In this document: positions 1 through 34,676 of the stretch, piece after piece
Numbering within the stretch: position 1 is the stretch's first letter
Layout: each line of letters begins with the position of its first letter
Source of the DNA: a virus
Reading direction: 5' to 3' (one strand)
Virus record (IMG/VR): IMGVR_UViG_3300015360_000016
Coordinates: 1-34,676 of that record
Length of the DNA: 34,676 nucleotides
Made by a program: the position numbers and the translations under genes
The notes under the pieces: model-generated
What the model was told of the DNA's origin: nothing
Database searches by the model: none
What the model saw: the letters and a program-made list of their open reading frames with translations, nothing else

Positions 1-123
1 AGTTTTTTCGCCTCCGCCATCAACTCCGCCTCCGCCATCGTCTGAGCCGCCGGCCCCACGTTCTGCACGATCTGTTTATCCGGCGCGTTCAACCCCAGCA
101 GCCGGGCCAGGCGGTCCGCCGCC
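1..123. repeat. 123-bp terminal direct repeat (left copy)
   Basis: Bases 1-123 are identical to 34554-34676. The open reading frame of the small terminase reads through the junction without interruption, so the window is one turn of a circular or circularly permuted molecule with an assembly overlap. A genuine packaged terminal repeat of T7 type is a less likely alternative, because it would lie inside a coding sequence. Confidence 0.93.
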
Positions 124-518
124 CCGTGCACGCTATGAAATTTCACCTTCACCCGCCCGTCTTCCGTCGCCTCGAACGATTCAATCAAATGCGTTTTGCC
201 CTGCTTCTTCGCCTGCTCAAAGTCGAACGCCACCACCATTCCCTTTTTGACGGAAATAAAATCCCCCATGTCCGCCCGGAAATGCTCCGTCAACCGCTCC
301 ACCAGTTCCTTGCGGTCCGCCACCGCCTGCGCCGCCCCTGCCACCCGCAGCGCCGCCAGTTCCGCCACCACCACCGCATCCCGCATCAGTTTCGACGCCA
401 CCGCCTCCAGCCCCGCACCGCGCTTGTACCCCGCCCGCGCCGCCGCCTCGCGCTGCGTCGATCCGGAATATACAAATTGTGCAAACTTAACTTTCTTCGT
501 ATGGCTCGCGCTGCTCAT
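1..518 (-). CDS. terS: Terminase small subunit (5' part; gene wraps round the circle)
   Basis: This is the DNA-recognition subunit of the packaging motor. Translation from ATG at 518 gives a protein with an N-terminal helix-turn-helix-like segment (Q-R-E-A-A-A-R-A-G-Y-K at about residues 22-32), as expected for phage small terminases of the Terminase_2 type. Helical, Ala/Glu-rich sequence follows. The frame runs off base 1 and continues at 34553 down to a TGA at 34541-34543, giving 176 residues on the circle. It starts 2 nt after the stop of the HTH gene 521-700 and precedes the large terminase, the standard order. The 3' end contains two copies of a 12-bp GCCTCCGCCATC repeat (10-21 and 28-39), a possible packaging-recognition repeat, although they also encode a simple E/A-rich tail. 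Assignment rests on position plus the HTH pattern. Confidence 0.8.
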   Translation of the reverse strand, partial: MSSASHTKKVKFAQFVYSGSTQREAAARAGYKRGAGLEAVASKLMRDAVVVAELAALRVAGAAQAVADRKELVERLTEHFRADMGDFISVKKGMVVAFDFEQAKKQGKTHLIESFEATEDGRVKVKFHSVHGAADRLARLLGLNAPDKQIVQNVGPAAQTMAEAELMAEAKK

Positions 519-520
519 CT

Positions 521-700
521 CTAAAGCCCCAACGTCCGACGCTTCCGCAGCATTTCGAGTGTTTGTTCCAGCTCAAATTTCTTGTGGCGGCTCACACTCA
601 GTGACACAATGACGCCCTCCCGCTCCCGCCGGTAGATCGTCCAGCGCGACACCCCCAGCCGCGCCGCCAATTCCTCCACGCTCACAATCGTCTGCTGCAT
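521..700 (-). CDS. Small helix-turn-helix protein (MerR/excisionase-like fold)
   Basis: A 59-residue protein starting at ATG 700. Residues 6-30 (V-S-V-E-E-L-A-A-R-L-G-V-S-R-W-T-I-Y-R-R) are a typical winged-helix recognition segment of the HTH_17/excisionase type, followed by a basic C-terminus (R-K-R-R). Its TAG stop is separated by only 2 nt from the terS ATG, so the two are probably translationally coupled. Position at the junction of the early and late leftward genes would fit a late-gene regulator, an excisionase, or a DNA-binding partner of the terminase; the sequence does not decide between these. A weak AGGA-type ribosome site lies upstream. Confidence 0.75.
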   Translation of the reverse strand: MQQTIVSVEELAARLGVSRWTIYRREREGVIVSLSVSRHKKFELEQTLEMLRKRRTLGL

Positions 701-716
701 AAAAGCGGGTTCCTAT

Positions 717-1493
717 TCACGACTTCGCCGGCTTCGCCTTCCACTTCCCCATCACCTGAAATTCACCATTTTTGTTCCTCTGGTACATTGTTATTTCCCG
801 CTGCGCGTTCGCCTCCGCCTCGGCCTGCACCGCCGCCCAGTCCATCTTCTCCGCGCTGTCCCGAATCGACCGCGGTGCCTCCGTCTCCGTCATCTTTGCC
901 GCCAAAATCGCCTGCGTGGAAGGCTTCACCGCCAGCGTCTGCCCCGCCAGAAGCCCGCCCACAAACCGAGCGTTCACCATCGCTTCTGGCAATGGCCCGC
1001 TATCATCCCCCGTCGGAATACTCACCACCGTCGGCGCCGCGCCGTTCTCTTTCTGGTCATTCCGCATTCCGCATTCCTCAATCCTCAATCCGTCCGGGCT
1101 TCCCAGCGCCTGCAACGTCGTTTTCGTGTCATACCGCCGAAGCCAATCCCGCCAGATGCTCATGGCATGCTGGTCCGGGCACTGTTTCACGTACACGCGC
1201 AACCCCTTCACGCTCGCCGCCACCAGTTCTGCGTTGGAACTCTCCGGGTATAGAACCACATATTCCCGGATGCTGACGTCCTCCGCCTTACACAGCCCCG
1301 TCGCCAGCGCCGCCGAACGTGACGCATCCTGGATGCGCTGCGCCATCTCTGCCGGCAGCCGGCGCCCGTTCCCGGCCGCCATCCCCGCATTCGTTTTCAC
1401 ACAACCGGTCCAAAGGGTCAACACATGCCCCATCGCCAGTTTCCCCGCCCGCCCCGCCACAATCTCCGGCAACCCCGCCGCCATTTCACCCAC
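717..1493 (-). CDS. Hypothetical early phage protein with heptamer-repeat insertion
   Basis: A 258-residue protein of unrecognised family. The start is a GTG at 1493 with a good GGAGG-type ribosome site about 8 nt upstream; an ATG at 1484 is the alternative. The N-terminal half looks globular, with a W-R-D-W-L-R-R-Y motif near residues 113-120. The middle contains the peptide L-R-I-E-E-C-G-M-R-N, which is encoded by a 35-bp island of five heptamers (1058-1092) and is probably an in-frame insertion in a linker. The C-terminal part is polar and Ala/Glu-rich, ending basic (K-W-K-A-K-P-A-K-S). It is the last large gene of the early leftward block before the HTH gene. No function can be assigned. 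Confidence 0.65.
   Translation of the reverse strand: MGEMAAGLPEIVAGRAGKLAMGHVLTLWTGCVKTNAGMAAGNGRRLPAEMAQRIQDASRSAALATGLCKAEDVSIREYVVLYPESSNAELVAASVKGLRVYVKQCPDQHAMSIWRDWLRRYDTKTTLQALGSPDGLRIEECGMRNDQKENGAAPTVVSIPTGDDSGPLPEAMVNARFVGGLLAGQTLAVKPSTQAILAAKMTETEAPRSIRDSAEKMDWAAVQAEAEANAQREITMYQRNKNGEFQVMGKWKAKPAKS
1058..1092. repeat. Heptamer repeat island (5 x 7 bp)
   Basis: Five consecutive 7-bp units on the + strand: CATTCCG, CATTCCG, CATTCCT, CAATCCT, CAATCCG. The island lies in frame inside the 258-aa gene. Confidence 0.85.
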
Positions 1494-1520
1494 GCTTCAC
1501 CCCCTCCCGAAAAAGTTCAC

Positions 1521-1727
1521 TCAAAGCAGCATCAGCCGCGCCCGCAGATACTTCCCCAATTCCACCTGCACCCCGAAACGCTGTTCAAACGTCACCGCGC
1601 GCAACACCAGCACGTCCAGCGCCTCGGCCTCCGCGTGCGTGAGCGGTCCCACGAAGCCGCCCGCGTCGCGTTCGATCACACTCCGTGCTATCTCAATCGC
1701 GTCCACCTTCGCCTCATGCCGTGCCAT
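1521..1727 (-). CDS. Small hypothetical protein
   Basis: A 68-residue, mostly helical, charged protein (begins M-A-R-H-E-A-K-V-D-A-I-E-I-A-R). The start is ATG 1727, preceded by GGGAG 8 nt upstream; that ribosome site overlaps the stop of the replication gene (TGA 1732-1734), so the genes are tightly coupled. No family is recognised. The central H-A-E-A-E-A-L-D-V-L-V-L segment suggests an amphipathic helix. Its neighbourhood directly behind a replisome-organizer-like gene would allow a role as a replication accessory factor, but this is only an inference from position. Confidence 0.6.
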   Translation of the reverse strand: MARHEAKVDAIEIARSVIERDAGGFVGPLTHAEAEALDVLVLRAVTFEQRFGVQVELGKYLRARLMLL

Positions 1728-1731
1728 GCGC

Positions 1732-2874
1732 TCAACTCCCCAGCCTGCCCGTGACCCCGTACGCCTGTTCCGCCGATTCCGCCTCAAGACCCCTGCCCCC
1801 TGCCGTTCCCGCCCCCCCCTCGGCCATCATTTCGCGCACCATCCCGTCCAGCCTCGCGCGCAGTCCCGGGCTTTCGTTCCGCTGCGTTTCCACGTGGTTG
1901 TAGGCGCGCGTTCCCAGCGTGGCGTAATGCTCCTTCGGTGCGAAACTGTTCTTCACCCGCGTGAGGACGAACCCAACCCTATTGGCCATGGACTGACCGC
2001 CGTCGTTCAGCGCCTGCGTGTGAAACAGGTTTCCTAGAAAGCCATGAAACCAGAGATCGTCCGGCACGCGCTTGCGATCCTCGCGCCACCAGCGCCGGCA
2101 CTCGTGAAGCAGCTGCCGCATTTCTGAATCGTTCAGCCACCCCTGCCGCCGCAACGCCTCCGCGCAATACGCCCAGCGCTGCCAGGATTCAGCCGTCTCC
2201 GCCTTCGAGCCGTTCCCATACGCCGCCGCTGCCTCCGCCGCCTTCCCCGCCGCCGCCGTTTCCGTTTCCGTTTCCGTTTTGCCGTTCTCCGCTGTTCTTG
2301 GCGCCTTGGCGTCTGGGCGGTTCAATCCGTTGCCGTTGCCGTTGCCGTTGCCAGCGCTTTTTGAAGCCGCCGGCGGCGCCGCCGCGGTAGTAGCTGTTGC
2401 CTTTGGTACGGTACGGTACGGTACGGTTACCTGCGCCGTCCGTGCGCCGTCCGTGCTCCCGTCCGCGTCCTGTCCATTGGATTTCCGTTGGACAGGACAC
2501 GGACTCTCTAGCGCCGGTCCACTCGGTTTTACGCCCCTTTCCCGCGCCGTCCGCTTGCGTTCCGCGTCCATCGCGCGTTTGTCCAGAAGCCTTCCGGCAT
2601 ATGTCCGCCAGTCGTGCAACGTCCCGTCCGCGTTCAAGAACAGCGCCGTCGTCAGCGCCTCTTTCACGTCGACCTTGCCATCGTAAAACATTTCGTCCGC
2701 CAGATCCTGAGATTCAAAGCGCGACAAGTCCCCGCTGGGCGCGAACTCCAACGCGTATAGCCACAGGCTGGTCACGTGCCCGATAGCACACGCCCGCTTA
2801 ACGCCCAAGGCGCGCGCCAACGCCTTAATCTTCGGGTGATGCCTCACGGTCTGGTGCAGTTCAATCCATGCCAT
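1732..2874 (-). CDS. Replisome-organizer-like replication protein
   Basis: A 380-residue protein. The N-terminus (M-A-W-I-E-L-H-Q-T-V-R-H-H-P-K-I-K-A-L-A, then a GHVTSLWLYAL segment) resembles the winged-helix N-terminal domain of phage replisome organizers, which bind the phage origin and load the host helicase. A long low-complexity linker follows (about residues 150-225), containing T-V-P-Y-R-T-V-P, a G-N-G-N run and a T-E-T-E run, all encoded by short tandem repeats. A C-terminal helical, Trp-rich domain (residues 230-290) comes next. Lack of a phage DNA polymerase or helicase gene fits a phage that recruits host replication proteins. The pentamer repeat at 2405-2424 lies in the linker and could shift the frame by slippage. 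The 3' end carries another heptamer island (1788-1808). Confidence 0.7.
   Translation of the reverse strand: MAWIELHQTVRHHPKIKALARALGVKRACAIGHVTSLWLYALEFAPSGDLSRFESQDLADEMFYDGKVDVKEALTTALFLNADGTLHDWRTYAGRLLDKRAMDAERKRTARERGVKPSGPALESPCPVQRKSNGQDADGSTDGARTAQVTVPYRTVPKATATTAAAPPAASKSAGNGNGNGNGLNRPDAKAPRTAENGKTETETETAAAGKAAEAAAAYGNGSKAETAESWQRWAYCAEALRRQGWLNDSEMRQLLHECRRWWREDRKRVPDDLWFHGFLGNLFHTQALNDGGQSMANRVGFVLTRVKNSFAPKEHYATLGTRAYNHVETQRNESPGLRARLDGMVREMMAEGGAGTAGGRGLEAESAEQAYGVTGRLGS
1788..1808. repeat. Heptamer repeat island (3 units)
   Basis: GACCCCT, GCCCCCT, GCCGTTC on the + strand, inside the 3' end of the replication gene. Confidence 0.55.
2256..2279. repeat. Hexamer microsatellite (CCGTTT)x4
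   Basis: Four perfect 6-bp units encode the Thr-Glu run of the replication protein linker. Unit length is a multiple of three, so copy-number change keeps the frame. Confidence 0.9.
2327..2350. repeat. Hexamer microsatellite (CCGTTG)x4
   Basis: Four perfect 6-bp units encode the Gly-Asn run of the replication protein linker. Confidence 0.9.
2405..2424. repeat. Pentamer repeat (GGTAC)x4 inside a coding frame
   Basis: Four perfect GGTAC units followed by an imperfect GGTTAC, inside the replication gene at about codons 150-157. Gain or loss of one unit would shift the reading frame. Confidence 0.9.
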
Positions 2875-2892
2875 ACAGTTCCGCCTTCTTCG

Positions 2893-2985
2893 TTAAACGC
2901 CGCCATGCTTCGACCACCACCGCCGGAACTTGCCCATTTCCAAGCGCCGTAAGCCGGTCCACCCGATGGGCCACCCCATGAGCAC
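2893..2985 (-). pseudogene. Stand-alone 30-aa remnant resembling the C-terminus of phage DNA methylases
   Basis: Starting at GTG 2985 (GGAGG-like site a few bases upstream), this frame encodes V-L-M-G-W-P-I-G-W-T-G-L-R-R-L-E-M-G-K-F and ends R-R-W-W-S-K-H-G-G-V. The pattern LMGWPIGWT...LEMxKFRxW is what I recognise as the usual extreme C-terminus of phage DNA methyltransferases. No methylase body is present upstream in any frame; instead an unrelated gene with an octamer island lies there. It is either a decayed methylase tail or a real mini-protein. The other frame over this stretch (from ATG 3041) lacks recognisable features. Confidence 0.45.
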
Positions 2986-3037
2986 CCCTCCACCGCTGCC
3001 GGCAAATAGCCATGAATGATCCGGTTCGCCTGAATGT

Positions 3038-3517
3038 TCATCCCTGCCCCGCCGTTCTCTGCGCCTCTGCGCCTCTGCGGTCAACAAGGGCCCGTTGCAC
3101 CCGTTCGTCCGCAAAAAACGTCTCCAGCGTGTCCCGGTGAGCACTGCTCTCCTGCCGATGCTGCATCTTCTTCAAGAGCCACCCCAGATAGTTCAGCCCT
3201 TCGAACGTCCGCGCGATCGCCAGCAACGTTCTGCCGCGGTACTGCGCCGGCCTGCTGTTGCGGTAGAAACTCTCCGCCGCTTTCATCCACGCCGTCTTCC
3301 CCGCCGCCCCCATCAAGGCTGCCTGTCTCTCCGCCTCAGTTAATTCAATGCCCGTTACGGCGGTTAAAGGTTGCGGGTTACTGGTTGCGGGTTGAACCGC
3401 CGGCCCCTGCCGGTGCTGCTCCCTGCCCCCTGCCCCCCGTCCCGCAACCGCCCCATACCCGCCCCAGTTCCCCGCCTGCTCCGCTGATACGCGGATCCCG
3501 CTGCGTGGCTCAGCCAT
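3038..3517 (-). CDS. Hypothetical protein with repeat-derived N- and C-terminal segments
   Basis: A 159-residue protein starting at ATG 3517, overlapping the stop of the upstream 52-aa gene by 8 bases. The N-terminal 50 residues are low complexity and are encoded by two heptamer islands (3418-3445 and 3362-3396). The central part (residues 55-140: E-L-T-E-A-E-R-Q-A-A-L-M-G and later F-E-G-L-N-Y-L-G-W-L-L-K-K) looks like a compact helical domain. The last 15 residues come from an octamer island (3057-3080). The genuine domain is therefore probably only about 90 residues. Family not recognised. Confidence 0.6.
   Translation of the reverse strand: MAEPRSGIRVSAEQAGNWGGYGAVAGRGAGGREQHRQGPAVQPATSNPQPLTAVTGIELTEAERQAALMGAAGKTAWMKAAESFYRNSRPAQYRGRTLLAIARTFEGLNYLGWLLKKMQHRQESSAHRDTLETFFADERVQRALVDRRGAEAQRTAGQG
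3057..3080. repeat. Octamer repeat island (3 x 8 bp)
   Basis: CTCTGCGC, CTCTGCGC, CTCTGCGG on the + strand. Preceded by GCCGTT, as is the related island at 34517-34548. Confidence 0.85.
3362..3396. repeat. Heptamer repeat island (5 x 7 bp)
   Basis: GGTTAAA, GGTTGCG, GGTTACT, GGTTGCG, GGTTGAA: five consecutive GGTTNNN units, in frame inside the 159-aa gene. Confidence 0.85.
3418..3445. repeat. Heptamer repeat island (4 x 7 bp)
   Basis: GCTCCCT, GCCCCCT, GCCCCCC, GTCCCGC on the + strand, 21 bp from the preceding island and also in frame inside the 159-aa gene. Confidence 0.7.
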
Positions 3518-3668
3518 GCGCCACCTGCTCCGCGTTGTAGACCGATTCGCAGCGATCGCAGAATGTGGGAAGGCTCATTGCGCGGCCCTCACTGCCGAGG
3601 GTCGCTTGTGGTGGGCACGCCCTGCCGATCGTCGCGTGCTGGTGTTGCGGCGGGTTTTGTTCAAACAT
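3510..3668 (-). CDS. Small cysteine-containing protein
   Basis: A 52-residue frame from ATG 3668, preceded at short spacing by CAGGGG. It contains C-P near residue 18 and a C-D-R-C pair near residue 37, which could bind one zinc ion together with nearby histidines. Its stop overlaps the start of the next gene, consistent with coupled translation. A strong hairpin (3684-3719) lies just upstream of its ribosome site. No family recognised; the coding call is moderate because of its size. Confidence 0.45.
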   Translation of the reverse strand: MFEQNPPQHQHATIGRACPPQATLGSEGRAMSLPTFCDRCESVYNAEQVAHG

Positions 3669-3683
3669 ATGGCCCCTGTTCCG

Positions 3684-3719
3684 GATTGCGGACCGGGGCA
3701 CACGCCCCAGTCCGCAATC
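3684..3719. promoter_or_regulatory. Strong intergenic hairpin (10-bp plus 5-bp stem)
   Basis: GATTGCGGAC (3684-3693) pairs perfectly with GTCCGCAATC (3710-3719). After one mismatch, GGGGC (3695-3699) pairs with GCCCC (3704-3708) round an ACAC loop. It sits 3 nt downstream of the stop of the DUF2303-like gene and about 15 nt upstream of the next start. No T-run follows on either side, so it is not a classical intrinsic terminator; it may be an mRNA processing or stability element or a protein-binding site. Confidence 0.8.
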
Positions 3720-3722
3720 GCG

Positions 3723-4598
3723 TTAGCTGATCGGTTTCAGGTAGTTCCATTCCGCATAGTCCGGCGCGCCCATCGTCACGACCATGCCCGGCGTCTTTTT
3801 TAGCGGTTCAAGCGCGAAACACATTTCGTCAAACGCCTGCAGCTTCGCGTCCAGCACGTCCCCGCTGTTGAGCGTCACGAAAATGCCGGTCCCGTCCGGT
3901 GTGGTTTCGATGCACAGGTCAATTTCCACATCCACCGGCTGCGTCTGTACGTACAGCGGCACCTGTAGCGTGATCGTCTCGGGCAACTCCACGATTTCTT
4001 CGCCCTTGCTGCCCTGAATGTTGGTCTTGATCAGCAGCCCATTCAGCGCCCTCTTGCCCTTGCCCTGGTAAAGCTCGATCGACGTCGATCCCTTCACCTG
4101 CGACAACATCAACATCAGGTCCCGCCCGTCGGGCTCGATAATCGCGCGGCGGTTCCACCCCAGAAAGTCCGCGAACTGCGCCAGCGCCACCCGGCGCACT
4201 GCCAGCAACTGTGCCCACGTGGCCCAGCGCGGGTGAATCAAGGGTTCAAAGGTCACGATTTCCGTTCCGCCCCTGTCTAGCCGGTCATCCAGCACCGCCT
4301 GCACGCGGCCTTCGTTGGGATTAGAGAACACCACCGTGGTGTCCTTCCCGTACTTCGTTAAAAAATCCACAAATCCTTTCACGTTGTAGAATATGTGGCT
4401 GCGCGGCTTGCTCTCCTCCTTCACCAGCGGCCGCGGGTCTTCCGCCGCCACTTTGCGTTTCTCCACGATCAATTTTTTGATCGTGTTGCCTGCTTCGTCC
4501 TGCGTGGTCACGACGTCCATTACCGTCTGCTGGCTGTCGCTGATGCGCGTGATCAGATCCTGCACCGCGTCTCCCGTCGGAATTTTCGAATAATCCAT
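3723..4598 (-). CDS. DUF2303 (YfdQ)-like phage protein
   Basis: A 291-residue protein from ATG 4598 with AAGGGGG immediately upstream. The order of segments matches my recollection of the DUF2303 family found in early regions of many temperate phages: an S-H-I-F-Y-N-V-K-G-F-V-D-F-L segment near residue 70, a V-Q-A-V-L-D-D strand, an H-P-R-W-A-T-W-A-Q segment, a Q-F-A-D-F-L-G motif, then a C-terminal beta-rich part (P-L-Y-V-Q-T-Q-P-V-D-V-E-I-D-L) and an A-F-D-E-M stretch. The family's function is unknown; members commonly sit near replication or recombination genes. It is followed downstream by the 36-nt hairpin. Confidence 0.65.
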   Translation of the reverse strand: MDYSKIPTGDAVQDLITRISDSQQTVMDVVTTQDEAGNTIKKLIVEKRKVAAEDPRPLVKEESKPRSHIFYNVKGFVDFLTKYGKDTTVVFSNPNEGRVQAVLDDRLDRGGTEIVTFEPLIHPRWATWAQLLAVRRVALAQFADFLGWNRRAIIEPDGRDLMLMLSQVKGSTSIELYQGKGKRALNGLLIKTNIQGSKGEEIVELPETITLQVPLYVQTQPVDVEIDLCIETTPDGTGIFVTLNSGDVLDAKLQAFDEMCFALEPLKKTPGMVVTMGAPDYAEWNYLKPIS

Positions 4599-4655
4599 AA
4601 TGCCCCCTTGAATTGTTTTTTTTTCAGTCGCCAGCGCCACACCGGGCTGGCTTAG

Positions 4656-5069
4656 TTACTTTTTGTTTTCAATCACTTCGCCGGTCTCGGTGTTCACCAT
4701 GTCCCCGGCCTTCGTGGTCAGTACGCCCTGGCGCGGGTTGTCTTCGGTGCTGCCGCTCTTGCGCACCCACAGCGTGGCCTGGCCGTCCTGTTCGCTTTCC
4801 TCGATCGCCTTCGAGACCGATGGCGGCCGTGTGGGCAACGTTTGTGAAATCTGCGCCTTCACGCTAAAATCGCCTTCGTCCACGCCATCGAACTGGATCG
4901 TGACCTTCATATTCAACACGGCTTTCACCCCGCGCGCCGCATCCCGTCCGTGTTTTTTCTTAAACTCCAGCAGCTTGGTGATGTTCTCTTTCAGCGCGTC
5001 GTTGACTTCCTTTTCGTAGCGCCCTTCATCGATCAGCGACATTTCCAGCGCTGCATACTTGCGGGCCAT
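4656..5069 (-). CDS. Hypothetical early phage protein
   Basis: A 137-residue protein from ATG 5069 with an excellent AGGAGG ribosome site. A charged helical N-terminus (residues 15-50, K/E-rich) is followed by a beta-rich region (V-L-N-M-K-V-T-I-Q-F-D-G-V) and a C-terminal part with L-W-V-R-K-S-G-S-T-E-D-N-P-R-Q. It lies directly upstream of the DUF2303-like gene, so the two probably act together. No catalytic motif is visible and the function is unknown. Confidence 0.75.
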   Translation of the reverse strand: MARKYAALEMSLIDEGRYEKEVNDALKENITKLLEFKKKHGRDAARGVKAVLNMKVTIQFDGVDEGDFSVKAQISQTLPTRPPSVSKAIEESEQDGQATLWVRKSGSTEDNPRQGVLTTKAGDMVNTETGEVIENKK

Positions 5070-5082
5070 CGTTCGTTCCCTC

Positions 5083-5289
5083 CTAAGGTATAGAGTTGCG
5101 GCACGGCGGCACGGCTGACAATTCAGCCATGAACCGCACCTCATTCCTGCGCATTGTTTTCAAGCGTTCCGCCGCGTCCCGTTCCGACATCGCGCAGCCG
5201 CCCAGCCCGAATATCACCAGCACCGCCAGGGCCGCCACGATCAGCGAACGCCAGCACCACACCCGCCAGCGCGTTAGGGCGCGGTTCAC
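5083..5289 (-). CDS. Small predicted lipoprotein overlapping the upstream gene
   Basis: A 68-residue frame starting at 5289. A basic N-terminus (R-W-R-V-W-C-W-R) leads into a hydrophobic segment (S-L-I-V-A-A-L-A-V-L-V-I-F-G-L) ending in the lipobox G-L-G-G-C at about residue 32, then a short charged tail. The last 149 bases of the deoxyribosyltransferase-like gene (5141-5668) overlap it in another frame. This out-of-frame arrangement resembles Rz1-type outer-membrane spanins, but it sits in the early region, far from the lysis genes. The overlap means one frame could be a chance opening; the lipobox makes this one plausible. Confidence 0.5.
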   Translation of the reverse strand: MNRALTRWRVWCWRSLIVAALAVLVIFGLGGCAMSERDAAERLKTMRRNEVRFMAELSAVPPCRNSIP

Positions 5290-5668
5290 TGTGCTCGTCC
5301 ACGCTCGCGCTTATTCGGTCCGCCCAGTCTTTCACTGTTGGCGTCACGGCCGGCATCCGCTCCAGCCTGAAAAGCCACTCTCCCACGGTGTGGAGCGGCA
5401 AACCCAATTCCAGAGCCATGTTCACTTCCAGTTTCGCGCCGGCCGATTCATTCCACCCCGGCAGTACCGCCAGCCCGTCCGCCTTCAACACGTTCTCCAT
5501 CGAACGGCGCATGTAAAGCCGGCGTTCCAGTGTCACGTCCCCGCCGAACTCGTCCGCGGGATTGATCACCTCAAACCCTTTCACGCCCAGCCGTATCGCC
5601 GCCGTGACGAATGCCGGATAATTGAACTCCGGCCGCCCGGTCATCGGCCCACATAGATAAAGTTTCAC
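5141..5668 (-). CDS. DUF4406 / nucleoside 2-deoxyribosyltransferase-like protein
   Basis: A 175-residue protein. Its N-terminal 110 residues show the DUF4406 signature: Y-L-C-G-P-M-T-G at 4-11, F-N-Y-P-A-F at 15-20, G-F-E-V-I-N-P-A-D near 31-39, and a D-G-L-A-V-L-P-G-W-N-E-S-A-G-A-K-L-E segment near 64-81. These correspond to the nucleotide-binding loop, the nucleoside-binding segment and the catalytic Glu region of the deoxyribosyltransferase fold. Phages use such proteins in nucleotide salvage or unknown nucleotide-linked roles. The C-terminal 60 residues are poor in structure and lie over the lipoprotein frame 5083-5289. Confidence 0.8.
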   Translation of the reverse strand: MKLYLCGPMTGRPEFNYPAFVTAAIRLGVKGFEVINPADEFGGDVTLERRLYMRRSMENVLKADGLAVLPGWNESAGAKLEVNMALELGLPLHTVGEWLFRLERMPAVTPTVKDWADRISASVDEHSEPRPNALAGVVLAFADRGGPGGAGDIRAGRLRDVGTGRGGTLENNAQE

Positions 5669-5692
5669 GCTCTACCCCTCCTCCGATTGTGC

Positions 5693-5998
5693 TTAACTGC
5701 TGGTCACTTCACCGATCTGTTCAGCGCCGCCAATGCCATGACTCGGATTGCGCCGTTCTCTTACGAGGTGGGCCGCGATTTTTTGGCGTAAATGATTGTC
5801 GATCACGTAAAGCGTGACTTCATCGCCCTTCGCGACGAATTCATGTGTTAGCGTGTTGTTCTCGGTGCTGCGCAGTCCGATGAACAGCATCGCGACGTGG
5901 CGCCGGTGCAGTTCCGTTAGTAGTTCCGCCGTGCTGCACCCGATCAATGGCGGCGCATAGAGTTTCCGCCGCCCGTGCTTTTTCTTCGATCGCTCCAC
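5693..5998 (-). CDS. Hypothetical basic early protein
   Basis: A 101-residue protein if GTG 5998 is used, which has GGAGG at 9 nt spacing; an in-frame ATG at 6007 abuts the ribosome site and is less likely. The N-terminus is basic (E-R-S-K-K-K-H-G-R-R-K). The middle has alternating strands and helices (T-A-E-L-L-T-E-L-H-R-R-H-V-A-M-L-F-I-G-L-R, then E-V-T-L-Y-V-I-D). Its 5' part overlaps the 3' end of the zinc-ribbon gene 5841-6140 in another frame. No family is recognised. Confidence 0.6.
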   Translation of the reverse strand: MERSKKKHGRRKLYAPPLIGCSTAELLTELHRRHVAMLFIGLRSTENNTLTHEFVAKGDEVTLYVIDNHLRQKIAAHLVRERRNPSHGIGGAEQIGEVTSS

Positions 5999-6140
5999 AG
6001 TGCCCATCCTCCAGCGCAATCAAAAAGGCCACGTCTTCCACATGCCCGCACTGACTGCAGCGCGGCATGTCCGTCAGCCGCCCCGCCCACTCCACCTTCC
6101 CGTCACACTGCCCGCATAACGCGGCATTCATCGCGTCCAT
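5841..6140 (-). CDS. Zinc-ribbon protein
   Basis: A 99-residue protein from ATG 6140 (GGAG 7 nt upstream). C-G-Q-C at residues 9-12 and C-S-Q-C-G-H at 28-33 make a CxxC-x15-CxxC zinc ribbon. A helical acidic segment follows (V-A-F-L-I-A-L-E-D-G), and then a low-complexity tail that overlaps the next gene and may be non-functional. Small zinc-ribbon proteins are common in early phage operons and often bind nucleic acid or host transcription proteins; no specific partner is indicated here. It overlaps the end of the upstream zinc protein gene by 38 bases. Confidence 0.65.
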   Translation of the reverse strand: MDAMNAALCGQCDGKVEWAGRLTDMPRCSQCGHVEDVAFLIALEDGHCGAIEEKARAAETLCAAIDRVQHGGTTNGTAPAPRRDAVHRTAQHREQHANT

Positions 6141-6453
6141 GTTCTCGCTCCAGAATCCGTTTCGTTTTGTAGCGCTGCTGCGTCTCCGCCCGGCGCACGA
6201 CGCCGCACGGTTCACAATAAAGCCGGTTAAACTCCCGCACGATCGGCACCCCGCAATCAATGCACTCCGTGGGCGGTGGCGGAACGTGATGCACGCCGAC
6301 GGACGGCAACGTGGGATGCAGCCCGCAACACAGCGTGTGTCGCACGCGCTCAAACCTGCCATTGACGTGCGTCACTCTCCCACACGCACACACCAGCCGG
6401 ATCTGCCCCACCGGCTGGTGCCCGGCAATCTGTTCACTCCGGAGTGATGGCAT
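6103..6453 (-). CDS. Double-CxxC zinc-binding protein
   Basis: A 116-residue protein from ATG 6453 with GGAGG at 9 nt. It contains V-C-A-C-G-R near residue 21, C-C-G near 42, and C-I-D-C-G (63-67) paired with Y-C-E-P-C-G (79-84), which form a convincing zinc knuckle. The C-terminus is strongly basic (R-R-A-E-T-Q-Q-R-Y-K-T-K-R), suggesting nucleic-acid binding. The HVP-P-P-P-T linker separates the two Cys clusters. It overlaps both neighbouring genes and belongs to the early leftward operon. Confidence 0.65.
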   Translation of the reverse strand: MPSLRSEQIAGHQPVGQIRLVCACGRVTHVNGRFERVRHTLCCGLHPTLPSVGVHHVPPPPTECIDCGVPIVREFNRLYCEPCGVVRRAETQQRYKTKRILEREHGRDECRVMRAV

Positions 6454-6838
6454 TAGTGGCCGCCTCCGCCTTGATGGGTCCGCGCTTCGCTTTCGCCGCC
6501 GCGAATGTTTCCAGAGCCGCGCGCACGTCGTCCGGGTGGTAGCCGGCCACCGTCGGCCAGCGCCGTTTTAAATACCCATTGTGCTGCAGCATCGCGCCCA
6601 GCCCCGGCCCGCCGTCCAGCACAAGCCCGATCTGCCTCAAGGTCATCGGCAACGCCTGCGCGCCCGTCGTCTGGTAGCGCTCAAACGCCGCCGCCCGAGC
6701 GTCCCTCGCCGCCTGCCCATTCAGCAGCTGCGCCAGCATCCCGCGCAGTTCGTCCAGTTGCGCCTGCATGCCGACCGGCGGAGTCATCCCGCGCGGCGTA
6801 GGCAGTGGTATGACGCGCCGTGTCGATGCGCTGGCCAT
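6434..6838 (-). CDS. Hypothetical early protein
   Basis: A 134-residue protein starting at ATG 6838, which overlaps the stop of the first operon gene by a base. A Thr/Pro-rich N-terminus leads into a helical segment (Q-L-D-E-L-R-G-M-L-A-Q-L-L) that could oligomerise. A compact C-terminal region (P-M-T-L-R-Q-I-G-L-V-L-D-G-G-P, then H-N-G-Y-L-K-R-R-W-P-T-V-A-G-Y-H-P) resembles a small DNA-binding domain. I do not recognise a family. Confidence 0.65.
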   Translation of the reverse strand: MASASTRRVIPLPTPRGMTPPVGMQAQLDELRGMLAQLLNGQAARDARAAAFERYQTTGAQALPMTLRQIGLVLDGGPGLGAMLQHNGYLKRRWPTVAGYHPDDVRAALETFAAAKAKRGPIKAEAATNAITPE

Positions 6839-7206
6839 CAGTTGCTCTTTCCCGTTGCCGATTCCCGGTAATCCGCCCGCCGTCCGTTGCGCCGCTGCCG
6901 CGCCTTGGCTCGCTGGCTCAGTTCCGCCCCGTTCTCCTGCCGCGCCACTTCCGCCTCCCCGATCAACGCAGCGGCCCCACCGCTGCGTTCTGGCGTTGCA
7001 GTGGCGGGACTGCCGGCAGGACCGTCGCCAGCTGGGGCAAGCGGCCCGTAAGGCGCCGATTCTTCCGCAGCCTTCATGGCTTCCAGTTCGTTGGCAGCCT
7101 CAAACGCGATTTCAAAATGGTGTCTAAACTTTTCCTCCAGCGCTTTCTGGCCGTGCTGGATTTCGGCTCGGACGTCGTTTTGTGAGTTTGTTTTGCTTGG
7201 ATTCAT
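6838..7206 (-). CDS. First gene of the leftward early operon, hypothetical
   Basis: A 122-residue, highly charged and partly disordered protein beginning M-N-P-S-K-T-N-S-Q-N-D. Residues 12-45 form a probable amphipathic helix (A-L-E-E-K-F-R-H-H-F-E-I-A-F-E-A-A), followed by a Pro/Gly/Ala-rich linker and a basic C-terminus (R-A-K-A-R-Q-R-R-N-G-R-R). There is no ribosome site before ATG 7206, and the predicted -10 box ends 7 nt upstream of it, so the mRNA is probably leaderless. As first gene under the lytic promoter it may be a regulator, but no domain is recognised. Confidence 0.65.
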   Translation of the reverse strand: MNPSKTNSQNDVRAEIQHGQKALEEKFRHHFEIAFEAANELEAMKAAEESAPYGPLAPAGDGPAGSPATATPERSGGAAALIGEAEVARQENGAELSQRAKARQRRNGRRADYRESATGKSN

Positions 7207-7213
7207 GTAATAA

Positions 7214-7241
7214 TTACTAACACCGTATTTTCTTTAGTCAA
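7214..7241 (-). promoter_or_regulatory. Leftward early (lytic) promoter
   Basis: On the minus strand, -35 TTGACT (7236-7241) is followed by a 16-nt spacer and -10 TAGTAA (7214-7219). The predicted start of transcription falls on or next to the ATG at 7206, giving a leaderless message. The -35 is a close match to the sigma-70 consensus; the -10 is only fair. Confidence 0.6.
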
Positions 7242-7260
7242 TCTATTTCTCCGTATTTTC
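7223..7260. repeat. Direct repeat CCGTATTTTC in the control region
   Basis: The 10-bp sequence CCGTATTTTC occurs at 7223-7232 and 7251-7260, flanking the leftward -35 box. It is a candidate regulator site pair. Confidence 0.6.
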
Positions 7261-7283
7261 GTTAACGATATTGCGGAATATCG
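7259..7283. promoter_or_regulatory. Operator-like dyads between the divergent promoters
   Basis: Two overlapping palindromes: TCGTTAACGA (7259-7268, perfect) and CGATATT-GCGG-AATATCG (7266-7283, perfect 7-bp arms). The second covers the rightward -35 box, as expected for autoregulation by the adjacent repressor. The repressor's preference is not known from sequence. Confidence 0.65.
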
Positions 7284-7298
7284 AATCGGTGCTATAGT
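7271..7298 (+). promoter_or_regulatory. Rightward repressor promoter
   Basis: -35 TTGCGG (7271-7276), 16-nt spacer, -10 TATAGT (7293-7298; five of six consensus bases). Only six bases separate the -10 box from the repressor ATG at 7305, so transcription should start at or by the start codon. Confidence 0.65.
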
Positions 7299-7304
7299 AT
7301 ACGC

Positions 7305-8030
7305 ATGATACAGCCTGAATTTATGGTGGTTGAACCGACTGAGATAGCGACGCGTTTGCGCGACGGTCGCCGCCAAGCCCATAAAACACAGGGGGAAATT
7401 GCTGCCGCATCGAAGATGCCGCAAACGACGCTGTCACAGTGGGAACAAGGCGACATTCCCGCCGCCGTGACCCAGTTTGCGCGTGTCGCGTCCGCCCTAG
7501 GTCTTTCCTCGGATAAGATTCTATTGGCGGATATGCAAGAAAATGAATTGGCCACCGAACGGCAGACGCTGCCGGCCACACTCGCTGACGATATGATGGC
7601 GTTGACGCGCGTACTGATTGCGATGCACCACAAGGCGGAAGCGCAAGGCCCTGGCGTGAGTCCCATTACCTTATTCCGTGAGCACGCGGAAGGACTCAAT
7701 AAACATCTACTCGGGCGGCGCGATGGGCCCGCCGCCGAATCACAGCAATACTCGACGCCACTTGATCCGCAGTTAAGAGCTGTCGCGGACCTACTGAAAA
7801 ACATTGTTCGGGAAAATGGTGCGGAGTCGGGCTCTGGTGGGCGCGCTGCAGACGCCTTAATTTCGTTATTACAGAAAGCCTCTCCTCGAACTCGGCCAGT
7901 GTCTGCGCCTGTTCCTCCAGCCACGGATTCTCACGCAGCAACCGGCAAAGAGTCGCCAGCTTCTTCGCCGCCAAAAAGTCAAAACAGTAACCCGGCCCCG
8001 AGCGGGCCAAAAAGGAGGATGAAAAGATGA
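7305..8030 (+). CDS. XRE-family phage repressor (CI-like)
   Basis: A 241-residue protein. Residues 12-70 form a classic XRE helix-turn-helix (I-A-T-R-L-R-D-G-R-R..T-Q-G-E-I-A-A-A-S-K..P-Q-T-T-L-S-Q-W-E-Q-G). The middle is helical and probably mediates dimerisation. There is no S24 LexA-like peptidase domain, so induction by RecA-stimulated self-cleavage is unlikely. The last 45 residues are Pro/Ser-rich and basic, ending S-G-P-K-R-R-M-K-R. It is divergently transcribed from the early operon, next to dyad operators, which is the layout of a maintenance repressor. No ribosome site precedes ATG 7305 and the message seems leaderless; ATG 7323 is an alternative. The stop overlaps the next gene's start. 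Confidence 0.85.
   Translation: MIQPEFMVVEPTEIATRLRDGRRQAHKTQGEIAAASKMPQTTLSQWEQGDIPAAVTQFARVASALGLSSDKILLADMQENELATERQTLPATLADDMMALTRVLIAMHHKAEAQGPGVSPITLFREHAEGLNKHLLGRRDGPAAESQQYSTPLDPQLRAVADLLKNIVRENGAESGSGGRAADALISLLQKASPRTRPVSAPVPPATDSHAATGKESPASSPPKSQNSNPAPSGPKRRMKR
7992..8026 (+). promoter_or_regulatory. Hairpin plus ribosome-site module, copy 1
   Basis: GGCCC (7994-7998) pairs with GGGCC (8004-8008), followed by AAAAAGGAGGATGAAAAG and the ATG at 8027. A near copy (about 32 of 35 bases) occurs at 8289-8324 ahead of the next gene. Confidence 0.7.
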
Positions 8031-8233
8031 GCTATATCGACACTGGCCGCCTTTTGCAGCGGTATCGGAACGCAGTGAAAACAAGCTTCGAGTGTATTGG
8101 CGAGAAGAAAGCGAGGAAAAACATTAGCGCGATCCACGACTACGCGCGAGAGCTCAACGGTCGGGGCGAGGAACTGCCCACAGACGCAAATTGTTGTCAG
8201 ACTGGCGAATTCAACGGGGATGGATCACGATAG
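8027..8233 (+). CDS. Small hypothetical protein in the immunity operon
   Basis: A 68-residue protein with a strong GGAGG ribosome site 8 nt before ATG 8027; it overlaps the repressor stop by 4 bases. The first 50 residues are charged and helical (T-G-R-L-L-Q-R-Y-R-N-A-V-K-T-S, then K-K-A-R-K-N-I-S-A-I-H-D-Y-A-R-E-L). The tail is polar with a Cys-Cys pair. Coupled to the repressor, it could be an anti-repressor, co-repressor or superinfection factor; the sequence does not indicate which. Confidence 0.65.
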   Translation: MSYIDTGRLLQRYRNAVKTSFECIGEKKARKNISAIHDYARELNGRGEELPTDANCCQTGEFNGDGSR

Positions 8234-8288
8234 CCCCTTCGCTGCAGCGCCTGCACAAGCGGGCGCTGCGTCGAACGGACTACAGCAA

Positions 8289-8324
8289 CCGGCCCAAAGC
8301 GGGCCAGAAAGGAGGATGAGAAAA
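8289..8324 (+). promoter_or_regulatory. Hairpin plus ribosome-site module, copy 2
   Basis: GGCCC (8291-8295) pairs with GGGCC (8301-8305), then AGAAAGGAGGATGAGAAAA and the GTG at 8325. It is a duplicate of 7992-8026, showing that the end of the repressor gene and its downstream ribosome site were copied. Confidence 0.7.
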
Positions 8325-8642
8325 GTGAAAACGACGTATAGCACGAAATGGGGGTCGGACACAGTCATCGTAAGTGCAGATTGGGGCGAGGCGTCGTCGC
8401 CGGTCGATGGCGTGAGTGGTGGTCGCCAGGTGGCAGATTTCCGCCACAGCGGATCGCGCGCACTGAGAGCGGCGATAGAAGAATGCGCCGAGAAGGATGG
8501 AATGGATCTCGAGGACGATGACACCATCGAAAAGATCGACGGTGCAATGGACGAGATAATGGAGGGTGAAGAAGACGAAGACGAAGACGAAGACGAGATA
8601 ATGGACGAGATAATGGATGGTGAAGAAGACGAAGACGAGTAG
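8325..8642 (+). CDS. Protein with strongly acidic Asp/Glu tail
   Basis: A 105-residue protein from GTG 8325 (GGAGG at 9 nt); an upstream in-frame start (ATG 8220 or 8316) is possible. A beta-rich N-terminal part (T-K-W-G-S-D-T-V-I-V-S-A-D-W-G-E) is followed by a helix (S-R-A-L-R-A-A-I-E-E-C-A-E-K-D-G). About 45 residues then follow that are almost entirely acidic, with two D-E-I-M-x-G-E-E-D-E-D-E repeats. A tail this acidic could mimic DNA, as in some phage anti-restriction and anti-repressor proteins, or shield basic partners such as the repressor or integrase. That role is inference only. It is the last gene of the immunity operon. Confidence 0.65.
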   Translation: MKTTYSTKWGSDTVIVSADWGEASSPVDGVSGGRQVADFRHSGSRALRAAIEECAEKDGMDLEDDDTIEKIDGAMDEIMEGEEDEDEDEDEIMDEIMDGEEDEDE

Positions 8643-8862
8643 CCCCTTATTTGATTGCGTTTCATAACTCTCTTGCGGCGCGAGACGTATGCTCGCGCTC
8701 CCAGGCGCTCACGCTGGTTCTGCGCGCGGCAGAACGTGAATCAATGTAATCGGCCCGCCGTTCGGGCCGCTTTCTGACGATGTGCCGACGCCACGTCTTC
8801 CAGCAGCGACGATTCGCGCGGCCATGCTTCAGACGGTTACTCCGACGGCGGAGGATGTGACA
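8643..8862 (+). other. Intergenic region between immunity operon and integrase
   Basis: About 220 bases with no convincing gene. It contains a terminator-like hairpin at 8751-8769 and the ribosome site of int (GGAGG at 8850-8854). No strong sigma-70 promoter for int is obvious. Confidence 0.5.
8751..8775 (+). terminator. Possible terminator of the immunity operon
   Basis: CGGCCCG (8751-8757) pairs perfectly with CGGGCCG (8763-8769) around a 5-nt loop. CTTTCT follows. The T-run is short, so termination may be partial. Confidence 0.5.
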
Positions 8863-10029
8863 ATGGCGAAGCCTAAATTCCCCAAGCCCTGGCACCCCAC
8901 TAAACACGGGTCTTACCGTGAACTACGCCCCGGCTGGTTTCAAATGACGTGGCGGCCGGACGGCAAAGCCGGCCCGCAGCGCAAGCGCACCGTTCAATGC
9001 ACCAAACTGGAGGCGGAACAATTCCTGCTCTCCCAAGCCGCCACGCGTTCGCGCGTGAAAGCCGGGCTGGCGTCCGCCATGCGCTGGGACGAACTGTTGC
9101 CGCTGTATGTCGAACGCCTGCAGGCAAAGGGGCGGGGTGCCGGCTACATTGAAAAGGTGCAGCGCCTGCTGCACGCCTGCCGCGATTGCGTGCTGGTGGA
9201 AGTCTCCGACGTCTCGCCGGCATTGCTGGAAGACTGGGTGAACGCTCTGGCCTTCGATGCGCAAGCGAAGGAAGCCGCGCGCGCCGCCAAACTGCAGCGC
9301 GACACACACCGCGGTTGGGCGAACACCGCCAACAAAAAACGCAAGATGGTGGGCGCGTTTTTTAAATGGGCCTTCCGCAAGGCCCGCCAGCTGTCTCCGT
9401 TGGACGCCGTGGATTTCATCGATGAATCCAAAAAGCCCCCGCGCGACATTACCCCAGACGAATACGCCGCCGTGTGGAACGCCTCCGAAGAATCGGTACA
9501 GGATCTGATGGATGTGTACCTAGTCACCGGCTGCCGCTTCTCAGAACTCGCCTCGATGCGCCGCGCGAGCGTTCAGCCGGACGGCCGCTGGGTGGCCGGC
9601 AATCGCAAGGGAAAAGATTTCGTCAAGCAAACATTCCCGCCTGAACTCCTCGAAATTATTTTAAAGCAGCCGCTCCACGCCGATGGTCTGGTGTGGCACA
9701 AATGGGCCCGCCCGTTCCCTGCCAGTAACAAGGGCATCACGTTCTTAACTGGCGTGAAGATTGATCCGTTCTGGTTCCGCAAGGTGTTGCATGCGCGCTG
9801 CGATCGCGCTAAGGTGGCCCGCTTCAAACCCCACGATCTGCGCCACGCGGCCGGCTCCTGGTGCGACGATGCCGGCGCCAACACCCGGCAGATTCAAAAG
9901 TTGCTGGGCCATAGCCGTGTTGAAACAACAGAACTCTATGCACACGGAACGAAAAAAGGTGACACAAAAGTGTTGCAAGACATGATTCTAAAGATGCGAA
10001 ACGAAGCACTTAAACGCCTTATATGGTAA
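8863..10029 (+). CDS. int: Tyrosine integrase
   Basis: A 388-residue site-specific recombinase from ATG 8863, chosen for its GGAGG at 8 nt. It has an N-terminal arm-binding-like part, a SAM-like core-binding domain (about residues 65-190), and a catalytic domain with all key residues: Arg in T-G-C-R-F-S-E-L, Lys in G-N-R-K-G-K-D-F, H-D-L-R-H (His and Arg), the second His in L-L-G-H-S-R, and the nucleophile in E-L-Y-A-H. It should integrate and, with a directionality factor, excise the phage DNA. Its stop lies 7 nt before a tRNA 5' half (10037), which is the likely attP core region. In a lysogen int would be directly upstream of, and co-oriented with, the reconstituted tRNA gene. Confidence 0.95.
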   Translation: MAKPKFPKPWHPTKHGSYRELRPGWFQMTWRPDGKAGPQRKRTVQCTKLEAEQFLLSQAATRSRVKAGLASAMRWDELLPLYVERLQAKGRGAGYIEKVQRLLHACRDCVLVEVSDVSPALLEDWVNALAFDAQAKEAARAAKLQRDTHRGWANTANKKRKMVGAFFKWAFRKARQLSPLDAVDFIDESKKPPRDITPDEYAAVWNASEESVQDLMDVYLVTGCRFSELASMRRASVQPDGRWVAGNRKGKDFVKQTFPPELLEIILKQPLHADGLVWHKWARPFPASNKGITFLTGVKIDPFWFRKVLHARCDRAKVARFKPHDLRHAAGSWCDDAGANTRQIQKLLGHSRVETTELYAHGTKKGDTKVLQDMILKMRNEALKRLIW

Positions 10030-10036
10030 CGCTTTA

Positions 10037-10080
10037 GGGCCTGTAGCTCAGCGGTGAGAGCAAGGGACTCATAATCTCTG
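10037..10080 (+). other. attP: attP candidate: 5' half of a CAU-anticodon tRNA
   Basis: GGGCCTG (acceptor 5' strand), TA, GCTC-AGCGGTGA-GAGC (D arm), A, then AGGGA-CTCATAA-TCTCT (anticodon arm with anticodon CAT at 10070-10072). Every pair in both arms forms, with one G-T wobble. The ACTCATAAT loop context resembles tRNA-Ile2 (CAU), which decodes AUA, more than initiator Met. Downstream no T arm or matching acceptor strand (CAGGCCC) follows, so the gene is incomplete. Directly behind int, this is the expected identity block with a host tRNA attB. Confidence 0.75.
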
Positions 10081-10189
10081 TGTGCTTCTTTCTCACAGTC
10101 ACTACGTCTATTCATCCTATGGCCTGCAAAACTAAAACCATTCAGTGACGGGTAGTTTCTGGTCTCGGTGTTTCAAAAAGGGTGCCGGT
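10081..10189. other. Intergenic region downstream of attP
   Basis: About 110 bases between the tRNA fragment and the end of the leftward late operon. It includes a short heptamer stretch (AGTTTCT, GGTCTCG at 10154-10167) related to the island at 22265-22299. No gene or terminator is clear. Confidence 0.5.
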
Positions 10190-13100
10190 TTACCCCTTCC
10201 GCAACGCTTTCAGAAGTGCCTGCACTTCCGCGTCCTCCTTGCCGGCCACGTCGGCGGTGAAGATTTCGGGCGTCCGCACCTTGCCCTGCCGCTCCAGTTC
10301 TTTCAGTCGGCGCTTGATCTCGCCTTTCGTCGCCCACTTGTCTTCTGCCTCTTCGTCCACACTCACGGCTTTTGCGCCGCTGAACAGATTGATGCCGCGC
10401 GCAAAAGCGCCCTTTCGGTCATCAGTGGCTTTGCCGAGCGTGTTCGACAGGCGGGATAGCGGCGAATTGTTCAGCGCGTACAGTGCCAGCGGGTCCATTT
10501 CAAATTTCGGCTTGCCGCTCTGGGTCGGGATCTCCACCACGCCCAGCGCGTCCCGCACCGGTCCGGGCAGGTCAGCCGCCCAGTGCGGGGCTTTGCGGTT
10601 TTCCTCGATCGGCTTGTGCAAGAAAAAATCCTGTCCGCTGCCCAGTTCCAGCGGCACTTTAAGTGCCGGGTTTAGACTGCCCAATAAGCCCGGCAGTCCT
10701 TTCCCGAACGGTGCCGCAGCGCCTTCGATGGGCGTTCCTAGATCGTAGCCCAACATCGCGTTGCCGTCCGCGTCCGTCCCCAGCGGAATACTCAGCGCGT
10801 CTTTAGTGTAACCCGGCTCGCGCTCGGGTCCGCCGGGCTGCATCCCCAGCTGAGTCAGTTGCTTCACTTTCCCGGCCTGAGTGAACGCGGCCGCGATCAT
10901 CGCCGGTACCGCCCGCCGCGTGTAGCCGTAAAACAACACCGCGCGGTTCATGTACTTCTGTTCAAACGGGGTGAGGCTTTCCTTGCTGTAATCAAACAGA
11001 TGTTTGTCCACATCGGCCGCCGCCACTTGCGGGCTGTTGCCTTCCATGCGCTTGTGGATGTAGTGCGCCAAGCGGTCCCCGTCTTCAATCATGCGCCCGT
11101 CCAGCTTGCCCGCGGCTGCCGCTCCGCCCTCCAGAAGCATGCCCGGCCCGCCGGCCAGCGTGGCGCCCACTTTGTCACCGCCCCGGATCAAAAAATTATC
11201 CTGCCAGTGACTGTTCTGTAAAAACGGGTTCCACGTTTTTTCCGCGTTGGACGGGTCCACCGTGTCTTTCAGCAGTTCCTCGAATTGTCCATTCCGTCCC
11301 GCGCCGCTCTCGGCGAATTCTTTCAGCAGCGCTTCGCGGTTCAAACTGGTGCCGTCACCCAGTGTGACGTTCAGATTCTTCCCCGAAAGCGCCTTTAATG
11401 CAGTCTCCCGGTGCGCTCCGGACAATGGCACTCCGCCCAGCCAGGACTGCAAGCGGTTACTGACCGTGTTTCGCACGTGGTAGGCCGGGAACGCCCGCGT
11501 GATGCTGCCCTTGTACGCGCGTGTGATGTTGTCAAACCATCCCACGAGCTCGTTCACTTCGTCCGGATCGGTCAAGCGCTTGCTGGTGTCCAGAATGGCC
11601 TGCGCCGTCGCCGGATCGTCGAACGCGATCGGCGGCAATCCCTGCGCCGCGCGCTGCGTGTTGATGCTCTCAAGGCCCACGCTGCCGTCTTTGTAATCCA
11701 CCAGCCCGTTGCCCAGTGAAACGCCCGTGCGGTCCGTCTCGCGTCCGAATTGATTGACGGCGCCGTCGAAAAAGTCCGCGCCGGCCATGGCCTGGATGTG
11801 GCGCTTCTCGCGCGTGAACACCTGCGCCGCCGGGTTTTCGTTGAATACCGCCCCCTTGGCCCCGAATTCCGTAAACGCCTCGTTCAGTTCAGAGACGCCC
11901 AGATGTTTATAAGCTTCCAGTCGCGGGATCTGCGACGCGTGCACGGTGCTGATCTCTTTTGCAAAGTCGAGATACTCCGCCACCAGTCCGTTCTGCTGGA
12001 TAAAGGCCCGGTCTTCGGCCTTCAGTTTCATCATCGCGCGGTTCGCTTCCACCTCCATGCCCTTGGGCACCGGCTTGGCTTTCCGCCGCGGCGCGTTCAT
12101 GCTGGCGTCCAGCTTCTGACGTCCAGACGTCTTCAACGCCTCGGGGTTGGGCTCCATGCCCGCCCGGATGCGCTTGTCTTCCAGCCGTTTGAACAGGCTG
12201 CCGCGCTGTTCGTCGCTAAGGCTCCCAAAGAACCTGCGGCCCTCGTTCGTGCCCACGTGCGTGGTGTACGCGATGCGCTCCGACTTCATCGCCGCCGAAT
12301 TCAGCCCGCGGCCCTGCTCCAGTTTCAGCATTTCGTCATACTTGCCGCGGATCGTCTCCGCGGTTTGGATCACATTTGTTGGCGCGTCCGCCCCGCCGTG
12401 CTCGATGTAATCGGTCACCGCGCGCGCAAAGTCCGGCGCGCTGCCGTCGGGTATGAGTTTCGCCGCGCCGGTCGCCGCCGCGCTTGTCTCCGCCCCCATG
12501 CGCTCGATCGTGGCCGCTATTTTCGCGCGCGCGTGCTTCACGTCGATCAAGCTGCTCAACTGCCGGTGGGTGTTCCGGTCGTTGTCTGTCACGCTCGCCG
12601 CGTCGGTGCGTTTGATGCGTAAATCCACCTCGTTGAAGCGGCGCTGCAGGTTCTCCACCGAGTCCGCCGCGGGCGCTGCCTTCGCAGTTGCCGGCGTAAC
12701 CTTCGCAGTCTCGGCCGTTATCTTCGGAGTCGGCAGAATCCCCGCCGCCGTTCCTGCGCTGGCCCCTGACCCCTGACCCCTCATTTCCTTAATCGGGTCC
12801 CAGTATTTCGGCTCGTTCGGTACCTCCGTGACCATGCTTTCCAGCGTGGGCCGTTGGGTACGCCACTGCTCGATGGATGCGTTCATGTCCGCCACCGGGT
12901 CCACCAGGGGCCCAGCTGTCAAGGGTTCCATAATGGCTGGTGGAGTGGTCAAAGATTCCTTGACCACTGGCGCCGCGACGTCCGCGCCGCGTTCCATATC
13001 CACCGGCTTCAAGCCCAGCCGCTGTTCAATGTCCGCCAGCACGTCCGTGGCCTTGTTCAGCTTCTGCATTCCCGGCAGCTGTCCGGTTTTTCCGGATAGC

Positions 13101-15505
13101 TCATCCTTCGGGAATTCAATCTTCGCCGGGTCTATCATGTCCGCCCGCTGAATCTGGCTCCCCTTGTCCTTGGGGATAAACTCCATCGGCACTTCAATTG
13201 GGATGCCGTCTTTCAGCTTGGCCCGGCCGTCCGCCGTGATCTCTTTCAGTGTGAATTCGTCACCGGCAATTTTCAGCTTATCGCCCACGCCCACCGCGCC
13301 AGACTCCGCCGATAAATACTCAATCGTTTTAAGTTCCGGTACCTGCCCCTTGTTCAGCGCCGCCTCCAAGAACTTCGGGAGCGCCTCCGCCTGCTCTTTG
13401 ATGCCCGTCTCTTTGAAGCCGATCGCTGATAAGAATTTCCCGCGCCGGTCCTTGATCTCGGTGTTAATGCCGAACTGGTCCGGGTGGCTGGGCATGTCCT
13501 GCGCGTTCACAAACGCCCGGCGTGCGTCCTCGGCCCGCTGGTTCAGCCGTGCTTTCTCCGGCTTGGTCAAGCCCGTGTAAACGCGCTCCTGTTCGAACGC
13601 GTCAAGCGCCGTGGTAAAGTCCGCTTTCACATCCTGCTTGAGTCGTTTCACGGCGTCCACTGGCACCGTCCATTCGCCGATCTGCGCCACCGTCTGCCCG
13701 TCGAACATAAACAAATGGTCAATCGTGCCGCTCTGCCGCGGGCTCAGCGCCTGCGTGGCGTCCGTCGGCCGGCGGATCGCGTGAGCGCGATTGAAGCGCA
13801 CCCGGTGGCCCGCGTTGGGCATGTCGAAATTCTCATAGACCGGCCGCGCGTTGACGTCCTGCAAGGGCGTGATGCGTGACCCCAACAGCGTCTCCGGCCG
13901 GTCCATCCCGGTGAATTCCGGCATGATCGTGTTTTGAAACGTGCTCGGCGGCCCGTCGTTCTCCGCCACCAGCCTGGCTTCTTGCTCGGTCGTGAGTTTC
14001 GGGAAGTCGGTGAAATTACCAGACACCGCCGGCGGGTTGGGGGAAACAGGCGCACCCACGTTCTGGGGGCCAGCGCCTGCCGGGTTAGGGCCCGCCGGCG
14101 GTGTCTCTGAAAACAAGGGGTTGGCCTCTTCCAGAATCTCGCCCGTTGCCGGGTCGATTAAATCGCCCGTGTTGGGATCTCGCACCGGGGGCATGCCCGC
14201 CCGCATGGCTTTTTCCTGCGCCTCCAGGTCCGCCGCGCGCGCCTGCAGTTCATCCAGCCCGGCGGGGTTGTACGTGCTGCCCTTCAATTCTTCGTTGAAC
14301 TTTCCCACGTCCTCCGCGGCCTGCTCAATGCCCGCCGCCATTTTCGTGCGCGACGTCTTAGCCAGCTCTAAGATCGGCCGCCGTACACTCTCCGGCAGCG
14401 CGGGAAATTCATGAAACAAGTTCCCCACCTGCTTGATGCCCGGCAGTTGTCCCGCGCGGCGCCAAAGGTCTTGCACAGCCTGAGCCGCCTGCGGTGCTTC
14501 CAGAATCGTTTTCTGCGGCAACTGTAGCGGCGCCGTCAGTCCCTTCACTTCCGGCAAATAATTCACGGGGTTATACTTCCCGCCCAGCCGGAACAGGGAG
14601 AGCGGGTCAAACTCCCCGCCCACCTGTAGGAACGCCTCCTGCCCCGCCTTCACACGTTCCCCGGCTTCGCCCGCCGCTTTGAACGCCTGCTCGTCCGTCA
14701 GCCCGCGCGCCGCCTGGTTCCCTAGAGTCTCCCGCGCCGCGCCGCCCAGTTCGTTCTGCTGCCCAGCCATGCGCTGTATAAGCTCATTCTGAGGCACAAC
14801 ATTTCCCGCATCATCCAGAAGATTCCCCAGCGGTCCATACGCCGGCGCCGGCTTGATGAAACGCGCTTTCGCGTCCGCCAGCGCCGGGGCGGTCACCACG
14901 TCCCCGGCTTCCTGCGCCCCTTTCAGCCACGAGTTGTATTTCGATTCGCCCGCCGTGAACTGCTGCGCCAGCCGTGCCGCCTCGTCCAGATGCCCCGCCA
15001 CCTTCCCCGTGGCCACGCCCGCTTTCGTGCTCGCCTTAAGGCCCATGAAACCCGGCAGAACATTCAACGGGTCCAGAATCAATTCAGTGGCCAGCCCCGC
15101 CGCGCCGGATCCTGAGAGTAAATTGTCTGTCTTGTCGATGCCCAGCCACGTTTCGTTCACGTCCTGGCCGCTGACCCTGTTTTTTTTCGGATCGTACAGC
15201 CCCAGCGTCTCCGAAAACGGTATCAGCCCCAGCAGCGGTTCCAGCCGCCCCGTGGCCAGCCCGCGCAAGGCATTGCCGGGCCGGTCCAGAATATCGCCCA
15301 CCGTGCTGAGAAACCCCGGTTCATCCGGCGGGGGCTCGATCGGAGCGAATGCCGGCGGGGGTGCGAACGGTTCCAGCGGTTCGTTCTGCGGAAATGAAAT
15401 ATTCATGGGGTCCGGATGGAACGTCATCGGGCCGTACTGTTCACGCCGTTTGCGCCGCGGCGTGTTATCCCATAGCGGCGTGTCATCCCATAGCGGCATG
15501 TGCAT
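10190..15505 (-). CDS. Giant internal virion / DNA-ejection protein (1771 aa)
   Basis: Last gene of the late operon and by far the largest, about 15% of the genome. ATG 15505 follows the preceding stop directly (TAAATG). The N-terminus has P-L-W-D-D-T-P-L-W-D-N-T-P then a Pro-rich stretch; the body is long, Ala/Glu-rich and helical with disordered linkers. The C-terminal third has R-A-F-P-A-Y-H-V-R-N-T-V-S-N-R and hydrophobic Ala/Gly-rich segments (A-V-P-A-M-I-A-A-A-F, G-P-G-M-L-L-E-G-G-A-A-A-A). Size, position after two Gln-rich proteins and end of the morphogenesis cluster match the gp16-like component of podoviral ejectosomes, which form a channel across the cell envelope. No lytic transglycosylase motif was found. 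A heptamer island (12761-12781) lies in one linker. Confidence 0.7.
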   Translation of the reverse strand: MHMPLWDDTPLWDNTPRRKRREQYGPMTFHPDPMNISFPQNEPLEPFAPPPAFAPIEPPPDEPGFLSTVGDILDRPGNALRGLATGRLEPLLGLIPFSETLGLYDPKKNRVSGQDVNETWLGIDKTDNLLSGSGAAGLATELILDPLNVLPGFMGLKASTKAGVATGKVAGHLDEAARLAQQFTAGESKYNSWLKGAQEAGDVVTAPALADAKARFIKPAPAYGPLGNLLDDAGNVVPQNELIQRMAGQQNELGGAARETLGNQAARGLTDEQAFKAAGEAGERVKAGQEAFLQVGGEFDPLSLFRLGGKYNPVNYLPEVKGLTAPLQLPQKTILEAPQAAQAVQDLWRRAGQLPGIKQVGNLFHEFPALPESVRRPILELAKTSRTKMAAGIEQAAEDVGKFNEELKGSTYNPAGLDELQARAADLEAQEKAMRAGMPPVRDPNTGDLIDPATGEILEEANPLFSETPPAGPNPAGAGPQNVGAPVSPNPPAVSGNFTDFPKLTTEQEARLVAENDGPPSTFQNTIMPEFTGMDRPETLLGSRITPLQDVNARPVYENFDMPNAGHRVRFNRAHAIRRPTDATQALSPRQSGTIDHLFMFDGQTVAQIGEWTVPVDAVKRLKQDVKADFTTALDAFEQERVYTGLTKPEKARLNQRAEDARRAFVNAQDMPSHPDQFGINTEIKDRRGKFLSAIGFKETGIKEQAEALPKFLEAALNKGQVPELKTIEYLSAESGAVGVGDKLKIAGDEFTLKEITADGRAKLKDGIPIEVPMEFIPKDKGSQIQRADMIDPAKIEFPKDELSGKTGQLPGMQKLNKATDVLADIEQRLGLKPVDMERGADVAAPVVKESLTTPPAIMEPLTAGPLVDPVADMNASIEQWRTQRPTLESMVTEVPNEPKYWDPIKEMRGQGSGASAGTAAGILPTPKITAETAKVTPATAKAAPAADSVENLQRRFNEVDLRIKRTDAASVTDNDRNTHRQLSSLIDVKHARAKIAATIERMGAETSAAATGAAKLIPDGSAPDFARAVTDYIEHGGADAPTNVIQTAETIRGKYDEMLKLEQGRGLNSAAMKSERIAYTTHVGTNEGRRFFGSLSDEQRGSLFKRLEDKRIRAGMEPNPEALKTSGRQKLDASMNAPRRKAKPVPKGMEVEANRAMMKLKAEDRAFIQQNGLVAEYLDFAKEISTVHASQIPRLEAYKHLGVSELNEAFTEFGAKGAVFNENPAAQVFTREKRHIQAMAGADFFDGAVNQFGRETDRTGVSLGNGLVDYKDGSVGLESINTQRAAQGLPPIAFDDPATAQAILDTSKRLTDPDEVNELVGWFDNITRAYKGSITRAFPAYHVRNTVSNRLQSWLGGVPLSGAHRETALKALSGKNLNVTLGDGTSLNREALLKEFAESGAGRNGQFEELLKDTVDPSNAEKTWNPFLQNSHWQDNFLIRGGDKVGATLAGGPGMLLEGGAAAAGKLDGRMIEDGDRLAHYIHKRMEGNSPQVAAADVDKHLFDYSKESLTPFEQKYMNRAVLFYGYTRRAVPAMIAAAFTQAGKVKQLTQLGMQPGGPEREPGYTKDALSIPLGTDADGNAMLGYDLGTPIEGAAAPFGKGLPGLLGSLNPALKVPLELGSGQDFFLHKPIEENRKAPHWAADLPGPVRDALGVVEIPTQSGKPKFEMDPLALYALNNSPLSRLSNTLGKATDDRKGAFARGINLFSGAKAVSVDEEAEDKWATKGEIKRRLKELERQGKVRTPEIFTADVAGKEDAEVQALLKALRKG
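12761..12781. repeat. Heptamer repeat island (3 x 7 bp)
   Basis: GGCCCCT, GACCCCT, GACCCCT on the + strand; encodes R-G-Q-G-S-G in a linker of the giant protein. Confidence 0.75.
12944..12968. repeat. 9-bp inverted repeat inside the giant gene
   Basis: AGTGGTCAA (12944-12952), 7-nt spacer, TTGACCACT (12960-12968). Perfect arms within coding sequence; function unknown. Confidence 0.8.
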
Positions 15506-16897
15506 TTAGTCCTTGTAGTTGTTATCGAACAGCATTTCCGCCGCCGGCCGTGACCAGCCTTTTTCCATCAGATAGTCTATGAATGTGGGCCTCTGATTTT
15601 TGCGCGCCCCTTCGAACCTGTTTGCCATAAAGCGATACGCCATGTCCACTCCGGGAATACCGGGTTGGTTACGTTTGCCTGTCGCCTCCAGCGCTTTTTC
15701 AAACGCATCGCGCGAATGGGTGTAGCCCGTCTTTTGTGCCAGCGCCTCTATTTTAGCGGCGGCTGGGTCCGCCCGGAATTCATCACTCTGGATCGTCGGT
15801 ATGGCCACCGGGCCCGCGTCCCCTTTCAGGGCTTGCTCACGCGAATTCATATATTGCAGCTGCAACTGCTGAACCCTCGCCTGATCGCCCGATTGCATCG
15901 CCTGTTCGATGTGCGTTTTGTACAGCATGTCGATGGCGCCCAGCTTTTCTTTGCGCAGTTCGTCCGGCGCCAGCTTCCCTTCGGCCTTGTGTTTGTCCTG
16001 ATCGAACTGCCATTTCGCGCGGTCCCGATCCATCATTCGGCGCGCCTCGGCGTCCTGCTCCTCGCTCGCTTGCTGACTGGGTGATTTTCCGGAATTGATA
16101 CCATTCAACACGCGGATAAGAGTACTGTATTTCTCCATGGGGTCCGCGGCCTTCGCCAGCCTTCCGATTGCGCCGCCTTCCTGCGGTGCGGCACTCGGCG
16201 TGTTGGCTGCGTCTGCCGTTTCCATGTAGGGCGCCTGCACCAAATTCGCCACCGCGCTGCCAGGCGGCACCGGCGCCGCCGGAGCGAACTGAGCGAAATA
16301 ACTCGACGTCTCGGCCGGCGCTGGCTGCGGTTGCTGCGCGCCGCCCATTAACCCATTGATGGCCGTCGTTTTGATTTTGTTCATTGCGCGCGCGGGATCA
16401 AACGCGCGGTCGTTTTCTTTTAAATTAAATTCACGTTCCGCGTTGGCCTGCGTCACCTGAAGTTCTTTGTCCCTCTGTGTGATCTGGCCTTTGTTGAATG
16501 ATTCCTGAATGTCGGAGAGCCGCGCGTTGTGCTGAATATCCGCCTGCTGTGTCGAACTCATGCGCTGTTCCGTTGCGGAAAACTGCTTGTCCTGGCGTTC
16601 GCCCGCAATCCGCGCCAGCGCTCCGCTGTGCTCGTAGCCGGTGGCGTCCCGGTCTTTCTGCGCCGCGTATCCGGCCTGATCACGCTGTGACGTGAAAATA
16701 CGGTCCGCCTCGCTCTGTTCGCGTTTGAAGCCGATTTCATTCATGCGCATGTTCTGCTCTGCCTCCAGCCGCTTGCGCTGCAGGTGGTACTGCCCCGCCA
16801 TCGCCATCGAATCGTTCGCGTTGCGCGTGCTGTGATTCAGCGCCGCCGCATTCGCCCGCGCCCCCGATTCCGTCCCCGCTCCCAGAAAATAAGCCAT
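15506..16897 (-). CDS. Internal virion protein (coiled-coil, Gln-rich)
   Basis: A 463-residue protein from ATG 16897 (AAGGAG at 9 nt). The first 170 residues are almost continuous heptad-like helix rich in Gln, Arg, Glu and Asn (for example Q-Y-H-L-Q-R-K-R-L-E-A-E-Q-N-M-R-M-N-E). A Pro/Ala linker and a second helical region follow, then a more compact C-terminal domain (T-G-Y-T-H-S-R-D-A-F-E-K-A-L-E). Its stop abuts the start of the giant protein. Order and composition fit a T7 gp15-like internal core protein; sequence similarity to a named family is not claimed. Confidence 0.65.
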   Translation of the reverse strand: MAYFLGAGTESGARANAAALNHSTRNANDSMAMAGQYHLQRKRLEAEQNMRMNEIGFKREQSEADRIFTSQRDQAGYAAQKDRDATGYEHSGALARIAGERQDKQFSATEQRMSSTQQADIQHNARLSDIQESFNKGQITQRDKELQVTQANAEREFNLKENDRAFDPARAMNKIKTTAINGLMGGAQQPQPAPAETSSYFAQFAPAAPVPPGSAVANLVQAPYMETADAANTPSAAPQEGGAIGRLAKAADPMEKYSTLIRVLNGINSGKSPSQQASEEQDAEARRMMDRDRAKWQFDQDKHKAEGKLAPDELRKEKLGAIDMLYKTHIEQAMQSGDQARVQQLQLQYMNSREQALKGDAGPVAIPTIQSDEFRADPAAAKIEALAQKTGYTHSRDAFEKALEATGKRNQPGIPGVDMAYRFMANRFEGARKNQRPTFIDYLMEKGWSRPAAEMLFDNNYKD

Positions 16898-16954
16898 GGT
16901 TTCATTCTCCTTTTTCAGTTCCTGCCGCCTGCCCCTGCCACCCGCCTACTTCCT

Positions 16955-18385
16955 TTAATACCCGCCGCCACCACCTGAATACGCAGCCAGCCCGCGCCGC
17001 GCCGGCCGTTTGGCGGCCACGCCTCTGCCGGGCGCAAAGCCGCTAAAATAACTCGCCGTATCTGTCGGAACGCCTCCCGTGCTCGCCGTTCCACTGGCCG
17101 CTGTCGCCACCGGTTTGTACGCGCCGCCCTGCCCATTATTCGCGCTGGGCGAAAAGCTTCCGCCCGTGTTCTCGTAACCGGGCTTCACGGGAGCTTCCGC
17201 GCCAGCCGTCGCCGGCGCTGGCGTCGGCGCCATCGTCGCGCTTCCCGGTCCTACTCCTTGATTGGCTCCTCCGGCTGTCGGCTTCTGCGGCGCGCCCGTC
17301 GCGCTGCCGGGGCCTGCGCCCTGGTTGGCTCCGCCGCCGAATGGCATCGTGAATCGGTTGGCTCCCTGTCCCGCCAGCGCCGTCAGCGCCGAATAATCCG
17401 GCACCGCCGGGCGATTGTTCGCCAGCAACTGCATCATGGCGTTGCGGTCGTCGCGATTCATCTGCTGTTGAAAGCGCGCATCCGCCGCCGCGCGGTCTTC
17501 CACACTTCCCAAAAAGCTGAACGCCGTGTTCAGCGTCTGCCCCGTCCGGTTCAGTCGGTCCTGTTCCGCCGTGATCGTGATATCGCGCTGCTGCCCCGCC
17601 TTCATCCCAGCGTACTGGCTTTGCAAGGCCTGTTCTGCCGTGTTCAAGTCGTTGCCCTCACCGCCGCCGCGGGATACTGCATTCGCGCGCATTTCCAGCC
17701 GCGCCGATTTCTCCGCCTCGCTCAGCCCGTCCGCCCCGCGGGACACCATCTGTTGAACCGTGCGCTGATCCATGCCCGGATTCTGAAGCAAGCGCATCAG
17801 CGCGCCCGTGGCCTCGCCGTGCAAGCCCTGATTGGCTGGAAACCCGCCGCCCGTCGCGCCCGTGCTGCTCCCCCCGGCCGTCAAATGCCCCGGTTGATTC
17901 GCGTTGTCGTGGACGCCATCCGCCGGCGGCCCATTCTGTTGCGCCTGCTGACTGACCGCCCACGCCGTGCCGCCCTGCGGATGGGAAAACGCACTCCCGC
18001 CGTTCACTTGTCCCGCTCCGGGTGGCGGATTGGGCCGGAAACTCGCCGGCAGTCCATTCATACCCATGAAGCCCCGCCCGCCTTCCGCCGCTCCCTGACC
18101 GGTCAGAATAGCCATCTGCGCTTGTAGATTGGCCTGTTCCTGCTGGCCCGCCTGCTGCTGGTATATGGATTCCATCGCCGCCGCTTCCGCCGGCGTCGTC
18201 GGCGCCTGCCCGCTGGCAATCATCTGCTGAGCCCGCTGCATAATGGCATTCTGAGCAATCCCACTGCCTTGGTTGAGCACCTGTTGAATGCCCTGCCCTG
18301 TCGGCATGCTGCCGCTATTCCATAGATTCTCCCCGCGGTCGTTGGTGAAATTCACGTTCTGCACAAAGGGCGAAAGTCCCGCCAT
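16955..18385 (-). CDS. Internal virion protein (Gly/Gln/Ala-rich)
   Basis: A 476-residue protein from ATG 18385, with GGAGG at 8 nt; the previous gene's TAA touches its start. Long Gly, Gln, Asn and Ala-rich stretches alternate with short helices (for example Q-Q-Q-A-G-Q-Q-E-Q-A-N-L-Q-A-Q-M). The C-terminal 130 residues are disordered, with repeated G-A-N-Q-G-x-G-P-G-S-A-T motifs, and end G-G-G-G-G-Y. It is first of three consecutive genes that look like the ejected inner-core proteins of podoviruses (gp14/15/16 order), so a gp14-like role is inferred from position. Confidence 0.6.
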   Translation of the reverse strand: MAGLSPFVQNVNFTNDRGENLWNSGSMPTGQGIQQVLNQGSGIAQNAIMQRAQQMIASGQAPTTPAEAAAMESIYQQQAGQQEQANLQAQMAILTGQGAAEGGRGFMGMNGLPASFRPNPPPGAGQVNGGSAFSHPQGGTAWAVSQQAQQNGPPADGVHDNANQPGHLTAGGSSTGATGGGFPANQGLHGEATGALMRLLQNPGMDQRTVQQMVSRGADGLSEAEKSARLEMRANAVSRGGGEGNDLNTAEQALQSQYAGMKAGQQRDITITAEQDRLNRTGQTLNTAFSFLGSVEDRAAADARFQQQMNRDDRNAMMQLLANNRPAVPDYSALTALAGQGANRFTMPFGGGANQGAGPGSATGAPQKPTAGGANQGVGPGSATMAPTPAPATAGAEAPVKPGYENTGGSFSPSANNGQGGAYKPVATAASGTASTGGVPTDTASYFSGFAPGRGVAAKRPARRGLAAYSGGGGGY

Positions 18386-18859
18386 TTAAATGTCCTCCGC
18401 GTGAACGATCACTGTTACTTTGTTGGCGCTGCTACACAGCCCGTTGATCTTCTCGCCCTTGCGCATCGCCAGCCCGGTGAACGTCATTGGCGGATCGCCT
18501 CGGACTAAATTCATCGCCAGCCCGCTGATGCAGTTCGCATCCGTCGCCGTTTCGCCCAGCCCCACATGATGGATCTGAAACGTGCGGTCCACCACGCCGT
18601 CGACGTTCGCCACAAGCAGCTGCACGTTCCGGTAGTCCCTGTCGGCGGTAAACACCGTGGCATCAACCGCCGTCAATTTCACCGCCGCGCGCCTCCGCTG
18701 CCCGCCCTGGATCGGCTGAGCAATCTTCAGCCCGCCACTCTCCACCGCCACCGGCGCCATGTTCCCCGCCGCGTCGACGCCACACAAAATCGCGTTGATT
18801 AGCGTCGGGTCGCTGATGTTCTGCGTCGAAGCCTGCGGTTTGCCGCGCTGATCGATCAT
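18386..18859 (-). CDS. Virion structural protein, hypothetical
   Basis: A 157-residue, beta-rich protein starting at ATG 18859, which overlaps the upstream stop (ATGA). Contains A-D-R-D-Y-R-N-V-Q-L-L-V-A-N-V-D-G-V-V and F-Q-I-H-H-V-G-L-G-E-T-A, which suggest a jelly-roll or Ig-like fold as in decoration or tail-associated proteins. No signal peptide or catalytic motif. The position between the nozzle-like protein and the internal proteins supports a structural role. Confidence 0.55.
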   Translation of the reverse strand: MIDQRGKPQASTQNISDPTLINAILCGVDAAGNMAPVAVESGGLKIAQPIQGGQRRRAAVKLTAVDATVFTADRDYRNVQLLVANVDGVVDRTFQIHHVGLGETATDANCISGLAMNLVRGDPPMTFTGLAMRKGEKINGLCSSANKVTVIVHAEDI

Positions 18860-20979
18860 ACTTTCCTCGGGGTTTCGCAGTCGTCAACCTTGTACTTCAT
18901 GCGGATCGGCCCGTAAATCTCCCACGGTGCGCCGGCCTGATCAGAATAAATCACCAGTCTGACGTCCGTTGCCAGTTTCCGGTTCAATTTAATTTCGAAG
19001 CGGTGCACCTGTTCGCCCGACGCGTTGACATACGTCGGATCGATCATCACCGCGCCATTTGCCGCCACCTGCGTGATGCCGTCCGCCGTCTGGTCTGTGT
19101 GGTCTATCGCCGATTCGCTCGACCCGTTGTACAGGGCCGTCACACACAGCGGCCCGCACACCGATTTGAACTTCACCCACAGCGTCACACTGTAAAACCG
19201 AGTCTTGCGGTCCGGTCCGCCCGGCGCAAAACGCGGCGAAAAATAGCGGCACGGGATTTCACCGATCTGATACCAGTCGCCCGCCACCGGCGTGGCCGTC
19301 CAGTCCCTATTCAACGTGAGCGTATCCGCGGTATTCGTCACGATCAGCCGCGTCTCGCGCGATCCGTTCAGCTTGGCAACCTTCGTCGCCGTCACCGCGC
19401 GCAGTCCGCCGTTGGTCGTCGGCCACGTCGCGCCCACGCTGATCAGTGTTCCCGCCACTCCGCCCGTCACCTGCCCGTTCAATGGCGTGGTGGCCGACGG
19501 CGCGCCGAAACTGGTCCCCATGCCATCGATCCAGCAATAACTGGGAATATACAGCGCCCCCGCCACCGCGTTCACCGCTTCAGAGTAAAAGGCCATCCGG
19601 AACGCGCCGCTCTGGTCCGGCAGTTCGGTCGTGCACGTCACCCCCCAAGGGTAAACCTTGCAGTTCTCCCACTGCTCTTTTTGCATATTGTAAAGCCACG
19701 CCTTTTTCGGGTAGGTGTCGGTTCCTTCCGTCAAAAATACGTAGAGCATGCGCTTGTACGGGTCGCGCCCCAGATGCCAGTTCCCCGATGTGTTCCAGTT
19801 CAATGCGTTGCGCTGGAATTCGTGCTGAATCGGCCAGCCGATATCCTCCGGAAACCCCCCCGGACTCATTCTGTAAACGCCCTGATGGTCGATCCCGTAC
19901 ACCATGCCGTCGTAATAACGCAGCGCGTCGGGCGCCAGAACTCCGCGGCCACTGGCCAGCGGCACAATCTCCCCATCTCCGTTGCTCACGCTCGGATCGC
20001 GCCGGTATTTGTGAAAATAAAGCCGGTGCGCCTTCGCATACAGGAAACCCAGCGGCCCCAGTCCCACCCCCGACGTCAGCCGTTCGCCGTCGTCGCCCAC
20101 GCGCAGTTCGTTGGATACTCCGCCGCCGCCGGCCGCCGCCGTGCCGCAATGCTCCGGGCTGTCCGGTTCGCTCCATGCCACAAAATCGCCCGGCCCGGTG
20201 ATGGTGATCGTCTTCGATCCCGTCCCCCCGATGTAATTATCAGCCAGCGTCAATCCCGTGCCGCTCTGCGCCGTGATGCGGTAACTCTTGGCGTCGGTGT
20301 CGCCCGAAGCCGTCATATCCAGCCCCACATGAGCCGTGATAAAGCCGGCGCCCAGCGTGACCGCGGTGCTGCCGTTGGTCACCGTCGCCGTCACCTGGTA
20401 AATCGCCCGACCCAGATAAAACGCCCGCCCCTCATTGGCCCGCACCACCAGATACGGCCGCGTCAACGGTGCGTTGCGGCTGTGCAGAGATCTCCGGAAG
20501 ACCAGCAGCGCATCGGGAATGTTGTCATCGAACGTCAGCGTGGCCTTCACCGTTCCGAATTCAGTCGCACCCGTCACGGTGTCGATGTTCACCACGTAAA
20601 ACGACTTCCCATTCTCCGCGGTGCGTTCCAATATCCAATGCGTCGCCCGAGCCGGCGCGCTGCCCGGATGCGTCACCGTGATAATCTGGTTGTTGGCCGT
20701 CACCGTTAAATCCGCACTCGGCAAGCTCATTGTGCCGTTGTTAGAATCGTGCCACCGGATGCGGTAGCGCACCGTTCCCGCCACCAGCCCCGCGCTGGAC
20801 GATGCCGCCACCGGCGCCCCCGGCGCCGTCATTCCCAGCGCATAGGTGGATTTCGTGCGAATACAGAATGCGTAGTTCGGGCTGTGCCCGTCCACAAAAA
20901 TGCCCAAATCACGCAGCTGAGCGAAACTCGCACGCTTGGCCACGCCGCCGATGGTGATCGCACTGATGGCGCTAGGCAT
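18856..20979 (-). CDS. Tail nozzle-like protein
   Basis: A 707-residue, almost all-beta protein from ATG 20979 (GGAGG at 9 nt). The N-terminal 160 residues contain a fibronectin-III-like segment (G-T-V-R-Y-R-I-R-W-H-D and following); the middle has repeated strands with F-L-Y-A-K-A-H-R-L-Y-F-H-K-Y, G-M-V-Y-G-I-D-H-Q-G-V-Y-R-M and R-M-L-Y-V-F-L, the spacing expected of propeller blades. The C-terminal part returns to beta-sandwich. The nozzles of T7 (gp12) and P22 (gp10) are beta-propeller proteins of this size encoded next to the adaptor; I infer the same role here. Translation is coupled to its neighbours on both sides. Confidence 0.65.
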   Translation of the reverse strand: MPSAISAITIGGVAKRASFAQLRDLGIFVDGHSPNYAFCIRTKSTYALGMTAPGAPVAASSSAGLVAGTVRYRIRWHDSNNGTMSLPSADLTVTANNQIITVTHPGSAPARATHWILERTAENGKSFYVVNIDTVTGATEFGTVKATLTFDDNIPDALLVFRRSLHSRNAPLTRPYLVVRANEGRAFYLGRAIYQVTATVTNGSTAVTLGAGFITAHVGLDMTASGDTDAKSYRITAQSGTGLTLADNYIGGTGSKTITITGPGDFVAWSEPDSPEHCGTAAAGGGGVSNELRVGDDGERLTSGVGLGPLGFLYAKAHRLYFHKYRRDPSVSNGDGEIVPLASGRGVLAPDALRYYDGMVYGIDHQGVYRMSPGGFPEDIGWPIQHEFQRNALNWNTSGNWHLGRDPYKRMLYVFLTEGTDTYPKKAWLYNMQKEQWENCKVYPWGVTCTTELPDQSGAFRMAFYSEAVNAVAGALYIPSYCWIDGMGTSFGAPSATTPLNGQVTGGVAGTLISVGATWPTTNGGLRAVTATKVAKLNGSRETRLIVTNTADTLTLNRDWTATPVAGDWYQIGEIPCRYFSPRFAPGGPDRKTRFYSVTLWVKFKSVCGPLCVTALYNGSSESAIDHTDQTADGITQVAANGAVMIDPTYVNASGEQVHRFEIKLNRKLATDVRLVIYSDQAGAPWEIYGPIRMKYKVDDCETPRKV

Positions 20980-21613
20980 GAGGAGCCGCCTCCATCGTCT
21001 GCGTGAGTTGAATCATGCGGTTGCGCGTTCGCAAATGGTTCTCCCCGTGCCACGCCCGGATGAACGGCGCGCCCACGTCCTGTTTATCTTTATTGATCGA
21101 CCACAGATTCCAGGCGTCCGGCAGGTCTTTGACGCAGATCCCCGTCGTCGTCGGCAGCACGTTGTCCAGCAGCCAGTTGACCCGCCCTTCGTCGTGGTGC
21201 GTGTTTTTGTAACTGATCCCGCCCAGGGACTGAATGGCTTCGAAAAACCGGATCGTCACCGGGTCCGCCCGAATGAGCATCACGCCCGTGTTGAACACCC
21301 CATCGGGTTGACGCAGCAGTGCTAAATTGCACGGCTGAGGCAGCCCGTCACGCAGATTGATCGCGGGATTCACGATCAACGTATCCGCATCCAGCCACGC
21401 CACGATCGTGCCCAGGTCGTAGTCCTTCAACACGTTCAGCAGCAGCACGATCTTTTCCATAAATAAGCTCTCGCCGATGCGCCGGCGCTGGCCAAAGTCC
21501 GCATGGTAATCCACCCCGTGGAATGCGCAGTAGCGGCGATGATACGGCGCCGTGACGCGAATCATTTCCGCGCACTGCCCCACGCCATGCTGCACCAGTA
21601 CCGCGTCGTTCAT
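20972..21613 (-). CDS. GT-A fold glycosyltransferase (GT34-like)
   Basis: A 213-residue enzyme from ATG 21613 (GGAG at 5 nt). It has a metal/sugar-nucleotide-binding DxD in A-W-L-D-A-D-T-L-I (Asp75, Asp77), the acceptor-side F-N-T-G-V-M-L-I-R segment near 107-115, an H-H-D-E-G-R-V-N motif, and I-R-A-W-H-G-E-N-H, the second metal-binding His of this fold. These match the galactosyl/mannosyltransferase GT34-type layout. No membrane segment, so cytosolic. Its location between tail genes, with 8 bases of overlap to the nozzle gene, implies co-expression with virion proteins, so it may glycosylate a virion component or a host envelope precursor. Confidence 0.8.
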   Translation of the reverse strand: MNDAVLVQHGVGQCAEMIRVTAPYHRRYCAFHGVDYHADFGQRRRIGESLFMEKIVLLLNVLKDYDLGTIVAWLDADTLIVNPAINLRDGLPQPCNLALLRQPDGVFNTGVMLIRADPVTIRFFEAIQSLGGISYKNTHHDEGRVNWLLDNVLPTTTGICVKDLPDAWNLWSINKDKQDVGAPFIRAWHGENHLRTRNRMIQLTQTMEAAPHA

Positions 21614-21622
21614 GCTCTCTCC

Positions 21623-21654
21623 GTCCCCCTGTCTCCCCGTCTTCCCGTCCCGCC
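21623..21654. repeat. Octamer repeat island (4 x 8 bp)
   Basis: GTCCCCCT, GTCTCCCC, GTCTTCCC, GTCCCGCC, filling the gap between the Cys-rich protein stop and the glycosyltransferase start. Confidence 0.8.
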
Positions 21655-21656
21655 GT

Positions 21657-22256
21657 TTACGGCCCGCAATTAATGATATTCCCTAAAATGTCCTTCACCA
21701 GCACGCCCTGGCAATCCGGCGGCGCGCTCACCAGGGTGTAAATGGCCGGCCACCACACATAGGTAAACCCGCCGCGGCACTCCCCGCCTTCGGGCGGCAC
21801 GCCGCAATCGTCGTCGAAATTCTGACTGAACCCGCCGCCACACGCCGGATCGTCCTGCACGCCGCTGGACGCGCCGCCCGCGCCGGCGTCGCTGCAACAC
21901 GCGTCGTAATCCTCGCGTTCGATACAGAAGGGCAACGGCCCGCCTCCGGGAATGCTGCCATCCCCCGGCGTCAATCTCACCAGCCCGTTGCTGGTCCAAT
22001 CCACCAGCATTAACTTCCCGCTGCGCGTATGCCACACCGCGCACGATCCCACCGTGGTCTCGCGCGGCGCGTCGACACCCGGCCCCGACACCTGCGTGCG
22101 GCAAATCCCCGGCCCGCGCCGCAAGCGGTTCTCCAGATACGACATATCGGCATGTATCAGCAGCCGCGCCTGGTCCGGCGCCAGCGCGTGTGGGCTGATC
22201 GACCGATTCAGCCCGCGCGAGGGGAAAAAGTCCAGTGTCTGCAACACTTCCGGCAT
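21657..22256 (-). CDS. Cysteine-rich virion-associated protein
   Basis: A 199-residue protein from ATG 22256. The N-terminal half is globular (Q-T-L-D-F-F-P-S-R-G-L-N-R-S-I-S). The C-terminal half is Gly-rich and has about nine cysteines, including D-A-C-C-S-D, A-C-G-G-G-F, D-C-G-V-P and E-C-R-G-G, an unusual density for a phage protein and possibly disulfide-stabilised once outside the cell. It lies in the tail gene cluster, so a tail or surface role is likely, but no family is recognised. Its only ribosome-like sequence (AGGA, about 11 nt upstream) is provided by the heptamer island at 22265-22299. Confidence 0.6.
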   Translation of the reverse strand: MPEVLQTLDFFPSRGLNRSISPHALAPDQARLLIHADMSYLENRLRRGPGICRTQVSGPGVDAPRETTVGSCAVWHTRSGKLMLVDWTSNGLVRLTPGDGSIPGGGPLPFCIEREDYDACCSDAGAGGASSGVQDDPACGGGFSQNFDDDCGVPPEGGECRGGFTYVWWPAIYTLVSAPPDCQGVLVKDILGNIINCGP

Positions 22257-22264
22257 TTACGTGG

Positions 22265-22299
22265 GGTTCCTGGTCTCGGGTTTCTGGTTCCTAGTTCTT
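22265..22299. repeat. Heptamer repeat island (5 x 7 bp)
   Basis: GGTTCCT, GGTCTCG, GGTTTCT, GGTTCCT, AGTTCTT on the + strand. It straddles the stop codon of the 57-aa gene (22291-22293) and fills the spacer to the next start. Confidence 0.85.
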
Positions 22300-22464
22300 C
22301 GCGGCCGCGTCCCGTTCGGCTTTCAATTCCGCCTTGGTCTTCTTGAGCTCCGTTCCCGTCTCCACCGGCTTGCCTTCGCCACGCGCATAAACGATCTGTT
22401 CCAGGTCCTTCACGCGTGCCTTCAGCCCTGCTATCTCCGTATCCCGTTCTACATTCGTAGCCAT
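22291..22464 (-). CDS. 57-aa coiled-coil protein
   Basis: Translation from ATG 22464 gives 57 residues: an acidic start, then a heptad-like helix (T-E-I-A-G-L-K-A-R-V-K-D-L-E-Q-I-V-Y) and a Lys/Ala/Glu-rich C-terminus (E-L-K-K-T-K-A-E-L-K-A-E). AGGGGAAC lies about 4 nt upstream. It lies between the adaptor and the Cys-rich protein, fully contained in a gap and with the right strand. It may be a small structural or chaperone coiled coil; family unknown. Confidence 0.6.
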   Translation of the reverse strand: MATNVERDTEIAGLKARVKDLEQIVYARGEGKPVETGTELKKTKAELKAERDAAAKN

Positions 22465-22501
22465 CGTTGTTCCCCTTTGCCGTTAACCAGAAACCAGCCG
22501 T

Positions 22502-23431
22502 TCAGCTATCCCCGTACCCTGAAATTCCCGACGCCAGCCGGGTTCTTAAAGAGTCCCCAGCGTCCTCCGGGTCCACGTAGCAGTCACGCTGCGTGTCTTC
22601 GTCCAGCGCTCTAAACGCCGGCAAAATCTTTCTCGCCTCGGCCTCGGCGTGCTGCGCCATCGCCATCCAGTGCACGCTTTTGTTCTCTTTCTCAATCCCG
22701 GCCAGAATGAACTGCTGCAGCACGTAATACGCCGCCTCAATGTTCGGCAGATTGAACAGGTCCGCGGACGCGGACACTTTATCTGGCCACACATAATGAG
22801 CCAGGTCGATCACGTACTGCACGCTCGGGTCCGGGTACACCCAGATATGCGGCGCCGGCGTCAATCCCGCGCCCGTCACCGGCCGCCACTCGATCGCGTA
22901 GTAACGCGGCACGCTTACGCTTTTTTCCTGCCGCCTCATGCGCCACAGTTCCCGCACGTCCGGCAGCGGCCGCAATTCGTAAAGCCCGTCCCCGCCGCTG
23001 GGCTTGGCGAACGATCGAAACCGCGTTGGCATTGCCACGCGCGGCTGCGTCATCTGGTACGTGGCCGCCGCCGCCGTCGTGCCGCGGTAGGCTTCCATCG
23101 TGATCACGGTGGTGCTGGCGCGCGTTAAAATCTCATAGGAGAGGCTTTCACCATTGACGCGAATCTGTTTTTCGATATCCGGCCCGAGAAAATTCGTTCC
23201 CGTCCCTATCACGTTGGTCTGCCCCGCCGTGACCTCTAGCGTCCCCGTCGCCTGCATCGCTTCAAACACCAGCCGCGCAAACCGTTTGTCAAAATCCCAC
23301 TGCCCCGCCGCCGACAGGGCCGATCGCGCCGCATTGATGATGCGGTTGGCCTTGCGCAGCCCGCTTAGACTGGTGTCCTCCCAGTTGTTGTCCTTGCAGA
23401 ATTCCAGCGCGTCGCCGTAATTGAAAGCCAT
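22502..23431 (-). CDS. Head-to-tail adaptor-like protein
   Basis: A 309-residue protein starting at ATG 23431 (a GTG at 23434 is also open). The N-terminal 70 residues are helical (Y-G-D-A-L-E-F-C-K-D-N, then a helix with W-D-F-D-K-R-F-A-R-L-V-F-E-A). A beta-barrel-like insertion with T-V-I-T-M-E-A-Y-R-G-T-T follows, then P-H-I-W-V-Y-P-D-P and a C-terminal helical segment. Helical bundle plus beta insertion, size and place upstream of the nozzle gene match podoviral adaptor/tubular-A proteins (T7 gp11 type), which join portal and nozzle. Assignment is structural inference. Confidence 0.6.
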   Translation of the reverse strand: MAFNYGDALEFCKDNNWEDTSLSGLRKANRIINAARSALSAAGQWDFDKRFARLVFEAMQATGTLEVTAGQTNVIGTGTNFLGPDIEKQIRVNGESLSYEILTRASTTVITMEAYRGTTAAAATYQMTQPRVAMPTRFRSFAKPSGGDGLYELRPLPDVRELWRMRRQEKSVSVPRYYAIEWRPVTGAGLTPAPHIWVYPDPSVQYVIDLAHYVWPDKVSASADLFNLPNIEAAYYVLQQFILAGIEKENKSVHWMAMAQHAEAEARKILPAFRALDEDTQRDCYVDPEDAGDSLRTRLASGISGYGDS

Positions 23432-23473
23432 CACTCCCCCTGCTTCGCCGTTGCCCTTCTCCCTCCCCTGTCG

Positions 23474-23788
23474 TTAACGGGGCGGGGCCGGGGGTGGGGT
23501 CTCAAACTTCACCCCCGCCGCTTTCAGCCGTTCAATCACTTCCTCGCCGGTCTTCGGTATGTAAATCATCGTGCCCGGATTCAGCAGCGCCGGGCCCGCC
23601 ACTAATTCACCATCTTTGTTCGGGAGCAACACGGCCGCCACTGCCGCCGGCTGCACGATAAACCCCACTGCGCCCGGGGGAGTCATGTTGTGTTTCACCC
23701 GTGCCTTGCTGCACACGCAGCCCGCCATCAGTGGCGCCAGCAGACACACCAGCAGACACACCAGGCAACATCGCATTCGCTGCTTCAT
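23474..23788 (-). CDS. Predicted lipoprotein (possible outer-membrane spanin)
   Basis: A 104-residue protein from ATG 23788. The signal segment C-C-L-V-C-L-L-V-C-L-L-A-P-L is followed by the lipobox L-M-A-G-C (Cys24), then a short soluble domain with V-G-F-I-V-Q-P-A-A-V-A-A-V-L-L and a Pro-rich C-terminus (P-P-P-A-P-P-R). Overlapping out of frame with the gene at 23607-23936, and following a holin-like and a coiled-coil membrane protein, it could be the outer-membrane spanin partner. The final residues derive from a GC-rich repeated motif near the stop. Confidence 0.65.
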   Translation of the reverse strand: MKQRMRCCLVCLLVCLLAPLMAGCVCSKARVKHNMTPPGAVGFIVQPAAVAAVLLPNKDGELVAGPALLNPGTMIYIPKTGEEVIERLKAAGVKFETPPPAPPR

Positions 23789-23936
23789 TCGCTTTTCCCA
23801 CCTCTCCGGTATTGCCTTTTTGCAGTTCCGAAAGAATCAACGGTATCACCACCGGCGCCGCGATCTTCGCCGCCTCGCCGATCATCGCCCCCAGAAAACG
23901 GCCCGCCAGGACCGCCGCCGTATCCAGCCCGATCAC
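23607..23936 (-). CDS. Hypothetical membrane-associated protein overlapping the lipoprotein gene
   Basis: A 109-residue frame from GTG 23936, whose start overlaps the upstream TGA by 2 bases. The N-terminal 40 residues are hydrophobic and helical (A-A-V-L-A-G-R-F-L-G-A-M-I-G, P-V-V-I-P-L-I-L-S-E-L). The second half lies over the lipoprotein gene in another frame and is Gly/Ala-rich with little structure. It may be a holin-type or lysis-accessory membrane protein; the C-terminal half could be a by-product of the overlap. Confidence 0.5.
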   Translation of the reverse strand: MIGLDTAAVLAGRFLGAMIGEAAKIAAPVVIPLILSELQKGNTGEVGKANEAANAMLPGVSAGVSAGATDGGLRVQQGTGETQHDSPGRSGVYRAAGGSGGRVAPEQRW

Positions 23937-24133
23937 TTAATGCCAGCCTGTTCGCTCGTCACGTCATGGTCGCGAGCGAATAGACCCACCATCCCGGCGA
24001 TGGCAATCGGGAAAAACTCACCAAATCTCGGAACGGTCGCCGGGTCCGCATCCAACCACGGAACGGCGATCAGCGCAATGGCCGCCGAAACGATTGCCAG
24101 CACGCCAGCCAGTGTCGATTTCCACGATTTCAT
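23933..24133 (-). CDS. Holin-like two-helix membrane protein
   Basis: A 66-residue protein with GGGGGA ahead of ATG 24133. Two hydrophobic segments are visible: L-A-G-V-L-A-I-V-S-A-A-I-A-L-I-A-V-P and, after a polar loop with D-A-D-P, F-F-P-I-A-I-A-G-M-V-G-L-F-A. The C-terminus is charged (R-D-H-D-V-T-S-E-Q). Size and topology fit class II holins, which permeabilise the inner membrane at the end of infection. Neighbouring membrane, protease and lipoprotein genes support a lysis cassette. Sequence alone cannot prove holin function. Confidence 0.6.
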   Translation of the reverse strand: MKSWKSTLAGVLAIVSAAIALIAVPWLDADPATVPRFGEFFPIAIAGMVGLFARDHDVTSEQAGIK

Positions 24134-24156
24134 CGAGAATCCCCCTTCGAATTAGG

Positions 24157-24477
24157 TTAGTTTTTCGACGCGCCGACCTTTTCGGCGACTCGATCCAATG
24201 TTTTTTCAAGCCGCTCCAGCGTCTGCCGCATCCCACTGGCTTCCACTTCCAATTTCGTTATCCGTTCGCCGCGCGCACCCTGCACGACCTCAACGCTGTT
24301 CGACCGCTTTTCCAAAGCAACGTTGGCCAGAAGAAGCGCGATCACTTGAGATTTCAACCCCTGAGTCTCAACCTTGTTGTTGACCGTCTCATTCAGCCCG
24401 TACGACGCCAGAGTTAGCGTGACGATCTGCACGAACGCCACCAGCCCGCCCAGCACCATTTTTAAGCCGTCGCTCAT
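24157..24477 (-). CDS. Membrane-anchored coiled-coil protein (possible inner-membrane spanin)
   Basis: A 106-residue protein from ATG 24477 with GGGGGG at 9 nt. One transmembrane helix near residues 8-27 (V-L-G-G-L-V-A-F-V-Q-I-V-T-L-T-L-A-S-Y), a polar linker, and a C-terminal coiled coil (G-M-R-Q-T-L-E-R-L-E-K-T-L-D-R-V-A-E-K). An N-terminal anchor plus coiled coil is the plan of Rz-type inner-membrane spanins, which span the periplasm and contact a lipoprotein; the lipoprotein at 23474 would be the partner. A holin-anchored or structural role is an alternative. Confidence 0.6.
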   Translation of the reverse strand: MSDGLKMVLGGLVAFVQIVTLTLASYGLNETVNNKVETQGLKSQVIALLLANVALEKRSNSVEVVQGARGERITKLEVEASGMRQTLERLEKTLDRVAEKVGASKN

Positions 24478-24480
24478 GCG

Positions 24481-24999
24481 TCATTTCCCCCCAATAAACG
24501 CCATCACCACAACGGCCGGCACAAAGATCACGCGAAGCGGTTCGCTGTTCTTCACATAGTCGGTGCATATCCCATGAAACGCACCGTTCACGATCAATGG
24601 AGACCCCGACGCGCCATGGTCAAAGCCCGGAATTTCCGCGCTGACCATTCCCGACACTTTCAATCTCAAACACTGCACGGGCAACCCGCGCACACTGCCG
24701 TAGCAACCGTCTTTTCGTGCGCCGCCGTGCCGCACGGGCCTTTCCGGCTTCAGTAGCGCCAAGTCCGCGTCCACGTCGCTTTTTTGCACGCGGCATTGCA
24801 CCCAGCCCTCCGCCGTCTCGATCGACACGCGCCCACTCTCAACATTGTGCGCCGCCGTCACAATCGCCCCGTCCAGCACCGTCGCTGTGCCGTGGTTCGT
24901 GGTCGTAATCCCGCCGTCCACCCACACACACTTCAGCCGCACCGCATCGGCGGCCATGCAGGGCAGGCTGAGGAAGACAGTCAGAATTAACATCCGCAT
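24481..24999 (-). CDS. Secreted trypsin-like serine protease
   Basis: A 172-residue protein from ATG 24999 (GGGG about 8 nt upstream; ATG 25011 is also in frame). A signal peptide (M-L-I-L-T-V-F-L-S-L-P-C-M-A-A-D-A) is followed by a chymotrypsin-fold domain with all catalytic residues: His51 in V-T-A-A-H-N, Asp79 in D-A-D-L-A-L-L-K, and Ser131 in H-G-A-S-G-S-P-L. Cysteines at 69, 99 and 110 could form disulfides, fitting a periplasmic enzyme. It opens the lysis-like cassette, so degradation of envelope proteins during exit is plausible. Virion maturation is unlikely for a secreted protein. A host-interaction role cannot be excluded. Confidence 0.8.
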   Translation of the reverse strand: MRMLILTVFLSLPCMAADAVRLKCVWVDGGITTTNHGTATVLDGAIVTAAHNVESGRVSIETAEGWVQCRVQKSDVDADLALLKPERPVRHGGARKDGCYGSVRGLPVQCLRLKVSGMVSAEIPGFDHGASGSPLIVNGAFHGICTDYVKNSEPLRVIFVPAVVVMAFIGGK

Positions 25000-25042
25000 C
25001 GAACACCCCATTTAACTAAACAACGGCATTCTTATGGCATTC

Positions 25043-26179
25043 TTATGGTTCCGTCGCCATCACCTGCACTGCGCCCGTCGAAAAAATGACACAGAGCTGC
25101 GTCTTGCCGGCGCCGTTGTCTCGACAAAAAAATATCGCTTTATTCGCGGCCGGCGCGGGCGGCGCCGTGCGTTCGGTGAAATACATTCCGAAAAAACTAC
25201 GGCTGCCGTCACCCAGCAGCATCGCGTTGTCAGTGACGGGAAATAGACCTTCGCCGTCGACCGAGATGCCGAGCCGCGCCGCGTTGTTGGTTCGGAAAAA
25301 TATGCCGCTATTGGTCGTAGGTCCGACATAGACGTTATCCCCGCTCGCGGGCGAAATTTTAAAGTTGCAATCACCGTTCGTCCATGTCGCCGTGCCGTTG
25401 CTGTTAATATCCCCGGCTCCATTGAGCGTGAAGTTCGTCGATGCGACAGAACCATACGCCTCCGCCAGATTATCCACCTGCAGAGCCACTGCGGTCGCCG
25501 CCGTGCCATACGTTCGTGCGTAGAACGAATAGTTTGGAGAAGCACAACGCGCCACAATAGCGCCATAGCTGTCGATGGACCACGCGCTGGCAACCGCCGG
25601 ATTGCCTGTTAAAAAACTCAAATCGGAGGTTGCGGCGTCGGCTGGGTGGGCCCGCATAAACTTAACGTCGGGGCGAATATCCAGGTAGTACAGAGCCGTC
25701 GTGTCCGTATTCGTAATCGCCGCGCCGAGAGAGCCGTCTAGCACGTTGTCGGTAAACGTCGTATAATAATCACCGCCGATATTTTGCAAACTATAGTACG
25801 TCGCCGTGTCGGCGGCCTTCGTTCGACACAGCACGCGCCCGCCGGCCCCTTTGCGGGGCAGGGGGATTGTTACCGCCACCTGCTTGTTCGTTACCGTAAT
25901 TTCGCCGTAGGGCGAAAGCGTTGTTTTGCCGTCTCCCACCGGGTCGATCTCGTAATACGCATACCGCACAGTTCCGGTTACGTTGCCGGCCGCACCCGAT
26001 ACCAACGTCGGCGTTCCTGTCGGCGCGCCCATGGCTGCGCCGTTGCCTAATTGAGCACGGCCAGTGACCACTAGCGTGTTCACCGTCAGCGACAGAAACA
26101 CCGCCGCCAGGCCCGTAGCGCCAGCCAGCCACGCCAGAACTGTCCCCTTGCCAATCGATGAACTAGGTCCCACCGGCAT
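25043..26179 (-). CDS. Tail fibre/spike-like protein with N-terminal hydrophobic segment
   Basis: A 378-residue protein from ATG 26179 (AAAGGG at 6 nt). An N-terminal hydrophobic stretch (V-L-A-W-L-A-G-A-T-G-L-A-A-V-F-L-S-L-T-V) precedes a beta-rich, Gly/Thr/Asn-rich body with many short strands (for example Y-G-T-A-A-T-A-V-A-L-Q-V). The C-terminus has A-P-P-A-P-A-A-N-K-A-I-F-F-C-R-D-N-G, then G-K-T-Q-L-C-V-I-F and G-A-V-Q-V, a pattern I know from C-termini of phage fibre and receptor-binding proteins. A hydrophobic N-terminus is unusual for a fibre and may mark membrane insertion or a virion-docking helix. Confidence 0.6.
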   Translation of the reverse strand: MPVGPSSSIGKGTVLAWLAGATGLAAVFLSLTVNTLVVTGRAQLGNGAAMGAPTGTPTLVSGAAGNVTGTVRYAYYEIDPVGDGKTTLSPYGEITVTNKQVAVTIPLPRKGAGGRVLCRTKAADTATYYSLQNIGGDYYTTFTDNVLDGSLGAAITNTDTTALYYLDIRPDVKFMRAHPADAATSDLSFLTGNPAVASAWSIDSYGAIVARCASPNYSFYARTYGTAATAVALQVDNLAEAYGSVASTNFTLNGAGDINSNGTATWTNGDCNFKISPASGDNVYVGPTTNSGIFFRTNNAARLGISVDGEGLFPVTDNAMLLGDGSRSFFGMYFTERTAPPAPAANKAIFFCRDNGAGKTQLCVIFSTGAVQVMATEP

Positions 26180-26212
26180 AATCATCCCTTTCCATTTTCT
26201 TCTGTCGTTGGT

Positions 26213-26599
26213 TTACTTGTACCTTGCTTCATTCGGCCGGAACTGCAGCACCACCCGCCCGGCGTTCGCCAGGAAACACACCGCGTTACTGTTGGCGCCG
26301 CTCTTGATCTGCAGCACCTCATCAGAGCCCGATTGAATCATCAGGCTTTCCCGCTCCGCCGCGTTGCTCGCCGCATAACTGGCCGTCGGCAGCACAATCC
26401 CATGCCGGAAAAACACGTCTTCTGCGGCGGCCACTTCCGAATCGTTGAAGCTCACGTGCCTCACGCTCCAGAAGCGCTTATCAAACACCACCAGCACGCC
26501 GTTCGTTGCGTCAATCGGCAACTTGAACCCCTTCACTGGCACCGCCGTGGAACTCCCCACGCCCGTCGTCCCCGTCACATGAAAATTCACGGTTGCCAT
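26213..26599 (-). CDS. Small structural protein, hypothetical
   Basis: A 128-residue protein from ATG 26599 with AGGAG upstream. Mostly beta (M-A-T-V-N-F-H-V-T-G-T, V-L-V-V-F-D-K-R-F-W-S-V-R-H-V, V-L-Q-F-R-P-N-E-A). Located between two structural genes in the late operon, so probably a head or fibre-associated protein. No catalytic motif or known family is recognised. Confidence 0.6.
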   Translation of the reverse strand: MATVNFHVTGTTGVGSSTAVPVKGFKLPIDATNGVLVVFDKRFWSVRHVSFNDSEVAAAEDVFFRHGIVLPTASYAASNAAERESLMIQSGSDEVLQIKSGANSNAVCFLANAGRVVLQFRPNEARYK

Positions 26600-26636
26600 T
26601 AGGCTCTTTGCTCCTATTCGTTGCTGTTGCTGTTCT

Positions 26637-26661
26637 CCCCCTTCCATCGCAGGGAAGGGGG
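26637..26661. promoter_or_regulatory. GC-rich hairpin downstream of the 237-aa gene
   Basis: CCCCCTTCC (26637-26645) pairs with GGAAGGGGG (26653-26661). It is followed by CCGGGGGGTTAGGTTTA next to the stop codon, a layout shared with 28133-28176. No T-run on the transcribed side, so intrinsic termination is doubtful; attenuation or mRNA 3'-end protection is possible. Confidence 0.7.
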
Positions 26662-26675
26662 CCGGGGGGTTAGGT

Positions 26676-27389
26676 TTACTTCGGCTTCAATACAATCGTC
26701 ACCACGCCGCCGGCCAGAGCGGTCAAGGTGCCGATGAAGTTCAGCCCGATCTTGTTGCCGTCGGCCAGGTCCAGGTCCGCCGCGGTCACCGAAAGCCCCG
26801 GCGTCACCGTGGTGTTGGCCGTCGATTTCAAATTCATCGCCGCCGCCTGCAGTTCCGTCACGGTGGCACTGGCCGCCGCTCCGGGCGCCGATGTGTCCGT
26901 CACCTTGCGCACGTCCAGCGTCACCGCGCCGCCATCGCTGCCGGCCACGGCATGAATCTCTTCGATCATTTCGATCGTGTACGCGCGGTCGGCAACGAAC
27001 GCCCAGCCGTCCACGCTGCTGGCGTTAATCGGAATCACAATCACCACGCGGTCCAGCTGAGCCGCCGCGGTCGACCGCCCCAGAAGCACCGCCGCCCATA
27101 CCGTGGCATTGCAGGCAAACAGCCCGCTCTGTCCGGGCCGCAACACCGCCAACGTCGTGCCCGCCGGGTTCTTCACCGTCAAATTAAATGCGGATGCCTC
27201 CGCGGTCACAATGACGAACGGCAGACCCTTGCTGTTGGCCAGCGCCGGCAAAGTCACATCGCGCGCCGCCGTCGGCGTTAAGATCTGGTGCCGCGCGCTC
27301 CGGGTCGTCAGCGTCACGTTCGCGGTGGCCGCAGCCACGTTAACGCCGCCGCCCACCTGCCCATCGCGGGTCCGGCTAAAATTCTTCAT
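26676..27389 (-). CDS. Structural protein, two-part beta-rich (head fibre or decoration-like)
   Basis: A 237-residue protein from ATG 27389 (GGAGG at 8 nt). The N-terminal 100 residues are strand-rich (A-T-A-N-V-T-L-T-T, L-P-F-V-I-V-T-A-E-A, T-L-A-V-L-R-P-G-Q-S-G-L-F). The second half has an A-Y-T-I-E-M-I-E-E-I-H-A-V segment and a V-T-L-D-V-R-K-V-T-D-T-S-A-P core, a pattern I have seen in phage virion-surface proteins. It follows the capsid and decoration-like genes. The exact role (head fibre or vertex protein) is unresolved. Confidence 0.6.
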   Translation of the reverse strand: MKNFSRTRDGQVGGGVNVAAATANVTLTTRSARHQILTPTAARDVTLPALANSKGLPFVIVTAEASAFNLTVKNPAGTTLAVLRPGQSGLFACNATVWAAVLLGRSTAAAQLDRVVIVIPINASSVDGWAFVADRAYTIEMIEEIHAVAGSDGGAVTLDVRKVTDTSAPGAAASATVTELQAAAMNLKSTANTTVTPGLSVTAADLDLADGNKIGLNFIGTLTALAGGVVTIVLKPK

Positions 27390-27440
27390 GGCTCATGCCT
27401 CCGTTGTGAGTTGTTTTTTTTTACCGAGCTCCGGGCTGTT

Positions 27441-27461
27441 AACCCGGAACCCGTAACCGTC
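27441..27461. repeat. Heptamer repeat island (3 units)
   Basis: AACCCGG, AACCCGT, AACCGTC in the gap between two structural genes, next to the 15-bp tandem duplication at 27459-27488. Confidence 0.55.
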
Positions 27462-27488
27462 GCTTTTCATTTAGTCGCTTTTCATTTA
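27459..27488. repeat. 15-bp tandem duplication spanning a stop codon
   Basis: GTCGCTTTTCATTTA occurs twice in tandem. On the coding strand it doubles the TAAATG stop/start junction at the end of the decoration-like gene. Confidence 0.9.
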
Positions 27489-28070
27489 GTCGTTCGCGCA
27501 ATACTGGCCCCAGCCGTTGCGGATGATGGTCATGATCACCGCTTCGTCCGCGACGCCAGCGCTAACCGCCACGGCAATGGCAAATACGCCCGCCGCACTC
27601 CCCAGAGCCGCTTCCACGGCCGTCTTGTCCGCCGCATCGGAGCCGGTCAAATCCACCGTGTCGATCACTCCGCCCACGCGACCGCCGCCGGTGGCGTCAT
27701 CCATCACCACGCCCTTGCTCGCCTGTATTGCGGTGGCCGTGTCGCCGAAAATTCCGTCCGCCGAGTAACCCAGAATCTGCACATAGCCCCACAGATTCTG
27801 TGTCAGCGAATCCGCACCCAGTGCGCGCTGTCCGCCAAAGTTCTGGCCCGCCAGAACCGCATTCGGCTGGATTTCGTTCGCCGCATAACTGGTGATCTTC
27901 GACACCATGCCGGCCGTTATGGCCGTCGCGCTGGTGTTCTTCACCAGCTTCCACAGCTTCACGCCCTGAGCCGTGATTTCCTTGTGAATGCGACCCTTGC
28001 CCATCGTGTCCGCTTCCGTGGCGGTAAATGTGCCGGTCTTCCAGTTCGCTCCCAACTGAACAGTGCTCAT
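27486..28070 (-). CDS. Capsid decoration-like protein
   Basis: A 194-residue protein from ATG 28070 (AAGGA at suitable distance; ATG 28076 is also in frame). Small, beta-rich and Ala/Gly-rich with V-K-L-W-K-L-V-K-N-T-S-A-T-A-I-T-A-G and L-T-Q-N-L-W-G-Y-V-Q-I-L-G-Y-S-A. The segment order resembles head-stabilisation proteins coded beside the major capsid gene in many tailed phages. It directly follows the capsid gene and its hairpin. Function is inferred from position. Confidence 0.6.
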   Translation of the reverse strand: MSTVQLGANWKTGTFTATEADTMGKGRIHKEITAQGVKLWKLVKNTSATAITAGMVSKITSYAANEIQPNAVLAGQNFGGQRALGADSLTQNLWGYVQILGYSADGIFGDTATAIQASKGVVMDDATGGGRVGGVIDTVDLTGSDAADKTAVEAALGSAAGVFAIAVAVSAGVADEAVIMTIIRNGWGQYCAND

Positions 28071-28132
28071 TCTCATGTTCCTTTATGAATGAATTTGTTT
28101 GTGCGCCGGGCCCATTGCCCGCCGTTTGTGTT

Positions 28133-28160
28133 GCCCCTCCCGCTTTTCACGGGAAGGGGC
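28133..28160. promoter_or_regulatory. GC-rich hairpin downstream of the capsid gene
   Basis: GCCCCT (28133-28138) and CCCG (28139-28142) pair with CGGG and AGGGGC (28150-28160) apart from one bulged A. The flanking CGGGGGTTTAGGTTTA matches the element at 26637-26678. It lies 13 nt past the capsid stop and could limit transcription beyond the capsid or protect its mRNA. Confidence 0.7.
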
Positions 28161-28173
28161 CGGGGGTTTAGGT

Positions 28174-29202
28174 TTAGGCGGTGACGCTCAACCGTCCGTT
28201 GCTGGCCGGCTTTTCGCACATCAGAATGTTCTGCCCGGCGATGTTGACTTTTTTGATCATGCCGGTGTTGTCTTCGGCGTACACGTCCAGCAGCTTGCCG
28301 TCCGGCTCGGCGCTGTTCAGCGTCCAGTATTTTTTCGCAATCATGCTGAAACCGGAGAAGTGGTAATGATCCCAGTCGATCGGCTTCTGGTTCAGCGTGA
28401 GTGTCTTGTAGCTCATGTCGGCGCCGTCACTCATAACCATGCTGCGAGCGTTCAGACTGTTCTGATAGCGCTCGTAATTGGTCTGATCGCACAGTGTCAG
28501 ATCCGGCATGTCGAACGCGTCCGGGATGCTCTCCGGCGTGTTTCCGCCGGCGAACTGGCCCACGCAGCACTGGTTCCACAGCGTGTTCAGCCCCTCCAGC
28601 CCGTTGTTGACGTCGTTCAGATTGTCATCGCCGAAGAAATCGGCAATCGTCGTGCCCACCTTCGCGCGGAAGTACGATCCCGCCGTCACGTTGCGGTCCA
28701 CGCCCAGAATGGTGCTGGTCCCGCTCAGCCACGCCTGCAATCCCAGCATCGGATCGCCCACGTCGTTGCGGGCCGCCACGCGCGTGCCGTCGCCGTAGGC
28801 GTCCGTCGCAAACACGCCCTGGAACTGCCGGCTGAATGCGTTGAACTGGTTCACCAGCCAGTCAAAATTTTTGTCTTCCTTGTCGGTGTTTTTGGCGCGC
28901 TTCTCCTGGAACTTGCTGTTAGCCAGAGCCCGGCCATAGCGCGACCACGGCACCGTCAGCTTGATGAAATCATCAATCGTCTCGGCTTCCAGTTCGGTAA
29001 AATCACCGATCGCACGGGCACCCGTGCCGCTCTCGCGGTACTGCACCCAGAAATCAATGCCGTCCGATCCGCCCACGCCGTACTTGATGCGGCCCCACTT
29101 TTTCAACCACATCAGAAATTTCGCTGCGTTCAACGTCTGCGGCGTCACCTGATTTTTCAGCCGCTTGTTCAGCACAGCCACCGCAAAACTATTAATTGGC
29201 AT
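28174..29202 (-). CDS. Major capsid protein
   Basis: A 342-residue protein from ATG 29202 (AGGGAGAG upstream). It begins P-I-N-S-F-A-V-A-V-L-N-K-R-L, followed by an N-arm-like helical part, an E-loop-like region (W-V-Q-Y-R-E-S-G-T-G-A-R-A-I-G-D-F-T-E-L), a long spine-helix-like segment (E-A-E-T-I-D-D-F-I-K-L-T-V-P-W), and a beta-rich C-terminus with L-T-L-N-Q-K-P-I-D-W-D-H-Y-H. Size, composition and its place after the scaffold-like gene fit an HK97-fold coat protein. It is flanked by structured intergenic elements on both sides, consistent with high, separately tuned expression. Confidence 0.85.
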   Translation of the reverse strand: MPINSFAVAVLNKRLKNQVTPQTLNAAKFLMWLKKWGRIKYGVGGSDGIDFWVQYRESGTGARAIGDFTELEAETIDDFIKLTVPWSRYGRALANSKFQEKRAKNTDKEDKNFDWLVNQFNAFSRQFQGVFATDAYGDGTRVAARNDVGDPMLGLQAWLSGTSTILGVDRNVTAGSYFRAKVGTTIADFFGDDNLNDVNNGLEGLNTLWNQCCVGQFAGGNTPESIPDAFDMPDLTLCDQTNYERYQNSLNARSMVMSDGADMSYKTLTLNQKPIDWDHYHFSGFSMIAKKYWTLNSAEPDGKLLDVYAEDNTGMIKKVNIAGQNILMCEKPASNGRLSVTA

Positions 29203-29213
29203 TGTCTCTCCCT

Positions 29214-29270
29214 GTTCTGCCCGCCGGTGGCCTGTGCCAGCCTGGGCCCTCTCAAAAATCCGGGCAGAAC
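29214..29270. promoter_or_regulatory. Structured leader upstream of the capsid gene
   Basis: GTTCTGCCCG (29214-29223) is a perfect inverted repeat of CGGGCAGAAC (29261-29270). The 37-nt interior contains further GGCC pairing. On the mRNA the stem ends about 2 nt before the capsid ribosome site, leaving that site free. A processing (RNase III-like) or stabilising leader is plausible. Confidence 0.7.
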
Positions 29271-29286
29271 GTTTCCGCCCGTCTCG

Positions 29287-30339
29287 TTAATTCGCTCGGT
29301 CCAGCATCTGAGTAAAACGCAGCCGTTCCTGCGGCGTCATCTGCGCCGCCAGTTCCGGAGATTCCGCCTCGACTTCCGCCGCGTCATCAAACGCCGTCCC
29401 GCGTCCGCTCGTCTTCGGCGCCACGCCCGCCCCGCTCGCCGGCGATGCCGTTCCCGCAATCCTGCGCATCCCGTCCAGCTTGGTATTCGCTGCTTTCAGT
29501 TGCAGTTTCGACACCTCGCCGATCACGTAATTGGCCGTGAATTCAAACGGGTTGAATCCCGGCTGCTCCATCGCGCGCTGCCGCAAATATTTTTCGTTCT
29601 CAGTAAAAAACGTATCGGCGGCCTTGAACAACTCCCCGCCGTTGGGGTTCTGCTGGCTCGGTGCCGAAAACCGCCGGTCCGCCTTTTCCAGAGCCTGGAA
29701 TTGTCCCGTCAGATGCTGATTGAACGCCTGTTCCTGGCGCTGCTGTTCGGTCTGCATCAGCGGCTGCATGCCCTGCTGCACGCGCGGATCCACCAGCCGT
29801 TCAGCGAACTTGGGATTCGCCAGTAACCGCGCCTCCACCGTCTGGTGTATGGCCGCGAACGGGTCCGCCTGATACGCCGCCTGAAACTCCGCATCCGAAT
29901 TGAAGCCCGGATACTTGCACTTCGGCCCCGCCGTTTCTGGCCCTTGACCCCCGGCCCCTGGCCCCTGCCGTTGCTGCTGTTGCTGCCATGAGGCCTTTTC
30001 GTCTTCGAGCCTCTGCGCGTAGCGTGCAATTTTCAGATAATTCTGCTCATGCGTCTGCGCCGCCTGTGCCCGCGCGTGAACCTCGGATAGCTTCGTGGCG
30101 CCACCAAACTGAGCCCGCAGCGCCTCGGGAATATCCACATCGTTCACAACGGCCGCCACTGCCGCCGGCTTGTTTGGAATTCCATCGTTCTGTCGCGGGT
30201 CTGTGTTCGCCGCCGGTTCGTTCGCCGCCGCGCCGCCCTCGTCCGACGACACCGAAGCCCCGCCCGGCGTCTGTTCGCCGGCCGCAGCTTCCGCATTCAT
30301 TTCATTTTCAAGTTCGTCCGTCGTCATTTCATCACTCAT
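29287..30339 (-). CDS. Scaffold-like protein
   Basis: A 350-residue acidic protein from ATG 30339, preceded by GGGAGG at 9 nt. The first 80 residues are acidic and disordered (T-T-D-E-L-E-N-E-M-N-A-E-A-A-A). A long helical, Gln-rich middle follows (Q-Q-Q-Q-R-Q, then coiled-coil-like A-F-N-Q-H-L-T-G-Q-F-Q-A-L-E) with a compact helical end (T-P-Q-E-R-L-R-F-T-Q-M-L-D-R). This composition and its position between portal and capsid are typical of internal scaffolds. A heptamer island (29939-29973) encodes the Q-G-P-G-A-G-G-Q-G-P linker. No protease motif is seen. Confidence 0.75.
   Translation of the reverse strand: MSDEMTTDELENEMNAEAAAGEQTPGGASVSSDEGGAAANEPAANTDPRQNDGIPNKPAAVAAVVNDVDIPEALRAQFGGATKLSEVHARAQAAQTHEQNYLKIARYAQRLEDEKASWQQQQQRQGPGAGGQGPETAGPKCKYPGFNSDAEFQAAYQADPFAAIHQTVEARLLANPKFAERLVDPRVQQGMQPLMQTEQQRQEQAFNQHLTGQFQALEKADRRFSAPSQQNPNGGELFKAADTFFTENEKYLRQRAMEQPGFNPFEFTANYVIGEVSKLQLKAANTKLDGMRRIAGTASPASGAGVAPKTSGRGTAFDDAAEVEAESPELAAQMTPQERLRFTQMLDRAN
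29939..29973. repeat. Heptamer repeat island (5 x 7 bp)
   Basis: GGCCCTT, GACCCCC, GGCCCCT, GGCCCCT, GCCGTTG, in frame inside the scaffold-like gene's linker. Confidence 0.8.
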
Positions 30340-30398
30340 TTTTTCCATCCTCCCTTTCCCGTAGCCTGCCGCCCCCGCGGCTAAAAGTTGCTGTTCTG

Positions 30399-30704
30399 TT
30401 ACCGTCCCGCTTCCAGAGAAACACCGCGCGCCTTCGCCGCGGCAAACACCCGCCTGATCTGCCCCCGCGTCCGCACCACCTGCCCCAAAGCCGGGCACCA
30501 GTAAGGCTTCAATGTGTCCTGAATCACCGCCATGCCGTTGCGCGCCGCCTGCTCCGTCACCTCGAGTTCCCCGCGCTTCTGCGCATCGATCGCCTGCGCG
30601 CGCCGTTCCGCAATCTCCGCCTCAGTGCCGAATATGCGGTTCCAGTTCTCGCTGGCCTTCCCAGCAATCTTCACCGCCACCGTCCGCGTGCGACGCTCTT
30701 TCAT
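30399..30704 (-). CDS. Hypothetical 101-aa head-morphogenesis protein
   Basis: A 101-residue basic protein whose ATG 30704 overlaps the portal stop (ATGA), so it is translationally coupled. Helical N-terminus (E-R-R-T-R-T-V-A-V-K-I-A-G-K-A-S-E-N-W-N) and a central segment with A-I-D-A-Q-K-R-G-E-L-E-V-T-E-Q-A-A-R-N. It sits between portal and scaffold, where small head-assembly factors are common. No family recognised. Confidence 0.65.
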   Translation of the reverse strand: MKERRTRTVAVKIAGKASENWNRIFGTEAEIAERRAQAIDAQKRGELEVTEQAARNGMAVIQDTLKPYWCPALGQVVRTRGQIRRVFAAAKARGVSLEAGR

Positions 30705-32626
30705 GCCGCCCCCCGCACGATCGGCAGCCCGCCCTGCATCGGCGTGGCCGGCAGCGCGCCCCCCGCTTGCGGCGGCCCTTGTGGCACCAGTCCCGCCCCT
30801 GTCATAGGATTGTCGCCCACGGGCGAACCCATCGGCGGCGGTACAGCCCCCGGCATTCCTGCCGGCAATCCCGGCATCGCCATGGCTGGCTGCTCCGGGA
30901 ATAAGAATCTCTCCGCGTTCCTGTTGCCATCCTTCCGCGCCTGCTCCATCAGGATCTCCGACGTGTCGAACTTCGGCGGCATCCCACGACTCATCAGAAC
31001 CGCGTTTTCCTCATTCCCGCCTTTTCGCATTCGCTCCAAGCGGTCCAGTTCCTCGCGCTTCGATCGCCGGCCCGTCGATCCGCCCGCAATTTTAACTGTG
31101 TATTCCGTGCTGAACCGCTCCGGACTCTGCGCGTACACACTCCACGCCAGCGCCGACGACGCCCCCGCCAACTGCTTAATCTTCTCCGGCGTCTGCAGCG
31201 ACAGTTCGATCAGTGCCCGGTGCATCACCTGTTCATTTAAAAATCCATCGATGGCGTTGACCTTCAAACCCGTGCGCCGTTCGCCCTGGCTCGCCCGAAT
31301 GTCCATCTCCGTGGCCGTCGGATCACTCCCGCGCGAAGGCTGCCCGCCGCGCAGAATCTCATCCAGCCCCACGATTTCGTCCGCCAGATGTTTCAGCGCC
31401 ACGAGGTGTTCAATGGTCGGATCGTTCGGGGAATTCAGGTCCAACACGTACATAGCCCGGCTTAAATCTTCATTGAAATTCCTTATTGGCGTGAAGTTCA
31501 TCGGTTTGTTTTTTTTGATGTTCTCCAGAGCGTCCGGGTCCAGTCCCGCCTTGTATAAAATTTGCTTGGCCATGGCCCGGTTGGTCTGATCGTCCAGAAA
31601 GCGCACCAGTTTTTCATAGGCTTTGTTCAAGCTGTGAATCACTTCGATTTCTGAAAACGCATCCTTGAACACCACGTTCTGACGGTGAAAAGCCAGATCG
31701 GTGAATCCAAACTGGTCCGCCTGCAACTGCCAGGGCCACGATGTTTTTTGCAGCGTCGTTTTTTTCACAGCGTCCCGGTAAATCAGAATGCGCCGCTCGC
31801 GGTCCTTGAACCACACTTCGTGAAATTTAAAACAATCCTTATCGTCGGCCGTCTCGCTCTCTTTCGCGCGGTCGCCGTCCAGCCCTGGACTCTCCTGTAA
31901 TTTGAAATTCGGGTCACCCAGTTGCACGCCCTTGGGCTCGAAGAAGTCGCGCGCCACATCGAACGGCAACACGCACGTGTGAACCAAATAACGCGACTGC
32001 CGCAGCGCGTGCCGGCAGTGCGGATCCACAGACAGTTCATGCCGTTTAATCGCGTCGCTTCGAGAAACACCTTTCGCTGGGTCCCAGCTCTCCTTCGTGA
32101 TTCCCATGCCGCGCAACTGCGCGTCCTGCAAACACACCTCATTCTCCTTCTGCGTGTTCGCGCACGTGTAGCCGTACTTTAACAGTTCTTCCATCCCATC
32201 GGCAAAGGCGCGCTTGGCCTCGTCGACGTTCTTCACCAGCCCCATCTGCACCAGCGGCGCAAAGGTCTCATCAGCCGCGCTCTGCCCGTCCACTGGGTCC
32301 ACCTGGATATCCGGCGTGTGCTGGAACAACTCCCCGCGCACTGTGTTCACGTGCGGAAACACGCGGTTGACGTGAATTTTTCCGTCCTCTTTGTCGTCGT
32401 TGTCTTTTAGATTGGCGTTGAAACCGCCATAGCGGAATTCAGTAACATATTTCCCGCCCGTCGGCGCATTCGCGTCACCCTCGCGGCGGTATTCCTTCTC
32501 CGCCGCATCGCAAATGCGCTGCACCGCCTCCGGATCATCCGCCATGCGTGGACGAGAAATAGCAGCCGGGCCGGCGCCCGTGCCACTGTTGATATTCTCG
32601 TTGGCTGCGCCGGCAGCATCCAGCAT
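30701..32626 (-). CDS. Portal protein
   Basis: A 641-residue protein from ATG 32626, supported by GGAG 7 nt upstream; the open frame reaches GTG 32671. An acidic N-terminus with a run of D/E/K (L-K-D-N-D-D-K-E-D-G-K) precedes the wing/clip region (F-P-H-V-N-T-V-R-G-E-L-F-Q-H-T-P-D-I-Q-V). A helix-rich core with L-N-K-A-Y-E-K-L-V-R-F-L-D-D-Q-T-N-R follows, and a long C-terminal Pro/Met/Gly-rich tail. Size, layout and the place directly after the large terminase fit the dodecameric portal through which DNA enters the head. A perfect hairpin (32629-32659) buries its ribosome site. Confidence 0.8.
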   Translation of the reverse strand: MLDAAGAANENINSGTGAGPAAISRPRMADDPEAVQRICDAAEKEYRREGDANAPTGGKYVTEFRYGGFNANLKDNDDKEDGKIHVNRVFPHVNTVRGELFQHTPDIQVDPVDGQSAADETFAPLVQMGLVKNVDEAKRAFADGMEELLKYGYTCANTQKENEVCLQDAQLRGMGITKESWDPAKGVSRSDAIKRHELSVDPHCRHALRQSRYLVHTCVLPFDVARDFFEPKGVQLGDPNFKLQESPGLDGDRAKESETADDKDCFKFHEVWFKDRERRILIYRDAVKKTTLQKTSWPWQLQADQFGFTDLAFHRQNVVFKDAFSEIEVIHSLNKAYEKLVRFLDDQTNRAMAKQILYKAGLDPDALENIKKNKPMNFTPIRNFNEDLSRAMYVLDLNSPNDPTIEHLVALKHLADEIVGLDEILRGGQPSRGSDPTATEMDIRASQGERRTGLKVNAIDGFLNEQVMHRALIELSLQTPEKIKQLAGASSALAWSVYAQSPERFSTEYTVKIAGGSTGRRSKREELDRLERMRKGGNEENAVLMSRGMPPKFDTSEILMEQARKDGNRNAERFLFPEQPAMAMPGLPAGMPGAVPPPMGSPVGDNPMTGAGLVPQGPPQAGGALPATPMQGGLPIVRGAA

Positions 32627-32796
32627 TCCGTTACTCCGATTTGTACAATTGGAGTAACGTCGTTTTTCCACTCATATTCCACACCTTGCCAACCCGTGCT
32701 ACTCACTGCTACTCTGTGCTACAACGTTCTTCTTTGCTGAATCCATGCGCGCAGCATTCGATTGCGTAATTTTAAATCCTTGTCACCCCTTGTTTT
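32627..32796. other. Terminase-portal intergenic region
   Basis: 170 bases without a convincing gene. It carries the portal hairpin, a decamer repeat (GCTACTCACT, GCTACTCTGT, GCTAC at 32698-32722) and the start of a 17-bp tandem repeat. Confidence 0.6.
32629..32659 (-). promoter_or_regulatory. Hairpin sequestering the portal ribosome-binding site
   Basis: CGTTACTCC (32629-32637) and GGAGTAACG (32651-32659) form a perfect 9-bp stem with a 13-nt loop containing TTGTACAA. On the mRNA the 3' arm holds the GGAG that lies 7 nt before ATG 32626, so the stem blocks initiation unless it is melted or bound. Confidence 0.8.
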
Positions 32797-32822
32797 TCAT
32801 CCGCCCTTGTTTTTCATCCGCC
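32789..32822. repeat. 17-bp tandem duplication at the terminase stop codon
   Basis: CTTGTTTTTCATCCGCC occurs twice in tandem (32789-32805, 32806-32822) and covers the end of the large terminase gene (stop at 32797-32799). Confidence 0.9.
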
Positions 32823-34404
32823 GTTCCAAAAACATCTTCCCGATGCCAGACGTCGGCGCAATCCGCGCCGGCTGCACCCACTCCAGCCCGCCCGCCACCA
32901 GGTACCGCCAATCGTCCAGCCCATGATCTTTTTTCTTCACGGGCTTCATGTGCCCTTCGTCGCCGCGCTCCCTGGCAATGTGCCGCCCGTAATTTCGCCG
33001 CTCGTTCTGGAAATTCGTACACGTATCGAACACCACAAACAGCGGGCTCCCGTCCGCGCACCGTTCGCGCAACAAATTTTTGCACAGCTCAATGCCCGGC
33101 TCCACGCGATTGTCCGGCGCCGGCGTGACGTCGATCGTGACCCGCTCGCCCTGGCACTTCTGGCACCGCCCCCAGTCGTTCACGTCCGTTTCCCCGCAAC
33201 TGGCGCAATAGCCCGCTCGGTTCCACAGGTCGATCAAGCGCGTGCCCGTCTCCTGCCCCGCGCCCATCGTGGCCGGGTCAATCCACCGTTGGTGATACGC
33301 CCGCTCCCCGCCATCCAGTTCTGAAAGCCGTAATATTTCCAGCGCATTGCCCAGCAGCGGCGGTTCCACGTCGTAACCGTAATACTCCCGATACATAACG
33401 ATCTTCTTCGCCGCCGGCGCCACCGCCACCCAGATGCACGCCACCGTGTGCACGCCATGATCGATGCAGCGGTATTTCGTCCACTCCCGCGTGATGGGAA
33501 AGGGCTTCACCACGCGCTGCATCCCCGGCGGCTGCCAGATGCTGTCCGGATAAATCTTCCCTTCCTCGGCCGACGGGTACCCGTCGACGCGTAAGCGCAA
33601 TGTCTCCGGGTCATTGGCATACTTGCGCTCAAGCGCCTTGATTTCAGTCGGTGGTATCGCCGGGTTATCCCGCATCGACAGCCGCCCGTGAAACACGTCC
33701 GGGTCGCCAGCCTCGGCCCGCGCCCGCAACTCCACTTCGTAATCCATATTTTTCAAGGCCGTCGCCAGATACCCGATGCGGCCGCAGCGGTCGACAATGC
33801 GCAGCTGCCCCTCATTCACCTTGTCGGGGGGCGCCTCCTCGTCGTAGTTGATGGCGTCGACAGCCGCGGAACTCCACGCGTCGGTGTCCGCCTCGTAGCT
33901 CATTATATAAATGTCGGCCACGTTGCCATCAAAGCGCCGCACCTGCAGATAGTCCGGCACCTCGGGGTTTTTTTTATTCCAGCTGATCGCGCAAATGTTG
34001 CGCGTCGGCAGCGCCCGCACCGATTCCCCAGGGAACAGCAGCAACCGCTTGAAATGCCGCCACGCCGCCACGCCGAAAAGGTCATACTTCACCGCGCCCC
34101 ACCAGCCCACCCACGCCCCGCCGCTCCAGCGCGGCGGCAAATTCTTCGGCGGCCATACATACGTTGGATGCACCCCGCGCGCCATCGCCAAAAAATCAAT
34201 CGATCCCGTCCACGTCTTGCCGGACCTATTGCCGCCGTCCAGCAGCCGTTCCCGCTTCTCGCTCAGCACATAATCCAGCTGCGCGTTCCCAAACCTCACC
34301 TGCTCTTTCGTCGTGAGTTCCCCCAGCGCCTTTAGTAGCGGGTCCCCCCGCCGCAGCGCCAGTTCCCGCGCAATCTCAACCCTCCGCCGCATGCTCGCAT
34401 CCAT
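32797..34404 (-). CDS. terL: Terminase large subunit with internal zinc ribbon
   Basis: A 535-residue packaging ATPase/nuclease from ATG 34404 (GTG 34410 is also in frame; no strong ribosome site). The Walker A G-G-N-R-S-G-K-T is at about 57-64, and the Walker B A-I-N-Y-D-E-E-A-P near 170 carries the catalytic Glu. The nuclease domain begins at Y-R-C-I-D-H-G and ends with K-K-K-D-H-G-L-D-D-W-R-Y, whose Asp residues are expected metal ligands. An unusual insertion, Y-C-A-S-C-G-E-T-D-V-N-D-W-G-R-C-Q-K-C at about 400 (CxxC-x8-CxxC), is a zinc-ribbon pattern within the nuclease domain. A 17-bp tandem duplication covers the 3' end. Confidence 0.9.
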   Translation of the reverse strand: MDASMRRRVEIARELALRRGDPLLKALGELTTKEQVRFGNAQLDYVLSEKRERLLDGGNRSGKTWTGSIDFLAMARGVHPTYVWPPKNLPPRWSGGAWVGWWGAVKYDLFGVAAWRHFKRLLLFPGESVRALPTRNICAISWNKKNPEVPDYLQVRRFDGNVADIYIMSYEADTDAWSSAAVDAINYDEEAPPDKVNEGQLRIVDRCGRIGYLATALKNMDYEVELRARAEAGDPDVFHGRLSMRDNPAIPPTEIKALERKYANDPETLRLRVDGYPSAEEGKIYPDSIWQPPGMQRVVKPFPITREWTKYRCIDHGVHTVACIWVAVAPAAKKIVMYREYYGYDVEPPLLGNALEILRLSELDGGERAYHQRWIDPATMGAGQETGTRLIDLWNRAGYCASCGETDVNDWGRCQKCQGERVTIDVTPAPDNRVEPGIELCKNLLRERCADGSPLFVVFDTCTNFQNERRNYGRHIARERGDEGHMKPVKKKDHGLDDWRYLVAGGLEWVQPARIAPTSGIGKMFLERRMKNKGG

Positions 34405-34410
34405 ACACAC

Positions 34411-34540
34411 CCACGTTTGTTTTCACGCGGCGGCGCTCATACATCTGTAAACACGCTTTATCGCCGTCTTTTGTGAGCCACCACGCTGGTTCAATGCTCC
34501 CTTTACCTCCGCCGTTCTCTGCGCCTCCGCGTTTTTGCGT
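34411..34540. other. terS-terL intergenic region with octamer island
   Basis: 130 bases between the small and large terminase genes. The left two thirds have no recognisable element; the right third is the octamer island 34517-34548. Confidence 0.6.
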
Positions 34541-34548
34541 TCACGCGA
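34517..34548. repeat. Octamer repeat island (4 x 8 bp)
   Basis: CTCTGCGC, CTCCGCGT, TTTTGCGT, TCACGCGA. Related to 3057-3080 (both preceded by GCCGTT). It contains the stop codon of terS (34541-34543). Confidence 0.8.
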
Positions 34549-34676
34549 TCCCCAGTTTTTTCGCCTCCGCCATCAACTCCGCCTCCGCCATCGTCTGAGC
34601 CGCCGGCCCCACGTTCTGCACGATCTGTTTATCCGGCGCGTTCAACCCCAGCAGCCGGGCCAGGCGGTCCGCCGCC
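34541..34676 (-). CDS. terS: Terminase small subunit, 3' end (continues the gene at 1-518)
   Basis: This is the C-terminal part of the small terminase. Bases 34554-34676 are the duplicate of 1-123, and 34541-34553 supply the unique last codons (ending L-G-I-A-stop). On the circle the gene is complete; in the linear window it is split by the ends. Confidence 0.8.
   Translation of the reverse strand, partial: AADRLARLLGLNAPDKQIVQNVGPAAQTMAEAELMAEAKKLGIA
34554..34676. repeat. 123-bp terminal direct repeat (right copy)
   Basis: Exact copy of bases 1-123; see the left copy. Confidence 0.93.

Follow-up and report, generated by a model that had tools for sequence, protein, structure and literature searches.

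A probable phage attachment site, made of a tRNA(CAU) 5' half, behind a tyrosine integrase gene, and the integrated state of a related planctomycete prophage

The integrase gene and the adjoining tRNA half

The window analysed here is a complete stretch of 34,676 nucleotides, IMG/VR record IMGVR_UViG_3300015360_000016. It begins and ends with an exact direct repeat of 123 nt (positions 1-123 and 34554-34676), which marks the record as circular or complete. The plus strand harbours the gene int (8863-10029), which codes for a tyrosine integrase of 388 amino acids (PF00589, E 1.1e-15; phrog_1 integrase, E 2.7e-41). Just before int lies an ORF (8097-8642) with a Glu/Asp low-complexity run (GAAGACGAA repeats) at its C-terminus. 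The int stop codon TAA (10027-10029) is followed by a spacer of 7 nt (CGCTTTA, 10030-10036), and at position 10037, on the same strand, starts the sequence GGGCCTGTAGCTCAGCGGTGAGAGCAAGGGACTCATAATCTCTG. Positions 10037-10080 represent a CAU tRNA gene of the Ile2 type, reduced to its 5' half. The half begins with the 5' strand of the acceptor stem, continues through U8-A9, the D arm and the full anticodon arm, and ends with the 3' strand of the anticodon stem (AGGGA CTCATAA TCTCT, with one G-U pair).

When the stretch submitted to cmscan was ended at 10082, RF00005 matched 10037-10082 with model positions 1-45 of 71 (27.8 bits, E = 2e-4), and the match was cut off on the 3' side. A search of the window with ARAGORN did not reveal any complete tRNA, nor did Rfam yield a match at the gathering threshold; therefore, the 5' half is not followed by a 3' half. 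The first-pass annotation had read the locus in this way, as a 5' rather than a 3' tRNA half with a whole anticodon arm, located 7 nt behind int and co-oriented with it, and all of these points hold. Given the exact terminal repeat, the half is not the edge of a contig; phage DNA flanks it on both sides, as befits an unintegrated attP. The window contains the tRNA part from nucleotide 1 to the presumed crossover without its 3' part, and beside it a tyrosine integrase gene.

The symmetry of the anticodon stem-loop (AGGGA-CTCATAA-TCTCT, 10063-10079) suggests that this segment is the core site of Int, and the crossover would fall within the 7-nt anticodon loop. In three integrated elements discussed below (in the genomes G160, G140 and G051), the identity between the two tRNA copies stops just 3' of the loop.

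Across the attP core, a single ORF of 1771 amino acids on the minus strand (10190-15505) faces int. The predicted protein is 44% identical over 459 amino acids (blastp, E 2e-102) to the product of an ORF that occupies the equivalent end of the prophage in G160. It matches two separate ORFs of that prophage, one in each end region, and the G160 counterpart is, as judged by this alignment, split or rearranged.

A second phage with the same arrangement

Among the matches listed, the exact 34-mer core GTAGCTCAGCGGTGAGAGCAAGGGACTCATAATC was found in one other IMG/VR record (L002). There, too, the 34-mer is located directly behind int, on the same strand and without a 3' half, and the int stop codon TAG coincides with U8-A9-G10 of the tRNA half. 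The two integrases are only distantly related (26% identity over 212 residues), and a comparison of the giant ORFs that face int in the window and in L002 revealed no similarity. Since the exact 34-nt core recurs behind the int gene of a second phage, the half in the window is not a product of chance.

A pattern scan of IMG/VR for CAU 5' halves, in which about 120 places were classified, returned complete tRNAs throughout, except for the window, L002 (identical with the record L007) and the degenerate L046. Searches for relatives of the integrase among IMG/VR phages, using single-protein, two-row (A1) and A3-alignment queries, retrieved none beyond L002 and L006, the latter of the classical 3' type. 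A tblastn search against deposited phages gave distant int and TerL matches only.

The integrated state in a planctomycete genome

Among 392 Planctomycetota genomes, the strongest match to the window integrase was found in assembly G160 (E 2.6e-48; 39% identity over the matched part, and 37% over the alignment with the int of the G160 prophage). This int gene ends 5 nt ahead of a complete tRNA-Leu(UAA) gene of the same orientation. Upstream on this strand, at a distance of 33,592 bp, a second copy of the tRNA-Leu(UAA) 5' half follows a tRNA-Val gene. At the anticodon stem, this stranded half passes into phage sequence and a giant ORF homologous to window positions 10190-15505. The element between the two copies is a 33.6-kb prophage with an intact int gene, and its proteins are related to those of the window phage (portal 32%, TerL 31%, capsid 26%, int 34% and giant ORF 44% identity).

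The two G160 copies are identical from tRNA nucleotide 1 onwards, apart from one mismatch in the D loop, and their upstream sequences differ. A match that begins at nucleotide 1, and not upstream of it, is expected if tRNA function maintains the match. As read from this junction structure, the complete tRNA in G160 is composed of a phage 5' half and a host 3' half, and the opposite prophage end retains the native 5' half as a stranded fragment. The lone mismatch does not by itself tell which half is phage-derived. At the D-loop position in question the stranded copy carries an A, and the relatives G060, G001 and G098 have a T; the difference is consistent with relaxed selection on the stranded half, without proving it. 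The relatives of G160 have the downstream gene and the tRNA-Leu gene apart, and hence the synteny of an empty site was not demonstrated.

RF00005 identified 71 tRNA places in G160. Among the class II places that were read, the hybrid is the only Leu(UAA) gene, the other Leu genes having the anticodons CAA, TAG, GAG and CAG. The places that were not individually read are 71-75 nt long and therefore cannot code for tRNA-Leu. With the hybrid as the sole Leu(UAA) gene, the one UUA-reading tRNA gene of the G160 lysogen sits at a prophage end.

Another relative of the integrase, in G060, was considered as an integrated case and rejected, as only a truncated gene is left and its surroundings contain no tRNA. 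At this decayed element (L217, about 1495-1995; G060:C2), the truncated integrase is followed by an unrelated integrase-like ORF. Elsewhere in G160, a 7-kb region (L206, G160:C2:1301200-1308400) contains about 30 tRNA genes with most anticodons, many of them of weak or unusual structure, and looks like the tRNA array of a mobile element.

Identity of the tRNA and of the host

The CAU tRNAs of G160 are of three kinds: the initiator, the elongator (characterized by a AATCATAAT loop and a longer D loop) and an Ile2-type tRNA. The half in the window agrees with the Ile2-type tRNA at 38 of 40 positions. This comparison backs the first-pass assignment to Ile2, and the half most probably derives from tRNA-Ile2 rather than from the initiator or the elongator.

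Among the sampled Planctomycetota, the form CGGTGAGAGC(A/G)AGGGACTC occurs in G001, G003, G060, G098, G130 and G160, a distribution which suggests hosts within or near the class of G160. The host of the window phage is probably a planctomycete; neither this host itself nor a prophage of the window phage was found. If the window half is joined in silico to an Ile2 3' half of the G003 type, all acceptor and anticodon-stem pairs are standard, with two G-U among them, and the L002 half pairs with the same G003 3' strand without any wobble. ARAGORN recognizes the in silico hybrids as tRNAs.

A CAU tRNA at L004 3483-3558 is identical, including the first bases of its 3' flank, to the CAU tRNA of the planctomycete L003. 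The L004 contig is filed under a Bdellovibrionales MAG and was probably mis-binned or transferred.

Proposed integration mechanism and alternatives

It is highly probable that 10037-10080 is the attP core of a temperate phage that integrates into a tRNA-Ile2(CAU) gene, probably of a planctomycete, with a hybrid of phage 5' half and host 3' half as the result. Int would exchange strands within the anticodon loop and thereby unite the phage half, located behind int, with the 3' half of the host gene, which would yield a complete hybrid tRNA gene at one end of the prophage. The hybrid would arise at integration since the part that the phage contributes lies upstream of the crossover. At the other end of the prophage, the native 5' half would be left with the host promoter and severed from its own 3' half, and excision would restore the native tRNA gene. 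The first-pass annotation had anticipated such a composite tRNA and suggested that prophage junctions be inspected. The G160 junctions bear out this idea, with the native 5' half stranded and the phage-side half in the complete tRNA; for the window phage, the same outcome is extrapolated from its relative.

The half might instead be an accidental leftover with no role in attachment, left behind when an excision was imprecise or when an earlier tRNA gene was lost. Such a relic would fit the missing prophage of the window phage and a core around which a shuffle test detected no significant arm-type direct repeats. It would hardly recur at the same place in phages with distant integrases, nor would a related phage be integrated at exactly such a site. 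Moreover, the half runs from nucleotide 1 to the anticodon stem, as the symmetry of the Int core predicts, and we regard a leftover as very improbable.

Even less credible is a tRNA-dependent lysogeny like that of mycobacteriophage Fionnbharth, where the host tRNA is destroyed upon integration and replaced by another tRNA that the phage encodes separately. Phages integrating at Ile2-CAT sites are among those known to adopt this life style (PMC10865867), but the window has no complete tRNA gene that could serve as a substitute, and this explanation was rejected on that account. Its match covers about 40 nt from tRNA nucleotide 1 rather than a core of about 10 bp, and the G160 prophage rebuilds its tRNA. 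Similarly far-fetched is a function of the 5' half as a stand-alone RNA during infection (e.g., a tRNA-fragment regulator or decoy), be it an attP or not: any int transcript running on would contain the half, located 7 nt downstream on the same strand, but the isolated half folds no better than shuffled sequences (z -0.66), and attP function accounts for everything seen.

Other elements of the 5' type

Additional cases of the 5' type occur at the Ile2 gene. In G321 (L255 1195-1232, G321:C160), the int ORF crosses the tRNA 5' half and stops at the TAA of the anticodon loop; on another contig of this genome, a different int gene is located about 160 nt before a complete tRNA. Stranded halves lie about 29 kb (G140) and about 26 kb (G051) from complete tRNAs, and in both genomes the integrase is found on the 5' side and directed away from the tRNA. 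G297, G067 and G219 harbour half-only copies.

Among the complete Ile2-type loci inspected, the integrase is located on the 3' side in nine and on the 5' side in three. In the Islander catalogue (PMC4383910, citing Williams 2002), the displaced fragment is a 5' one in 159 of 3919 islands and a 3' one in the other 3760. Set against 159/3919, the Ile2 loci give a Fisher p of 0.011, a comparison across differing criteria and indicative only, because duplication of the 5' half was the reason for choosing the loci with a 5' integrase, and longer flanks were taken for them. As an indication, the sampled planctomycetes do not show the 5' type to be rare at Ile2.

Arm-type direct repeats flank the core in three elements. 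They match at 20 of 21 nt in G160, and extend over 22 nt in G321a and 32 nt in G140, in both cases with mismatches; in none of the three did any of 200 shuffles reach the observed score. The signal is weaker in L002, which contains a repeated TGTGACAGT with a score reached by 11 of 200 shuffles, and the shuffle test yielded no arm-site repeats around the G051 core.

Transcription of the hybrid tRNA

Since the native promoter stays with the stranded 5' half, transcription of a hybrid tRNA must start within prophage DNA, and the lysogen would produce it either by read-through from int or from a promoter within the int 3' end. A consensus scan revealed no convincing promoter upstream of the window half; the native planctomycete tRNA genes used for comparison did not score clearly better, and the test says little. 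In G140 and G051 int is directed away from the tRNA, and therefore the phage flank must provide the promoter in another way. These gene orientations show that int read-through is not a general feature of 5'-type elements.

The first-pass annotation had envisaged an essential tRNA that depends on phage-side transcription, which could tie int read-through to host viability or stabilize lysogeny. In G160, the only Leu(UAA) gene found is the hybrid. A dependence on int read-through and a stabilization of lysogeny are hypothetical. Precise excision restores the native gene, and therefore an “addiction”, if there is one, could counteract nothing more than the deletion or decay of this end of the prophage. 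Going further, int transcription might feed the only gene for an essential tRNA in lysogens (Ile2 here, Leu-UAA in G160). In this case int could not be silenced, the control of lysogeny would reside with the directionality factor rather than with Int, and the int/attR end would be locked against decay. We consider this scenario unlikely.

Relation to known systems

In light of the Islander counts and of an archaeal precedent, the integration mode proposed for the window phage is known though uncommon. According to a review (PMC8371274), the use of a tRNA 5' half is seldom met in bacteria. The elements described here add a bacterial phage group that moves an essential tRNA gene off its native promoter and behind prophage DNA, including an intact integrated example. 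With them, one can ask directly if the supply of an essential host RNA may hinge on transcription of a prophage, and if such a dependence preserves prophage ends.

As far as the catalogue entry tells, the Islander islands with a 5' fragment resemble the present elements in the tyrosine integrase, the tRNA target, the 5' half supplied by the element and, in the related G160 prophage, the stranded native 5' half. Classical 3'-half integration, as outlined for mycobacteriophages with cores of 30-45 bp in PMC10865867, likewise features an anticodon-loop crossover and an element that restores the tRNA. In that account the opposite half is supplied and the host promoter stays with the tRNA, whereas here the element supplies the 5' half. 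The tRNA-dependent lysogeny of actinobacteriophages, with Ile2-CAT among its targets, shares the feature that the lysogen would need, for its viability, a tRNA gene that comes wholly or partly from the prophage. There, a separate, full phage tRNA complements a tRNA that is not rebuilt (PMC10865867), whereas here a hybrid gene is rebuilt.

The pTN3-like integrases of archaea (Thermococcales; PMC8371274, PMC5495485) also use the tRNA 5' half and separate the recombinant tRNA from its original promoter; its expression is reported to be driven by the promoter of the integrase gene (PMC8371274). In contrast to these systems, where integration disrupts the integrase gene, int remains whole in the window phage and in the G160 prophage, where its stop codon precedes the tRNA sequence by 7 nt and 5 nt, respectively.
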